Assembly: GCF_001475545.1 (NCBI RefSeq)
Contig: NZ_LDQC01000076.1
Coordinates: 1-64,000, forward strand
DNA: 64,000 nt
From: Curtobacterium luteum
GTDB lineage: Bacteria > Actinomycetota > Actinomycetes > Actinomycetales > Microbacteriaceae
Direction of reading: 5' to 3'
This document shows positions 1-64,000 of this stretch, in pieces (positions within the stretch are counted from its first letter, which is position 1; each line of letters begins with the position of its first letter). The notes under the pieces are model-generated. The model had not been told where the DNA came from. It did not search any database and saw nothing but the letters and a program-made list of their open reading frames with translations. Position numbers and translations under genes: made by a program.

Positions 1-667
1 CGGCGACGGCGGACTCGGCGACGCGGACCACACCGTCGGGGATGCGGTCGGCGAGCGAGCCGAAGAGGTCGCGGTCGAGCGAGAAGTCGGTGAGGTCCCG
101 GGCGTTCACGCCGAGGATGCGGGCGCCGGCGTCGAGACCACGCGAGACCTCGTCGGCGGAGTGTGCCTCCACGAGCACGCGCATCCCGAGCTCCTCGGCC
201 AGGCCGTGCAGTTCGACGAGCTGCGCCTGTTCGAGTGCTGCGACGATGAGCAGCACGACGTCCGCCCCCGCCGCACGGGCCTCGACGACCTGGTACGGGT
301 CGGCGACGAAGTCCTTGCGGAGCACCGGGACACCGACCCGGGCCTTGACCGCCTCGAGGTCGGCCAGGCTGCCGAGGAACTTCCGCCCCTCGGTCAGGAC
401 GCTGATCGTGGAGGCTCCGCCACGCTCGTACTCCGCCGCGAGGGCGGCGGGGTCGGCGATGGGCGCCATCGAGCCGCGGGACGGGCTCGCCCGCTTGACC
501 TCGGCGAGGATCTTGACGTCCTCGCCCGGGGCGAGGAAGGTCAGCGCGTCGAGGGGCGACGCCACCCGGTCGAGGTCGCGCTCCACGTCCGCGTAGGGAC
601 GGTCGGCGCGACGGGCGGCCGCGTCCTCGAGCGCGCCCGCGACGAGGGTCTCGAGCACGTTCGGCAT
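1..667 (-). CDS. trpC: Indole-3-glycerol phosphate synthase (partial, 3' end off the window)
   Basis: This enzyme closes the indole ring from CdRP in tryptophan synthesis. The 222 visible codons cover most of the (beta-alpha)8 barrel; the C-terminal tail lies beyond the left edge. Family marks seen are LAEVKRASPSRG at 54-65, SVLTEGRKFLG at 89-99, the catalytic-lysine segment VLRKDF at 115-120, GVNARDL at 186-192 (more often GVNNRDL) and ESAV at 218-221. The start is the ATG 7 nt after the preceding small membrane gene. It is the last visible gene of the hisI-trpE-trpC run; trpB and trpA would be expected next, outside the window. Confidence 0.97.
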   Translation of the reverse strand, partial: MPNVLETLVAGALEDAAARRADRPYADVERDLDRVASPLDALTFLAPGEDVKILAEVKRASPSRGSMAPIADPAALAAEYERGGASTISVLTEGRKFLGSLADLEAVKARVGVPVLRKDFVADPYQVVEARAAGADVVLLIVAALEQAQLVELHGLAEELGMRVLVEAHSADEVSRGLDAGARILGVNARDLTDFSLDRDLFGSLADRIPDGVVRVAESAVA

Positions 668-674
668 GGTCGGA

Positions 675-914
675 CTACTCGCCGTGGTGCTTCGGGACGA
701 ACTTCGGGCCGTTGACGCCGTAGCCCGCCTTCGCCATGACGGCGCCGACGATCAGGCCGACGACGATGACCGCGGCGGAGATCCACACACCGATCGGCTG
801 GTCGAACCAGAAGAAGAGGGTCCCGGCCGCGAATCCGATCAGCATGATGACGACGGCCGTCCAGGCTGCCGGCGAGTGACCCTCGCCGAGTTCTGCGGGC
901 TCAGTGTTGCTCAC
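675..914 (-). CDS. HGxxPAAW family small membrane protein (DUF6704-like)
   Basis: A 79-residue protein with two predicted membrane segments (about 18-37 and 42-61) and a short basic C-terminus. The motif GHSPAAW at 12-18 matches the actinobacterial HGxxPAAW family, whose function is unknown. It overlaps the 3' end of the Trp-associated membrane gene by 14 nt and ends 7 nt before trpC. This is a conserved placement in actinobacterial trp operons and suggests co-translation. A link to tryptophan synthesis is inferred from position only. Confidence 0.9.
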   Translation of the reverse strand: MSNTEPAELGEGHSPAAWTAVVIMLIGFAAGTLFFWFDQPIGVWISAAVIVVGLIVGAVMAKAGYGVNGPKFVPKHHGE

Positions 915-1617
915 GGTGCTCCTCGTTCTGCTCCGGCGTCGTCGGTCGATCGCCGTCGTCCAACCCTACCGCGTCGACCGTGACGCTCCCGGCACCCGCG
1001 TCGACCACGGACGGGTCCGTCGGGTCCGTCCCCGCGGACAGGTCGTCCCAGTCGGTCACGGCGTCACGCTGCGTCGCCGTGGCGCGTGCGTCGGCAGCAG
1101 CCCCCGCGGTCGCGGCCCCGTACTTGCGGCTCGGCCCGGGCCACGCACGCTGCACGAACAGCACCACGATCCCGAGCACCACGGCCAGCACGCCCCCGGC
1201 GATGCCCACCGCGGGCCACGCCGTGACGTCCACGGAGGACACGACCCGCCGGACGCCGCCGAGGTCGCTCACCCCCGCGACCTCGCCGATGGCCGCACGG
1301 GCGGCCGCGACCGGGTCGCGGAGCGCGGACACCCCCGTGACAACGACGGCCACCCCGAGCAGCACCTCGACCACGGCGAGCACGACGCGGACCACCCGCC
1401 CCGCGATCGTCAGGGCCAGGAACAGCGCCAGGCTGGCGATCGCGAGCGCGGTGTACTGCGGCACGGACTTCGACCCGTCGGCCGTCACGGTGGCGACCAC
1501 GGCTGACCCGGCGCGCAGGTGCACCGTGAACCACGTCTGGGTCCACGACAGCATGACGATGCCCGCGACCAGCAGCCCGGCGACGACGACGAGCGGACGA
1601 GAGCGCCGCAGCGTCAC
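901..1617 (-). CDS. Trp biosynthesis-associated membrane protein (TIGR02234-like)
   Basis: A 238-residue integral membrane protein with four predicted helices (about 9-26, 56-72, 77-95 and 133-155), a SWTQTWF motif after the first helix, and a long acidic, Asp/Thr-rich cytoplasmic tail. The GTG start overlaps the trpE stop (GTGA). Proteins of this family sit between trpE and trpC in many actinobacteria; no biochemical role is established. Length and placement fit the family well. Confidence 0.9.
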   Translation of the reverse strand: MTLRRSRPLVVVAGLLVAGIVMLSWTQTWFTVHLRAGSAVVATVTADGSKSVPQYTALAIASLALFLALTIAGRVVRVVLAVVEVLLGVAVVVTGVSALRDPVAAARAAIGEVAGVSDLGGVRRVVSSVDVTAWPAVGIAGGVLAVVLGIVVLFVQRAWPGPSRKYGAATAGAAADARATATQRDAVTDWDDLSAGTDPTDPSVVDAGAGSVTVDAVGLDDGDRPTTPEQNEEHREQH

Positions 1618-3143
1618 GACCGGACCTCGCGCATCCGGTTGGCGGTGGCGACCGCACGGAGCGGTGCTGCTGCCTTGTTCACGGCCTCGGTGTGCTCGGT
1701 CGCCGGGTCCGAGTCGGCGACGAGCCCGGCCCCGGCCTGCACCCGAGCGACGCCGTCCTGGATGAGCGCCGTGCGGATCGCGATGGCGAGGTCGGCGTCG
1801 CCGGCGAAGTCGAAGTAGCCCACGACACCGGCGTACGCGCCACGCTTCGCCGGTTCCAGCTCGTCGATGATCTCGAGCGCCCGCGGCTTCGGCGCCCCCG
1901 AGAGCGTCCCGGCGGGGAACGTCGCACGGAACACGTCGATCGCGGAGGCGTCCGGCCGCACGGCACCCTCGACGCTCGACACCAGGTGCATGATGTGGCT
2001 GAACCGCTCGACCGTCATGAACTCGGTCACGGCGACGGTGCCCGGCTCGCACACCTTCTGCAGGTCGTTGCGCGCGAGGTCGACGAGCATGAGGTGCTCC
2101 GCGCGCTCCTTCGGGTCCTCGAGGAGGTCCTCACCGAAGCGCACGTCCTCCTCCGGGGTGGCACCGCGCGGACGGGAACCGGCGATCGGGTGCGTGATCG
2201 CTCGGCCGGCCTGCACCTTCACGAGCGCCTCGGGCGATGCCCCGACGATCCAGAACGGGTCGTCGTGGGTGTCGCGGAGCGCGAGGAAGTACATGTACGG
2301 GCTCGGGTTGAGCGTCCGCAGCACCCGGTAGACGTCGAGCGGATCCGCCGTGACCTCGTGGTCGAACCGCTGCGAGATCACCACCTGGAAGACGTCGCCG
2401 TCACGGATGAAGTCCTTCGAGCGCTCCACGGCTGCCATGTACTCGTCCGGGGTCGACCGGTGCGAGGGCGTCGGGTCGGCGATGTCGAATGCTTCCGCCA
2501 CGGTCGCGACCGTCGGCTGGACGAGGTCCGCCTGCATCCTGTCGAGCCGGGCCTGCGCGTCCGCCCACATCGTGTCGGCGTCGTCGGTGCCGTCGTTCAG
2601 CACGCTCGCGACGAGCAGGACGAGCCCGGTCCGGTGGTCGAGTGCGGCGAGCTCCGACACGAACGCCAGGGCCTGGCCCGGCACGTCGAAGTCCGCTGCG
2701 GGCATGTTCGGCAGGTGTTCGAGCTGCCGCACGGCCTCCCACCCGATGAACCCGACGGTCCCGCCCACGAGCGGCGGCGTGCCGGGGACACGCGGGGTCG
2801 CCCAACGCTCGTGCAGCCGGGCGAGGACGTCGAGGGGCGCGCCGTCGAGCGAGTCGACCGCGCGCGAGGCGGGGATGCCCGTGTCGATCCACGCGGCCCG
2901 GTCGCCGTCCTGCGTGAGCACGCCGAAGCTCCGCACGCCGACGAAGGACCAGCGCGACCACAGGCCGCCCTGTCCGGCGGACTCGAGCAGGAACGAGCCC
3001 GGGCGGCCGTCGGCGAGCTTGCGGTAGACGCCGACGGGGGTCTCGCTGTCGGCGAAGAGCGCGCGGACCACGGGGACGACACGGTGGTCGGCGAGGAGCC
3101 CGTCGAACTCCTCGCGCGCGGTCGTGTGCGGCTGGTCGGTCAT
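1614..3143 (-). CDS. trpE: Anthranilate synthase component I
   Basis: TrpE makes anthranilate from chorismate using ammonia supplied by a TrpG partner, which is not in this window. The 509-residue length is normal. The LLES motif at 52-55 is the tryptophan feedback-binding site, so end-product inhibition is expected. NPSPYM, PIAGSRPRG and VDLARND further on are chorismate-binding signatures. The ATG start overlaps the hisI stop (ATGA), so the two are translationally coupled. Chorismate comes from the aroB/K/C genes near 32-35 kb. Confidence 0.97.
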   Translation of the reverse strand: MTDQPHTTAREEFDGLLADHRVVPVVRALFADSETPVGVYRKLADGRPGSFLLESAGQGGLWSRWSFVGVRSFGVLTQDGDRAAWIDTGIPASRAVDSLDGAPLDVLARLHERWATPRVPGTPPLVGGTVGFIGWEAVRQLEHLPNMPAADFDVPGQALAFVSELAALDHRTGLVLLVASVLNDGTDDADTMWADAQARLDRMQADLVQPTVATVAEAFDIADPTPSHRSTPDEYMAAVERSKDFIRDGDVFQVVISQRFDHEVTADPLDVYRVLRTLNPSPYMYFLALRDTHDDPFWIVGASPEALVKVQAGRAITHPIAGSRPRGATPEEDVRFGEDLLEDPKERAEHLMLVDLARNDLQKVCEPGTVAVTEFMTVERFSHIMHLVSSVEGAVRPDASAIDVFRATFPAGTLSGAPKPRALEIIDELEPAKRGAYAGVVGYFDFAGDADLAIAIRTALIQDGVARVQAGAGLVADSDPATEHTEAVNKAAAPLRAVATANRMREVRS

Positions 3144-3523
3144 CGCAGGGCCCCCGGAGCGGTCGCCGTGACGGGCGAGAGCGGATCGACGTCGAAGCAG
3201 GCGTGCGCGCCCGTGTGGCACGCGGCACCGACCTGCTGCACGGTCACGAGCAGGGTGTCGTCGTCGCAGTCGAGCGCCGCGGCACGCACGTACTGCGCGT
3301 GTCCGGAGGTGTCGCCCTTGCGCCAGTACTCCTGCCGCGAGCGGGACCAGAAGGTCACCCGCCCCTCGGTCAGGGTGCGGCGGAGTGCTTCCCGGTCCAT
3401 GTACCCGAGCATGAGGACGTCCTTCGACGTTTCCTCCTGCACGATGGCGGGGAGCAGGCCGTCCGCACCGAATCGCACGCGGTCGAGGACCGCGTCGGTG
3501 CTGGCGCTGGTGCTGTCGGTCAT
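3140..3523 (-). CDS. hisI: Phosphoribosyl-AMP cyclohydrolase
   Basis: HisI opens the adenine ring of PR-AMP, the third step of histidine synthesis. The 127-residue protein carries the zinc/magnesium site DCDDDTLL and the paired cysteines of GAACHTGAHACF. It is separate from HisE, as usual in actinobacteria. A TAGGCT -10 box lies 9 nt upstream of the ATG, behind a strong palindrome, so a transcript for hisI-trpE-trpC probably starts here. This joins histidine and tryptophan genes in one unit. Confidence 0.96.
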   Translation of the reverse strand: MTDSTSASTDAVLDRVRFGADGLLPAIVQEETSKDVLMLGYMDREALRRTLTEGRVTFWSRSRQEYWRKGDTSGHAQYVRAAALDCDDDTLLVTVQQVGAACHTGAHACFDVDPLSPVTATAPGALR

Positions 3524-3532
3524 GAGGTTCCT

Positions 3533-3538
3533 AGCCTA
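3533..3538 (-). promoter_or_regulatory. -10 box for hisI-trpE-trpC
   Basis: TAGGCT on the minus strand, 9 nt before the hisI ATG and just downstream (in transcription order) of the 3576-3619 palindrome. The leader would be very short or absent. No clear -35 was seen. Confidence 0.5.
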
Positions 3539-3575
3539 CGGCGTGCCGCGGAGCGCCACGCAGGGTGTGGAGGAC

Positions 3576-3619
3576 CGGACGGGAGGCCCGTGGCGGCGCC
3601 GCCACGGGCCTCCCGTCCG
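3576..3619. terminator. 44-nt perfect palindrome, GACGGGAGGC family, after hisF
   Basis: A 22-bp perfect inverted repeat without a loop, centred at 3597/3598. Its outer arm CGGACGGGAGGC is shared with palindromes at 42711, 54464 and 56341, while the inner part (CCGTGGCGGC) is private. It sits between the hisF stop and the hisI promoter and would fold into a strong RNA hairpin. There is no U-tract, as is common in high-GC terminators. A terminator role is inferred. Confidence 0.75.
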
Positions 3620-3632
3620 TCGGTATGTCGGC

Positions 3633-4439
3633 TCAGCGGACGAGCTCGCCCGCAGCGCGCAGCGCCGCCTTGACGTCGCCGATCGTCATCTCGCCGCGGT
3701 GGAAGACGCTCGCGGCGAGGACCGCGTCGGCGCCCGCCTCGACGGCGGGCGCGAAGTGGTCGAGGTGACCCGCGCCGCCCGAGGCGATGACCGGGACGGA
3801 CGCGACCGCGCGCACCGCTGCGACGAGCTCGAGGTCGAAGCCGTTCTTCGTGCCGTCGGCGTCGATCGAGTTGACGAGCAGCTCCCCCGCGCCGCGCTCG
3901 ACGGCTTCGCGGGCCCAGAGCAGCGCGTCGAGGTCCGACTCGGTGCGGCCGCCGTGGGTCGTGACGACGAAGCCGGACGGCATCCGGTCGGAGCGCTTGA
4001 TGTCCAGGGACAGCACGACGGCCTGCGCACCGAACCGGTCCGCGATCTCGCCGACGAGCTCCGGGCGGGCGATCGCGGCGCTGTTCACGCCGATCTTGTC
4101 CGCCCCGCACTGCTGGAGGCGCGCGACGTCGTCGACGCTCCGGACGCCACCACCCACCGTGAGCGGGATGAAGACCTGCTCGGCGGTCCGGGTGACCGTG
4201 TCGTACATCGTCGCGCGGTTCTCGACCGTCGCACCGACGTCCAGGAACGTCAGCTCGTCGGCACCCTGCTCGTAGTACCGCGCGGCGAGCTCGACGGGGT
4301 CGCCGGCGTCCTGCAGGTCCAGGAAGTTCACGCCCTTGACGACGCGACCGCCCTGGACGTCGAGGCACGGGATCACCCGGACCGCCACGCCGCCCGCGCG
4401 AGCCGGGGTCCCCGACGCGCCGGACACCGTCGCGTTCAC
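3633..4439 (-). CDS. hisF: Imidazole glycerol phosphate synthase, cyclase subunit
   Basis: HisF joins PRFAR with ammonia from HisH to give IGP and AICAR. This 268-residue TIM barrel shows [14 protein letters not shown] at 23-36 with the catalytic Asp at 27, the second catalytic Asp at 146 (LSLDIKRS), and the phosphate loops TVGGGVRS and ASGGAGH. The ATG overlaps the hisG stop. About 18 residues precede the usual family start, so an internal GTG (AVRVIPCLD) is an alternative. hisH and hisA are not nearby. Confidence 0.96.
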
Positions 4440-5275
4440 AGGCGCGCCGCGTGGATCGAGCTGACCAGGATCGCCCGGGCGCCGAGCTCGTACAGCGAGT
4501 CCATGATCTGGTTCATGTCCGAGCGCGGGATCATCACGCGCACCGCCGACCAGTCGCGGCCGTGCAGGGGCGACACCGTCGGGGACTCCATGCCGGAGGC
4601 GATCGCGGTGGCCGCGGGCACGAGCGCCGTCGGGATGTCGTAGTCGAGCATGACGTAGCCCCGAGCGACGAGCACGCCGTGCAGGCGACGGCGGAGGACG
4701 TCGATCCCCGGGCGGGCCTCGTCGGTGGCGATGAGGACGGCGGTCGACTCGAGGATGACCGGTCCGAAGATCTCGAGCCCGGCCTGCCGGAGCGTGCTGC
4801 CGGTCGAGACGACGTCGGCGACGGCGTCGGCGACCCCGAGTCGGACGGCGCTCTCGACCGCGCCGTCGAGCTTCACGAGCGTCGCGGTGACACCGTGCGC
4901 CGCGAGGAAGTCGCCCACGAGGCCCGGGTAGCTCGTCGCCACGCGGACGCCCTCGAGGTCCTGCAGCGAACCGAAGCGACCCGGCGCCCCCGCGAACCGG
5001 AAGGTCGAGCCCGCGAAGTCGAGCGCGTCGACCTCGTGCGCCTCGGACCCGGAGTCGAGCAGGAGGTCGCGGCCGGTGATGCCGACGTCGAGCGCACCCG
5101 AGCCGACGTAGGTGGCGATGTCACGCGGACGGAGGAAGAAGAACTCGACCCCGTTCCGCTCGTCGATGAGGTGGAGCGCCTTGGGGTCGCGGCGGCCGGC
5201 GTACCCGGCCTCCTTGAGCATCTCGGAGGCGGTCTCGGACAGTGAGCCCTTGTTGGGCACGGCGATGCGGAGCAT
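4436..5275 (-). CDS. hisG: ATP phosphoribosyltransferase (long form)
   Basis: HisG performs the first, feedback-controlled step of histidine synthesis, condensing ATP with PRPP. At 279 residues, with a C-terminal regulatory ACT-like domain ([19 protein letters not shown]), it is the long, self-sufficient form that needs no HisZ. The N-terminus [13 protein letters not shown] and the PRPP-binding region near [15 protein letters not shown] are typical. It is 75 bp downstream of hisE and overlaps hisF by 4 nt. Confidence 0.96.
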
Positions 5276-5350
5276 CAGGGGTCTGCTTTCTGGAGGAGGG
5301 TCGGTGACTGCTGTCGGGTCCGGCTCACGCCCGTGGGCGCGGAGCGCGTC

Positions 5351-5614
5351 CTACAGATGTCGCCAGACGTCCGCCGGGGTGAGCCCCTTCGCGACCATGA
5401 GCACCTGGAGGTGGTAGATCAGCTGCGAGATCTCCTCCGAGGTGCGCTCGTCGCCCTCGTACTCGGCCGCCATCCAGACCTCGGCTGCCTCTTCCACGAT
5501 CTTCTTGCCGATCTGGTGCACGCCGGCGTCCAGTTCGGCGACGGTGCCGGAGCCCTCGGGGCGCGTGCGCGCCTTCTCGGTCAGCTCCGCGAACAGGTCG
5601 TCGAACGTCTTCAC
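5351..5614 (-). CDS. hisE: Phosphoribosyl-ATP pyrophosphatase
   Basis: HisE hydrolyses PR-ATP to PR-AMP, the second step of histidine synthesis. The 87-residue form chosen here begins [10 protein letters not shown], the normal family start, and contains the MazG-like [19 protein letters not shown] helix and [15 protein letters not shown] longer reading starts at a GTG at 5698 overlapping the rpe stop. Its extra 28 residues are low-complexity and span a GACGGGAGGCACGG half-repeat. A TAGCCT -10 box lies 7 nt before the GTG at 5614, which favours a leaderless short form. Confidence 0.9.
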
Positions 5615-5621
5615 GGGGTCC

Positions 5622-5627
5622 AGGCTA
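5622..5627 (-). promoter_or_regulatory. -10 box for hisE (leaderless)
   Basis: TAGCCT on the minus strand with a 7-nt spacer to the GTG at 5614. It supports the short hisE start. Confidence 0.5.
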
Positions 5628-5660
5628 CCGTCCTGCGTCGGCTCTCCGTCCGCACCGTCC

Positions 5661-5676
5661 GGACGGGAGGCACGGG
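5661..5676 (+). repeat. Half-site of the GACGGGAGGC repeat
   Basis: GGACGGGAGGCACGGG, matching the left arm of the palindromes at 54464 and 56341, between the rpe 3' end and the hisE start. No right arm follows. Confidence 0.6.
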
Positions 5677-5694
5677 TCGCGTCGTCCGCGTCGG

Positions 5695-6354
5695 TCACGA
5701 TCGCGCTGCTGCCGCGGCGTCGCGGAGGTCTGCGATGCGCTGCGCCGGCTCGCCGCCGTAGACGGCCGACCCCGCGACGAGCGTGTCGGCGCCGCTGCGG
5801 ACCGCCTCGGGCACGGTGTCGACCGCTATGCCGCCGTCGACCTCGAGCCAGACGTCGAGGCCTGACGCGTCGACCGCCGCGCGGGCGTCCGCGAGCTTCG
5901 GCATCACGGACGGCATGAACGCCTGGCCCCCGAACCCGGGCTCGACGGTCATGAGCAGGATCATGTCGTAGGCGTCGAGGTGGTGGAGCACCTGCGTGAT
6001 CGGGGTGCCGGGCTTCACCGCGACCGCGGCACGGGCGCCGTTCGACCGGATGGCCGCGGCGGTGGCGATCGGGTCGGTCGCGGCCTCGAAGTGGAACGTC
6101 ACGCTCGACGCACCGGTCTCGGCGTACTTCGGTGCCTCGGTGTCGGCGTCGGTGATCATGAGGTGCACGTCGAGCGGCACCGGGGAGACCTCCTGCAGAC
6201 GCTGCACGATCGGCAGGCCGAGCGTCAGGTTCGGCACGAAGTGGTTGTCCATCACGTCGACGTGCACCAGGTCGGCGGTCTCGATGCGGTGGAGCTCGCG
6301 CTCGAGGTTCGCGAAGTCAGCGGACAGGATGCTCGGCGAGATGCGGATCGTCAC
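5695..6354 (-). CDS. rpe: Ribulose-phosphate 3-epimerase
   Basis: Rpe interconverts ribulose-5-phosphate and xylulose-5-phosphate in the pentose phosphate pathway. The 219-residue TIM barrel shows [10 protein letters not shown] at the N-terminus, the metal site [12 protein letters not shown], the second metal His in [15 protein letters not shown] and EVDGGI. The start is a GTG preceded by TAGGGT at a 6-nt spacing, so the mRNA is probably leaderless. It follows rsmB across a repeat-filled 211-bp gap. Confidence 0.97.
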
Positions 6355-6360
6355 CCGGCA

Positions 6361-6366
6361 ACCCTA
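6361..6366 (-). promoter_or_regulatory. -10 box for rpe (leaderless)
   Basis: TAGGGT on the minus strand, 6-nt spacer to the GTG start at 6354. Confidence 0.5.
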
Positions 6367-6410
6367 CCGATCGCCGTCGGGCCGGGATGCTCGTCGAGCG
6401 ACGCCGCTGC

Positions 6411-6540
6411 CGGACGACACCGTGGACGTCGTACGACGACGGACGTGTCGTTCGTTCTGCGCACGCGTGGTCCGCACGCGCAACGGACGACACCACCGAC
6501 GTCGGACGACAGCGGACGTGTCGGTCCTCAGCGGCCGGCG
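6411..6540. repeat. Diverged 73-bp tandem repeat between rsmB and rpe
   Basis: CGGACGACAC begins at 6411 and again at 6484 (period 73). Each copy continues with GTCG(T/G)ACGAC, CGGACGTGTCG and a TC-rich end. The segment GTCGTACGACGACGGACG and the reverse of CGTTGCGCGTGC (near 6474-6485) also occur in the 15229-15392 repeat, so both belong to one family. No coding frame with normal codon use was seen here. Confidence 0.6.
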
Positions 6541-6565
6541 TCGCCAGCGCCGGGCGGCCGTCCGC

Positions 6566-8137
6566 TCAGCCCACGCGGCGGAACAGGGCCACGAACATCG
6601 CGTCGGTGCCGATCCGGTGCGGCCACAGCTGCGCGACCGGGCCGTCCGCGACCTGCGGGTCCCGAACCGCCACCGCCCGCAGGACGCCCGCGGTGTCGAG
6701 CTGTTCGAGCACACCGGGGTGCCGCTCGAGCACGGCGTCGACCTGCCCACGCGTCTCCGCGAGGTGCGGTGAACACGTGACGTAGGCCAGGGTGCCGCCC
6801 GGTGCGAGCACCCGCACGGCGGCGTCGAGCAGCTCGGCCTGGAGCGCGGCGAGTTCCGGGACGTCCTCGGGTTGCTTGCGCCACCGGGCCTCCGGGCGAC
6901 GCCGGAGCGCTCCGAGCCCGGTGCACGGCGCGTCGAGCAGCACGCGGTCGTACTGCACGCCCGCGCCGTCCCGACCGAAGCGCCGCCCGTCGCCCTCGAC
7001 GACGGTGACCCCGTCCCGGAAGCCCGCGAGGGCCTTCCGCACGAGCCCGGCCCGCGCCGGCACGAGTTCGTTCGCGACGAGGTGCGCTCCGCCGACCGCG
7101 GCTTCGGCGGCGAGCAGTGCCGCCTTGCCGCCGGGTCCGGCGCACATGTCGAGCCACCGCTCCCCCGCGCGCACCGCGGAGGAGCGGCTGAGCGCGAGGG
7201 CGGCGAGCTGCGAGCCCTCGTCCTGCACGCGGAGCCGTCCGGCGGCGACGCCCGGCACACGGGCGGGGTCGCCCGACACACCGCGGATGCCGGTCGGCGA
7301 GACCGGCTGCGTGTCCGCCTCGGACCGGACGGGAGGCACGGTGCCGGTCTCGGCGTCGGCCGTCGGCCCGTCACCGGCGCCGTCCACCGCGTCGGTCCGG
7401 TGGCCCGCCCCGTCTGTACCGTCCGCGGCGTCGGTTGCGTCATCGTGATCGGTGCGGTCCGCGTCGTCGGCGCTCGGCACCGGGGCGGTCGCCGTCGCGA
7501 TGTCGTCGTCCGTCGCGAGTCCGGGCAGCGCCGCGAGCTGGACGCGGGGTGCGACGTTGTCGGCCGCGAGGAGCGCGGCGAGTTCGTCCCTGGAGCGTTC
7601 GGCGGCGAGGGCGTCCCGCAGCGCCGACACGACCCACGTCGGGTGCGACCAACGCGTGGCGAGGAGCGCATCACCACCGCGGCCCTCGGTGATCGCGGCG
7701 TCCCACTCGGCGTCGGTCCGTGCCGCGACCTTCCGCAGCACGGCGTTGACGAAGCCGGTGGCGCGGCGGGCACCGACCTCGCGGGCGAGCTCGACCGTGG
7801 CGGACACCGCGGCGTGCGTCGGCGTGCGCATGCCGAGCAGCTGGTGGGTGCCGAGGCGCATCACGTCGAGGACGTCCGCCTCGATGTTCTCGACCCGGCG
7901 GCCGGAGGCGATGCCGACGATCGCGTCGTACCGGCCGAGCATCCGGATCGACCCGTAGGTGAGCTCGGTCGCGAAGGCGGCGTCGCGCGCGGACAGGCCG
8001 GCCCGGCGGATCCGCGACGGCAGGAGCAGGTTGGCGTACGCGTCGTCGACCTGCACCGCACGGAGCACGTCGTACGCCACGCGCCGAGCCGACGTCGGAC
8101 GCGGACCGCGGCTGCGCTGGGCCCCGGCGGCACTCAC
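6566..8137 (-). CDS. rsmB: 16S rRNA m5C methyltransferase RsmB
   Basis: RsmB methylates C967 of 16S rRNA. The 523-residue protein has an N-terminal NusB-like RNA-binding domain (about 15-150) and a C-terminal SAM methyltransferase with DMCAGPGGKAALL, the catalytic-cysteine motif DAPCTGLGALRRRPE and the second cysteine in VTCSPHLAETRG. Residues about 208-288 are an Asp/Thr/Ala-rich linker that is unusually long for the family and contains an embedded GACGGGAGGC half-repeat (residues 265-270, GTVPPV). The GTG start overlaps the fmt stop. Confidence 0.95.
   Translation of the reverse strand: MSAAGAQRSRGPRPTSARRVAYDVLRAVQVDDAYANLLLPSRIRRAGLSARDAAFATELTYGSIRMLGRYDAIVGIASGRRVENIEADVLDVMRLGTHQLLGMRTPTHAAVSATVELAREVGARRATGFVNAVLRKVAARTDAEWDAAITEGRGGDALLATRWSHPTWVVSALRDALAAERSRDELAALLAADNVAPRVQLAALPGLATDDDIATATAPVPSADDADRTDHDDATDAADGTDGAGHRTDAVDGAGDGPTADAETGTVPPVRSEADTQPVSPTGIRGVSGDPARVPGVAAGRLRVQDEGSQLAALALSRSSAVRAGERWLDMCAGPGGKAALLAAEAAVGGAHLVANELVPARAGLVRKALAGFRDGVTVVEGDGRRFGRDGAGVQYDRVLLDAPCTGLGALRRRPEARWRKQPEDVPELAALQAELLDAAVRVLAPGGTLAYVTCSPHLAETRGQVDAVLERHPGVLEQLDTAGVLRAVAVRDPQVADGPVAQLWPHRIGTDAMFVALFRRVG
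7327..7345 (+). repeat. GACGGGAGGC half-site inside rsmB
   Basis: GGACGGGAGGCACGGTGCC, a 19-nt exact match to the left arm of the 56341-56380 palindrome with its preceding G. Read on the minus strand it encodes GTVPPV in the rsmB linker. Confidence 0.7.
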
Positions 8138-9069
8138 GCGAGCTCCTTGCCGTCGAGCTGGCCGAGCCCGCGGGCCCAGGCCGCGGCGTCCATCGCCTTC
8201 TTGCCGGCGGGCTGCACCTCGGTGAGCGCGAGCGGGACGTCGGCCGTCCCGACCAGCAGCTGACCGTCGACCAGGGCGAGCGCGCCGGGGGCGAGATGCG
8301 GGGCGGAGGAGGGTGTGCCTCCCGGCAGGACGGAGCTGCGGAGCAGCTTCACGCGGGTGTCGCCGAGGTGGGCGAACGCGCCGGGCTCGGGCGTGACTCC
8401 GCGGATGCGGGCGTGGACGCTGACGGCGGGTTCGTCGAATCGGACGTGCGCGTCGTCGACGGTCGGCTTCGGGGCGAGGGTGACGTCACCGGACTGCTCG
8501 GTGGCGACCGCGGTGCCGGCCGCGAGGTCGTCGACCACCCGCGCGACGACCTCGGCTCCGGTCTCCGCCATGGCGGCGAGCACGTCGCCGCTCGTCGCGT
8601 CCGGATCGATGGTGAACGGCTCCGACGCGTAGACCGGGCCGGCGTCGAGCGCCTCGACGAGCTGGAAGACCGTCGCCGCCGTCTCGGTGTCGCCGGCCAT
8701 GACCGCGCGCTGCACGGGGGCGGCGCCGCGGTACGCCGGCAGGTCGGAGAAGTGGAGGTTGACCCATCCGAGCCGCGGGGTGTCGAGGGCCGGTCGGCGG
8801 AGCAGGGCGCGGTAGGCGACGATGACGCCGAGGTCGGGCGCGAGCGCGGCGAGCTCCGCCGTGACCGCGTCGTCGACCCGGGACGCCTCGATCACCGGCA
8901 GGCCGAGTTCCGCGGCGACCTGCGCGACCGGCGTCGGCGTCAGGACGCGCTTCCGCCCCTGCGGCGTCGCGGGACGGGTGAGGACCGCGACGATCTCGTG
9001 GTCGGACGCCGCGAGTCGGCGGAGGGTGGGGACGGCCGCAGCGGGGCTGCCGGCGACGACGAGACGCAT
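8134..9069 (-). CDS. fmt: Methionyl-tRNA formyltransferase
   Basis: Fmt formylates initiator Met-tRNA from 10-formyl-THF. The 311-residue protein starts RLVVAGSPAAAVPTL, carries the binding and catalytic segment NLHFSDLPAYRGAAPVQ and the VFQLVEALDAGPV loop, and has the C-terminal OB-like domain (LLRSSVLPGG to the end). An ATG at 9078 would add three residues. It overlaps rsmB by 4 nt. The deformylase gene def, often beside fmt, is not in the window; a helicase gene lies upstream instead. Confidence 0.95.
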   Translation of the reverse strand: MRLVVAGSPAAAVPTLRRLAASDHEIVAVLTRPATPQGRKRVLTPTPVAQVAAELGLPVIEASRVDDAVTAELAALAPDLGVIVAYRALLRRPALDTPRLGWVNLHFSDLPAYRGAAPVQRAVMAGDTETAATVFQLVEALDAGPVYASEPFTIDPDATSGDVLAAMAETGAEVVARVVDDLAAGTAVATEQSGDVTLAPKPTVDDAHVRFDEPAVSVHARIRGVTPEPGAFAHLGDTRVKLLRSSVLPGGTPSSAPHLAPGALALVDGQLLVGTADVPLALTEVQPAGKKAMDAAAWARGLGQLDGKELA

Positions 9070-9149
9070 GGGGTCCATCGTCCCACGGCTGCGCGGGCGG
9101 CCGTCACGGACGGGCGGTGCGGGCGGCCGGTCCCTTCCGCTCCGGTCCG

Positions 9150-12092
9150 TCACGACCACTGGTCGCGGAGCGTCGGCGGGGTCGAGGTGGCGCCGGAGTC
9201 GCGACGGGCCCGGAGGAGCAGGACGAGTGCCGCCGGTGAGTCGACCTCGTGCAGACGACACGGGCCGACCCTCCGTGCCCAGTCGGCAGCGAACGCCTCG
9301 GCGTCCTCGCGCCGGCGGCCGATGCCCGTCGGGACGGCGAGGAACCGGTCGCCGCGGGTGAGTCGGCGCGCGATCCAGAGCGCGACCCCGAGGAGCGGTG
9401 CCCGCCGGATCCGCGTCGCCTCGGGCCGACCGGTCTCGAGCAGGAACCTCGGGGTCCGGACGGGCCCGAAGAGCTCGGCGAGGGCGGCCGTGACGGTGCG
9501 GCGGTCGCCGACCGAGCCGCCGACGACCTCCATCGTGAAGGCGGCCGGCACCCGGCCCGCCCACCGTGCCGTGACGCGGACGTCCCCCTCGCCGTACGCG
9601 GGGATCCGGCCAGCTCGGTGCAGTCCGTCGAGGACGACCCGCACGGCTCGGCGGTACCCTCCGACGGAGTCGAAGCGCTGCCGAAGGGCCGTCCCGAGTC
9701 CGCGGGCGACCGGCCAGGCCAGGGTCACCGCGACGGCGACGAGCAGGACCGTCCCCACGACCCCGGCCACCGCTCCGGAACGCCAGGCTTCGACGAGGCC
9801 CCTGAGACCTTGGCCGACCACGACCAGCACGAGCGCGAGGACGGTGGCCATCACGGACGCGGCGGTGGGGCCGGTCGTGAACGGCGCCGCGTCCGGCTCC
9901 TGGACGACGGCGGCCGATCCCTCACGGTCGGCGTAGGGCTCGCCGATCCGCCAGGCAGCGTGGGTGTCGTCCCGGCTCGGCATCGCGGCCGCGATGTCCG
10001 CGTCGAGTGCGGCGACGGTCTGCCGGCGGTCCTTCGCGACGAGCCCGGCGAGCCGCAGCGCCTGCGCGTCGGTGAGGGCGGTGCCGGTGCCGCGGACCAC
10101 CTGGGCGTCGTCCGAGCGGAGCAACCCCCAGATCTGCTCGTGCTTGCGGTGGAGGCGGGCGACGTCGGGTGCGGCGAGCAGCGGCACGTCCGCCGGGACG
10201 ACGGCCGTCACGGTCCAGTTGTGCGCGACCTTGCGCGGCCAGGCGGGGTCGAGGCGGAGCGTCCGGCCGCGCAGCTGCTGGGTCGCCGCAGAGGTCGCCA
10301 CGGCGGTGAGGTCGATGAGCGTGTTGGCGGCCGGACAGTCCCACCCCTCGCCGAGGAGTCCGCGCGTCCCGACCACCAGGCGGGTGGTGGCGTCGGTCAG
10401 GAGCTCCGACACGGCGGAGAGCACCGCGGCCGAGCCGTACCCGCCGGCGTCGACCGCGAGCACGTGCGGTGCCTCCGCCACGGTCGTCGTCACCAGGCCG
10501 TCCCCGAGCCGCCGGCGGAGTGCCGGGAGCAGCACGTCCACGTCGCGTGCAGCGATGCGGAGGTGCTGCGCCGTGACGAGCACCGGGTGCATGTCGGCGA
10601 GCGCCGGGTCGGCGGTCACCGTGGCGAAGGTGCGCAGCGCACCGGCACCGTGTCCGCCGCGCCCCCGGGTGTTGCCGTGCGTGGCGTGGTCGGTGACGAC
10701 GACCGCCCGGAGGTGCTCGGCGGCGTCCTGACCGGCCTCGAGACGGAGGATCTCACCGACGGCCGTGTCCTTCGCAGCGGAGGACGCGAGCACGGTGTCG
10801 ATCGGGTCCCGACCGCGTCGGACACCCCGGTCGTTCAGGGTGAAGCCGAAGTCGACGATCGAGCGCTTGATGCGGAGCCACTGTTCGGCGCGAGCCGGGT
10901 CGGGCAGGAGCCGGTCGAGGGCGTAGCGGGCGAGGAGCCGCAGTCGCTGCTCGGCGTCGGGTGCGGTCCGGGCACCGCGGTGCAGCAGCCCGAGCACGGC
11001 GTGGTCCGGCCGGACCTCGGCGAGCATGCGGGCGGCGGACTCGGCAACCGCGAAGTCGGCGTCGAACGCGCGGGCGAGGCGCGCCTCCGGGCCCTCCGGA
11101 CCGGTTGACCCTGCGGGGTCGGCGGGCGGCTGGAGCGTCGCGACGAGCCACTCGGCACCGTCCGGGTCGTCGAACGTGCTCGCGACCAGCTCGGCCAGGC
11201 GTTCCTCGTGCCCGCGGAGGAAGGCCACCTCGTCCGCGGTGGGCTCGACGAACCAGACGTGGTCGCGGTACGGCGCGAGGTTGCCCTCCTTGACGACCGC
11301 CGGCGTCGGGACCTCGTGGTCGACCTCGCCGAGGAGCGCCGTGTAGTTGTCGTGCGCATCGCGGTCGTCCGGCGACGGGAGCGTCGCCGTGAGACCGATG
11401 AGCACCGGCTCCCGTCCGGCCTGGCGGATGCGTGCTGCGAGGTACGCGACGACGAGTGCCCAGTGGTCGAGCAGGTGGTGGCACTCGTCCAGGACGATGG
11501 TCTCGACACCGTGCGCGACGAGCCGGTCGACGAGTGCACGGGCGTTGGGATGGAGCACCGATGCGAGGAGCGCGGGGTCCTCGCGCGCGAGCCGGCGGCG
11601 GATCGCCCGGGAACGCCGGGCGATCCCCTTCCGGTGCGCGGTCGGGTTCGACCGTCCGAGGTCGGCGAGCCACTCTGCCGCGCCCTCCTCGTCGCGTCCG
11701 CCAGCGACGAGCTCGCGCTGCCAGTCCGCACTCGCAAGCTCGGTGAGCGGGTTGCCCGTCTCGAGCACCGACAGCATCTGGTAGGTCAGCGCCGTGAGGT
11801 CGCCGGGTGCCTCCGGGTCCTCCGAGACGGTCGCGTCGCCGTCGAGCGCCGCCGCCGACCGCGCCCACTGGGAGCGGATGGTGGCAGTCGGCGCGAGGGC
11901 CAGTGCGCGGGCGCCGTGCCGTCCGGCGAGCAGGAGTCCGAGGAGGGTCTTGCCGGCCCCTGGTGGCGCGACGACGTGGACGGGGTCGCCGGGCACGACG
12001 GGCACACGGTCGAGCACGTCCTGCTGGTACTTCCGCAGTCGCCCCTGGTACCGCCAGGCCACGAGCGGTCGGCCGTCGTCCCCCGTCGTCAC
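9150..12092 (-). CDS. Membrane-anchored SF2 (DEAD/DEAH-type) helicase, function unknown
   Basis: A 980-residue protein. Residues about 20-250 form a RecA-like domain with Walker A APPGAGKT (42-49), motif II DECH (202-205) and motif III TAT (235-237). Helicase domain 2 includes TRGLLGEGWDCPAAN (576-590) and QQLRGRTLR (605-613, motif VI). After it come two predicted membrane helices (about 746-763 and 773-795) and a roughly 170-residue C-terminal domain I do not recognise. The long insert about 280-560 is helical and also unassigned. The GTG start has CAGACT 6 nt upstream, so it may be leaderless. It interrupts the priA-fmt neighbourhood usual in relatives. The motifs predict an active ATPase; the substrate cannot be told. 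Confidence 0.85.
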   Translation of the reverse strand: MTTGDDGRPLVAWRYQGRLRKYQQDVLDRVPVVPGDPVHVVAPPGAGKTLLGLLLAGRHGARALALAPTATIRSQWARSAAALDGDATVSEDPEAPGDLTALTYQMLSVLETGNPLTELASADWQRELVAGGRDEEGAAEWLADLGRSNPTAHRKGIARRSRAIRRRLAREDPALLASVLHPNARALVDRLVAHGVETIVLDECHHLLDHWALVVAYLAARIRQAGREPVLIGLTATLPSPDDRDAHDNYTALLGEVDHEVPTPAVVKEGNLAPYRDHVWFVEPTADEVAFLRGHEERLAELVASTFDDPDGAEWLVATLQPPADPAGSTGPEGPEARLARAFDADFAVAESAARMLAEVRPDHAVLGLLHRGARTAPDAEQRLRLLARYALDRLLPDPARAEQWLRIKRSIVDFGFTLNDRGVRRGRDPIDTVLASSAAKDTAVGEILRLEAGQDAAEHLRAVVVTDHATHGNTRGRGGHGAGALRTFATVTADPALADMHPVLVTAQHLRIAARDVDVLLPALRRRLGDGLVTTTVAEAPHVLAVDAGGYGSAAVLSAVSELLTDATTRLVVGTRGLLGEGWDCPAANTLIDLTAVATSAATQQLRGRTLRLDPAWPRKVAHNWTVTAVVPADVPLLAAPDVARLHRKHEQIWGLLRSDDAQVVRGTGTALTDAQALRLAGLVAKDRRQTVAALDADIAAAMPSRDDTHAAWRIGEPYADREGSAAVVQEPDAAPFTTGPTAASVMATVLALVLVVVGQGLRGLVEAWRSGAVAGVVGTVLLVAVAVTLAWPVARGLGTALRQRFDSVGGYRRAVRVVLDGLHRAGRIPAYGEGDVRVTARWAGRVPAAFTMEVVGGSVGDRRTVTAALAELFGPVRTPRFLLETGRPEATRIRRAPLLGVALWIARRLTRGDRFLAVPTGIGRRREDAEAFAADWARRVGPCRLHEVDSPAALVLLLRARRDSGATSTPPTLRDQWS

Positions 12093-12237
12093 GGCACGAG
12101 TCTGCCACGGGGACGTGTCCGGTCCTGCACACAGAGCGGCCCCGCGACGCAGGGCACGTGTCCCGGCTGCGCGGGCATGGAACGGGTCGTCCACCCGGTG
12201 CGTACGGTCGGAGGCACGTCGATCCCAGGGAGGCACC

Positions 12238-12693
12238 ATGTCCGACGTCACCACGTCCACCGACCGCTACGCCGGCTCGAGCATCCAGAAGATCGCGCTC
12301 GTCGTCGGCATCGTGTTCCTGCTCGTCGGGGTCGCCGGGTTCGTCCCCGGGCTGACCACCGGCGACCTCGCCGGGGCCGGGCACGGTTCGATGGCGATGC
12401 TGCTCGGGGTCTTCCAGGTCTCGGTCCTGCACAACGTCGTGCACCTGCTGTTCGGCGTCGTGGGGCTCCTCGCGGCGCGCTACCCGACCGGCTCCCGGAT
12501 GTACCTCGTCATCGGCGGCATCGTGTACTTCGTCCTGTGGGTCTACGGGCTGTTCACCGCGGGCACGATGTCCGGCGCGAACTTCGTGCCGTTGAACTGG
12601 GCGGACAACTGGCTGCACCTCGTGCTCGCGATCGGCATGGTCGCGCTCGGGATCGTCTTCCCGCGCGGCCGCCGTCGCCCGGTCGGCGCCTGA
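12238..12693 (+). CDS. DUF4383 domain membrane protein
   Basis: A 151-residue protein with four predicted membrane helices (roughly 17-40, 55-80, 87-110, 125-145) and the sequences LHNVVHLLFGVVGL and NWADNWLHLVLAIGM characteristic of DUF4383, an uncharacterised family common in actinobacteria. A strong AGGGAGG ribosome site precedes the ATG. It is transcribed away from the helicase gene across a 145-bp gap and ends at a bidirectional hairpin facing kbl. The function is unknown. Confidence 0.9.
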   Translation: MSDVTTSTDRYAGSSIQKIALVVGIVFLLVGVAGFVPGLTTGDLAGAGHGSMAMLLGVFQVSVLHNVVHLLFGVVGLLAARYPTGSRMYLVIGGIVYFVLWVYGLFTAGTMSGANFVPLNWADNWLHLVLAIGMVALGIVFPRGRRRPVGA

Positions 12694-12723
12694 CGAGCGC
12701 CGCGCGCACCACGTACCATCCGC

Positions 12724-12758
12724 GACGGCCCCGGCAGCTCCTCGCTCCCGGGGCCGTC
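12724..12758. terminator. Bidirectional terminator between DUF4383 gene and kbl
   Basis: Inverted repeat GACGGCCCCGG ... CCGGGGCCGTC (11-bp stem, 13-nt loop) between two convergent genes. Confidence 0.75.
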
Positions 12759-12770
12759 ACACGACCGGGG

Positions 12771-13955
12771 TCAGTCGCCCTCGACCGACGCGCGCGCCGC
12801 CACGAACGCGTCCACGCACCGCCGCACCTGCTCCTCGGTGTGCGCCGCCGAGAGCTGCACCCGGATGCGCGCCTTCCCCTTCGGCACCACGGGGTAGCTG
12901 AACGCCGTCACGTAGACGCCCCGCGCCTGCATCTCGTCGGCGATCCGCGCCGTGCGGGCGGCGTCGTGGAACATCACGGGGACGATCGGGTGCTCCCCCG
13001 GCAGCAGCTCGAAGCCGGCGTCGGTCATGAGCGACCGGAAGGTCCGCGCGTTCGCGGCGAGCCGGGCGCGGGCGTCGTCCGACCGCTCGACGAGGTCGAG
13101 CGCCGCGACGGTCCCCGCGGCGATCACCGGGGCGAGGGAGTTCGAGAACAGGTACGGCCGGGACCGCTGGCGGAGCAGGTCGACGATCTCCCGTCGGGAC
13201 GCCACGTAGCCGCCGGAGGCACCGCCGAGCGCCTTGCCGAACGTCCCTGTGTACACGTCGACCCGGTCGGCGACCCCGCAGAGCTCCGGGGTCCCCCGTC
13301 CGTGCTCCCCGACGAACCCCACCGCGTGCGAGTCGTCCACGATGACGAGCGCGTCGTACCGCTCGGCGAGGTCGCAGATCTCGGCGAGCGGCGCGATCGA
13401 CCCGTCCATCGAGAAGACGCCGTCGGTGACCACCGCACGGAAGCGTGCCGACGAGGCGGCGGCGAGCTGCGCCTCCAGGTCGGCCGTGTCCCGGTTCCGG
13501 TACCGGAACCGCTGCGCCTTGCAGAGGCGGATGCCGTCGATGATCGACGCGTGGTTCAGCTCGTCCGAGATGATCGCGTCCTCGGGTCCGAGCAGCACCT
13601 CGAAGAGGCCGCCGTTCGCGTCGAAGCACGACGAGTACAGGATCGCCGCCTCGGTGCCGAGGAACCCCGCCACCCGCCGTTCGAGGTCGAGGTGGAGGTC
13701 CTGCGTGCCGCAGATGAACCGCACGCTCGCCATCCCGTACCCCCAGCGGTCGAGGGCGTCCTTCGCCGCGTCCACGAGGTCCGTCGAGTCCGCGAGCCCG
13801 AGGTAGTTGTTCGCGCAGAAGTTCAGCAGGTCGGTGCCGTCCGCCTCGATCGCCGCTCGCTGCGGACCGGCGATGCCGCGCTCCCGCTTCGTCAGCCCCG
13901 CGTCCTCGATGCCCGCGAGCTCCGTCGCCAGGTGGTCCTTGATCGCGCCGTACAT
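12771..13955 (-). CDS. kbl: Glycine C-acetyltransferase (2-amino-3-ketobutyrate CoA ligase)
   Basis: Kbl cleaves 2-amino-3-ketobutyrate with CoA to glycine and acetyl-CoA, the second step of threonine breakdown. The 394-residue PLP enzyme shows [22 protein letters not shown], the pyridine-binding DDSHAVGF and the PLP-lysine segment [14 protein letters not shown]. The ATG overlaps the tdh stop by one base (TGATG), so the two are coupled. Length is close to the E. coli enzyme. Confidence 0.96.
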
Positions 13956-15007
13956 CAGTGCTCCGTCCAGTCGATGACGACCTTGCCGCCGTCCGCGCTC
14001 GCCGCCGCGGCGAACGCTGCCTCCCAGTCGCGCGCCGGGTAGCGCGCCGACACGATCGAGCCGATGCGGTCCCGCAGCACCGCACTCGTCTGCAGCATCG
14101 AGCTCATCGCCTGCCACGTCTCGAACATCTCGCGGCCGTAGATGCCCTTCACGGTGAGCATGTGCGTGACGACCTTGCCCCAGTCGACCGCGATCGGACC
14201 GCTCGGCAGTCCGAGCATCGCGATCCGCCCGCCGTGGTTCATGTTCTCGACGAGTGCGGGCAGTGCAGTCGGCGCCCCGGACATCTCGAAGCCGACGTCG
14301 AAGCCCTCGCGCATGCCGAGCCGCCCCTGCGCTGCCCGGAGCGCGGCGACCCCGTCGCCGCGGACGTCCACACCGAGGTCGGCGCCCATCCGCTCCGCCA
14401 TCCGGAGCCGGTTCGGACTGACGTCCGTGCCGACGACGAACCGAGCACCGGCGTGCCGCGCGACCGCGATCGCCATGAGCCCGATCGGGCCGCACCCGGC
14501 CACCACGACGTCCTCGCCCACGAGCGGGAACGCGAGCGCGGTGTGGACCGCGTTGCCGAGCGGGTCGAAGAGCGCACCGACCTCGGGCTCGACGGGGCCG
14601 TGGTGCACCCACACGTTCGTGCCCGGCAGCGTGAGGTACTCCGCGAACGCGCCGTCGCGCTGCACCCCGAGTCCCTTCGTCCGGATGCACATCTGCCGGC
14701 GCCCGGCCCGGCAGTTCCGACAGGTCCCGCAGACGATGTGGCCCTCACCGGAGACGAGGTCCCCGATGCCGACGTCCCGCACGGCCGCACCGACCTCGAC
14801 GACCTCGCCGAAGAACTCGTGCCCGGGGACGAGCGGGGCGGTCACCGCCGACGCCGCCCAGTCGTCCCACCGCTGGATGTGCAGGTCCGTGCCGCAGATC
14901 CCGGTGCGGAGGACCCGGATGAGGACCTCGTCCTCCGTCGGTTCCGGCACCGGCCGGTCGGTCATGGTCAGACCCGGACCCGCGTCCGGCTTGTAGAGCG
15001 CCCGCAT
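13955..15007 (-). CDS. tdh: L-threonine 3-dehydrogenase
   Basis: Tdh oxidises threonine to 2-amino-3-ketobutyrate with NAD+. It is a 350-residue zinc MDR dehydrogenase: catalytic zinc ligands in [14 protein letters not shown] and VPGHEF, four structural-zinc cysteines in [15 protein letters not shown], and the NAD loop [21 protein letters not shown] and [13 protein letters not shown] are typical of Tdh rather than other MDR enzymes. A GAGGTGACGCC ribosome site precedes the ATG. With kbl it forms a two-gene catabolic operon lying between priA and the helicase gene. Confidence 0.95.
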
Positions 15008-15228
15008 CGGCGTCACCTCGTCACTTCGTCGTGCGTGTGATGTGTTCGGCGGTGGTTCGTGGCCACCGTCGTCCAGCCTCCCACAGGTCGGCCCGGGCGG
15101 GCTGCGCGGCACGGGGCGCTCGTCGTGCACCGACCGGGAGGCACGGCTCGGCCCCGCCACGTACGGCGCGCCCCTCGGTGGGCCGGAACCCGCGGGGCGC
15201 GGCGAGCGGACGGCGACGTGCACGGAGC
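15008..15228. other. Intergenic region upstream of tdh, no gene seen
   Basis: First part of the 415-bp gap between tdh and priA. It should hold the tdh promoter (no convincing -10 found), a single CCGGGAGGCACGG half-site at about 15134-15146, and the start of the GACGGC-rich repeats. No frame on either strand has a ribosome site or recognisable product. Confidence 0.55.
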
Positions 15229-15392
15229 GACGGCGCCGATCGTTGCGCGTGCAAGGAGCGACGGCGCCGCTGTCGTACGACGACGGACGGGTCGTTCGAC
15301 AGCGGCGGACGACGGCACCGATCGTTGCGCGTGCAAGGAGCGACGGCGCCGTTGTCGCACGACGACGGACGGGTCGTTCGGCAGCGGTGGCA
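15229..15392. repeat. Tandem 82-bp repeat between priA and tdh
   Basis: Two head-to-tail copies (15229-15310 and 15311-15392) differing at only a handful of positions, preceded by a partial third. Each begins GACGGCRCCGATCGTTGCGC and contains an inverted repeat. In copy 1, CCGCTGTCGTACGAC pairs with GTCGTTCGACAGCGG around the loop GACGGACGG. A diverged relative sits at 6411-6540. It is downstream of priA and may act as a terminator; no open frame looks real. Confidence 0.75.
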
Positions 15393-15422
15393 CGCGCTGC
15401 CTGGCGTCCGGGGCCGCGCGGG

Positions 15423-17405
15423 TCAGACCTCGGTGAACGGCTCGGCGTCGTCGAGCCGCACGCGCAGGGTCGGCGCCGCGCGGCGACGGTTGCCGCCCGG
15501 GAGCACCCGCCGTGTCGACGAGCGCCGGATCACCTCGGCCTTGAGCGTCGCCGCGACCTCCGCACCGTGCGCGTACGGGAACCGCACGATCGCCCGGACG
15601 GTTCCGGGCACCGGGTCGCCCTCGACGGGCACCGGGCCGAGGACCGGACCGACCGTCGCGTCGCCGAGGGCCTCGACCGCCGCGGTCACGGCCTCGTCCG
15701 TCCCGGTCAGCGTCGCGACCCGTACCGCCGGCGGGAAGTGCAGCTCGCGCCGGTCCGCCAGCTCGTCGTGCGCCGGCCCGTCGAGCCGCCACGTCGCCAT
15801 CGCCGTCGCGAGTCGTCCGCCGATGCCGACCAGGTAGACCTCGGCGCCGGGTGCACCCTTCGCCGCGGCGTTCGTCCAGAACCGCAGGACGTCCTCCTGC
15901 ACCCGGAGCCCCTCGCGCGCGAGCAGCCGCTCGCCGTCGAGGAGCAGCACGCAGGCGTACCCGCCGGGCACGCTCGGTTCCGCGCCTCGGGTCGCGACGA
16001 CCACCGCGGGGCGGGCCGGGACCTCGTCGAGCGGCCGGGAGCCGTCGGCGACCACGATCCTCGTGCCGGGGAACGCACGACCGAGCTCGTCGGCGGTGCG
16101 CTGGGCCCCCTGCCCGACGGGCTTGAGCTTCCCGCCGCCGCACGTCGGGCAGCGGAACCCGACGGCGAGGGCACCGCAGAACCGGCACTGCGGCGTCGCG
16201 TTCCGGTGCGGGCTGCCGAGCGGTCCCCCGCACACCCGGCAGTGGGCACGCTCACCGCAGTCGGCGCAGACGAGCCCGGTGCCGAAGCCCGGGTTCGCGA
16301 CCTGGACCAGCACCGGGCCGTGCTGGCTGGCCTCGCGGGCGGCCCGCCACGCGGTGCTCGGGATCCGGGCCTGCGCGGCGAAGCCCTCGGCGCTCGCCTG
16401 CTGCGCCGTCGGGACCACCTTCGGCGTCGGCACCCGGTACGGTGCGACCTCCTGCAGCCAGTGGAGCTCGACGAGCCGCTGCACGTCCGTCGAACGGGCG
16501 TGTGCCAGGAACAGCAGCGCGGCGCCGGACTGCGCGGCCCGGACGAGCGCGACGTCCCGGCTGTGCACGTACGGCGCCCGGGGCTCGATGAACGAGGCGT
16601 CCCCGTCGTCCCACATCGCGATGAGCCCGAGCTCGGTCGCCGGCGCGAACACCGCCGTGCGGTTGCCGATCGCGACCACCGCGTGGGTGCGGGCCTGCAG
16701 CAGTGCCTTCGCCCGCTGGCCGTTCGTCTGCTTGGCGTCGAACCGGACGACCCGTTCGGACGGCAGCAGGGCGAGCAGGGCACGTTCGAGGTCGGTCACG
16801 TCCCGGAAGTCCGGCACGGCGAGCACCGCAGACTCCTCGCGAGCGATGACCTGGGACGCCGCCTGCGCGAGCGTCGCGGCCCAGCCGGGGACCCAGACGG
16901 GTTCGTCGGCGGAGCCGAGGTCGACGGGGTGGGGGACGGCGTCGACCGCAGCCCGACCGTGGGCGGCGAGCAGTGCCTCCAGGACGCCCTCGGCGTAGCC
17001 GGTGACGGGGGTGGGCTCGACCGTCGGCGGCGACCACGAGGTGTCGCGGGCCAGCCAGGCCTTCTCGGCCCGCACCTGACGGGTCGGTACGGCGAGCCGG
17101 AGCACGTCGGAGGCCACGCCCGCGGCACGGTCGGCGACGGCGCGCGCGAGCGTCCAGATCTCCGGCGCGAGGACCGGCACCGGGGAGAGGACCTCCTCGA
17201 CCTGGCTCAGTTCCCCGGGCCAGTCTCCCTCGGAGACGACCTCGACGACGTACGCGTCGGACATCCGGGCGCCGGTCCGGAGCGGTACCTTCACGCGCAC
17301 CCCGGGCACGCAGTCGTCCTCGAGCTCGCTCGGCACCCGGTAGTCGAACAGACGGTCCAACTGCGGGAGCGGCGAGTCGAGGACGACGCGCGCGACGGTG
17401 GTCAC
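15423..17405 (-). CDS. priA: PriA-like primosomal protein N', helicase-inactive form
   Basis: PriA restarts stalled replication forks. This 660-residue version keeps the N-terminal DNA-binding fold, the zinc-binding cysteine pairs ([15 protein letters not shown] and [18 protein letters not shown]) and the C-terminal domain. It lacks the Walker A GKT, and the DEAH box is replaced by WDDGD. Loss of ATPase motifs is known for actinobacterial PriA, so it is likely a structural primosome factor. The GTG start lies 9 nt after the metK stop, as in the pyrF-mihF-gmk-rpoZ-metK-priA order of relatives. Confidence 0.93.
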
Positions 17406-17414
17406 GCGGTACCG

Positions 17415-18629
17415 CTAGACGGTGGCGGGGACGAGTCCTGCCGCGGCGCGCAGTTCCTCGACGCGGTCGAGCTGCTCCCAGGTGAAGCCGGGGAGCTCGC
17501 GACCGAAGTGGCCGTACGTCGCCGTGGTGGCGTAGCGCGGCTTGAGGAGGTCGAGGTCGCGGATGATCGCCGCGGGACGGAGGTCGAACACCCGCAGGAT
17601 CGCGGCCTCGATCGTGGCGTCGTCGACGTGGCCGGTCCCGAAGGACTCGACGTACAGTCCGACGGGCTTGGCACGGCCGATCGCGTAGGCCACCTGGACC
17701 TCGAGCCGGTCGGCGAGGCCCGCGGCGACGGCATTCTTCGCGACCCAGCGCAGCGCGTACGCGGCCGAGCGGTCGACCTTCGACGGGTCCTTGCCGGAGA
17801 ACGCGCCGCCGCCGTGCCGGGAGGCACCGCCGTAGGTGTCGACGATCACCTTGCGCCCGGTGAGCCCGGCATCGCCCTGGGGGCCGCCGATCTCGAAGCG
17901 GCCGGTCGGGTTCACGATGACGTCGACGTGCGACGAGTCGAGCTCGACCTGCGCGAGGACCGGACGGATCACGTGCTCGGTGACGTCAGCGGTCAGCTGC
18001 TCGAGCGTCACGCTGGGCGCGTGCTGCGTCGAGAGCACGACGGTCTCGACGGTCTTCGGCACGACGCCGTCGTAGCCGACCGTGACCTGCGTCTTGCCGT
18101 CGGGGCGGAGGTACGGCAGCTCGCCCGCCTTCCGGACCGCGGCGAGGCGCTCGGCCAGCCGGTGCGCGAGCCAGATCGCGACGGGCATGTACTCGGGGGT
18201 CTCGTTCGTCGCGAAGCCGAACATGATGCCCTGGTCACCCGCACCCTGGCGGTCGAGCGGGTCGACACCGGCACCGGAGCGGCTGTCGAGCGACTCGTCG
18301 ACGCCCTGTGCGATGTCCGGCGACTGCGCCCCGATCGACACCTCGACACCGCACGTGCGGCCGTCGAAGGAGACCTCGGACGAGTTGTACCCGATGCCCG
18401 TGATGACGTCGCGGACCAGCTTCGGGATCTCGACGTAGCCGGAGGTGGTGACCTCACCGGCGACGTGCACGAGACCGGTGGTCACCATGGTCTCGACGGC
18501 GACGCGCGCGTGCGGGTCGACCGCGAGCAGCGCGTCGAGGATGGTGTCCGAGATCTGGTCGCAGATCTTGTCGGGGTGCCCCTCGGTCACCGACTCGGAC
18601 GTGAAGAGGCGCAGGTTGCTCGTCGTCAC
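17415..18629 (-). CDS. metK: S-adenosylmethionine synthetase
   Basis: MetK makes SAM from methionine and ATP. The 404-residue enzyme shows [19 protein letters not shown], the ATP/metal loop [31 protein letters not shown] and the C-terminal GHFGRE. The start GTG-ACG-ACG is 5 nt from the rpoZ stop. In mycobacteria and streptomycetes coaBC (dfp) lies between rpoZ and metK; here it is absent. No SAM riboswitch was seen. Confidence 0.97.
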
Positions 18630-18634
18630 CGGGA

Positions 18635-18898
18635 TCAGTCGGTGGGCTGCTGCTGCTTGGTGACCGTCAGCTTGTCCTCGTTGATCTCGTGGAGCGCGAC
18701 GGAGAGCGGCTTGTCGTCGATGGTCGAGTCGACGAGCGGACCGACGTTGTCGAAGAGCGAGCCCTCGTGCAGGTCGGCGTAGTAGTCGTTGATCTGGCGG
18801 GCGCGCTTCGACGCGAAGATCACGAGCGCGTACTTCGACTCGACCTTGGCGAGCAGGTCGTCGATGGGCGGGTCGATGATGCCCTGGGGGTTGGCCAT
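18635..18898 (-). CDS. rpoZ: DNA-directed RNA polymerase omega subunit
   Basis: Omega (87 residues) helps assemble RNA polymerase by holding the beta' C-terminus. [20 protein letters not shown] and [11 protein letters not shown] are the conserved core. A clear AGGAG ribosome site precedes the ATG. It follows gmk by 36 bp, a position conserved across actinobacteria. Confidence 0.96.
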
Positions 18899-18934
18899 GG
18901 TGTCTCCTGTCGAGGGAAGAATGCTTCTCGCCCG

Positions 18935-19855
18935 TCAGGGCGCAGTGAACAAGTCTACGACTTCGTGTGCCGCGGTGCTGACATCGGAGTTCACGATCTT
19001 CACGTCGAACTCGTCCTGAGCGGCGAGTTCGACCTTCGCGGTCTCGAGTCGTCGCGCCTGTTCCTCCGCGGACTCGGTACCGCGGCCGATGAGCCGACGC
19101 ACCAGTTCCTCCCACGTGGGCGGCAGCAGGAACACGAGCACCGCCTCGGGCATGGCGTCCTTCACCTGACGGGCGCCCTGCAGGTCGATCTCGAGCATCA
19201 CGCGGTCCCCGGCGTCGAGCGCTCGGTCGATCGGCGGACGCGGCGTGCCGTAGCGGTACGAGTTGTGCACGGTCGCCCACTCGAGCAGTTCGCGGTCGCG
19301 GATCATCCGGTCGAACTCGGCGTCGTCCACGAAGTAGTAGTGCACGCCGTCGACCTCGCCCGGGCGGGGCTTCCGGGTCGTCGCGGACACGCTGAGGTTC
19401 ACGTCCGGGAAGTGCTCGCGGATGTACGCGCTCACGGTGCCCTTGCCGACGGCCGTCGGACCGGCGAGCACGACGAGCTTCGACGCCGTGCGCCGCTGCC
19501 CGCGGGCGGCGAGCCAGTCCGCCAGCGCCGAACGCTGCCGGACCCCGAGTCCGCCGAGCCGCTTCGACGACGCGATCCGCAGCGTCCGCATCACGGAGTC
19601 CGCGCGCGCCGGGCCGATGCCGGGCAGCGACGTCAGGAGGTCGCGGACGCGGAGGGACTTCTCCGCCGGGGCGTCCTCGTCGGACCACGCGGCCCGGGCG
19701 ACCTCGAGCGGCGTGCGCTCACCCGCGACGATCGCGGCCTTCACCGCTGCTCGGGCGCGTCGCGCCGCCACCGCGGCCTGCGCGGCGGCGACCCGGTCGA
19801 CCTCTGGCGGGTTGCGGTGGGCCGGCAGCTGCTCGCGTCCGGTCTCGTCCGTCAC
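18935..19855 (-). CDS. gmk: mIHF (actinobacterial integration host factor)-guanylate kinase fusion
   Basis: A 306-residue two-domain protein. Residues about 22-117 match actinobacterial mIHF, a nucleoid DNA-binding protein: [32 protein letters not shown] (helix-two-turn-helix) and [18 protein letters not shown]. Residues about 126-306 are guanylate kinase, which phosphorylates GMP, with P-loop GPTAVGKGT (132-140), [20 protein letters not shown] and [11 protein letters not shown]. In mycobacteria these are adjacent separate genes; here there is one frame with no internal stop. The GTG start overlaps the pyrF stop. An internal start giving a free kinase cannot be excluded. Confidence 0.93.
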
Positions 19856-20735
19856 GCCGCGGCTCCCAGTGCTGCGGCGATCCGGTCGGCACGGTCGGCG
19901 ACGAGCGCGGCGACGCCGTCCGGGCCGTCGACGAGCAGGCCGCGCGACTCGTTCACGAGCACCTGCCCGGCGCGCGAGCCGTACAGTGCGCGGAGGTCCT
20001 CGATGCGGGCACCCTGCGCGCCGAAGCCCGGTGCGAGCACCGGCGCGGTGCCGATGTCGTCGCCCGAGATCCCGAAGTCGTCGAGGTCGAGGGTCGCGCC
20101 GAGCACGAGCCCGACGTCCCCGAGGGGCGCGTCGCCCGCGGTCCGGTTGTCGTCTGCCACGTCCTCGACGATACCGGCCGCCACGGTCCGCCCGGCACGC
20201 GGCCCCTCCGCGAGCACGGCGGTCTGCAGCACGCGCGCCTCGGGGTTGCTCGTCGCCGCGAGCACGAAGACCCCGGCGCCGTTCGCCCGCGCGGTGTCGA
20301 TCGTGCCGCGGAGCGATCCGTAGCCGAGGTACGGCGACACGGTCATCGCGTCGGCCCGGAACGGCCCGTCGCGGTCGACCCAGGCCTCCGCGTAGTCGTC
20401 ACCGGTGCTGCCGATGTCGCCACGCTTCACGTCGGCGACGACCAGGAGGCCCGCATCGCGCGCCCGACGCAGGGTCGCGTCGAGCGCGCGGTAGCCCGCC
20501 ACCCCCGCGGCCTCGAAGAACGCGATCTGCGGCTTCACGATCGACGCGCGGCCGGCAGCCGCGTCGACCAGGGTCGCGCCGAAGGCGGTCAATCCCTGCT
20601 CGTCGCGGCCGAGCCCCCACGCCGCCAGGGTGGCGGCGTGGGGGTCGATGCCGACGCACAGTGCGGAACGCGACGCCATGGCGTCCGCGAGCCGGACGCC
20701 GAAGGGGGTCGGGCCTCCCGGCTGTGCCACCGGGC

Positions 20736-20739
<4 letters not shown>
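19852..20739 (-). CDS. pyrF: Orotidine 5'-phosphate decarboxylase
   Basis: PyrF decarboxylates OMP to UMP, the last step of de novo pyrimidine synthesis. The 295-residue length and [37 protein letters not shown] (catalytic Asp-Lys-Asp) and [11 protein letters not shown] mark the long actinobacterial type. The GTG at 20739 overlaps the carB stop (GTGA); a GTG at 20730 is an alternative. It closes the pyrimidine gene set. Confidence 0.95.
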
Positions 20740-24013
<3,274 letters not shown>

Positions 24014-24014
<1 letters not shown>

Positions 24015-25213
24015 CAGTTGGCTTCCTTGGTGACGTCGGCTGCGGGGGTCGTGGCGTCGGCGGTGGCCGCGTCGAGCGGCCGGCCGTCACGTCGGGCACG
24101 GACGAGGTCCGCGAACCGGTCGAACAGGTACATCGAGTCGTGCGGGCCGGCCGCCGCCTCGGGGTGGTACTGCACGCTGAACGCGGGGACGTCGAGCGCG
24201 CGGAGGCCCTCGACCACGTTGTCGTTCAGGGAGTAGTGGGAGACCTCGACGCGGCCGAACCCGGCGGGCGACTCGATGACCTCGCCGAGGGGCGCGTCGA
24301 CCGCGAAGCCGTGGTTCTGGCTCGTGATCTCGACCTTGCCCGTCGTGGTGTCGAGCACGGGCTGGTTGATGCCGCGGTGGCCGAACGGCAGCTTGTACGT
24401 GCCGAAGCCGAGCGCGCGGCCGAGGAGCTGGTTGCCGAAGCAGATGCCGAAGAACGGACGACCGGTCTTCAGCGACTCCTGCAGCAGCGACACCTGCGCG
24501 TCGCTCGCGGCGGGGTCGCCGGGGCCGTTCGAGTAGAAGAGGGCGTCGGGATCGAGCTCCTGCAGCGCCGACGCGGTGAGGTCCTGCGGCACGACGTGCA
24601 CCTCGAACCCGCGCTCGGCGAGGTAGCGCGTGGTGGATGCCTTGACGCCGAGGTCGAGCACGGCCAGTCGGCCGATCTGCTCACCGACCGCGGGGACCAC
24701 GTAGGTCTCGGGGGTGGACACGACCGAGGAGAAGCTCGCCCCGGCCATGCCGGCCTGCTCGCGGACGGCCGCGAGCTGCTCGTCCGCCGACAGGTCCGCC
24801 TCGGGGCCGCTGAACACGCCGCCCTTCATCGCGCCCGCGTCGCGGATCCGGCGGGTGAGCGCCCGGGTGTCGACCCCGGCGATGCCCACGATGCCGTCGC
24901 GGACGAGGTGGTCGTCGAGCGTCGCGTTCGCGCGGTGGTTCGACACGATGCGGCTGGGGTCGCGCACCACGTAGCCGGCCACCCAGATGCGGCGGGACTC
25001 GGGGTCCTCGTCGTTCACACCCGTGTTGCCGATGTGCGGCGCGGTCTGCACCACGATCTGCCCGGCGTAGGACGGGTCGGTCAGCGTCTCCTGGTAGCCG
25101 GTCATGCCGGTCGCGAAGACCACCTCACCCAGGGATCGGCCTCGGGCACCGTACGCCCGTCCCTCGTAGCGGGTGCCGTCCTCGAGGACCAGTAGGGCCC
25201 GTTCGCGTGTCAT
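24014..25213 (-). CDS. carA: Carbamoyl-phosphate synthase, small (glutaminase) subunit
   Basis: CarA releases ammonia from glutamine and channels it to CarB. The 399-residue protein has the N-terminal small-subunit domain ([20 protein letters not shown]) and a class I glutaminase with the nucleophile elbow [15 protein letters not shown] and the catalytic His-Glu pair in [13 protein letters not shown]. Its ATG touches the stop of the PH-like membrane gene by one base, within the pyrR-pyrF operon. Confidence 0.97.
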
Positions 25214-25758
25214 CAGTTCGTCCCTTCGCCCGCGGTGTGCGGGTGCTCGTGCTTCGTCGTCGGTCCCTGCAGGGCGGCGAGTGCTGCTGCCGCGTCGCCC
25301 TCCGGGAACCGGAAGTAGGTGTCGAGGTCCGTCGCACCTGCGGCGCCGGTCGCCGTCCATCGCAGACGGACCAGTCCCCCGGGCTCGACCACACGGTCGA
25401 TGGCCCACGTGGCGCGGTCGGCGCCGCGGACGGCGTCGGCCGCGACCCAGCGGTCGGGTGCCCCGGCGTGGTGCATGACCACGCCGCGCTCGTGGACGCT
25501 CACGCCCCCGCGGCCCCGGAAGCCGAGCCCGCCGGCGGTGATGCGCTCCAGCGGTTGGTCGGCGCGGGTCGTCGCGACCGTGAAGCCGTCCCACGACCCG
25601 ACCTGCGGACCCGGGTCGGCCGGGACCGGGACGGGAGGCACGGCACCCGCCTGCGCGCGGCTCCGGGTCCGCCACGTGCGCGCCATCGCGAGGAACAGCA
25701 GGGCCACCAGGAGGAGGATGACTCCCCCGGTGAGCCACCGGGCGGCGTCGCCGCTCAC
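25213..25758 (-). CDS. Single-pass membrane protein with PH-like domain, in the pyr operon
   Basis: A 181-residue protein with one membrane helix (about 8-26), a Pro-rich linker and a beta-rich C-terminal domain ([14 protein letters not shown] to YFRFPEGD) resembling bacterial PH-like folds. Mycobacteria carry a comparable membrane gene between pyrC and carA (Rv1382); the function is unknown. The GTG start overlaps the pyrC stop. The linker (residues 39-43) is encoded by a GACGGGAGGCACGG half-repeat in the same reading frame as in rsmB. Confidence 0.85.
25629..25643 (+). repeat. GACGGGAGGC half-site inside the PH-like gene
   Basis: GGACGGGAGGCACGG. Read on the minus strand it lies in frame and gives AVPPV (GAVPPV with the preceding residue), close to GTVPPV from the rsmB copy. 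Confidence 0.6.
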
Positions 25759-27134
25759 CGTGCAGCCTCGCGGGCCGCGGCCGCGTGCGCCGCGACCGTC
25801 TCGGCGGCGCGCGCCGCGACGGTCTCGTCGTCGACGACGGCGCCGTCGAGCACGGTCGGGTAGCCGTGGTGGAACGTGGCGACGACCCGGCCCGGCAGGC
25901 GCATGCCGAGGTACGGCGAGTTCTGCGACTGGCCGGCGAGGTCGGTCACGGCGAAGTCCCGCGACGCGTTCGGGTCGTACAGCGTGACCTCGGCCGGAGC
26001 GCCCTCGACCACGCCGTGGCCGTGTCCGTCGACCTGGCCGATGCGCGCCGGTGCTTCCGAGAGGACGCGGGCGACGTCCGACCACGCGAGCTGGCCGGAG
26101 TCGACCACGGCGGATTGGACGACGCTCAGCGCGGACTCGAGACCGACCATGCCGTTCGCGGCGGCGGGCCACTCGCAGCACTTCGCCTCGGCGGTGTGCG
26201 GCGCGTGGTCGGTGGCGACGATGTCGATCGTGCCGTCGGCGAGGGCGGCCCGGAGTGCCTCGACGTCCTCGCGGGCGCGGAGTGGCGGGTTGACCTTGTA
26301 CCGGGCGTCGTACCCCGGCGCGCCGTCGACCCCGGCGATGAGGTCCTCGGTGAGCACGAGGTGGTGCGGCGTGACCTCGGCGGTGACGTGGATCCCGCGG
26401 GACTTCGCCCAGCGGATGACCTCGACGCTGCCGGCGGTCGAGACGTGGCAGACGTGCAGCCGTGCGCCGACGTGGTCGGCGAGCAGGACGTCGCGGGCGA
26501 TGATGGCCTCTTCCGCGACGGCCGGCCAACCGGCGAGCCCGAGCTCCGACGAGAGTCGGCCCTCGTTCATCTGGGCGCCGATCGTGAGCCGGGGTTCCTG
26601 GGCGTGCTGCGCGATGACGCCGCCGAAGCCCTTGACGTACTCGAGTGCCCGGCGCATGAGCAGCGGGTCCGCGACGCAGGAGCCGTCGTCCGAGAACACC
26701 CGGACACGCGCACGGCTCGTCGCCATCGCACCGATCTCCGACAGGTGCGTGCCCTGCAGGCCCTGCGACACCGCGCCGATCGGGCGGACCGTGACGTAGC
26801 CCGCGTCGTCCCCGAGCGCCTGCACCTGCTCGACCACGCCGGCGGTGTCCGCCACCGGGTTCGAGTTCGCCATCGCGTTCACGGCGGTGAAGCCACCGGC
26901 GGCCGCCGCGCGCGACCCGGTGCGGACCGTCTCGGACTCCTCGCCGCCGGGCTCTCGGAGGTGGGTGTGCAGGTCCACGAGGCCGGGCAGGGCGATCAGG
27001 CCGTCCGCGTCGACGACCGTCGCCCCGGCCGCGTCGAGACCGGACCCGACCGCGGTGATGCGTCGTGCCTCCAGGCGGATGTCGGCACGCGTGCCGTCGA
27101 CCAGTTGCGCGCCGCGGATGAGGTGGGCGGTCAT
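25755..27134 (-). CDS. pyrC: Dihydroorotase
   Basis: PyrC cyclises carbamoyl-aspartate to dihydroorotate. The 459-residue length and [16 protein letters not shown] (metal His pair), [17 protein letters not shown] and [12 protein letters not shown] identify the active, zinc-dependent long form used by actinobacteria. It overlaps pyrB upstream and the PH-like gene downstream by 4 nt each. Confidence 0.97.
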
Positions 27135-28093
27135 GCGACGGACTCCTTCGCGTCGTGGTCGCCCGTCAGGGCGAGGTAGAGGACGGCCATGCGGACGCTC
27201 ACGCCGTTGGCGACCTGCTCGACGACCGTCGAGCGCGGGTCGTCGGCGGCGACGCCGGCGATCTCGAGGCCGCGGTTCATCGGGCCGGGGTGCATGATCA
27301 GCGTGCGCTCGGGGAGCGCCGCGGCGCGCGCTGCCGTGAGGCCGAAGTGCCGCGTGTACTCGCGCTCGTTCGGGAAGAACGCGTCGTGCATGCGCTCCTG
27401 CTGGATGCGGAGCAGCATCACGACGTCGGGGTCCTCGGCGAGGGCGACGTCGAGGTCGTGGTGGACCGCGGCACCGAACGGGCGGTCGACGGCGGGCAGC
27501 AGCGTCGGCGGGGCGACGAACGTGACCTCGGCGCCGAGCGTGCGGAGGAGCCAGGCGTTGCTGCGTGCCACACGGCTGTGCAGGACGTCGCCGACGATCG
27601 CGACGCGGACGCCGTCGAGGCCCTGGCCCCGGCTGGCCGCACGGTGCAGGCGGCGGCGCATCGTGAAGGCGTCGAGCAGGGCCTGCGTCGGGTGCTCGTG
27701 CGTGCCGTCCCCGGCGTTGACGACCGGCACGTCGATCCAGTCCGCGTCCGCGAGCACCCGCGGGGCGCCGGACGCGCCGTGACGCATCACGATGCCGTCG
27801 ATGCCCATCGCGCCGAGGGTCTGGACGGTGTCCTTCAGGGACTCGCCCTTCGAGACGCTCGACCCCTTCGCCGCGAAGTTGATGACGTCGGCGGAGAGCC
27901 GTTTGGCGGCTGCCTCGAACGAGATGCGGGTGCGGGTGGAGTCCTCGAAGAAGAGGTTCACGACCGTCTTGCCGCGGAGGGCCGGGAGCTTCCGGACCTC
28001 GCGGGTGTTGACCTCGGCCATCTCCTCGGCGACGTCGAGGATGTGGACGGCCTCGGCGCGGGAGAGGTCGGCGGTGGAGAGGAGGTGGCGCAT
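27131..28093 (-). CDS. pyrB: Aspartate carbamoyltransferase, catalytic chain
   Basis: PyrB joins carbamoyl phosphate and aspartate, the committed pyrimidine step. In its 320 residues, [19 protein letters not shown] is the carbamoyl-phosphate site (STRTR), and [15 protein letters not shown] and [11 protein letters not shown] complete the active site. No regulatory pyrI is present, so control is probably through PyrR. The ATG touches the pyrR stop. Confidence 0.97.
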
Positions 28094-28668
28094 CAGGAGT
28101 CGCCCCCCGGCTGCTGTGCCTCAGGCTGCTCGATGACGACCTCGTCGGTGCCGTCCGTCTCGGTCAGCCGCAGCGTGACCCGCTCGTCCGAGGCCGTCGG
28201 CAGGTTCTTGCCCACGTGGTCCGCGCGGATCGGGAGCTGGCGGTGGCCCCGGTCGACGAGCACGGCGAGCCGGACGGCGCGCGGCCGACCGATGCCCTGC
28301 AGCGCGTCGAGCGCAGCCCGGACGGTGCGGCCGGAGTACAGCACGTCGTCGACGAGCACGACGACCTTGCCGTCGATGCCGCTCGTGGGGATCGTGGTCC
28401 GGTGCGGCGCCCGCCCGATGCCGTGACCGAGGTCGTCACGGTGCATCGTCACGTCGAGGGTGCCGAGCCGCTGGTCGCGGTCGGCAGCCCAGTCGGGCTC
28501 GATGTCGGACAGGATCGCCGAGAGGCGCTCCGCCAGGACGGCACCCCGTGTCGGGATGCCCAGGAGCACGAGGTCCGAGGCGCCGTGGTTTGCCTCGAGG
28601 ATCTCGTGCGCGATGCGTGTCAGAGCACGCGTGATGTCGGTGTTCTGCAGGACCGTTCGGGTACCCAC
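28093..28668 (-). CDS. pyrR: PyrR bifunctional regulator / uracil phosphoribosyltransferase
   Basis: PyrR binds pyr mRNA when UMP is high and also has weak UPRT activity. The 191-residue protein has the PRPP loop [19 protein letters not shown] and the RNA-binding side typical of the family ([27 protein letters not shown]). GTG start with a strong AAGGAGG ribosome site that is part of a PyrR-type RNA element (28674-28709), predicting self-repression. First gene of pyrR-pyrB-pyrC-PH-carA-carB-pyrF. Confidence 0.96.
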
Positions 28669-28673
28669 GCCGA

Positions 28674-28709
28674 CCTCCTTCCCCGCCTCACCGGACGGAC
28701 TTAAAGGAC
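28674..28709 (-). promoter_or_regulatory. PyrR-binding RNA element overlapping the pyrR ribosome site
   Basis: On the minus strand the leader reads CCTTTAA, then CCG-UCCGGUGAGG-CGG, then GAAGGAGG. This matches the known PyrR element: lower stem CCUU/AAGG, UUUAA/GA internal bulge, three-pair upper stem and terminal UCCNGNGAGG. Its 3' side contains the Shine-Dalgarno of pyrR, so PyrR binding should block translation, as reported for mycobacteria. No terminator is visible in the 57-nt leader. Confidence 0.85.
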
Positions 28710-28722
28710 GCTGACGTGGACA

Positions 28723-28728
28723 ACCCTA
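28723..28728 (-). promoter_or_regulatory. Candidate -10 box for the pyr operon
   Basis: TAGGGT on the minus strand. Its first three bases are the nusB stop codon. A start near 28716 would place the PyrR element at the very 5' end of the mRNA. No clear -35 was seen. Confidence 0.45.
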
Positions 28729-29202
28729 CCGGGACTCCTGGCCCCCTGCGACCGTCCGACCGGACGGTGCATCCTGCTGCTTCGACCCGGGGGCCCGACC
28801 GCCGGCGACGGCGCCGAGCACACCGTTGACGAAGCCCGCGGACTCCTCGGTGGAGAGGGACTGCGCCAGTTCGACGGCCTCGGCGATCGCGACGGCGTCG
28901 GGCACCTCGCTGTTGAAGCGGAGCTCCCACACGCCCATGCGGAGGATGCAGCGGTCGAGCACCGGCATGCGGGCGATCGACCACCCCTGGGCGTGGTCGA
29001 CGATCACGGAGTCGATCTCGTGCCGCGCCTCGTCCACTCCCGTGACGATCTGCCGGGCGTAGTCCCAGCTCGACGCACGCTCGGGCTGGTCGAGGTGCCG
29101 GACGGTCTCGGTCGCGAGGACGTCCGCGATCGGCAGCTCGCGGACCTCCGCCACGTACAGCATGTCGAGGGCGCGCTTGCGGGCCTTCGAACGAGCACTC
29201 AT
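28726..29202 (-). CDS. nusB: Transcription antitermination factor NusB
   Basis: NusB, with NusE/S10, binds boxA RNA in rRNA antitermination. The core (about 1-135) is typical: SARSKARKRALDMLYVAEVR, WSIARMPVLDRCILRMGVWEL, DAVAIAEAVELAQSLSTEESAGFVNGVL. The last ~20 residues are a disordered tail. It follows efp by 10 bp, an order conserved in actinobacteria. Confidence 0.96.
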   Translation of the reverse strand: MSARSKARKRALDMLYVAEVRELPIADVLATETVRHLDQPERASSWDYARQIVTGVDEARHEIDSVIVDHAQGWSIARMPVLDRCILRMGVWELRFNSEVPDAVAIAEAVELAQSLSTEESAGFVNGVLGAVAGGRAPGSKQQDAPSGRTVAGGQESR

Positions 29203-29212
29203 ACGGCGTCGC

Positions 29213-29776
29213 CTAGTTGTTCACGCGGCCGAGGAAGCTGCCGTCGCGCGTGTCGATCTTCACGGTGGTGCCGTTCTCCAGGTACAGCGGGACCTGGATG
29301 CGGTGACCGGTCGCGATGATCGTCGCGTCCTTCGTGCCACCGGAGGAGCGGTCGCCCTGGAGACCCGGCTCGGTCTCGACCTCGGTGACGATCGACGTCG
29401 GGAGCTCGATGTACAGCGGGTTGCCCTCGTTCATCGCGATGGTGACCATGGCGGACTCGAGGAGGTAGTTCTTCGCGTCGCCGACGACGGTCTCCGAGAC
29501 GGGGATCTGGTCGTAGGTGTCGGTGTCCATGAACACGTACGACTCGCCGTCCTGGTACAGGTACTGGTAGTCGCGACGGTCGACGGTCGCGGTGTCGATC
29601 TTGGCGCCCGCGTTGAAGGTGCGGTCGACGACCTTGCCGGAGACGACGTTCTTGAGCTTCGTGCGGACGAACGCACCGCCCTTGCCCGGCTTGACGTGCT
29701 GGAACTCGACGACCGACCAGAGCTGGCCGTCGATGATGAGAACGGCGCCGTTCTTGATGTCAGTGGTGCTCGCCAT
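29213..29776 (-). CDS. efp: Elongation factor P
   Basis: EF-P relieves ribosome stalling at proline stretches. The 187-residue, three-domain protein has the acceptor loop [12 protein letters not shown] with a lysine at the tip. No epmA/epmB or ymfI-like modification gene is nearby, so the residue may act unmodified, as in other actinobacteria. The -10 at 29867-29872 gives a leader of about 80 nt. The window is rich in proline-stretch proteins (InfB, MltG). Confidence 0.97.
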
Positions 29777-29866
29777 GGGTCTTCCGTTCGATGGTGTTGT
29801 GAAGGTCTCGCGGGCACTGCGGCCCGGCGCGGCGGTCGCTGGCCGGATCGGCGCGACGCCCCGACG

Positions 29867-29872
29867 AGTGTA
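29867..29872 (-). promoter_or_regulatory. Candidate -10 box for efp-nusB
   Basis: TACACT on the minus strand in the 163-bp gap between efp and the UbiB-like gene, about 90 nt before the efp ATG. No good -35 was seen. Nothing else was recognised in this gap. Confidence 0.4.
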
Positions 29873-29939
29873 GCGGACGGGGTCCCGCTGCCGGACGCGG
29901 CTGCGTCGGGCCGGGCCGCGGAGACTCCGGACCGTCCGA

Positions 29940-31628
29940 TCAGTCCTGCCGCCGCGCCCGCCACGCGTCGATCGCCGCCCACCCGAGCAGCACCACCGTC
30001 GCCCCGCCGAGCAGCGCCCCGGCCGCCCCGGTCGACAGCGCCGCCGTCGGACGGGCCGGCAGGGTCAGGTACACGATCGACAGGATCCCGGCCCCCGAGC
30101 CGAGCAGCACCAGCAGGATCCGCCGGATGAGCCCGGTCACGAGCCGCCGGTCCTGCCGGTCCCCGAAGAGTCGGATGTTCACCGACAGCCGACCGGTCTC
30201 GATCGCCTCCGTGATCCGGTCGACCCGACGCGGGAGCTTCCGCGCCGCGGACACGACACCGAACAGCTCGCGGACCGCGACGTCCCGCAGCGCCGACGGC
30301 CGCAGCTGGTCGCGGATCTGCTGCTTCGCGAGGTCCCGTGACTCCTCGAGGAGGTCGAACGACGGTGTGAGCGTCCGGAGCGTTCCCTCGAAGATCGCGA
30401 GCGCCCGTGCCGCCGCGACGAAGTCGGGCGGCGGCTTCAACCGGTAGCGACCGAACACCTCGACGGCGTCGTCGACGGTCTGCACGCCGATGCGGGCGCC
30501 CGGGCCGAGCTCGTCCGCGACGAAGCGGGCGATGTCCCGACGGAAGTCGGCCTCGTCGCGGGGATCGCGCACGGGGGCCATCCGCAGGACGTTGTCGGCG
30601 ATCCGGGCCGTGTCGTCCTGGAGGTAGCCGGCCAGCAGCTCCTGGACCGTGTCCCGGAGACCGGGGTCGAGCCTCCCGACCGAACCGAAGTCGATCAACG
30701 CTGGCCGACCGTCGGGCAGGAGCACGACGTTCCCCGGGTGGAGGTCCGCGTGGTAGAGCCCGTCGAAGACCACCTGCCGGAGGAACGCCCGCAGGATCGC
30801 GCGCATCGGCGCGTCGAGGTCGCGGTCCGACCGCTGCGCGCGCAGCGCGCTCAACGTGTCGCCTTCGAGGAACTCCATCACGAGGACCCGGCGGCCGGAC
30901 AGCTCGGGGTACGGCACGGGCAGGTACACCTCGTCCGGCCGGGCGCTCCGGGCCTGCGCGGCACGGAGGGCGGCGAGGTTCCGGGCCTCTGACGAGAAGT
31001 CCACCTGCCGGACCAGGTCCGCCGCGTACTGCGACGCCACGTCCACGACGCCGACCTGCCGCGCCTCGGTGCTCGTGCGCGCCAGGAAGCGCACGACCCG
31101 CAGCGCGATGTCGACGTCGCGGCGCACGGCGGTGTCGATACCGGGCCGCTGGACCTTGACCGCGACCTCGGTGCCGTCGTGGAGGCGCGCACGGTGCACC
31201 TGTGCGATCGATGCGGCGGCGACGGGTTCGGGGTCGAACGACGCGAAGACCTCGTCCACCGGCGCGTGCAGTTCGGTCGCGAGGAGTTCGGCGACCTCGT
31301 CCGCGGGCGCGGGCGCCACGTTCCGTTGCAGGTGCGCGAGCTCCTCGGTCCACTCGTCCGGGAGCAGGTCGTCCCGGGTGGAGAGCAGCTGCCCCATCTT
31401 GACGAAGCCGCCGCCGGCCTCCTCGAGCGCGCGGCGCAGGTGGTCGGCCTGGTCACGCCGCAGCTCGCTCGTCTCGGGGTCACGGGAGAAGTCGAGGCGG
31501 CGGAACGGGAGGAGGTGGTGACGTCGGGCGATGCGCAGGAGTTCGGCGAAGCGGCGGCCGCGGGTGCGCAGGCTGCCGACGTCCGCGTCCTGCTGGCCGA
31601 GGTCGCTCAGGCGGGGCGGGGTGGGCAC
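29940..31628 (-). CDS. ABC1/UbiB family atypical kinase, membrane-bound
   Basis: A 562-residue member of the UbiB/ADCK family: the KxGQ motif [19 protein letters not shown], the Ala-rich loop [29 protein letters not shown] and IDFGSVG are all present, so the ATP site is complete. Two membrane helices lie at the C-terminus. Family members support quinone lipid synthesis; actinobacteria use menaquinone, so the substrate is uncertain. The GTG start has CAGACT 6 nt upstream, a possible leaderless -10. Confidence 0.9.
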
Positions 31629-31804
31629 CGGACCAGTCTGCTCCCGTGGCCTGGGTCCGGCTGGGCGACGCGGGTACGCGGGAGGGCCGACGCGACGTGC
31701 GCGGCTCGGCGGTCGGCTCCTGCACAGTCTGGAGGCACGTCTCGCCGTCCACAGGTCGGCTCCCGGCCGATCGGTGGCCGCCCTGGGCCGTCGAGGATCA
31801 GTGC

Positions 31805-32110
31805 ATGGAGACAGCACTCATCGGCGCCTTGATCGCCGCAGGGGCGGCGATCGGCGCCGCCGTCGTCAGCTGGTTCGGCGCGTTCCAGTCGCGCCGAGCC
31901 GCCGACCGTGACCATGCGTGGCGGCGGTTCGTCTGGGCGATCGGCGATCGCCGGACCAAGGCAGAGTACGACATATCAATCACTGTGCTCCGGCGACTCG
32001 AACACGTAGCGTGGTGGTCCAGGCCTGACCGCGAACTCGCAACCCGGGCGCTTCGCCGGGTGATGAGCCCGCCGCTGGTCCAGGACGACGACCCCGAGGA
32101 GGACCGCTGA
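31805..32110 (+). CDS. Small membrane-anchored protein of unknown function
   Basis: 101 residues: one N-terminal membrane helix (about 3-22, rich in Ala and Gly), then a basic, Arg/Trp-rich segment ([28 protein letters not shown]) and an acidic tail. Not recognised. It overlaps the next small gene by one base (TGATG), which supports both being real. A short AT-richer stretch (around 31970-31985) is unlike its neighbours. It is in the opposite orientation to the flanking aroB and UbiB-like genes, so possibly an inserted accessory pair. Confidence 0.65.
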
Positions 32111-32289
32111 TGCCGTTGTTCAAGGCGCTGCCCGACGCGATGGACCCGGACCGTGATGACGACGAGTACTGGGCGTACGAGAACGGCGCAACGGTGCCGG
32201 AGTACCTGGAGTGGCGTCGCACCAACGTCCTCACGGTGTCGATGCGGGTGAAGTGGTGGTGGCGACGGACACGGCGTGTCCTGCGCTGA
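32110..32289 (+). CDS. Very small protein of unknown function, paired with the upstream gene
   Basis: 59 residues: an acidic N-terminal half (DAMDPDRDDDEYWAYENG) and a strongly basic C-terminus (MRVKWWWRRTRRVLR). The ATG is fused to the stop of the upstream 101-residue gene, implying co-translation. The charge split could mean nucleic-acid or membrane-surface binding, but this is only a guess. It is convergent with aroB, 24 bp away. Confidence 0.55.
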   Translation: MPLFKALPDAMDPDRDDDEYWAYENGATVPEYLEWRRTNVLTVSMRVKWWWRRTRRVLR

Positions 32290-32313
32290 GTCCGCCCGCC
32301 ACTCGGTGTCCGG

Positions 32314-33411
32314 CTAGACGCCGACCTCTTGGTACGCCGTGAACAGCAGGTGGTCCTCGGGCCCCTCGAGCGTCGTCGGCTTGCCGACCCCGTCGAGGAT
32401 GATGAACCGCAGCATGCCCGCACGTGCCTTCTTGTCGCGGCGCATGGTCGCGAGGAGACCTTCCCACCGTCCGATGCCGTAGGTCGTGGGCAACTCGAGT
32501 GACTCCAGGACCGACCGGTGCCGATCCACCGTTGCGTCGTCGAGGTGCCCGGTGAGCCGCGCGAGTTCGGCGGCGAACACCATGCCGACCGCGACCGCCG
32601 CGCCGTGCCGCCACTGGTAGCGCTCGGCGTGCTCGATCGCGTGCCCGAGCGTGTGCCCGTAGTTGAGGATCTCGCGCCGGCCCTGCTCGGTGAAGTCGTC
32701 CGACACCACCTGCGCCTTGAGCTCGATCGCGAGCTCGACCACCCGCCGGAACTCAGGCGTGGTCGGGTCGGTCACGCGGGCGACGTCCGCCTCGATGACG
32801 TCGAGGATCTCCGGCACGGCGATGAACCCGGCCTTCACGATCTCGGCGAAGCCGGTGAGGATCTCGTTGCGCGGGAGCGAGCGCACGAGGTCGAGGTCCG
32901 CGACGACCGCACGGGGGGCGGAGAACGCGCCGACGAGGTTCTTCCCCTCGTTCGTGTTGATCCCCGTCTTGCCGCCGACGCTCGCGTCGACCATGCCGAG
33001 CACGCTCGTCGGGATGGCGACGTACGGCACGCCGCGGAGCCAGGTGGCGGCGACGAAGCCGGCGAGATCGGTGACCGCCCCGCCGCCGAGCCCGATCACG
33101 GCGTCCGTCCGGGTGAAGTCGGACTGCCCCATGATCTGCCAGCAGAACGCCGCGACCTCGACGCGCTTGGCGCCCTCGGCATCGGGGACCTCGGCGATGA
33201 GTGCCTCGAGTCCCGCGTCGACGAGCATCTCGCGGAGGTCGTTCGCCCGCGCGCCGAGGGTCGGCGCGTGCACGATGAGGACCTTCGCGACCCGGGGGCC
33301 GAGCAGCACGGGCACGGAGCCGAGCAGCCCGTTGCCGACCGCGACGACGTAGCCGTCATCGCCGCCGACGCGGATCTCGGTGGTGCCCTCGGGCAGGACG
33401 GCTTCGGTCAC
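32314..33411 (-). CDS. aroB: 3-dehydroquinate synthase
   Basis: AroB converts DAHP to dehydroquinate, step two of the shikimate pathway. In its 365 residues, GLGGGAVTDLAGFVAATWLRG, PTSVLGMVDASVGGKTGIN and the zinc ligands of NYGHTLGHAIEH are diagnostic. Its GTG start overlaps the aroK stop. It is last in the mltG/aroC-aroK-aroB group that feeds chorismate to trpE. Confidence 0.97.
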   Translation of the reverse strand: MTEAVLPEGTTEIRVGGDDGYVVAVGNGLLGSVPVLLGPRVAKVLIVHAPTLGARANDLREMLVDAGLEALIAEVPDAEGAKRVEVAAFCWQIMGQSDFTRTDAVIGLGGGAVTDLAGFVAATWLRGVPYVAIPTSVLGMVDASVGGKTGINTNEGKNLVGAFSAPRAVVADLDLVRSLPRNEILTGFAEIVKAGFIAVPEILDVIEADVARVTDPTTPEFRRVVELAIELKAQVVSDDFTEQGRREILNYGHTLGHAIEHAERYQWRHGAAVAVGMVFAAELARLTGHLDDATVDRHRSVLESLELPTTYGIGRWEGLLATMRRDKKARAGMLRFIILDGVGKPTTLEGPEDHLLFTAYQEVGV

Positions 33412-34040
33412 GGGGTCGCTCCTGGTTCGTTCGTGCGCGGTCCGCCCGCGCCCGGTGCGGTTGCACCTGGTGCGTTCGGGTCGGGTGCACCTGCTTGCTG
33501 TTCGTGGTCACGGACCCACGCGACGACGTCCGCCACGACGTGGGACATCGGCCGACGCGAGGTGTCGAGGACCACGTGGGCGAGCTCGGCGTAGGTCGCG
33601 GCACGCTCGTCCATGATCGTCTGCCACGCGTCGATCCCGCCGTGTGCGAGCAGCGGACGGTCACTTCCGGCGATCCGGTCCGCCACCGCCTCGGGCGAGA
33701 CCGTGAGGAGCACGATCCGTGCCCCTGCAAGCGCTTCGCGGGTGGCCGCGTGCGTGACGGCCCCGCCCCCGACGGCGACCACGCCACCGCTGGTGACGGC
33801 GTCGCGCACGGCGGCGGCCTCGAACTCGCGGAACGCCGGCTCGCCGCGCGTCTCGAAGATCGTCGGGATCGGGCCGTGGTCGCGGACGATCACCCGGTCG
33901 GTGTCGGTGAACGGCACGTCGAGGGCCTTCGCGACGCGCTTGCCCACGGTCGACTTGCCCGCGCCCATCGGGCCGATGACGACCACCGGCGCCGAGAGCC
34001 GACCCGTGCGTGCCGCTCCGGATCGCGGTCCGCCGCTCAC
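33408..34040 (-). CDS. aroK: Shikimate kinase
   Basis: AroK phosphorylates shikimate. P-loop GPMGAGKST (23-31), DTDRVI for shikimate binding, [13 protein letters not shown], the VAVGGGAV loop and the RPLL lid are present. The normal core ends near residue 180. A Gly/Pro/Ala/Asn low-complexity tail of about 30 residues follows and is dispensable by family comparison. It overlaps aroC and aroB by 4 nt each. Confidence 0.95.
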
Positions 34041-35257
34041 GGGACGGGCGTGGTGTCCGCCGACTCGGTCCGACGGGAGCGGAGCGTCTCGGGGATCGAC
34101 GCGAGGTACGCGTCGAGGTTCCGCTTCGTCTCCGCCACGCTGTCGCCGCCGAACTTCTCGAGCACCGCGTCGGCGAGGACGAGCGCGACCATCGCCTCGG
34201 CGACCACCCCCGAGGCAGGGACGGCGCAGACGTCGGAACGCTGGTGGTGCGCGGACGCGTCCTCACCCGTCGTGACGTCGATGGTGTGCAGAGCGTGCGG
34301 CACGGTCGCGATCGGCTTCATCCCGGCGCGGACCCGCAGCACGGTGCCGGTGGACATACCGCCCTCGGTGCCGCCGGCACGGTCGGTGGTCCGGACGATC
34401 TCGCCGTCTTCGCGGTAGAGCTCGTCGTGTGCCTCGGAGCCGCGGCGGCCGGCGGTCGCGAAGCCGTCACCGACCTCGACCCCCTTGATCGCCTGGATGC
34501 CCATGATCGCTGCGGCGAGGCGCGCATCGAGTCGTCGGTCCCACTGCACGTGCGACCCGAGCCCCGGCGGGACGCCGTAGAAGAGGACCTCGACGACGCC
34601 GCCGAGGGTGTCGCCGTCCTTCTTCGCGGCCTCGACCTCGGTGACCATCCGCGCCGAGGTCTCGGCGTCGAAGCAGCGCAGCTGGTCGTCGTCGAGACGG
34701 TCGACGTCGTCGGGGAGCGGCAGGGCCGTTCCGTCCGGGACACGGACGGTCCCGACCTGGAGCGTGTGCGCCACCGACCGCATGCCGAGCTCGGCGAGGA
34801 AGGACTTCGCGACGGCGCCGAGCGCCACCCGAGCGGCGGTCTCGCGGGCGGAGGCGCGTTCGAGGATCGGGCGGGCCTCGTCGAAGCCGTACTTCTGCAT
34901 CCCGACGAGGTCGGCGTGACCGGGCCGCGGTCGGGTCAGCGGCGCCGAACGCCCGCGCGACATCTCCGTCTGCTCGATCGGCTCGGGGCTCATGACCTCG
35001 ACCCACTTCGGCCACTCGGTGTTGCCGATGCGGATCGCGATCGGGCTGCCGAGGGAGTAGCCGTGCCGGACACCGCCGGACACGTGCAGCTCGTCCTGCT
35101 CGAACTTCATGCGGGAGCCCCGGCCGTACCCGAGCTTGCGGCGCGCGAGGTCGGTACGGATGGACTCGAACGACACCGGGACACCCGCGGGCAGACCCTC
35201 GAGCATCGCGATCAGTTCGGGTCCGTGGGACTCACCAGCAGTCAACCAACGAAGCAT
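34037..35257 (-). CDS. aroC: Chorismate synthase
   Basis: AroC makes chorismate from EPSP using reduced FMN. The 406 residues include [44 protein letters not shown] and the active-site [15 protein letters not shown], with [20 protein letters not shown] near the C-terminus. A GGGAGGATTG ribosome site precedes the ATG. In streptomycetes aroE lies between mltG and aroC; it is missing here. Confidence 0.97.
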
Positions 35258-35315
35258 GGTGACAATCCTCCCACAGCGGGGTCGTGTGCGACGCCGGGCC
35301 TCGTGGCGGCCGGGC

Positions 35316-36860
35316 CTACTGGTAGTCGGGGTGTGCCCGCAACCACGCCTGGAATTTCGCCACCGCGACCTGGTGCTCGGCGTACGTGTCCGAGAACACC
35401 GTCTCGCCGGTCTCGAGGTTCACCGTCACGAAGTACAGCCACTTGCCCTGCGCCATGTCCGTCACGGCCTTGATCGCGATGTCACCCGGGTTCGAGATCG
35501 GCGCCGGCGGCAGACCCTTGTGCACGTAGGTGTTGTACTCGTTCGAGGCGTCGCCGCGCTCTTCGTCGGTCGTGGTCACGCGGTGCGTGTTCCCGGTCCC
35601 GTACGCGACGGTGGCGTCGGACTGCAGCGGCATGTCGATGTCGAGCCGGTTCTGGAAGACCCGCGCGACCTTCGGGTAGTCCGCCGCGAGGCCGGCCTCC
35701 TTCTGCACGAGCGACGCGAAGACGATCACGCGCTCCTGATCGGCCGTGGCGACACCCGCGGAGGCAAGGTGCTCCTTCATGGTGTCGACCATGGACTGGA
35801 AGTACTGCTTCGCGGTCCAGCCCGGGTTGATCGGGTAGGTCGCCGGGAACAGCCACCCCTCGAGGGTCTTCGCGTTCGCCGGGAGCCCGTAGGCGGAGAC
35901 GTCCTTCGCTGCGGCCGAGACCTCGGCCTCGGTGAGTCCGGCCTTCGAGACCATGCCGGCTTCGATGTCCTTCAGCGCCGTGCCCTCGGGGATGACGATC
36001 GACGCCTTGACGGCGTTCGACGGGTCCTGCAGCGCCGCGAGGGCCGCCTTCGAGCTCATCTCCTTCTTCAGGGTGTACGAGCCGGGCTGGAACTGCACCT
36101 CGGGCGACTGCAGCAGGAGCTTGTAGAAGACCTTCGAGCTCTTCACGACGTCGCTTCGCTGGAGGGTCTTCGCGACGTCCTCGCCGATGTCGCCCTGTCT
36201 GATGGTGATGGTGACCTTGCCGGTCCCGCCGCCGCTGTAGTCGTCCGACTCCTGCGCCCCGGTGACCGCGGCCACGACCTGCTGGATCTTCGGTGCGATG
36301 AACCCGTACCCGGCCACCCCGCCCGCGAGGACGATCGCCACGATCACGATCCCCGCGATGAGCGGTCCGCGGCGGCGCGGTGGTCGCGGTTCGCGACCCG
36401 GCCTGGAGGCACGGCCTCCCCCGCCACGCCCCTCGCCGGCTCTTGCTGCCGCGGCTCGTGCCACCTCGTCCTGCGGCACGACGTGCTCACCGGTGAGCAG
36501 GGCGGTCACCTCCGGGTGCAGCTCCTCGGCTCTGGTCGCGACGGGTGCATCGGCCGGCGACACCGGTCGGTCGCGGTCACGTCGCGAGACCGTGGGAGCC
36601 AGGTCGTCGACGGGCGGGGCCTCCGCACGCTGCTCGTCGTCACGCTCCCCGTCACCACGCTGCCCGTCGCCGGACCGGCGGTCGGGGGTGACGTCGTCGT
36701 GCTGCGGCTCCGCGGCTGCCTCCCGTGCGGCTTCGCGTGCGCGCGCCTCACGGCGTGACAGCGGGCGGTCGTCGTCCGACTCGGCGTCGTCGCCGAGCCG
36801 TCGCCGTCCGCCGTCGCCAGCGGGCGCGATGATCGCGTTCCAGTCCAGGTCGTCTGCCAA
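35316..36860 (-). CDS. mltG: Endolytic murein transglycosylase MltG (YceG-like)
   Basis: MltG cuts nascent glycan strands in the membrane and sets peptidoglycan strand length. The N-terminal ~190 residues are charged and disordered, followed by one membrane helix ([17 protein letters not shown]), a LysM-like part and the lytic domain with catalytic Glu in [20 protein letters not shown] and [12 protein letters not shown]. The start is uncertain: a TTG at 36860 (LADDLDWN) with AGAGGA just upstream was chosen; GTG at 36902 or a start at 36989, overlapping ruvX, are alternatives. It follows ruvX as in streptomycetes. Confidence 0.88.
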
Positions 36861-36951
36861 CGGATCCTCTGGTCTCTCGTTCGGGGACTCCCGCTGGGGC
36901 ACCGCACACGGCAGCGGTCCGTCGGAGCCCGCTCTTCGCTGGGCTCGTCCG

Positions 36952-37401
36952 TCAGGGGAGCTCGGCCCCTGGCGGGGCGCCGGACGCACGCTCGTGGTCG
37001 AGCGCGTGTTGCAGAATGATAACAGCGGCCGCTTGGTCGATCACGGCGCGGGACTTCTTCGTGTTCCGGCCGGCCTGGTGGAGGCCGCGCTGCGCCGTGA
37101 CGGTCGACAGCCGCTCGTCCACGAGCCGGACCGGACGGTGCTCGGCGATCCGCGCGGCGAACACCCGTGCGTCCTCGGTCGACGGGGTGTCTCCGCCGGA
37201 CATCGACAGCGGCAGGCCGACGACCACCTCGAGCACCTCGTACTCGTCCGCGATCGCGAGGATCCGCCCGAGGTCGGCGTCGTCATCGCGTCGGACGGTC
37301 TCGACCGGCGTCGCGAGCAACCCGTCGCGGTCGCACACGGCGACCCCGATCCGAGCACGGCCGACATCGATGCCGAGCCGCCGCCCGGACCGGATCGCCA
37401 C
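36952..37401 (-). CDS. ruvX: RuvX/YqgF-type Holliday junction resolvase-like nuclease
   Basis: A 149-residue RNase H-fold protein, with LGIDVGRARIGVAVCD, VVGLPLSMSGGDTPSTEDARVFA and VDERLSTVTAQ carrying the acidic active-site residues. YqgF proteins act in pre-16S rRNA 5'-end maturation and are structurally RuvC-like; which role holds here is not shown. It starts 2 nt after the alaS stop. Confidence 0.94.
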   Translation of the reverse strand: MAIRSGRRLGIDVGRARIGVAVCDRDGLLATPVETVRRDDDADLGRILAIADEYEVLEVVVGLPLSMSGGDTPSTEDARVFAARIAEHRPVRLVDERLSTVTAQRGLHQAGRNTKKSRAVIDQAAAVIILQHALDHERASGAPPGAELP

Positions 37402-37403
37402 GC

Positions 37404-40061
37404 TCAGCCCGCCAGGCGGGCGGTCACGGCCCGGAGCGCCGCGGGCAGCGCCGCCGCGTCGGTGCCGCCGCCCTGGGCGAGGTCCGGCTTGCCGCCGCCA
37501 CCGCCACCGAGGACTCCGGCCGCTTCCTTGGCGAGCGGACCGGCCTGCACGCCCGCGGCGCGCGCCGCGTCGTTCGTCGCGACGATGACGACCGGCTTCT
37601 CGTTCACCACGGCGCCGAGCACGACGACCGCCGCACCGTCGCCGAGCTGCGCGCGGACCCCGGTCGCGAGGGAACGGAGGTCGTCGCCGGACTGGAGACC
37701 GTCGACGGTCTCCGCGACGACGGTCGTGGCGCCGACGGTCGACGCCGTCCGCGCGATCGTCGGCACGCGCTGCTGCAGGTTCGCCGACTCGAACTCGGCG
37801 ATCCGCTTCTGCGCAGACTTCAGGTCGTCCATGAGGGACTGGATGCGCGTCGGGAGGTCCTCTCGCGGGGCCTTGAGCGCGCTCGACAGCTGGGACACGA
37901 TCGTCCGCTCGACCGCGAGGTCACGGAAGCCCTCGAGTCCGACGAGGGCCTCGACGCGGCGGTTCGTCGAACCGACACTCGACTCCCCCACGAGGTTGAC
38001 GAGCCCGACCTGCGCGCTCGACGCCACGTGGGTGCCGCCGCAGAGCTCGCGGGACCACGGGCCACCGATGTCGACCATGCGGACCTCGGCTCCGTACTTC
38101 TCGCCGAACAGCGCCTGCGCGCCGAGTTCCTTCGCCTCGGCCAGCGGGAGCACCCGCGTCGAGACCTCGAGGTCCGAGCGGATCGCGTTGTTCACGACGT
38201 CCTCGATCTCGGAACGCGTCTCGAGCGACACGGGCTGCGACCAGGAGAAGTCGAGACGCATGTAGCCGGACTTGTTGTACGAGCCGGCCTGCAACGCCTC
38301 CGGGCCGAGGATGTCCCGCAGCGCCGCGTTCACGAGGTGCGTCGCGGAGTGGGCCTGGGTCGCACCGCGGCGGTACTCGGCGTCGACCACGGTCGTGGCG
38401 GCGTCGCCGACACCGACCTCACCCGAGCGCACCTGCACGGTGTGGCTCCAGAGCCCGGTCACCGGGCGCTGGACGTCGAGGACCTCGAGGTCGAAGCCGT
38501 TGCCGATGATCGAGCCCTGGTCGGCGTCCTGTCCGCCGGACTCCGCGTAGAGCGAGGTCTCGCCGAGGATGACCTCGGCGATGTCACCGGCGACCGCACG
38601 GTCGACGCTGGCGCCGTCGACGATGATGCCGAGGACGGAGGTCTCGGCCTCGAGGGCGTCGTACCCGAGGAACGTCGTCTCGCCCTGGGCCCGGAAGGCG
38701 CTGTAGACGCTGAGGTCCGCCAGCGCCGTCTTCTTGCTCTTCGCGTCCGCCTTCGCACGGGCACGCTGCTCGGACATCAGGGTGTCGAACGCGCCGCGGT
38801 CGACCTGGACCCCGGCCTCCTCGGCCATCTCGAGCGTCAGGTCGATCGGAAAGCCGAACGTGTCGTGCAGCAGGAACGCGGTGTCGCCGCCGATCGCGGG
38901 CTTGCCGTCCGCCTTCGCGCGCTCGACCGCGACGTCGAGGATCGTCGTGCCCTGCGCCAGCGTGCGGAGGAAGGTCTCCTCCTCCGCGTAGGCGATGCGT
39001 GCGATGCGGTCGTAGTCGGACGCCACCTCGGGGTAGGCGTCGCGCATCGCGTCGCGCGACGCCGGGAAGAGTTGCGGGAACGTCGCACCCTCGACGCCGA
39101 GGAGCCGCATGGCACGCACCGTGCGGCGGAGCAGGCGGCGGAGGATGTACCCGCGCCCCTCGTTCGACGGCGAGACACCGTCGGCGATCAGCATGAGCGC
39201 CGAGCGGACGTGGTCGGCGATGACGCGCATCCGGACGTCGTCCTCGTGCACGGCGCCGTACCGGCGGCCGGAGACCTCCGCCGCCTTGTCGAGGACCGGG
39301 CGCACCTGGTCGATCTCGTACATGTTGTCGACGCCCTGCTTGATGAACGCGACACGCTCCAGGCCCATGCCGGTGTCGATGTTCTTGTTCGGCAGCTCAC
39401 CGGTGATCTCGAAGTCGTACTTCGACCGCACGTCGGCGATCTGGTACTGCATGAAGACGAGGTTCCAGATCTCGACGTAGCGGTCGTCGTCCGTCGCCGG
39501 GCCGCCGTCGATGCCGTACGCCGGGCCGCGGTCGAAGAAGATCTCCGAGCACGGGCCGGCCGGACCGGGCTGACCGGTCGACCAGTAGTTGGTGTCCTTG
39601 CCGAGCCGCTGGATCCGCTCGTCGGGGAGGGACGAGTGCTGCTTCCAGAACGCGATCGCCTCGTCGTCGTCCTCGTACACCGTGACCCAGAGGTCGTCGG
39701 GCGAGAACCCGAGGCCGCCGTCGGACTCCGACGTCGTCAGGAGTTCCCAGGCGTACTGGATCGCCTGCTCCTTGAAGTAGTCGCCGAACGAGAAGTTGCC
39801 GTTCATCTGGAAGAACGTGCCGTGCCGCGGGGTCTTGCCGACCTCTTCGATGTCGTTCGTGCGGATGCACTTCTGCACGCTCGTCGCGCGCGGGTAAGGC
39901 GCCGGGACCAGTCCGGTGAGGTACGGGATGAACGGGACCATGCCCGCCACCGTGAACAGGAGCGACGGGTCGTCCGAGACGAGCGACGCGGACGGGACGA
40001 CGGTGTGCCCGCGGTCGCCGAAGAACTGGAGCCAACGGCGGCGGATCTCTGCGGTCTGCAT
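37404..40061 (-). CDS. alaS: Alanyl-tRNA synthetase
   Basis: AlaS, 885 residues. Class II core (RRRWLQFFGDRGHTVVPSAS, RTNDIEEVGKTPRHGTFFQM), the tRNA-recognition helices, an editing domain with zinc ligands in HSATHLVNAAL and CGGTHVAS, and the C-terminal glycine-rich C-Ala domain (GGGGGGKPDLAQGG). The ATG at 40061 gives the usual family start. It leads the alaS-ruvX-mltG group behind a small membrane gene. Confidence 0.98.
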   Translation of the reverse strand: MQTAEIRRRWLQFFGDRGHTVVPSASLVSDDPSLLFTVAGMVPFIPYLTGLVPAPYPRATSVQKCIRTNDIEEVGKTPRHGTFFQMNGNFSFGDYFKEQAIQYAWELLTTSESDGGLGFSPDDLWVTVYEDDDEAIAFWKQHSSLPDERIQRLGKDTNYWSTGQPGPAGPCSEIFFDRGPAYGIDGGPATDDDRYVEIWNLVFMQYQIADVRSKYDFEITGELPNKNIDTGMGLERVAFIKQGVDNMYEIDQVRPVLDKAAEVSGRRYGAVHEDDVRMRVIADHVRSALMLIADGVSPSNEGRGYILRRLLRRTVRAMRLLGVEGATFPQLFPASRDAMRDAYPEVASDYDRIARIAYAEEETFLRTLAQGTTILDVAVERAKADGKPAIGGDTAFLLHDTFGFPIDLTLEMAEEAGVQVDRGAFDTLMSEQRARAKADAKSKKTALADLSVYSAFRAQGETTFLGYDALEAETSVLGIIVDGASVDRAVAGDIAEVILGETSLYAESGGQDADQGSIIGNGFDLEVLDVQRPVTGLWSHTVQVRSGEVGVGDAATTVVDAEYRRGATQAHSATHLVNAALRDILGPEALQAGSYNKSGYMRLDFSWSQPVSLETRSEIEDVVNNAIRSDLEVSTRVLPLAEAKELGAQALFGEKYGAEVRMVDIGGPWSRELCGGTHVASSAQVGLVNLVGESSVGSTNRRVEALVGLEGFRDLAVERTIVSQLSSALKAPREDLPTRIQSLMDDLKSAQKRIAEFESANLQQRVPTIARTASTVGATTVVAETVDGLQSGDDLRSLATGVRAQLGDGAAVVVLGAVVNEKPVVIVATNDAARAAGVQAGPLAKEAAGVLGGGGGGKPDLAQGGGTDAAALPAALRAVTARLAG

Positions 40062-40123
40062 GGTGCTTCCTGGTTTCAGGTCGAGTGCGTGGGAGGAGGA
40101 CGTACGGCGGTCGGTGACCGCGC

Positions 40124-40306
40124 TCAGACGTCGGTGCGGAGCTCGGCGTCGCGGGACTTGTACCCGTCGGCCACGGCGTCCGCGAAGGCCTTCGTCCGCG
40201 CGTTCACGTCGGCGAAGAAGCGCGCGCCGCCGGGGGTGTTCGCGACCTGGTGCGCGACGACGAACCCGATGACGACGCCGACGGCGACGAAGAACAGCTG
40301 CTTCAC
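40124..40306 (-). CDS. Small single-helix membrane protein between rpsD and alaS
   Basis: 60 residues: an N-terminal membrane helix (QLFFVAVGVVIGFVVAHQV) and a short charged tail (FFADVNARTKAFADAVADGYKSR). GTG start with an excellent GAGGGAGAGG ribosome site and a TACACT -10 at 40348-40353. Actinobacteria commonly carry one or two small membrane genes here (DUF948/DUF6167 in streptomycetes). I cannot assign it to a family. Function unknown. Confidence 0.8.
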   Translation of the reverse strand: MKQLFFVAVGVVIGFVVAHQVANTPGGARFFADVNARTKAFADAVADGYKSRDAELRTDV

Positions 40307-40347
40307 GGTGCCTCTCCCTCTCGCGTGCGTGGTGTGCGCGCCCGACA

Positions 40348-40353
40348 AGTGTA
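40348..40353 (-). promoter_or_regulatory. Candidate -10 box for the small protein-alaS-ruvX-mltG unit
   Basis: TACACT on the minus strand, directly downstream of the rpsD terminator and about 41 nt before the GTG at 40306. Confidence 0.45.
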
Positions 40354-40377
40354 GTGGCGGTGCTGGGCGGGAACACG

Positions 40378-40416
40378 GAACGGCGGGCCGCCCTCTGAGA
40401 GGACGACCCGCCGTTC
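40378..40416 (-). terminator. rpsD terminator hairpin
   Basis: GAACGGCGGG ... CCCGCCGTTC, a 10-bp stem around a 19-nt loop, 16 bp after the rpsD stop and before the next promoter. Confidence 0.75.
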
Positions 40417-40432
40417 GTGGGTGATCAGGCGA

Positions 40433-41062
40433 TCAGCGCGCTGCGTAGTACTCGACGACGAGCTGCACTTCACAGGTCACGGGGACCTCGGCGCGCTTCG
40501 GGCGACGCACGAGGCGGGCCTGGAGCTTGTCGATCTCGACCTCGAGGTAGCCCGGGACCTTCGGCAGGACTTCCTGGTGCCCACCGGCGGCGGCGACCTG
40601 GAACGGCTCGAGGGACTCGGAGCGCTGCTTCACGTGGATGAGCTGCCCCTCCTTCACGCGGAAGGACGGACGGTCGACGAGCTTGCCGTCGACGAGGATG
40701 TGGCGGTGCACGATCAGCTGACGGGCCTGCGCGGTCGTGCGGGCGAAGCCGGCACGGAGCACGAGGGCGTCGAGGCGCTGCTCGAGGAGCTCGACCAGGT
40801 TCTCACCGGTCAGGCCCTTCGTCTTGCGGGCCTCTTCGAACACGATGCGGAGCTGCTTCTCGCGGATGCCGTACTGGGCGCGCAGACGCTGCTTCTCACG
40901 GAGACGGACGGCGTAGTCGCTGTCCGCACGACGGCGGGTGCGGCCGTGCTCACCGGGGCCGTAGGGGCGCTTCTCGAGGTACCGGGCCGCCTTCGGCGTC
41001 AGCGGGATGCCGAGCGCACGCGAGAGGCGGGTCTTGCTACGGGTACGTGACTTGGTAGACAC
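40433..41062 (-). CDS. rpsD: 30S ribosomal protein S4
   Basis: S4, 209 residues, nucleates 30S assembly and acts in decoding accuracy. It shows the N-terminal RLSRALGIPLTPKAARYLEKRPYGPG region without the four-cysteine zinc knot of some species, and the S4 RNA-binding domain RLDALVLRAGFARTTAQARQLIVHRHI. It is monocistronic here, away from the alpha operon, as in other actinobacteria. AAAAGGAC precedes the GTG. Confidence 0.97.
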   Translation of the reverse strand: MSTKSRTRSKTRLSRALGIPLTPKAARYLEKRPYGPGEHGRTRRRADSDYAVRLREKQRLRAQYGIREKQLRIVFEEARKTKGLTGENLVELLEQRLDALVLRAGFARTTAQARQLIVHRHILVDGKLVDRPSFRVKEGQLIHVKQRSESLEPFQVAAAGGHQEVLPKVPGYLEVEIDKLQARLVRRPKRAEVPVTCEVQLVVEYYAAR

Positions 41063-41183
41063 AGGGTCCTTTTCTCTGTCTGAACTGAACGGATCACGGG
41101 TCTCGGCACGCGCACGCACCGACGAACCCCGCGAAGGGATCCAGAGGGATGAGCCTGTGGGATCGGACGGCTACAGTCCGAAC

Positions 41184-41218
41184 CTCTGTCCCCGTGCCAC
41201 AGCTGTGGCACTCTGTCC
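41184..41218. promoter_or_regulatory. 18-nt palindrome inside 8-bp direct repeats, between rarA and rpsD
   Basis: GTGCCACAGCTGTGGCAC (41194-41211) is a perfect palindrome. CTCTGTCC occurs at 41184-41191 and again at 41211-41218, overlapping the palindrome end by one base. It lies in the 235-bp gap between the rarA stop and the rpsD start. It could be an operator for rpsD or the rarA terminator; nothing decides. The rest of the gap shows only a small GGACTGTAGCCGTCC hairpin. Confidence 0.45.
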
Positions 41219-41297
41219 TCGACGCAGCCGCACGCGAGGACCAGGACGTAGGCGGATCCACGATAGCAGCAACACGTCCCCGTGACGACCGCCGCGC

Positions 41298-42671
41298 CTA
41301 CTCGCCCCGCGTGATCTTCCGGAGTCGCTCGAGTCGCGGACCGACCTCGCGCTCGAAGCCGTTGGTGGTGGGGGTGTAGTACTCGGTGCCCTCGAGCGCG
41401 TCGGGCAGGTACTGCTGCCGTGCGACACCGTGCTCGGCGTCGTGCGAGTAGACGTAGCCCTTGCCGTGCCCGAGCCGCTTCGCACCCGGGTAGTGGGCGT
41501 CGCGCAGATGGGTCGGCACCACCCCCATGCGACCGGCCTTGACGTCCGCGATCGCCTGGTTCACACCGTTGTACGACGCGTTCGACTTCGGCGCCGTGGC
41601 GAGGTAGACGACGGCCTCGGCCAGCGGGATGCGCCCCTCGGGCATACCGATCAGCTGCACGGCCTGCGCGGCGGCGACGGCGATCGGCAGGGCCTGCGGA
41701 TCTGCCATGCCGATGTCCTCGGACGCCGAGATGATGATGCGCCTGGCGATGAAGCGGGGGTCCTCGCCGGCCTCGATCATCCGGGCCAGGTAGTGCAGGG
41801 CGGCGTCGACGTCGCTCCCCCGCACCGACTTGATGAACGCGCTGATGACGTCGTAGTGCTCGTCGCCCTGCCGGTCGTACCGCAGCAGGGCCCGGTCCAC
41901 GGCGGCAGCGACCGTGCCGGCGTCGACCACCGGGACCGTGTCGTCGTCCTCGTCCTGCGCGGCGGAGGCCGATCCGGCAGCCGCCTCGAGCGCGGTCAGC
42001 GCCCGGCGTGCGTCGCCGGAGGCGAGCCGGACGATGGCCGCCCGGGCTTCGTCACCGAGGACCACCCCGCCACCGAGTCCGCGCGGGTCCTCGACCGCGC
42101 GGTCGACGAGCATCCCCAGGTCGGCGTCGGTGAGTGGTTTGAGCGTGAGCAGGAGGGAGCGGGACAGCAGCGGTGAGATGACCGAGAACGAGGGGTTCTC
42201 GGTCGTCGCGGCGATGAGGATGACCCAGCCGTTCTCGACCCCCGGCAGCAGGGCGTCCTGCTGGGCCTTGCTGAAGCGGTGGATCTCGTCGAGGAAGAGG
42301 ACCGTGGTGGACCCGTAGAGGTCACGGTGCGCGAGCGCCTTCTCCATGACCTCGCGCACGTCCTTGACACCCGCGGTGACCGCCGAGAGCTCGACGAACT
42401 CGCGACCGGACTGTCGGGCGATCGCCTGCGCGAGTGTCGTCTTGCCCGTGCCCGGAGGCCCCCAGAGGATGACGGAGACACCGCCGGGGTTCTCGCGCGT
42501 CCCGGTGGCGAGCTGCACGAGGGGCGACCCCCGGCCGAGGAGGTGCTGCTGACCGGCGACCTCGTCGAGGGAGGTCGGTCGCATCCGTACCGCGAGCGGC
42601 ACGGAACCCTGGGCGAGCCCCGCGCGCCCACCCGTGGTGGGCGCGTTCATGCCCGAGCGGTCCGTCGCCAT
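41298..42671 (-). CDS. rarA: Replication-associated recombination protein RarA (MgsA)
   Basis: RarA is a clamp-loader-like AAA+ ATPase acting at stalled forks. The 457 residues include Walker [17 protein letters not shown], Walker [20 protein letters not shown], sensor 1 [10 protein letters not shown], and the C-terminal tetramerisation region ([38 protein letters not shown]). A TAGGCT box lies 7 nt before the ATG, so it is probably leaderless. It is divergent from the cyclophilin gene across a palindrome. Confidence 0.95.
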
Positions 42672-42678
42672 GGGACCA

Positions 42679-42684
42679 AGCCTA
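42679..42684 (-). promoter_or_regulatory. -10 box for rarA (leaderless)
   Basis: TAGGCT on the minus strand, 7-nt spacer to the ATG at 42671. Confidence 0.55.
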
Positions 42685-42710
42685 GGCGTCACCACCGACA
42701 GCACCGCCCA

Positions 42711-42756
42711 CCGGCCGGGAGGCACGGTGCGGGACCGACCCGCGCCTCCCGGCCGG
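42711..42756. repeat. Palindrome of the GACGGGAGGC family between divergent genes
   Basis: CCGGCCGGGAGGC pairs with GCCTCCCGGCCGG (13 bp) around CACGGTGCGGGACCGACCCGC, whose TGCGGG/CCCGC part can extend the stem. It sits in the 144-bp divergent region of rarA and the cyclophilin gene, upstream of both, where a terminator would not be expected. Confidence 0.7.
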
Positions 42757-42815
42757 AGCATGCGGCGTTCCGCTACGCTCGTCGCACACTCGAGACGAGA
42801 GGCCGTACCAGCACC

Positions 42816-43622
42816 GTGGCACCGAAGAACCAGGCGCGTGACAACCGCGAGGCGCGCGAACGCCTCCGTCTCTACCAGGCCCGTCAGGGTCTGCACGAGC
42901 GGCAACGGCGTCGCCGGGTCCGGGACAACGTCGTGGGTGGGATCGTGCTCGTCGTCGTGGCCGCCCTCGCGACGGGCTCCCAGCTCGCCTTCGCCGGTGC
43001 GCAGGGCTCCGGGAAGCCGACTGCGAGCGCCTCGGCCACCGCGACCCCGACGCCGAGCGCCACCGCGGGCAACACCGGTGACGTGCCGAGCAAGTCGATC
43101 GCGAAGCACTCGACCTGGACCGGCACGCTCACGCTGAACAAGGACGTGCGGCTCGGCATCGAGCTCGACGGGCAGAAGGCCCCGCAGGCGGCGAGCGTCG
43201 AGATCAAGCTCATCCAGGAGCAGTTCTACAACGGCACCACGTGCCACCGGCTCGCCGACAGCACGGGACTGCAGTTCCTCCAGTGCGGTTCGGCGAACGG
43301 CGACGGGACGGGTGACGCGGGCTTCGAGTACGGCCCGCTGGAGAACGTGCCGAGCGACGGTGAGTACGCGAAGGGGACCATCGCCATCGCCAGGAGCTCG
43401 TCGCCGTACTCGCAGTCGACGCAGTTCTTCATCGTCACCGGTGACACCACGCTCGACGGCTCGACCGGCGGCTACACCGTCGTCGGCAAGGTCACGAGCG
43501 GGCTGTCCGACCTCGTCTCGCAGATCACCTCGAAGGGCATCTCGGACCCCGGCAGCGACGGCACGGGCGAGCCGAAGGTGAAGACGACGATCACCGGCGC
43601 GACCATCGAGCGCGACCAGTAG
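42816..43622 (+). CDS. Membrane-anchored cyclophilin-type peptidyl-prolyl isomerase
   Basis: A 268-residue protein: a basic coiled N-terminus, a membrane helix ([18 protein letters not shown]), a Ser/Thr/Pro linker, then an extracellular cyclophilin domain ([51 protein letters not shown]). It probably folds exported proteins. GTG start with GAGAGG upstream. The DUF349 gene follows 113 bp downstream on the same strand. Confidence 0.93.
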
Positions 43623-43668
43623 TCCACAACCCGTCGACCCCGGCCGTCCCCGGGGCCGCTCCGTGCAA

Positions 43669-43674
43669 TAGGCT
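43669..43674 (+). promoter_or_regulatory. Candidate -10 box for the DUF349 gene
   Basis: TAGGCT about 60 nt before the GTG at 43736, in the gap after the cyclophilin gene. Confidence 0.4.
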
Positions 43675-43735
43675 GACGACCTGACCGTGCCGACGGGGAC
43701 GTCGGCGATGCACGACCACGATCGAGGCGAGACCT

Positions 43736-44968
43736 GTGGGATCTGACGAAGCAACGACCTGGGGGCGGGTCGACGAGAACGGGACGGTGTACGTCCGGTA
43801 CGAAGACGGCGAGCGAGCCGTCGGCGAGTACCCGGACGCCACCGCGGACGAGGCCCTCGCCTACTTCGCGCGGAAGTACGCCGACCTCGAGGGCCAGGTG
43901 AAGATCGCCGAGCAGCGCGTCCAGCGCGGCGCCAGCGCGAACGACGTCTCCCGCACCGTCGCGCACCTCCGCGAGCAGCTCGCCGACGCACGTGTCGTCG
44001 GTGACATCAAGTCGCTCGAGGACCGCGTGCAGGCGCTCACCGACCAGGTCGGGTCGCTCACGAAGGAGCAGGCCGAGCAGGCGCAGCAGGCGCTGACCGA
44101 GGCGCTCGCGTACCGGGCCGCGCTGGTGGAGGAGGCCGAGGGTCTCGCGGCGGTGGACCCGGCGCGCGCCCAGTGGAAGCAGATCACCGCGCAGCTCGAC
44201 GACGTGTTCGCGCGGTGGCAGCAGCACCAGCACGACGGCCCGCGCATCCCCAAGAACGAGGCCAACGAGCTCTGGAAGCGGTTCCGCGCGGCCCGCTCGA
44301 CCGTCGACCAGCACCGTCGGGCGTTCTACTCCGAGCTCGACGCCCAGCACCGCGACGCCCGGAGCCGCAAGCAGGACCTCGTCGCGCAAGCCGAGGCGCT
44401 CGCACCTCGTGGTTCGGACGCGATCCCGACGTACCGCCAGCTGCTGGACGACTGGAAGCGTGCGGGCCGGGCCGGCAAGCGGCACGACGACGCGCTGTGG
44501 GCCCGGTTCAAGGCGGCGGGCGACGTCCTCTTCGAGCAGCGCCACGCCGAGGCCGCCATCGAGAACGAGGAGTTCTCCGCCAACCTCGAAGCCAAGCAGG
44601 CACTCCTGACCGAGGCCGAGCCGCTGCTGCAGGAGACCGACAGGGTCGCTGCGCGTCGGACGCTCACGGGCATCCAGCGTCGCTGGGACGAGATCGGCAA
44701 GGTCCCTCGCGGGGACGTCCGTCGCATCGAGGACCGTCTCCGCCAGATCGAGGACCACGTCCGGACCCTCGAGGACGAGCACTGGAAGGCCTCGGACCCG
44801 GAGCGCAAGGCCCGGCAGACCGGTCTCGCGAGCCAGCTCGAGGACGCGATCGGCAAGCTCGAGTCCGAGCTCGCGGCGGCCGAGGCATCCGGTGACGCGC
44901 GGAAGATCAAGGACGCGCAAGAGGCCCTCGACGCTCGGAAGATCTGGCTCGACGCGCTCGGCGGCTGA
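43736..44968 (+). CDS. DUF349 domain coiled-coil protein
   Basis: 410 residues: a short beta-rich N-terminus ([26 protein letters not shown]), then repeated DUF349 units with the [22 protein letters not shown] signature and long charged helices ([41 protein letters not shown]). DUF349 proteins are mostly uncharacterised helical proteins. Prolyl isomerase and DUF349 genes are often neighbours in actinobacteria, before the relA/apt or alaS-rpsD region. A perfect terminator palindrome follows. Confidence 0.9.
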
Positions 44969-44987
44969 TCGTCGCACCGCATGCGGG

Positions 44988-45017
44988 ACGCCCCGCGACC
45001 GATCGGTCGCGGGGCGT
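44988..45017. terminator. 30-nt perfect palindrome after the DUF349 gene
   Basis: ACGCCCCGCGACCGAT followed by its mirror, centred at 45002/45003, 19 bp after the stop and ending in TTCTG. A strong hairpin that can terminate both the DUF349 gene and the convergent ribF. Confidence 0.8.
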
Positions 45018-45124
45018 TCTGCGTGCGTGGACTCCGGCGGCGGGTCCTGGCGCTTCCGGACCGGCGCCGAGTTTCGCGGACACGGACGAGTCCCGCGCTC
45101 CGGAACACGAGACGTGTCCGCCTG

Positions 45125-45177
45125 CACGAGACTCGGGGGCACGCGCACGAGACTCGGGGGCACGCGCTCGAGACTCG
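45125..45177. repeat. 21-bp tandem repeat between the DUF349 gene and ribF
   Basis: CACGAGACTCGGGGGCACGCG at 45125-45145 and 45146-45166, followed by a partial third copy CTCGAGACTCG. An inverted pair CGGACACG (45077-45084) and CGTGTCCG (45113-45120) lies just before. The gap 45018-45191 holds no gene that I can support. Confidence 0.65.
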
Positions 45178-45191
45178 CGCCGCGCGCGGTG

Positions 45192-46154
45192 TCAGACGGG
45201 TGCGGGCAGCCCGAGCAGCAGCCGGATGTCGCGGTCGTCCTGCCGCATCTGCTCGGCGAGCTCGTCCATCGACGAGAACTTCACCATGCCGCGGACGTAC
45301 GAGACGAACAGGACCGCGATGGTGTCGCCGTAGAGGTCGATGTCGACGTCGAGCAGGTGGGCCTCGATCTGCTTCTCCGGCACCCCCTCGAACGTCGGGT
45401 TGTTGCCGACCGACACCGCCGCCGGGTACACCGTGCCCTGGTGCAGCACACGGGCCGCGTAGACGCCGTCGGCGGGGACGAAGCCCTCGCAGTGCGGATC
45501 GAGGTTGGCGGTCGGGTACCCCATCGCGCGGCCCCGCTGGTTGCCGTGCACGACGACACTGCGGACGGCGTGCTCGCGGCCGAGGAGCCGAGCGGCCTCC
45601 GCGACGCGCCCGACACCGAGGAGTTCGCGGATCCACGTCGACGACACCCGCCGCTCACCGGCCGGCCGCACGTCGTCCACGAGGTCGACGTCGTCGATCA
45701 GCTCGACCGTGAACCCGTACCGCTCCCCCAGCCGCCGGAGCAACGCGACGTCACCGGCGCCGCGACGACCGAAGCGGAAGTCGCTCCCGACGAACACGAG
45801 CCGCGCGTGCAGGGTGCCGACGAGGATCTCGGACACGAAGTCCTCGGGCTCCTTCGACTGGAGGTCCTGGTCGAAGCGGAGGAGCACCGTGGCGTCCACA
45901 CCGACCTGTTCGAGCAGCTCCCGACGCTGCGCCGTGCTCGTCAGCGCGGGCGGGGTCTTCACCGGGTCGATGACGCTGAGCGGGTGCCGGTCGAACGTGA
46001 CCACGGTCGACACGAGCCCCTGCTGCTCCGCCGCGCGTTCGAGGTGCGCGATGACGGCACGGTGCCCGACGTGCACGCCGTCGAACTTGCCGATGGTCAC
46101 GGCGCTCGGCCCGAAGCCGTCCGCCACGTCGGCGAGGTCGTCGTAGTACTGCAC
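45192..46154 (-). CDS. ribF: Bifunctional riboflavin kinase / FAD synthetase
   Basis: RibF turns riboflavin into FMN and FAD. The N-terminal nucleotidyltransferase has VTIGKFDGVHVGHRAVIAHL and FVGSDFRFGRRGAGD. The C-terminal kinase has the GRAMGYPTANL loop, VSVGNNPTFEG and ALLFVSYVRG-like VLFVSYVRGM. The 320-residue length is standard. GTG start, 8 nt downstream of a membrane-protein gene; truB is close by, as is common. Confidence 0.96.
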   Translation of the reverse strand: MQYYDDLADVADGFGPSAVTIGKFDGVHVGHRAVIAHLERAAEQQGLVSTVVTFDRHPLSVIDPVKTPPALTSTAQRRELLEQVGVDATVLLRFDQDLQSKEPEDFVSEILVGTLHARLVFVGSDFRFGRRGAGDVALLRRLGERYGFTVELIDDVDLVDDVRPAGERRVSSTWIRELLGVGRVAEAARLLGREHAVRSVVVHGNQRGRAMGYPTANLDPHCEGFVPADGVYAARVLHQGTVYPAAVSVGNNPTFEGVPEKQIEAHLLDVDIDLYGDTIAVLFVSYVRGMVKFSSMDELAEQMRQDDRDIRLLLGLPAPV

Positions 46155-46162
46155 GGGGGTCC

Positions 46163-46630
46163 CTACTCGCCCACGCGGGCGGTCGTGGACGGGTCGGTCC
46201 GGTCGGCGGCTGTTGCACCCGACACCGCGGCCACGGTGCGGTGGTGCTTGCGGAGCCACCACAACCCCGCGATCGGCAGCACGAGCGGCGCGAAGAGGTA
46301 CCCGAGGCCGTAGTAGGACCAGACGGTGTCGTCCGGGAAGAGCTGGCGGTCGAGCAGCGAGAGGGTCCCGACGAGGAGGACACCGGCCATCTCGAAGCCG
46401 ATCGTGACGCACGCGACGCGGTACCAGGCGCGGCCGGGCGCGATCAGGGCGATCATCGCGACGATGTACACGACCGCGGCGACGGCGCTCAGCGTGTAGG
46501 CGAAGGGCGCGAAGGAGAACTTCTCGATGATCTGCACGACACTGCGACCCGTCGCGGCCAGCGCGAGGATGCCGTAGACGGCGATGAGGACACGGCCGAC
46601 GCCGGTCGCGAGGGAGGATCTGGTCGCCAT
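46163..46630 (-). CDS. Four-helix membrane protein of unknown function
   Basis: 155 residues from the ATG chosen (ATRSSLATGVGRVL): helices at about 10-28, 43-64, 72-95 and 110-130, with a Thr/Asp-rich tail. Not recognised. A TAGAAT -10 box ends 7 nt before this ATG, which argues for a leaderless transcript and against the longer upstream reading. It probably runs into ribF, 8 nt downstream. Confidence 0.8.
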   Translation of the reverse strand: MATRSSLATGVGRVLIAVYGILALAATGRSVVQIIEKFSFAPFAYTLSAVAAVVYIVAMIALIAPGRAWYRVACVTIGFEMAGVLLVGTLSLLDRQLFPDDTVWSYYGLGYLFAPLVLPIAGLWWLRKHHRTVAAVSGATAADRTDPSTTARVGE

Positions 46631-46637
46631 TGCACCG

Positions 46638-46643
46638 ATTCTA
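46638..46643 (-). promoter_or_regulatory. -10 box for the 46163-46630 membrane gene (leaderless)
   Basis: TAGAAT on the minus strand, 7-nt spacer to the ATG at 46630. The best -10 match in the window. Confidence 0.6.
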
Positions 46644-46690
46644 CCGACGCAGGCCGTCACCGATGACGCCACAGGTCACCGCGACCCGCG

Positions 46691-47056
46691 TCAGGTCAAC
46701 GCGAACCAGATCTGGTACATCCGGTACACCATGACGGCCACCGTGAACGCACCGGCGCCGAGGACGACCGTGCTCCAGCGCGTCCGGTCGATGAGCGCCC
46801 ACACGATGGCTGCCGGCGGGACGAGGAGCACCGACACGGCGTACACACCGAACTCGAGCGCGTTGCCCCGCGGCGGACTGCCGACCGCGGGCAGCACGAG
46901 CGAGATGACGCCCTGTGCGAGGAGCAGCAACTCGACGAGGACGAGCGAGCCGACCGTGTAGTCGTTCGGCTTCCACCCGACGAACCCGACGACGACCGCG
47001 AACAGCCCGGCGACGACCGCCACGACGAGCTGCACCCACATGAACCACTCGATCAC
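46691..47056 (-). CDS. Small four-helix membrane protein of unknown function
   Basis: 121 residues, nearly all membrane: helices at about 6-26, 34-56, 66-87 and 94-116, with charged loops WKPNDYT and DRTRW. GTG start 3 nt after the truB stop, so co-transcribed with it; a downstream ATG (MWVQLVV) is an alternative. Small proteins of this kind occur near truB-ribF in Microbacteriaceae, but I know no function. Confidence 0.8.
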   Translation of the reverse strand: MIEWFMWVQLVVAVVAGLFAVVVGFVGWKPNDYTVGSLVLVELLLLAQGVISLVLPAVGSPPRGNALEFGVYAVSVLLVPPAAIVWALIDRTRWSTVVLGAGAFTVAVMVYRMYQIWFALT

Positions 47057-47059
47057 GCG

Positions 47060-47995
47060 TCAGGCCCCCGTCACGGTCGGGAAGTTGGTGATCACCCGGA
47101 GCTGGCCGCGACGGACGGACACGAGTCCGACGAGGCGGTCCGATCCCGAGGCGATGGCGGCCACCGGTCCCTCGTGGTCCGGATGCTCGGCGCGCACCCG
47201 CTTGCCGTCCGCGAGGTCCTTCGCGGCGACCGGGTCGAGCGCGACGGTCGGGAAGAGGGTCCGCGCTACGTCGACGGGACGCAGGAGCGCTGCCCGCACG
47301 TCGACCGCGTCGTCCTCGATGTCGACCGCGTCGTCGACGTCGAACGGTCCGACGTCGATGCGCCGGAGTGCGGTGAGGTGCGCTCCGGTGCCGAGCGCGG
47401 CGCCGACGTCGCGAGCGAGTGCACGGACGTACGTCCCCGAGGAGCAGGCGACCACGACGTCGAGGTCGACCACCTGCACGTCGGTACCGTCCACGGAGAC
47501 CGTGTGCTCCTGACGGCCGGTCACGTCGAAGCGCGACACCGTGACCGTGCGGGACTGCAGCACGACATCCTCGCCCTTCCGCGCGAGGTCGTACGCCCGA
47601 CGACCGTCGACCTTGATGGCGCTCACGGTCGACGGCACCTGGTCGATCACGCCCCGCTGCGCCGCGACCGCCCGCTCGACCGCGGCCTCGGACACGTCAG
47701 CACCGGAGACACCCGTCGCCGCGGTCGGGTCGCCGTCCGCGTCGTCCGAGTCCGTCGAGACGCCGAGACGGATCGTCGCGGTGTACGTCTTGCCGAGGCC
47801 GACGAGGTGGGTGAGCAACCGGGTCGAGGGCCCGGCGCCGAGGAGCAGCAGCCCGGTGGCCATCGGGTCGAGCGTGCCGGCGTGGCCGATCTTCTTCAGG
47901 CCGAGTCGACGTCGAGCGATCGACACGACCCGGTGACTGGAGATCCCCTGCGGCTTGTCGACGAGGAGGATCCCGTCCGGCGGCGATTCGAGCAC
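47060..47995 (-). CDS. truB: tRNA pseudouridine-55 synthase
   Basis: TruB makes the pseudouridine of the T-psi-C loop. The 311-residue protein has LLVDKPQGISSHRVV, the catalytic-Asp loop GHAGTLDPMATGLLLLG, and TVSAIKVDGRRAYDLARKGEDV, with a C-terminal PUA-like part. The GTG start has TAGCCT 6 nt upstream, so it is probably leaderless. The rbfA gene is nearby, as in many bacteria, but on the far side of mutY. Confidence 0.96.
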   Translation of the reverse strand: MLESPPDGILLVDKPQGISSHRVVSIARRRLGLKKIGHAGTLDPMATGLLLLGAGPSTRLLTHLVGLGKTYTATIRLGVSTDSDDADGDPTAATGVSGADVSEAAVERAVAAQRGVIDQVPSTVSAIKVDGRRAYDLARKGEDVVLQSRTVTVSRFDVTGRQEHTVSVDGTDVQVVDLDVVVACSSGTYVRALARDVGAALGTGAHLTALRRIDVGPFDVDDAVDIEDDAVDVRAALLRPVDVARTLFPTVALDPVAAKDLADGKRVRAEHPDHEGPVAAIASGSDRLVGLVSVRRGQLRVITNFPTVTGA

Positions 47996-48001
47996 CCGGA
48001 G

Positions 48002-48007
48002 AGGCTA
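48002..48007 (-). promoter_or_regulatory. -10 box for truB (leaderless)
   Basis: TAGCCT on the minus strand, 6-nt spacer to the GTG at 47995. Confidence 0.5.
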
Positions 48008-48034
48008 CCAGCGCCCGTCACGGTCGGGGTCCGG

Positions 48035-48481
48035 TCAGCAGGCGTCGTTCCATTCGCGACGGGGGTGGTCGGGGTCCGTGACGTCGAGCACCGCGGACGC
48101 GGCGATCTTGACGTCCGCCCGGCGTTCGAGCCGTCCTTCCTCCTGCTCGACCCACAGCGACCAGCGCCAGAGTCCGCGGACGCCGGGGTCGAGGACACCG
48201 TGGCCGTGGACGACGAGCACACCCGGCCCCTCGCCCGTCGACCGGAACGGTGCGACGACCCCCGACCGCAGCTGGTCGGCCGACGCCGAGGGAGCCGCGG
48301 CCGCCATCGCCGACACCCCGTGGTGCTCGAAACCGGCGACGAGTGCCGCGGCCACGTGTTCGAGGTCCGTCCCCGGCTGCCCGTCGATCCCGACGACGGT
48401 CCGGTTCGTGCCGACCTGCGCGATCACCTCGGCCGCGATCGCGGCCATGGTGTCGGTCTCCTGCGGTGCCCAGCGTGCCAT
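48035..48481 (-). CDS. Uridine-kinase-like protein with a degenerate P-loop
   Basis: 148 residues. The N-terminus RTVVGIDGQPGTDLEHVAAAL aligns with the P-loop strand and helix of uridine-kinase-like NTPases, but the GxxxxGK[ST] lysine is absent (GQPGTDLE). VLVVHGHGVLDPGVRGLWRWSLWVE and SAVLDVTDPDHPR match the later strands of the same family. I infer a pseudoenzyme or altered nucleotide site. The ATG at 48481 is 7 nt after a TACGGT -10 box; the promoter overlaps that of mutY, read the other way. Confidence 0.75.
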   Translation of the reverse strand: MARWAPQETDTMAAIAAEVIAQVGTNRTVVGIDGQPGTDLEHVAAALVAGFEHHGVSAMAAAAPSASADQLRSGVVAPFRSTGEGPGVLVVHGHGVLDPGVRGLWRWSLWVEQEEGRLERRADVKIAASAVLDVTDPDHPRREWNDAC

Positions 48482-48488
48482 GGACCCC

Positions 48489-48498
48489 ACCGTAGGCT
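48489..48498. promoter_or_regulatory. Overlapping divergent -10 boxes for mutY and the kinase-like gene
   Basis: ACCGTAGGCT: the minus strand reads TACGGT (48494-48489), 7 nt before the ATG at 48481. The plus strand reads TAGGCT (48493-48498), 6 nt before the GTG at 48505. The two hexamers share the TA step, so both leaderless genes fire from one symmetric site in a 23-bp gap. Confidence 0.6.
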
Positions 48499-48504
48499 GT
48501 CCTG

Positions 48505-49452
48505 GTGAACGCCAGCGGAGCCTCCAGGCCGGATGTGGAGAACTCGCCACCTGTGGACAGGACCGCCGGGGCGGACGCCCCCGACATCGCCACCCCGCTC
48601 ATCGCGTGGTTCCGCGCCGAGGCACGCGACCTCCCGTGGCGGCGTCCCGGCTTCCCTGCCTGGGGCACGCTCGTGAGCGAGATCATGCTGCAGCAGACGC
48701 AGGTCGCGCGGGTGGTCCCCCGACTGGAGGCGTGGCTCACCCGGTGGCCGACCCCGCGCGACCTCGCGCAGTCGCCACCGTCCGACGCGGTGCGTGCGTG
48801 GGACCGTCTCGGCTACCCGAGGCGGGCGCTCGCGCTGCACGCGGCCGCCACGGCGATCGCGGAGCAGCACGACAACGTCGTGCCACGCGACGTCGACGCG
48901 CTCCTCGCGCTGCCGGGCATCGGCGACTACACGGCCCGGGCCGTCGCGGTCTTCGCGTACGGCGACCGGCACCCCGTGGTCGACGTCAACGTCCGGCGGG
49001 TGCTCGCACGGGTGTTGCTCGGCCAGGGGCAGCCCGGTCCCGCGAAGGCGAAGCAGGACCTCCCGCTCATGGAGTCCGTGCTGCCGGATGACCGCGACGA
49101 CGCAGCCGCCACCAACGCCGCGGTGATGGAGCTCGGGGCGCTCGTCTGCGTCGCCCGCTCCCCCGCGTGCGACGCGTGCCCGATCGCGGACCGCTGCGCC
49201 TGGCGCGCAGCCGGGTACCCGGACCACGACGGGCCGCGCGCTCCGAAGCAGGCGCGGTTCGCCGGCAGCGATCGGCAGGTGCGGGGCCTCATCATGGCGG
49301 AGCTCCGCGCGAGCGAGGTCCCGGTGCTCCGGTCGGAGATCGACCTCGTCTGGCCGGACGCCGGACAGCGGGAGCGTGCACTCGCCTCGCTCCTCCGCGA
49401 CGGGCTGGCCGTCGGCGACGATGCGGGCGGGTACACGCTCCCGGTCGGCTGA
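48505..49452 (+). CDS. mutY: A/G-specific adenine glycosylase
   Basis: MutY removes adenine opposite 8-oxoguanine. The 315 residues include EIMLQQTQVARVVP, the helix-hairpin-helix LPGIGDYTARAVA with catalytic Asp in VVDVNVRRV, and the [4Fe-4S] ligands C-x6-C-x2-C-x5-C in CVARSPACDACPIADRC. The C-terminal ~80 residues are too short for the full NUDIX-like recognition domain and look like a winged-helix tail, common in actinobacteria. It is convergent with rbfA, 3 nt apart. Confidence 0.95.
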   Translation: MNASGASRPDVENSPPVDRTAGADAPDIATPLIAWFRAEARDLPWRRPGFPAWGTLVSEIMLQQTQVARVVPRLEAWLTRWPTPRDLAQSPPSDAVRAWDRLGYPRRALALHAAATAIAEQHDNVVPRDVDALLALPGIGDYTARAVAVFAYGDRHPVVDVNVRRVLARVLLGQGQPGPAKAKQDLPLMESVLPDDRDDAAATNAAVMELGALVCVARSPACDACPIADRCAWRAAGYPDHDGPRAPKQARFAGSDRQVRGLIMAELRASEVPVLRSEIDLVWPDAGQRERALASLLRDGLAVGDDAGGYTLPVG

Positions 49453-49455
49453 GGA

Positions 49456-49902
49456 CTACGCCCGAGCGGCGTCGTCCTCCTCGTCGTCATCGTGCTTGTA
49501 CGGGTCGGCGTCGCCGGCGTACTGCGCGCCGGCCGAGGCGGCACGGACCTGCGCGTCCCGCACCTGCGCCTGCGCGAGCAGGTCCTCCATGTGCGCCGAG
49601 GTCTCCGGGAGCGCGTCGGCGATGAACTCGAGGGACGGGGTGAGCCGCGCCGTGATGTTCTTGCCGACCTCGCTGCGGAGCATGCCGGTCGCCGCCTTGA
49701 GCGCCGCTGCCGAGTCGGCGCGCTCCTCGTCGGTGCCGTACACCGTGTAGAAGACGGACGCGTGCTGCAGGTCCCCCGTGACACGGACGTCCGTGATCGT
49801 CACGAAACCGAGTCGCGGGTCGCGGAGGCCCTTGTCGAGCCGGCGTGCGACGACCTCCTTGATGCGGTCCGCCATCTTGCGGGCGCGCTGCGGGTCAGCC
49901 AT
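49456..49902 (-). CDS. rbfA: 30S ribosome-binding factor A
   Basis: RbfA binds pre-30S particles during 16S rRNA 5'-end maturation. In its 148 residues, RARKMADRIKEVVARRLDKGL and LGFVTITDVRVTGDLQHASVFYTVYG form the type II KH-like core; a flexible Asp/Glu-rich tail follows. AGGAGG precedes the ATG. It is the last gene of nusA-ylxR-infB-rbfA, behind a strong hairpin. Confidence 0.96.
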   Translation of the reverse strand: MADPQRARKMADRIKEVVARRLDKGLRDPRLGFVTITDVRVTGDLQHASVFYTVYGTDEERADSAAALKAATGMLRSEVGKNITARLTPSLEFIADALPETSAHMEDLLAQAQVRDAQVRAASAGAQYAGDADPYKHDDDEEDDAARA

Positions 49903-49941
49903 GGGTGCCTCCTGGGGCAGGGATTCTTCTGGTGGAACGGG

Positions 49942-49978
49942 TGGACCCCGCCGCTCCCTGGGGGAACGGCGGGGTCCA
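49942..49978 (-). terminator. Hairpin between infB and rbfA
   Basis: TGGACCCCGCCG pairs with CGGCGGGGTCCA (12 bp) around a 13-nt loop that can add further G-C pairs. It lies inside the operon, so probably acts as a partial terminator or RNA-stability element. Confidence 0.6.
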
Positions 49979-49992
49979 GGATAGCCAGGCGA

Positions 49993-52839
49993 CTAGTCGC
50001 GCGGCTTCTCGACGAGCTCGGTCGTCTCGATCTCGTCACCGATCTGGATGTCGTTGTACTTGCCCAGACCGATACCGGCCTCGAAGTCCGTGCGGACCTC
50101 GGTGACGTCGTCCTTGAAGCGACGCAGGGACTCGATCGCCAGACCGTCGGCGATGACGACACCCTCGCGGATGACGCGTGCCTTGGCGTTGCGGGTGATC
50201 GTGCCGGAGCGGACGATGACACCGGCGATGTTGCCGAACTTGGAGGAACGGAACACCTCGCGGATCTCCGCGACGCCCGACTGGACCTCTTCGTACTCGG
50301 GCTTGAGCATGCCCTTGAGGGACTGCTCGATGTCCTCGAGTGCGTTGTAGATGACCGAGTAGAAGCGCACGTCGATGCCTTCACGGGCCGCGCGCTCGCG
50401 GGCCTTGACGTCCGGACGGACGTTGAAGCCCACGACGATCGCGTTGTCGATCGTGGCGAGGTCGATGTCCGACTCGGTGATCGCACCCACACCGCGGTGC
50501 AGGATGCGCAGCTGCACGCTGTCGTCCACCTCGATGTCGAGGAGCGACTGCTCGAGTGCCTCGACGGCACCGGAGACGTCACCCTTGATGATGAGGTTGA
50601 GCGAGTCGACCTTGCCCTCTTCGAGTGCGCGGGTGAAGTCCTCGAGCGAGATGCGCTTGCGGGCCTTGGCCAGCTGGGCGTTGCGCTCGGCGGCCTCACG
50701 CTTCTCGGCGATCTGACGAGCCGTGCGGTCCTCTTCCGTGACGAGGAACGTGTCACCGGCGCGCGGCACCGACGACAGACCCTGCACCTGGACCGGACGC
50801 GACGGGGTCGCTGCCTGGACGGCGACACCGTTCTCGTCCGTCATCGCACGGACGCGACCGTAGGCCGTGCCCGCGACGATGGCGTCACCGACGTGGAGCG
50901 TGCCGGACTGGATGAGCACGGTCGCCACCGAACCACGACCCTTGTCGAGTCGGGCCTCGATCGCCACACCGCGGGCGTCCTTGTCGGGGTTCGCACGCAG
51001 GTCGAGACCCGCGTCGGCGGTGAGCAGCACCGCGTCCAGGAGCTCCTGGATACCGATGTTCTGGCGGGCCGACACGTCGACGAACATGACGTCGCCGCCG
51101 TACTCCTCGGCCACCAGGTTGTACTCGGTGAGCTGCTGGCGGACCTTGGCCGGGTTCGCGCCCTCCTTGTCGATCTTGTTCACCGCGACCACGATCGGCA
51201 CACCGGCCGACTGGGCGTGGTTCAGCGCCTCGATCGTCTGGGGCATGATGCCGTCGTCCGCCGCGACCACGAGGATCGCGATGTCGGTCACCTGCGCACC
51301 ACGGGCACGCATGGCGGTGAACGCCTCGTGACCCGGGGTGTCGATGAAGGTGATCGGACGCTCGACGCCCTCGTGCTCGGTGACGATCTGGTAGGCACCG
51401 ATGTGCTGGGTGATGCCGCCGGCCTCGCCCTCGACGACCTTCGAGTTGCGGATCGCGTCGAGGAGGCGGGTCTTGCCGTGGTCGACGTGACCCATGACGG
51501 TGACCACCGGGGGCCGCTGCTGCAGCACCGAGTCGTCCTCGTCCTCGAGTTCGCCTTCGAGGTCGATGTCGAAGCCCTCGAGGAGCTCCTTGTCCTCGTC
51601 CTCCGGGGAGACGATCTGGATCTTGTAGCCCAGCTCCTCGCCGAGGACCTCGAACGTGGCCTCGTCCAGGGACTCCGTCGCGGTCGCCATCTCACCGAGG
51701 TGGAACAGCACCGTGACGAGGTTGCCGGGGCTCGCGTCGATCTTGTCCGCGAAGTCCGAGATGCTCGCACCGCGACGCAGACGGATGACCGTGTTGCCGT
51801 CGCCGCGCGGGACCTGCACGCCGCCGAGCGACGGCGCCTGCCGCATCTCGTACTCGGCGCGCTTCGTCCGCTTCGACTTGCGGGCACGGCTCTTGCCGCC
51901 ACCGCGACCGAACGCACCGGCGGTCCCACCACCGGGACCGCGGCCACGACCGCCACCACCGGCGGGACGCGGGCCGCTGAACGCCGGGCGGCTGAAGCCA
52001 CCACCGGCGCCGCCACCGGCACCACCGGGACGGTTGAAGCCGCCACCCTGGCCGCCGCGGCCGCCACCCTGGCCCGGGCGCTGCCCGAAGCCGTTCGGAC
52101 GACCCTGCTGGCCGGGGCCACCCGGACGGGGAGCACCGGGGCGAGGGACACCCGGACGCGGCGGGGCCGGACGCGGGATGCCGTTGCCGCCACCCTGGCC
52201 GGCAGCCGGACGCTGACCCATGCCCTGGTTCTGCGAGTACGGGTTGTTGCCCGGACGCGGCGGGCGGGAGCCCATGCCCTGGCTCGACGCGTAGGGGTTG
52301 TTGCCCGGACGCGCGCCCGGCTTCGGACCACCCGGCTTCGGGCCGGCGGCCGTGTTCGGCTTCGGCGAAGCGGAACCGGTGGACTCGCCACCCTTGTTCG
52401 CCGTGCCGGATGCCTTCTCGGCGGCTGCGGCCTTCTGCGCGGCCTCGGCCTCGGCCTGACGCTGCGCGACCGACTTCGGCGCGGCCGGGGTCGGCGCGTC
52501 GGAGGCAGGCTGCTCAGCAGCAGGTGCCTGCGGGGCAGGGCTCGGCGTCGCCGGGCCCGGCTTCGCGCCGGGCTTCGGCGCGGCCGAGCGGGCTGCCGTG
52601 CCCGGCTTCGGGGCGGCGGCACCGGGCTTCGGCGCTGCTGCTCCGGCCGCGGGCGCGGCGGTGTTCGACGCCGAGGCGCCGGCCGCCTGCAGCGCAGCAC
52701 GGAGCTTGCGCGCGACGGGGGGTTCCACACTGGAGCTCGGGCCCTTGACGAACTCGCCGAGCTCCTTGAGCTTCTCCATTGCGGTCTTGCTGTCGACACC
52801 GAGCTCGGATGCGATCTCGTGTACGCGTGGTTTTGCCAC
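49993..52839 (-). CDS. infB: Translation initiation factor IF-2
   Basis: IF-2 places fMet-tRNA on the 30S subunit. The 948-residue protein has an N-terminal IF2N helix, about 300 residues of Ala/Pro and Gly/Arg-rich disordered sequence including [11 protein letters not shown] and [11 protein letters not shown] repeats, a second IF2N ([27 protein letters not shown]), then the G domain ([27 protein letters not shown]) and domains II-IV. GTG start with AAGGAG that lies in a switchable hairpin leader. Confidence 0.97.
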
Positions 52840-52845
52840 TGTTCT

Positions 52846-52879
52846 CCTTCACGGGTCCTGCCCCGTGAAGGGGCAGGAC
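52846..52879 (-). promoter_or_regulatory. Two mutually exclusive hairpins covering the infB ribosome site
   Basis: In the mRNA sense, GTCCTGCCCC pairs with GGGGCAGGAC (52879-52870 with 52864-52855, loop TTCAC), or CCTTCACGGG pairs with CCCGTGAAGG (52871-52862 with 52855-52846, loop GCAGGA). Both stems are 10 bp and perfect and cannot coexist. The second buries part of the AAGGAG (52849-52844) used by infB; the first leaves it free. There is no U-tract after either. Confidence 0.65.
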
Positions 52880-52913
52880 TCACTGGATGACGGGTCTCAT
52901 TTCGAGCCGCTCA

Positions 52914-53228
52914 TCAGTTGTCCATAAGCCGTTCAGCCTGTTCTGTCGTGTCCGGGCGCTCGGATGCCGGCGCGGCTGTGAGGCCTTGCAGGTACTCGAG
53001 GACCGAGGACGTGTCGGGTTCGCGATCCAGCCGAAGTGCCCGGCGGAATGCCCGGCGCTTGACGGCCAGCTCGTAGGCGTCGACGGTCGGGGTGAGCCAC
53101 GCTCCCCGGCCCGGCATGACTGCCTTCGGATCCGCCACCACTCGCCCGTCGCCGAGGGCGACGACACGGAGGAGAGAGGATCGGGGCGCGCGACGGCGAC
53201 TGCCGATGCACGTTCTGACGGGTTCCAC
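52914..53228 (-). CDS. YlxR/RnpM family RNA-binding protein
   Basis: 104 residues. EPVRTCIGSRRRAPRSSLLRVV, PGRGAWLTP and RRAFRRALR are the YlxR (DUF448) signature. In firmicutes the homologue RnpM modulates RNase P; the actinobacterial role is less clear. It sits between nusA and infB as in most bacteria. GTG start with AAGGAG upstream. Confidence 0.94.
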   Translation of the reverse strand: MEPVRTCIGSRRRAPRSSLLRVVALGDGRVVADPKAVMPGRGAWLTPTVDAYELAVKRRAFRRALRLDREPDTSSVLEYLQGLTAAPASERPDTTEQAERLMDN

Positions 53229-53330
53229 CTTACTCCTTGCCTCGGACGGACGCGATCCGGCACGCCCGTTCGGGCCACGCCGGCAGCGAAACGCCGCCGA
53301 CGCAACGCCGACGAGCGCTCCTCGTCGCCG

Positions 53331-53386
53331 CTACTCGTCGCCGTCGAGGATCGAGTCCCCGACCGGCGCTGGCTGGATGTCGATCC
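53331..53386 (-). pseudogene. Duplicated 3' tail of nusA, with its own stop codon
   Basis: Immediately after the nusA TGA the sequence again reads ATCGACATCCAGCC ... GACTCGATCCTCGACGGCGA, then GAG TAG, i.e. IDIQPAPVGDSILDGDE-stop. It mirrors the true end IDIQPDSILDGDE-stop but has a 12-nt insert. It is out of frame with nusA (56-nt offset) and has no start, so it is an untranslated relic. Confidence 0.75.
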
Positions 53387-54382
53387 TCACTCGTCGCCGT
53401 CCAGGATCGAATCCGGTTGGATGTCGATCCGCGCACCGGTGAGCTTCGCCGCGAGACGGGCGTTCTGCCCTTCCTTGCCGATCGCGAGCGAGAGCTGGTA
53501 GTCCGGCACGAGCGCCCGGACGGCCTTCGTCGAGGCGTCGAGCACGAACGCACTCGTCACCTTCGCCGGCGACAGCGCGCTCGCCACGAACGTCGCGAGG
53601 TCGGGCGACCAGTCGACGATGTCGATCTTCTCGGCACCGAGCTCGGTCGTCACCGCCCGCACGCGCGCGCCGAGCTCACCGATGCAGGCGCCCTTCGCGT
53701 TGACACCGGGCTCGTTGGCCTTGACCGCGAGCTTCGTGCGGTGGCCGGCCTCGCGGGCGAGCGAGGTGATCTCCACGACACCGGACGCGATCTCCGGCAC
53801 CTCGAGCGCGAAGAGCTTCCGGACGAGCCCGGGGTGGGTGCGCGAGACGGTGATCTGCGGCCCCTTCGGACCACGGCCGACGCTCGTGACGTACACGCGG
53901 ATGCGGCTGCCGTGCTTGTACTCCTCGCCCGGCACCTGCTCCTCGGGCGGGAGGATCGCCTCGACCGTGCCGAGGTCGACGTGCACCATCCGCGGGTTCG
54001 GCCCCTGCTGGATGACGCCGGCGACGATGTCGCCCTCCTTCCCGCGGAACTGGCCGAGGATCTTGTCGTCGCCGATGTCGCGCAGCCGCTGGTTGATGAC
54101 CTGCTTCGCCGCGAAGGCCGCGATGCGTCCGAAGTCGCTGGGCTGGTCGACGGCCTCGCCGACGACGGTGCCTTCCTCGTCGCGCTCGGGCACGTAGACC
54201 GAGACCTCGCCGCTCTTGCGGTCGAGCTCGACCCGGGACTGCGCGTCCGCCGGCTCGCCGTTCTCGGCGGTGTGCTTGTGGTAGGCCGTCAGGATCGCCT
54301 GCTCGATGATCTGGACGAGTTCTTCGAACGGGATCTCCCGCTCGCGCTCCATGAGTCGCAGGACTGCGAGATCGATCTTCAC
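53387..54382 (-). CDS. nusA: Transcription termination/antitermination factor NusA
   Basis: NusA modulates pausing, termination and rRNA antitermination. The 331-residue protein has the N-terminal RNA-polymerase domain (KIDLAVLRLMEREREIPFEELVQIIEQAI), S1 (EGDIVAGVIQQGPNPRMVHVDLG), KH1 (GACIGELGARVRAV, ELGAEKIDIVDW) and KH2 (YQLSLAIGKEGQNARLAAKLTGARIDI). It lacks the C-terminal acidic repeats of E. coli NusA, usual for actinobacteria. GTG start after GGAGG. rimP, which usually precedes nusA, is absent; proS and a palindrome lie upstream. Confidence 0.96.
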   Translation of the reverse strand: MKIDLAVLRLMEREREIPFEELVQIIEQAILTAYHKHTAENGEPADAQSRVELDRKSGEVSVYVPERDEEGTVVGEAVDQPSDFGRIAAFAAKQVINQRLRDIGDDKILGQFRGKEGDIVAGVIQQGPNPRMVHVDLGTVEAILPPEEQVPGEEYKHGSRIRVYVTSVGRGPKGPQITVSRTHPGLVRKLFALEVPEIASGVVEITSLAREAGHRTKLAVKANEPGVNAKGACIGELGARVRAVTTELGAEKIDIVDWSPDLATFVASALSPAKVTSAFVLDASTKAVRALVPDYQLSLAIGKEGQNARLAAKLTGARIDIQPDSILDGDE

Positions 54383-54463
54383 CGAGGTGCCTCCGTATTC
54401 AGCTGAGTCGCCTCCGCAGTGGAACGTCGCGGAAGTCGGCGACCAGCGTACCCCAGAACCAGC

Positions 54464-54513
54464 AGACGGACGGGAGGCGCGGTGCCAGCTGGCACCGCGC
54501 CTCCCGTCCGTCT
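54464..54513. repeat. 50-nt perfect palindrome (GACGGGAGGC family) between proS and nusA
   Basis: Left arm AGACGGACGGGAGGCGCGG then TGCCAG, mirrored exactly, centred at 54488/54489, 26 bp after the proS stop. The core GACGGGAGGCGCGGTGCCAG differs by one base per arm from the copy at 56341-56380. It very likely terminates proS. Confidence 0.8.
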
Positions 54514-54539
54514 TGTGGTCCTGTTCCGGACGCGACCCG

Positions 54540-56294
54540 CTAGATCGCGCGCACCGCGTCCAGCAGCTCCGCGACCGGCACGTCGCGGCGCGCACCCGAC
54601 GCCCGGTCCCACAGCTCGACGACGCCGTCGGCGGCGTTGCGCCCCGCGACGACGACGATCGGCATGCCGAGGAGCTCCGCGTCGCGGAGCTTCACACCGG
54701 GCGAGACCTTCGGACGGTCGTCGTAGACGACCTCGAAGCGATCACCCTCGAGGGTGTCGACGATCGAGGTCGCGAGGTCGTAGGCGACCGAGTCCTTGCC
54801 CGTCGCGACCACGTGCACGTCGAACGGCGCGACGTTCTTCGGCCAGACCAGCCCCTTCTCGTCGTTGTGCGCCTCGGCGAGGATCGCGAGGATGCGGGTG
54901 ACGCCGATGCCGTACGAGCCCATCGTGACGGTCGCGAGCTTGCCGTTCTCGTCCTGCACCTTGAGCCCGAGGGCCTCGGCGTACTTGCGGCCGAGCTGGA
55001 ACACGTGGCCGATCTCCATGCCGCGCGCGGTCTCGAGCGGGCCGGAGCCGTCGGGAGCGGGGTCGCCGGCACGGACGTCGGAGACCTCGGCGACACCGTC
55101 TGCGGTGAAGTCGCGGCCCATCACGAGGCCGGACACGTGCACGCCGCGCTCGTTCGCGCCCGTGATCCACGCGGTGCCGTCGACGACGCGGGGGTCGACG
55201 AAGTAGCGGATGCCGGAGGGGCTGTCGGCACCGAGCACCTGCGGCCCGATGTAGCCCTTGACGAAGACGCCCGGGTGCTTCCGGAAGTCGTCGTCGCCCG
55301 CGGCTTCGACCTCGGCGGGCGCGAAGGCCACCTCGGCGCGCTTCAGGTCGACCTCGCGATCGCCCGGCAGGCCGACGACGACGACTTCGCGGGTGCCGTC
55401 CAGGTGCGTCAGCGCCAGCACGACGTTCTTCAGCGTGTCGGCGGCGGTCCAGGGAGCGCCGTCGCGCGGTGCGACCTCGTTCGCGTGCGCCACCAGGCTG
55501 TCGATCGTCGGGGTGTCGGCGGCCGGCAGCAGCACGGGCTCCGGCTGGCCCTCGATCGGCAGCGCATCGGGCACCGGGGTGACGTAGGCCTCGACGTTCG
55601 CCGCGTAACCGCCGGCGCTCCGCACGAAGGTGTCCTCGCCGACCGCGATCGGGTGCAGGAACTCCTCGGACTTCGAACCCCCCATGGCGCCGGCGTCCGC
55701 CTTGACGATCGCGTACTCGAGGCCGAGCCGGGCGAAGATCCGCTCGTAGGCGTCACGCATGGTCTGGTAGCTGCGGTCGAGGCCGGCGTCGTCGATGTCG
55801 AACGAGTACGCGTCCTTCATCGTGAACTCGCGGCCGCGCAGGAGCCCGGCGCGGGGACGGGCCTCGTCGCGGTACTTGTCCTGGATCTGGAACAGCGTCA
55901 CGGGGAGGTCCTTGTACGACGAGTACAGGTCCTTCACGAGCAGCGCGAAGAGCTCCTCGTGCGTCGGCGCGAGGAGGTAGTCGGCGTCCTTGCGGTCCTT
56001 GAGCCGGAAGATCCCGTCGCCGTACTCGGTCCAGCGGTTCGTCGCTTCGTACGGCTCACGCGGTGCGAGTGCCGGGAGCAGGACCTCCTGCGCGCCGGCC
56101 GCGACCATCTCGTCGCGGATGATGCCTTCGATGCGGGCACGGACCCGGAGGCCGAGCGGCAACCAGGCGAAGATGCCCGGGGCCTGGCGACGGATGTAGC
56201 CGGCGCGGACGAGCAGCTTCGCGCTCGTCACCTCGGCGTCGGAAGGGTCGTCGCGGAGCGTGCGGAGGAAGAGATGGGAGAGCCGTGTGACCAC
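54540..56294 (-). CDS. proS: Prolyl-tRNA synthetase
   Basis: 584 residues, bacterial type with an editing (INS) domain between class II motifs 2 and 3: [67 protein letters not shown]. The INS domain contains [11 protein letters not shown] further on. GTG start with TAGGCT 6 nt upstream, so probably leaderless. It is bracketed by two near-identical palindromes (54464-54513 and 56341-56380). Confidence 0.97.
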
Positions 56295-56300
56295 GGGGCA

Positions 56301-56306
56301 AGCCTA
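56301..56306 (-). promoter_or_regulatory. -10 box for proS (leaderless)
   Basis: TAGGCT on the minus strand, 6-nt spacer to the GTG at 56294, just past the 56341-56380 palindrome. Confidence 0.55.
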
Positions 56307-56340
56307 GCGGCGCGGCGCTCACCCGATCGTCCCGGTGACG

Positions 56341-56380
56341 GACGGGAGGCACGGTGCCAGCTGGCACCGTGCCTCCCGTC
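56341..56380. repeat. 40-nt perfect palindrome (GACGGGAGGC family) between ispG and proS
   Basis: GACGGGAGGCACGGTGCCAG followed by its exact mirror, centred at 56360/56361, 11 bp after the ispG stop. It likely terminates ispG. Its left arm with the preceding G recurs at 7327-7345. Confidence 0.8.
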
Positions 56381-56391
56381 AGGTGTTGACG

Positions 56392-57546
56392 CTACGGCGT
56401 GGTGATGACCTGGACCGAGCCGGTCGCGGCCGCCGGGCCCATCTCGTCGGCGATGCGGTTGGCCTCGTCGATGAGGGTCTGGACGATCTCGCGCTCCGGC
56501 ACGGTCTTGATGACCTCGCCCTTGACGAAGATCTGCCCCTTGCCGTTGCCGGAGGCGACGCCGAGGTCGGCCTCGCGGGCCTCACCGGGGCCGTTCACGA
56601 CGCAGCCCATCACGGCGACGCGCAAGGGGACGGTCATGCCCTCGAGCCCCTTCGTGACGTCGTTCGCGAGCTGGTACACGTCGACCTGCGCACGACCGCA
56701 GCTCGGGCACGAGACGATCTCGAGCTTGCGCTCGCGCAGGTTGAGGGACTGCAGGATCTGCAGGCCGACCTTGACCTCCTGCACGGGCGGCGCGGACAGC
56801 GAGACACGGATCGTGTCGCCGATGCCCTCGGCCAGCAGGATGCCGAACGCCGTGGCGCTCTTGATCGTGCCCTGGAACTCCGGACCGGCCTCGGTCACGC
56901 CGAGGTGCAGCGGCCAGTCGCCCGCCGCTGCGAGCTGCCGGTAGGCCTTCACCATGACGATCGGGTCGTTGTGCTTGACCGAGATCTTGAAGTCGTGGAA
57001 GTCGTGCTCCTCGAAGAGCGACGCCTCCCACACGGCGGACTCGACGAGCGCCTCGGGCGTCGCCTTGCCGTACTTCTGCAGGAGGCTGGGCTCGAGCGAC
57101 CCCGCGTTCACCCCGATGCGGAGCGACACGCCGGCGTCCTTCGCGGCCTTGGCGATCGCACCGACCTGGTCGTCGAACTTCCGGATGTTGCCGGGGTTCA
57201 CACGGACCGCAGCGCACCCGGCGTCGATGGCCTGGAAGACGTACTTCGGCTGGAAGTGGATGTCGGCGATGACCGGGATCTGCGACTTCTTCGCGATGAT
57301 CGGCAGCGCGTCGGCGTCGTCCTGGCTCGGCACGGCGACCCGCACGATGTCGCAGCCGGACGCCGTGAGCTCGGCGATCTGCTGCAGGGTCGCGTTGATG
57401 TTCGTGGTGGGCGTGGTCGTCATCGACTGCACGGAGACCGGCGCGTCACCGCCCACGAGGACCTTGCCGACCCGGATCTGGCGCGACTTGCGACGCGGGC
57501 TCAGGGTTTCGGGGACTTTCGGCAGACCGAGGTTCACTGCTGGCAC
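56392..57546 (-). CDS. ispG: 4-hydroxy-3-methylbut-2-enyl diphosphate synthase
   Basis: IspG reduces MEcPP to HMBPP, the sixth enzymatic step of the MEP pathway. The 384 residues chosen begin at a GTG ([23 protein letters not shown]). The [4Fe-4S] ligands are in [12 protein letters not shown] and [24 protein letters not shown] at 57555 would add three residues, but the TAGAGT -10 box (57559-57554) covers it and points to a leaderless start at 57546. dxr, earlier in the same pathway, lies 3.6 kb upstream. Confidence 0.95.
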
Positions 57547-57553
57547 GCTGGCC

Positions 57554-57559
57554 ACTCTA
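57554..57559 (-). promoter_or_regulatory. -10 box for ispG (leaderless)
   Basis: TAGAGT on the minus strand, 7-nt spacer to the GTG at 57546. It overlaps the alternative upstream GTG and so decides the start. Confidence 0.5.
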
Positions 57560-57588
57560 CGCGGTGGCCCCGGCTCCCTCGTGCCCGT

Positions 57589-57640
57589 TCACAGGTCGTT
57601 CGCGGAGTCGATCGTCACAGGTCGTCCGCGGAGTCGACCA
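57589..57640 (-). repeat. 26-bp tandem duplication of a gene's 3' end
   Basis: 57615-57640 holds the last codons and stop of the cysteine hydrolase (VDSADDL-stop). 57589-57614 repeats it with few changes and reads IDSANDL-stop in another frame. It begins TCACAGGTCGT on the plus strand in both copies. Confidence 0.75.
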
Positions 57641-58169
57641 CCGTGACGAGCGGCGCGTACAGCCGCATCGCCGCGAGCGCGCGCTCGTGGTCTTCGTAGC
57701 TCGCACCGGCGCACGCGTCCGCGACGACCGTGACGGTCGCGCCGGCGTCCGCCGCCGCGAGCGCGGTCGACAGCACGCAACAGTCGGTCGAGACCCCGGC
57801 CAGCACGAGGTTCGGCTGGTCGCCGACGACGGCCCGGAGGCTCGTCCCCCACTTGCCGAAGGTCGGTTCCGTCACGACGGGGTCGCCGCGGTCGGCCGCT
57901 GCGGTCGCGAAGGGCTCGGTCAGCGCGTACAGCGGGTCAGCACCGGGCACGAGGGCGAACGGCCAGTCACGGTAGTACGGCACCCAGGCGCCCTCGGGCC
58001 GTTCCGGCGCGACGAACCGGGTGAAGACGGTCCGTCCGGTGAACCGGGGCAGGAGGTGCTCGATCGCCATCCCGGCGTGCGCGTACCGCGGCGCGGCCCA
58101 CGGGCTCTCCCCCGTGAAGACCTCCTGCATGTCGACGACGACGAGCCAGGCGTCGTCGGGCGCCGTCAT
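57615..58169 (-). CDS. Cysteine hydrolase (isochorismatase/nicotinamidase-like)
   Basis: A 184-residue isochorismatase-fold protein with a full catalytic triad: Asp in VVDMQEVFTG, Lys in TEPTFGKWGTS and Cys in LAGVSTDCCVLSTALAA. The substrate is not evident. The ATG overlaps the stop of the NCS1 permease gene, so a nucleobase-derived or carbamoyl compound imported by that permease is a reasonable guess. The 3' end is duplicated downstream. Confidence 0.9.
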   Translation of the reverse strand: MTAPDDAWLVVVDMQEVFTGESPWAAPRYAHAGMAIEHLLPRFTGRTVFTRFVAPERPEGAWVPYYRDWPFALVPGADPLYALTEPFATAAADRGDPVVTEPTFGKWGTSLRAVVGDQPNLVLAGVSTDCCVLSTALAAADAGATVTVVADACAGASYEDHERALAAMRLYAPLVTVVDSADDL

Positions 58170-59614
58170 GCGCGGCCCTCCTGACGGCGGACGGCACCGG
58201 CGGAGAACAGGAGCGTGCCGAGGAAGCCGACGAGCAGCGACACGAGGACGCCGAGGTTGGCGGACGCCCACGCCCCCTTCCGGCCGCCGAGACCGAGCGG
58301 CTCGAGCAGGTACCCCTGCCAGTTGAGCCAGGCCGGCACCCCGAACGTGTTCGTCACGAGGCCCCATCCGAACGCCGTACCGACCACGACGAGCCCGATG
58401 GCGACCACCCGCACGTCGCCGTACCGACCGCGCCGGTCCTCGAGCTCGGTCTCGGCGTAGTCACGCCGGCGGAGCAGTACATCCGCGACGAACACCCCGG
58501 CCCACGCCGCGATGGGGACGCCGAGGGTGATGAGGAACGCCTGGAACGGTCCGATGAAGTCCGGCGCGAAGAAGACGACGGCGACCGCGCCGATGACCAT
58601 CACCACGCCGTCGACCCCGGCCGCCACGGGCCGCGCGATGCGCACGCCCGTGCTGAGGAGCGCGAGCCCCGACGAGTAGATGTCGAGCACCGCGCCACCG
58701 ACGATCCCGAGGATGGCGACGATCGCGAACGGGATGAGGAACCAGACCGGCAGGATCGTGGTCAGCGCACCGATCGGGTCGGCGTTGATCGCGGCGTTGA
58801 GGTCCTTCGACGACCCGGCGAGGAGCACGCCGAAGACGACCAGGAGCGCCGGTGCGAGGGCGCCGCCGAACGTCGTCCAGCCGACGACCCCTCGGGTGGA
58901 CGCTGTGCGCGGGAGGTAGCGCGAGTAGTCGGCCGCGGCGTTGACCCAACCGAGCCCGAACCCGGTCATCACGAACACGAGCGCGCCGATGACCTGCTGG
59001 GCACTGCCCGCTGGCAGCGCGGCGATCGCGGCGAAGTCGATCGACGGGACGGCGAGCACGACGTAGACCACGGTCAGTACCGCGGTGATGACGGTGATCC
59101 ACGTCTGCAGCCGCATCACGACGTCGAAGCCCGCGATCCCGGCCCCGACGACCAACGCGGCGACGACGACGAGCGCGACCAGCTTGGTGACGACGCCGTC
59201 GTCCCAGCCGAGCTCACGGAAGACCGTCGACGTCGCGAGCACGGCCAGGGCGGCCAACGCGGTCTCCCACCCGACCGTCAGCACCCAGCTGAGGAACGAC
59301 GGCAACCGGTTGCCCCGGACACCGAACGCCGCCCGGCTGAGCACCATCGTCGGCGCCGACCCCCGCTTGCCCGCGATCGCGACGACGCCGCACAGCAGGA
59401 ACGAGAAGACCACCCCGACGACGGCCACCACGGTCGCCTGCCAGAACGAGATGCCGAACCCGAGGACGAAGGCGCCGTAGGCGATCCCGAGCACGGAGAC
59501 GTTCGCCGCGAACCACGGCCAGAACAGCCCGCGCGGCGTGCCCTTCCGGTCGGCCTCGGCGATGACGTCGGTCCCCTGGCGCTCGACCGTGCGGACTTCC
59601 GGAGCGGTGCTCAT
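58166..59614 (-). CDS. NCS1 family permease (purine/cytosine-type)
   Basis: A 482-residue, about 12-helix transporter. FWPWFAANVSVLGIAYGAFVLG, SRAAFGVRGNRLPSFLSWV, GFGLGWVNAAADYSRYLPR and IYSSGLALLSTGVRI are NCS1 signatures closest to cytosine/purine permeases. Start ATG (STAPEVRTVERQG). It is coupled by a 4-nt overlap to the cysteine hydrolase gene, suggesting import plus hydrolysis of one compound. Specificity cannot be read from sequence. Confidence 0.92.
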   Translation of the reverse strand: MSTAPEVRTVERQGTDVIAEADRKGTPRGLFWPWFAANVSVLGIAYGAFVLGFGISFWQATVVAVVGVVFSFLLCGVVAIAGKRGSAPTMVLSRAAFGVRGNRLPSFLSWVLTVGWETALAALAVLATSTVFRELGWDDGVVTKLVALVVVAALVVGAGIAGFDVVMRLQTWITVITAVLTVVYVVLAVPSIDFAAIAALPAGSAQQVIGALVFVMTGFGLGWVNAAADYSRYLPRTASTRGVVGWTTFGGALAPALLVVFGVLLAGSSKDLNAAINADPIGALTTILPVWFLIPFAIVAILGIVGGAVLDIYSSGLALLSTGVRIARPVAAGVDGVVMVIGAVAVVFFAPDFIGPFQAFLITLGVPIAAWAGVFVADVLLRRRDYAETELEDRRGRYGDVRVVAIGLVVVGTAFGWGLVTNTFGVPAWLNWQGYLLEPLGLGGRKGAWASANLGVLVSLLVGFLGTLLFSAGAVRRQEGRA

Positions 59615-59649
59615 GTGGGGAAGCGTAGTGCGCGGCAGCGCCCCCGTCG

Positions 59650-60984
59650 CTACCCGAAGAGGTTCACGGGGCGCACGATGTCGGCGTAGATGAGCAGGGC
59701 GCTCATGCCGGCGAGGAGCACCACGACCACCATCGTGAGCGGCATCGTCTTGGCGAGGTCGATCGGACCCGGGTCCGCCTTCCCGACGAGCTTGAACGAC
59801 CGACGCTTGACGGCCTCCCACAGCGCACCGGCGATGTGCCCGCCGTCGAGCGGCAGGAGCGGCACCATGTTGAGCACGAAGAGACCGATGTTGAGTGAGG
59901 CGAGCAGACCCAGGATCGTGTACGCCTTGTCGACCACGGGGACGCCGGACATCGACGACACCTCACCGATCGCGCGCCCGACGCCGACGACCGACACCGG
60001 GCTGTCCTGGGACCGTGCCTGCGAGCCGAACGCCGCGTTCCACACCGCGACGAGCCGCTGCGGCAGGTCGATGATGAGGTGCGCGGACGCCGAGATCTGC
60101 GCACCCGTCGCCGGGAGGACCGCAGCAGGCGACTGCCGGACGAGGGACTGCCCGATGCTGACGCCGACCACACCGACCTGCTGGGTCTTGTCCGTGCCGT
60201 CCGGGTTCTTCGCGACGGTGCCGTCGGACAGGTAGACGTCACGCGTCGCCGTGACCGGGGTGATCTCGAGCGTCTTGCGCGCGCCGTCGCGCTCGACCAC
60301 GACCGTGAGCTCCTTGCCCGCGCTCCGCTGGAACAGCCCGGACACCTCGGCGATGGTCGGGTCGGACTTCCCGTCGACCGAGAGCACGACGTCGCCGGAC
60401 CGGATGCCGGCCTGCTTCGCCGGGGACACCGCGTCGTCCGCGCTGCACGTCGTCGTCTGGCTGTTCGGCAGCACGCAGCCGACGCTCGAGGTGAACGTCG
60501 TCGTCGGAGCACCGAAGCCGCAGAGCAGCACACCGAAGAGCACGATCCCGATGACCAGGTTCATCGCCGGACCGGCGACCATGACGATGATCCGCTTCCA
60601 CGGCGTCAGGCGGTAGAACGCCCGCGAGTCGTCGCCGCCGGACTCCGCGATCTGCTCGGCACTGGCCTGCCGGGCATCCTGCACGAAGGCGCCGTACATG
60701 CCCGTGTTCGTGATCGCGTTCGGCTTGCCGGATGCCCGCGGCTTGAGCATGCCGACCATCGAGATGTACCCGCCGAGCAGGATCGGGCGGATGCCGTACT
60801 CGGTCTCGCCCCGCCTGAACGACCAGATCGCCTTGCCGAAGCCGAGCGAGTACTGCGTCACCTTCACGTTGAACAGCTTCGCGAAGGAGAGGTGCCCGAG
60901 CTCGTGGAGTCCGATCGAGACCAGCAGGCCGACGATGAAGACGACCACGCCGAGGACGAAGAGCAGGACGGATTCGACGGTCAC
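59650..60984 (-). CDS. Site-2 intramembrane metalloprotease (RseP/Rip1-like)
   Basis: A 444-residue zinc protease: HELGH at 27-31 in the first helix, LGGYISMVGM, a PDZ domain (AGIRSGDVVLSVDGKSDPTIAEV) and the distal NMVPLLPLDGGHI carrying the third zinc ligand. Four membrane helices. Family members cut anti-sigma factors or FtsI-like substrates; the target here is unknown. It lies next to dxr and ispG, as Rip1 does in mycobacteria. Confidence 0.95.
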   Translation of the reverse strand: MTVESVLLFVLGVVVFIVGLLVSIGLHELGHLSFAKLFNVKVTQYSLGFGKAIWSFRRGETEYGIRPILLGGYISMVGMLKPRASGKPNAITNTGMYGAFVQDARQASAEQIAESGGDDSRAFYRLTPWKRIIVMVAGPAMNLVIGIVLFGVLLCGFGAPTTTFTSSVGCVLPNSQTTTCSADDAVSPAKQAGIRSGDVVLSVDGKSDPTIAEVSGLFQRSAGKELTVVVERDGARKTLEITPVTATRDVYLSDGTVAKNPDGTDKTQQVGVVGVSIGQSLVRQSPAAVLPATGAQISASAHLIIDLPQRLVAVWNAAFGSQARSQDSPVSVVGVGRAIGEVSSMSGVPVVDKAYTILGLLASLNIGLFVLNMVPLLPLDGGHIAGALWEAVKRRSFKLVGKADPGPIDLAKTMPLTMVVVVLLAGMSALLIYADIVRPVNLFG

Positions 60985-61095
60985 CGGGAAAGGGTACGGG
61001 ACGCTTCCCAAGACGGAGCCGAGCGCTCTCTGAGAGGTGATCGGGGCCTCCAGGCCGCGTCGGACACCACCGGTGATCGGGGGCCGACGGGACGG

Positions 61096-61109
61096 CCGGG
61101 AGGCACGGG
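61096..61109 (+). repeat. GACGGGAGGC-family half-site between dxr and the protease gene
   Basis: CCGGGAGGCACGGG close to the dxr stop. No matching right arm within 60 nt. Confidence 0.5.
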
Positions 61110-61114
61110 TCGGG

Positions 61115-62203
61115 TCAGCGCGACAGCGCGCGGTCCGCCGCGGCGCGCGCCCAGCGCTCCGCTGCCAGCACGCCCTCGAGGGAGGACTCCCCCGCGGTGT
61201 GCTCGTCGACGATCCGCTCGACCGTGTCGACGATGTCGAGGAAGCCGATCGCACCCGCGTGGAACGCGGCGACGGCCTGCTCGTTCGCGGCGTTGAACAC
61301 CGCGGGGAACGTCCCGCCGGCCGCACCGACACGCTTCGCGAGCGACACCGCACCGAAGGCGTCCGTGTCGAGGGGCTCGAAGGTCCACGTGCTCGCCGTC
61401 GTCCAGTCCAGGGGCACGCCGACCCCGGGCACCCGGTCCGGCCAGGCGAGGCCGAGCGCGATCGGGAGCCGCATGTCGGGCGGGGACGCCTGTGCGATCG
61501 TCGAGCCGTCGACGAACTCGACCATCGAGTGCACGATCGACTGCGCGTGCACCGTGACGTCGATGCGGTCGTAGGGGACGTCGAAGAGCAGGTGGGCCTC
61601 GATGACCTCGAGGCCCTTGTTCACGAGCGTCGCGGAGTTCGTCGTCACGACGAGTCCCATGTCCCACGTCGGATGGGCGAGCGCCTGGGCGGGCGTGACG
61701 TCGTGGAGCTCGGCACGGGACCGTCCCCGGAACGGGCCGCCGCTCGCGGTGAGGACCAGCCGACGGACCTCGTCGGCGGAGCCGGAGCGGAGCGCCTGGG
61801 CGATCGCGGAGTGCTCGCTGTCCACCGGCACGATCTGCCCCGGACGGGCGGCGGCCTGCACGAGCGGGCCGCCCACGATCAGGCTCTCCTTGTTGGCGAG
61901 CGCGAGGGTCGCGCCGGACTCCAGGGCGGCCAGTGTGGGGCCGAGGCCCACCGACCCGGTGATGCCGTTGAGGACGACGTCGGCCTCGACGGTCCGCACG
62001 AGGCGCTCGGAGTCCTCGGCGCCGAACGCGGTCTCACGGACGCCGAAGCGCTCTGCCTGGTGGGACACGAGGTCGCGGTTGCTACCGGCGGTGAGGCCGA
62101 CGACCTCGAAGCGGTCCGGGTTCCGTTCGACGACGTCGAGGGCCTGGGTGCCGATCGAGCCGGTGCTGCCGAGGATGACGATCCGGCGCTTGGCTGGCTG
62201 CAT
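61115..62203 (-). CDS. dxr: 1-deoxy-D-xylulose 5-phosphate reductoisomerase
   Basis: Dxr makes MEP from DXP, the second step of the MEP pathway. The 362 residues include the NADPH loop [37 protein letters not shown] (metal and substrate), [10 protein letters not shown] and HPTWDMG. Start ATG ([11 protein letters not shown]) with TACAGT 8 nt upstream, probably leaderless. Divergent from a small secreted-protein gene. Confidence 0.96.
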
Positions 62204-62211
62204 GGTTCCAC

Positions 62212-62217
62212 TGTATC
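62212..62217 (-). promoter_or_regulatory. -10 box for dxr (leaderless)
   Basis: TACAGT on the minus strand, 8-nt spacer to the ATG at 62203. Confidence 0.45.
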
Positions 62218-62265
62218 CAGGACCACCGACCACCCCGTACGCTGATATGTGACAGGCTCGGTCCC

Positions 62266-62631
62266 GTGTCGACGAAGAAGACTGCTCTCACCGCTTCCCT
62301 CACGACGGCGATCACCGGGTTCGCGCTCCTGGGAGCCAGCGCGGCCGAGGTCCCTGCCACCGGTCACGACGTGGCCGACGAGCATGCGGCGCTCGAGGCA
62401 CTGAGCAACGAACAGGGTCGGACGGAGATCGGAGCCCTCATCGAGGGTGACGCGCCGGTCTCCCTCCTCGTCGATGCCGTCACCGGGAAGGTGCTCGCGG
62501 CGAACATCCTGCCGGTGCAGGCGTTCGTCCCCGTCCTGCCGGACTGTGCGCGGACCGTCGTGTGCACGCGGACCGACGAGACGATGTCGTCGCTCCCCGG
62601 CGCGGCGAGCACGCGAACAGGCTCCCGATGA
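62266..62631 (+). CDS. Small secreted protein of unknown function
   Basis: 121 residues with a signal-peptide-like N-terminus ([27 protein letters not shown]), a short helical middle ([22 protein letters not shown]), a strand [19 protein letters not shown] and two cysteines (DCARTVVC) that could pair outside the cell. Not recognised. GTG start; convergent with the FKBP gene across a strong hairpin. Confidence 0.65.
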
Positions 62632-62666
62632 CCACCGGTGACGGACACGCAGCACGAGGGGTGACA

Positions 62667-62710
62667 CGTGACGGAGGACGGCGAGCTCGTGCTCGCCGCC
62701 CTCCGTCACG
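62667..62710. terminator. Bidirectional terminator between the small secreted gene and the FKBP gene
   Basis: A 20-bp stem with one mismatch (CGTGACGGAGGACGGCGAGC against its mirror) and loop TCGT, between convergent genes. Confidence 0.8.
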
Positions 62711-62717
62711 TCGAACG

Positions 62718-63695
62718 TCAGCCCAGGGCGAGGACGTCCACGACGAACACGAGGGGCGCGTTCGCCGGGATCCCCGAGCCCTCAGGCGGGTTCGCGCCGT
62801 AGGCGTCGGCCGCGGTCGTGACGATGAGCACCTGCGAGCCGACCTTCTGCCCGACGAGTCCGGTGACGAAACCCTTGATGAGCTGCCCCTCGGACACCGT
62901 GAACGTGGTCGGTACGCCCTTCGACCACGACGAGTCGAACTCCTTGCCGCCCTCCAGCGTCACGCCCTTGTACTGCACGAGGGCGGTGTCGCCGTCCTTG
63001 ATGGCCTGACCGTCGCCCTGCTTGAGGACCTCGACCTCGGTCTTCGAAGGGGCCTTCGCGCCGGACGGCACCGCGATCTCCGGCTCGCCGTCGGCCTTGT
63101 CCTTCACGGTCGGCAGCGCCGGGTCCTGCTGCTGCGGGGTGCCGGTGGCCTTCGTCGGAATCTTCGACACGATGTCCGCGACGACGACGACGTCCCCGCC
63201 GGTGTTGAAGCCGATCGCGGAGGACTGCCCGACGGTCACGAGACGATCGCCGACCTTCGAGCACGCGAGGATGGCGCCGAAGCCGCTCCCACCGACGGAC
63301 AGGGCCTGAGGGTTGCCGGAGTCGAAGCCGACGCTGCCGAGCTTGGACGCGTCCTCCGCCTGGTAGACGCTGTACGACACCTGCGCGTAGTCACCGGACT
63401 TCAGCGACGCTCCGTCGCCCTCGACCGCGACCGTCATCTGTGGCTCAGACGCGCTGAGCCCCTTCGCGAACGACACCTTCGGAGCCGTCCCGCCGGCGAC
63501 CGCACCCGAGACCTTGACCGAGTCGGACGCCTTGCCCGGGTCCGGGCACGACGTGATCGCGGCGGCGCTCGCACTCGCGCTCGACGTCGCGCTCGGCGAC
63601 GAGGTGGCGTTCCCCGACCCGGAGCCGGAGCAGGCGGCGAGGCCCAACACGACGGCGGGGACCAGGGCGATCGGGAGCAGGCGGAGACGCTTCAC
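62718..63695 (-). CDS. FKBP-type peptidyl-prolyl isomerase lipoprotein
   Basis: A 325-residue lipoprotein: signal with lipobox LAAC, a Ser/Ala-rich linker, a first diverged FKBP-like domain (GDYAQVSYSVYQ ... GDRLVTVG) and a C-terminal canonical FKBP domain (GDTALVQYKGVTLEGGKEFDSSW, FTVSEGQLIKGFVTGLVGQKVGS, AYGANPP). It should fold proteins on the outer face of the membrane. GTG start, 6 bp from the OsmC-family stop. Confidence 0.95.
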   Translation of the reverse strand: MKRLRLLPIALVPAVVLGLAACSGSGSGNATSSPSATSSASASAAAITSCPDPGKASDSVKVSGAVAGGTAPKVSFAKGLSASEPQMTVAVEGDGASLKSGDYAQVSYSVYQAEDASKLGSVGFDSGNPQALSVGGSGFGAILACSKVGDRLVTVGQSSAIGFNTGGDVVVVADIVSKIPTKATGTPQQQDPALPTVKDKADGEPEIAVPSGAKAPSKTEVEVLKQGDGQAIKDGDTALVQYKGVTLEGGKEFDSSWSKGVPTTFTVSEGQLIKGFVTGLVGQKVGSQVLIVTTAADAYGANPPEGSGIPANAPLVFVVDVLALG

Positions 63696-63701
63696 GGGAC
63701 C

Positions 63702-64000
63702 CTAGTCTGCCGCACCCGCCGATGATTCCCCTGCGAGGACCCGGATCTCGGGCTCGTGGTGGACGGGGAACGCAACGGAGCGCGCGATGAAGCACAGACG
63801 GTTGGCCTCGGCGTGGGCGGCGGTGGCGGCCTCGACGCGGTCGGCCTCGCGGATGGTGACGACCGGGTGCAGCGTCGTCTCCGTGAGTTCCCCGGAGCCG
63901 TCGCGGTTGAGGTTGAGGCTCGCGGTCGCGCGGTCCTCGTAGGCGACGACCGTGAAGCCCTGCTGCACGGCGACGTGCAGGTAGCTCAGCATGTGGCACT
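63702..64000 (-). CDS. OsmC/Ohr family protein (partial, 5' end off the window)
   Basis: The C-terminal ~98 residues of an OsmC-fold protein. CHMLSYLHVAVQQGFTVVAY carries the first catalytic cysteine, and HAEANRLCFIARSVAFPV the second. These proteins reduce organic or other hydroperoxides using paired cysteines. The reading continues past 64000, so the true start is outside; an internal ATG at 63992 is not the start because it would drop the cysteine. Confidence 0.9.
   Translation of the reverse strand, partial: CHMLSYLHVAVQQGFTVVAYEDRATASLNLNRDGSGELTETTLHPVVTIREADRVEAATAAHAEANRLCFIARSVAFPVHHEPEIRVLAGESSAGAAD

Follow-up and report, generated by a model that had tools for sequence, protein, structure and literature searches.

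XPB and Hef are helicases that act on DNA. To the protein studied here, XPB/RAD25/SSL2 is the closest motor by sequence and by structure, and the present protein differs from it by its hairpin and C-terminal domain. The Hef/FANCM and RIG-I-like families may share the core fold of the protein; theirs, too, is an SF2 core that carries a helical insert, placed between the RecA domains or inside one of them. The present protein differs from them: Pfam lists neither a nuclease nor a CARD nor the C-terminal family of RIG-I, and a hydrophobic hairpin is found instead. RadD, a bacterial SF2 accessory helicase, has an XPB-like core and is not known to have a hairpin or tail of the present kind. To our knowledge, membrane-fixed SF2 motors have scarcely been described.

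An SF2 motor in an optional gene is also a feature of Zorya, Hachiman, Druantia and other defense systems. The present gene, in contrast, has no PADLOC match at E ≤ 0.001 and no family-wide partner gene. Wadjet (JetABCD) is a near neighbor of the gene in one genus, designated g7, on either side of the operon, and the present protein is none of its four subunits. In searches of the open full-text literature, outside of which most subscription papers lie, none of the titles and abstracts listed dealt with a protein of this kind.

The window (the whole stretch of 64,000 nucleotides analyzed, from Curtobacterium luteum) contains a gene whose product may be an optional DNA translocase, tethered to the membrane, with a tail that serves recognition and with foreign DNA as its most likely target. 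The probability of this whole statement is put at roughly 0.42; the anatomy alone is firmer.

Gene and domain organization

The features of the gene and its flanks are as follows.

9150..12092, minus strand: whole gene (P0001), 980 aa, GTG start; from reading frame, homologue alignment and dN/dS
9951..12092, minus strand: SF2 motor region, residues 1-714, two RecA-like domains with inserts
11946..11966, minus strand: motif I (Walker A) PPGAGKT, residues 43-49
11475..11489, minus strand: motif II DECHH, residues 202-206
11382..11390, minus strand: motif III TAT, residues 235-237
10734..11237, minus strand: insert between the RecA domains, mostly helical, residues 286-453; from model secondary structure
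10323..10370, minus strand: motif V GTRGLLGEGWDCPAAN, residues 575-590
10254..10277, minus strand: motif VI QLRGRTLR, residues 606-613 (QQLRGRTLR from 605)
9672..9869, minus strand: predicted helical hairpin, residues 742-807, hydrophobic cores 745-763 and 774-792; from hydropathy and model
9153..9668, minus strand: predicted C-terminal alpha/beta domain, residues 809-980; from model and fold searches
8134..9069, minus strand: fmt, downstream flank of the variable site, 80 bp past the gene
12238..12693, plus strand: DUF4383 gene, divergent upstream flank (family named in the preliminary description)

The frame, its coordinates and the GTG start were borne out, and the start aligns with the same start in the other Curtobacterium copies shown. 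Relatives are encoded at 79 loci of a genome_contigs scan (best 80 of 83 found). The alignment consists of the window's copy and 53 of these loci; near-duplicates and broken or short frames were omitted, and a few N-terminally short rows stay. Motifs I, II, III, V and VI, previously described as intact, are invariant or at least 90% conserved in these 54 members. Invariant are D202, E203, H205, H206, T235, T237 and GEGWDCPA (581-588), and likewise Q606, G609, R610 and R613. The Walker A residues are conserved to at least 90% and not invariant, with some rows lacking the N-terminus. The protein is a putative ATPase. Whole-gene dN/dS against seven Curtobacterium copies is 0.18-0.33, and the gene is under purifying selection in this genus.

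AlphaFold2 on the 54-row alignment gave a mean pLDDT of 90.4 and a pTM of 0.87. The model contains two RecA domains, the helical insert (286-453), a pair of helices at the hairpin (742-772 and 775-807) and, beginning at residue 809, an alpha/beta domain. Scanned with Pfam, the window's copy gave partial DEAD/ResIII matches alone above the cut-off, and its full architecture is matched by no single Pfam, NCBIfam or PADLOC model.

Similarity of the motor to known helicases

Archaeal XPB was the best match in the PDB sequence search (1.1e-18), with RadD at 2.4e-7. Structural re-ranking (DALI-like) placed XPB in TFIIH first (Z 19.3, 379 residues, 3.9 Å) and also retrieved Hef (Z 18.2, 398 residues, 6.4 Å) and RadD (Z 15.1); the structural matches of the motor span residues 2-704. 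Judged by sequence and model, the motor is of the XPB/Hef-like end of SF2. In plain Foldseek, XPB (5.2e-11), RIG-I/MDA5 (2.7e-10) and Hef rank close together, and Dicer helicases are also among the best matches. Since RIG-I/MDA5 are placed so near XPB, DNA as the substrate is not secure. The Foldseek viral search retrieved generic helicases.

An XPB orthologue was considered and rejected. For the window's copy, NCBIfam listed only XPB and Hef, both far below their cut-offs: the repair_heli_XPB equivalog scored 23.1 bits against a cut-off of 610, and a separate, true XPB is encoded in the window's genome (845.7 bits). Pfam has a C-terminal helicase family of the XPB type; none specific to XPB was among the six Pfam families listed up to E 10, where weak matches may be filtered. 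The Mtb XPB is described as a 3'-5' DNA helicase, and bacterial XPB is reported to be without the C-terminal domain of eukaryotic XPB (PMC3353954).

These similarities bear on the strongest rival explanation, an accessory DNA-repair or chromosome-maintenance helicase. According to it, a paralogue of XPB or RadD would work on the cell's own DNA, and the hairpin would merely park the protein at the membrane. The motor is indeed closest to XPB by both sequence and structure, and RadD also matches. The gene is, furthermore, chromosomal, with a fixed place in most Actinomyces, and it lies beside the housekeeping gene proS or, in Curtobacterium and Leucobacter, beside priA/fmt. However, the genome already has its true XPB, the gene is patchy and has been lost in places, and a membrane tether has no obvious purpose in repair. 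A repair function is considered rather unlikely, even if it is the strongest competitor of a role against foreign DNA.

C-terminal domain

The preliminary description ended the protein with a domain of about 170 residues, which was found again from about residue 809, without a Pfam or clear PDB match. No Pfam family was found in the tail of the window's copy at E ≤ 0.05, and at the same threshold the tails of the 54 members gave three stray families, in one member each. Predicted alone, the tail reached a pLDDT of 87.5. A Foldseek search of the region against the PDB, a fold search of the kind first envisaged for it, returned no match at E ≤ 0.001. The best re-ranked match was Ohr (Z 5.9 over 67 residues), which was read as noise and rejected as the tail fold. 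The tail (dN/dS 0.17-0.39) is about as constrained as the motor (0.18-0.28) among the Curtobacterium copies.

The tail profile matched 19 of 248 genomes of the order (E ≤ 0.001), and no standalone tail was seen among these matches. In 15 of the 16 that were fetched, tail and motor share a single frame; the sixteenth is split into two. The remaining three of the 19 are the window itself, a full-length match (G643) and a match near a contig start (G731). The two-frame gene (L152:7082-9982, in one Microbacteriaceae genome) is likely a broken copy or a sequencing error.

A faint likeness of the tail to RRM- and ferredoxin-like folds, at noise level, would fit an RNA helicase that handles RNA or ribonucleoprotein at the membrane, as would the presence of RIG-I, MDA5 and Dicer among the best Foldseek matches. 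Such a function is nevertheless improbable: XPB and Hef lead the DALI-like re-ranking, beyond whose list other families may still lie, and none of the C-terminal matches rises above noise.

Two-helix hairpin

The two hydrophobic helices reported after helicase domain 2 in the preliminary description were recovered as a hairpin (745-763 and 774-792), for which a membrane anchor is the likely prediction. In the window's copy, the best 19-residue Kyte-Doolittle means are 2.21 and 2.51, and the helices are long enough to span a membrane. In 41 of the 54 rows, the segment between motor and tail reaches 1.6 or more as a 19-residue mean, and in 40 of those 41 this is higher than anywhere in the motor region of the same protein. 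The majority-residue fraction over the 54 rows is 0.34 for the hairpin, 0.45 for the C-terminal domain and 0.59-0.68 for the RecA parts; a value as low as that of the hairpin is otherwise reached only by the final 15 residues (0.33). Among the domains compared, the hairpin is thus the least conserved, with its hydrophobicity retained, and hence it behaves like an anchor. Its dN/dS among the Curtobacterium copies is 0.17-0.90.

Nine Actinomyces members have no hairpin and keep the tail. They form one clade in a tree built without the hairpin columns, in which the hairpin-bearing A. bovis adjoins them (support 84). The tail is also kept without the hairpin in three distant members, two from Enterococcus (L098, L103) and one from Gastranaerophilales (L099). 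With twelve members that do without it and keep the tail, the hairpin does not form the protein's core. Hairpins of weak hydrophobicity occur in some Microbacterium-type members (L058, borderline at 1.58; L056, 1.71; L071, 1.72), and the one of Leeuwenhoekiella is strong (2.33 and 2.21). Among 16 further loci, 13 have a hairpin at the corresponding place, as judged by position. The other three are the broken copy L152, which also shows a hairpin-like segment, and L154 and L155, which repeat the Actinomyces loci L075 and L086. As the stretch is hydrophobic in 41 of 54 members and absent from the Actinomyces clade, a membrane tether is probably common in the family yet dispensable. The location of the protein at the membrane, as well as its topology, is predicted.

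Alternatively, the hairpin could lie outside the membrane, as a hydrophobic dimerization or packing element of a soluble protein. The members without a hairpin and the few weak Microbacterium-type ones would agree with this, but low conservation combined with kept hydrophobicity, strong even in Leeuwenhoekiella, does not, which makes a soluble element quite improbable.

Distribution and gene turnover at the priA-fmt site

Relatives were found in Curtobacterium, Frigoribacterium, Microbacterium, Leucobacter, Pseudoclavibacter and Actinomyces. More distant ones come from Frankiales, Chloroflexi, Enterococcus, an Oscillospiraceae bin, Leeuwenhoekiella and Verrucomicrobia, as well as in Gastranaerophilales, Gracilibacteria and Proteobacteria-like bins. 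At E ≤ 1e-30, and including the window's own genome, the gene is present in 7 of 299 Microbacteriaceae genomes and in 4 of 296 genomes across the phylum; in a whole-genome search, 6 of 36 Curtobacterium genomes carry it. The gene is rare, unstable and scattered over several phyla. A housekeeping helicase was rejected on the Microbacteriaceae count, the 19 of 248 genomes of the order and the separate XPB.

One pattern scan of viral_contigs contained no relative, and weak partial matches were found in 2 of 72,556 plasmid records and 2 of 50,697 phage records. Cargo of a mobile element was rejected on these results. A typical defense gene is expected to match plasmid and phage records more often, and so few and partial matches are unlike one.

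In Curtobacterium, the priA-fmt interval (8134-17405 in the window; L112-L141 and L184-L214) is a small variable site. The variable stretch noted earlier was borne out, as the genomes differ there in tdh-kbl, DUF4383 and the helicase gene. A match to fmt was obtained in 59 of 60 Curtobacterium genomes, and in 8 of the 59 (5 of 30 loci of a first set and 3 of 29 of the remainder) the gene lies directly upstream of fmt, between DUF4383 and fmt. In an fmt-rsmB tree of 30 loci from Curtobacterium, explaining the five carriers takes five changes, which is not below the number for shuffled labels. In L113, a close relative without the gene, the last eleven codons with the stop and the upstream flank remain, a remnant read as a deletion scar; such a scar is present in one of 25 empty sites. 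Frigoribacterium L105 has a decayed copy in two pieces, matching at the nucleotide level around residues 97-173 and 914-971, and its relative L036 has the whole gene at that place. The scar and the decayed copy indicate loss in two lineages; gain by transfer may also have taken place. In Leucobacter, priA ends just before the gene in one locus (L039), and in another (L041) the gene is followed by fmt-rsmB. This shared location suggests that the priA-fmt position may go back a long way in this bacterial family.

Other genes were also seen in the interval. By eye from the translations, two genomes (G653 and G021) have sugar-transport-like genes there, and G025 shares one open frame with them. 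One Curtobacterium genome has an open frame of 1115 residues between priA and DUF4383 (L193:1017-4364) without a PADLOC match at 1e-8; by eye, we take its N-terminal part to resemble nuclease-type defense proteins.

Neighboring genes

Clade-specific neighbors are shared, but none recurs throughout the family, and a conserved operon partner was rejected. The clade-specific neighbors are priA-fmt (Curtobacterium, Leucobacter), MoxR-DUF58-TgpA (one Microbacterium group), a class-II tRNA synthetase (Actinomyces) and Wadjet (g7). The Actinomyces neighbor was called proS by its Pfam class-II synthetase domains, and its place is fixed in most Actinomyces loci. Gene calls in the neighborhoods come from a simple script and are approximate. 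In the Microbacterium group (L042-L084), the gene overlaps or adjoins the MoxR-DUF58-TgpA operon on either side, depending on the species. In two Actinomyces species, it appears inverted in place between the same flanks (L080 and L086/L155, the latter two being one locus, compared with L076).

Seven carriers of the order sample belong to g7. JetA is present in six of them, with the gene within ~14 kb of it, and the seventh has no JetA match. In two carriers, the gene is 39-45 bp from JetA of the Wadjet operon; in four, it is on the JetD side, 1.2, 2.1, 2.2 and 8.0 kb past JetD, with an MFS gene between. In three non-carriers (L174, L176 and L177), the Wadjet locus and its flanks are the same, but the gene is missing. 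The gene tree places the JetA-side and JetD-side arrangements in different groups, both of them supported. Given the two sides of the MoxR operon, a non-defense operon, in Microbacterium and the inversion in some Actinomyces, a local move could explain both Wadjet positions, which may thus derive from one insertion. The proximity to Wadjet in g7 is suggestive. With the g7 Jet proteins as queries, Jet genes were found in 5 of 96 sequences, made up of 95 loci plus the window; a sixth case lies shortly outside its locus. At the genome level, JetA is present in 12 of 19 carriers and in 89 of 229 genomes without the gene; at p=0.051, with no correction for relatedness, the association is weak, and six of the 12 JetA-positive carriers belong to g7. 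The window's own genome has JetA on another contig (G000 contig C202 16547-17962), not near the helicase.

For the window's copy, PADLOC 2.0.0 (2023) gave no family at E ≤ 0.001, the best being PbeA (E 0.0044). A set of 111 proteins encoded near the gene in 13 distant loci matched 13 PADLOC families at 1e-5. Some of these matches come from L107 and L095. Of the 132 Pfam families of this set, 25 were listed, and they are mostly metabolic. A second set, 123 of 244 neighbor proteins, deliberately left out six g7 loci near Wadjet, along with others, and matched 71 PADLOC families at 1e-10; each of the 25 listed was hit in a single protein. Its GajB/RTasHel matches trace to a UvrD-like protein in L166, a HerA/mad8 match is in L060, and PDC-S01, SWIM_XIII, PDC-S48 and mad3 were matched as well. 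Outside g7, defense-like genes near the helicase are sporadic, as counted without a random-region baseline.

Proposed function

The optional translocase proposed here would be an ATP-driven nucleic-acid translocase, most likely acting on double-stranded DNA. The hairpin would hold it at the inner face of the cytoplasmic membrane, with both the motor and the C-terminal domain in the cytoplasm. The latter, which to date is found only in fusion with this motor, would recognize a target or a partner. The most likely task is accessory immunity against foreign or extrachromosomal DNA, in which the motor would engage DNA near the membrane and strip, remodel or block it, alone or helping, for example, Wadjet.

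This proposal draws on what was computed: the motifs, the fold class, the hydrophobicity of the hairpin and its absence from a clade, purifying selection, loss at a fixed site and Wadjet proximity in g7. From these, we infer DNA as the substrate and defense as the role. Gene turnover and the proximity to Wadjet in one genus lend some support to a guard role against foreign DNA, and the repeated loss of the gene in close relatives fits an optional, defense-like function. Against defense stand the missing family-wide neighbor and PADLOC family, the sporadic defense genes outside g7, the weak JetA association and the metabolic genes that the Curtobacterium site also holds. A more specific version would make the protein a new class of bacterial guard: an immune translocase encoded by one gene and tethered to the membrane, where it would catch DNA that is incoming or circular and, in some genera, feed Wadjet, with an undescribed C-terminal sensor. 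This version is doubtful and offered tentatively. A DNA uptake route, in which the membrane motor pulls in incoming DNA, would suit the predicted hairpin and translocase motor but is very unlikely, as no competence gene was noticed among the neighbors with listed families (seen without a dedicated search) and a core component of uptake would be neither so rare nor so scattered.

The putative membrane-tethered translocase represents a definable family across several phyla, whose full architecture, as scanned in the window's copy, has no single-model match in Pfam, NCBIfam or PADLOC. Natural variants that have lost the hairpin and kept the tail, together with the loss of the gene in close relatives, make the roles of tether and tail directly testable. 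If the link to Wadjet is true, the protein would add a motor to anti-plasmid immunity.
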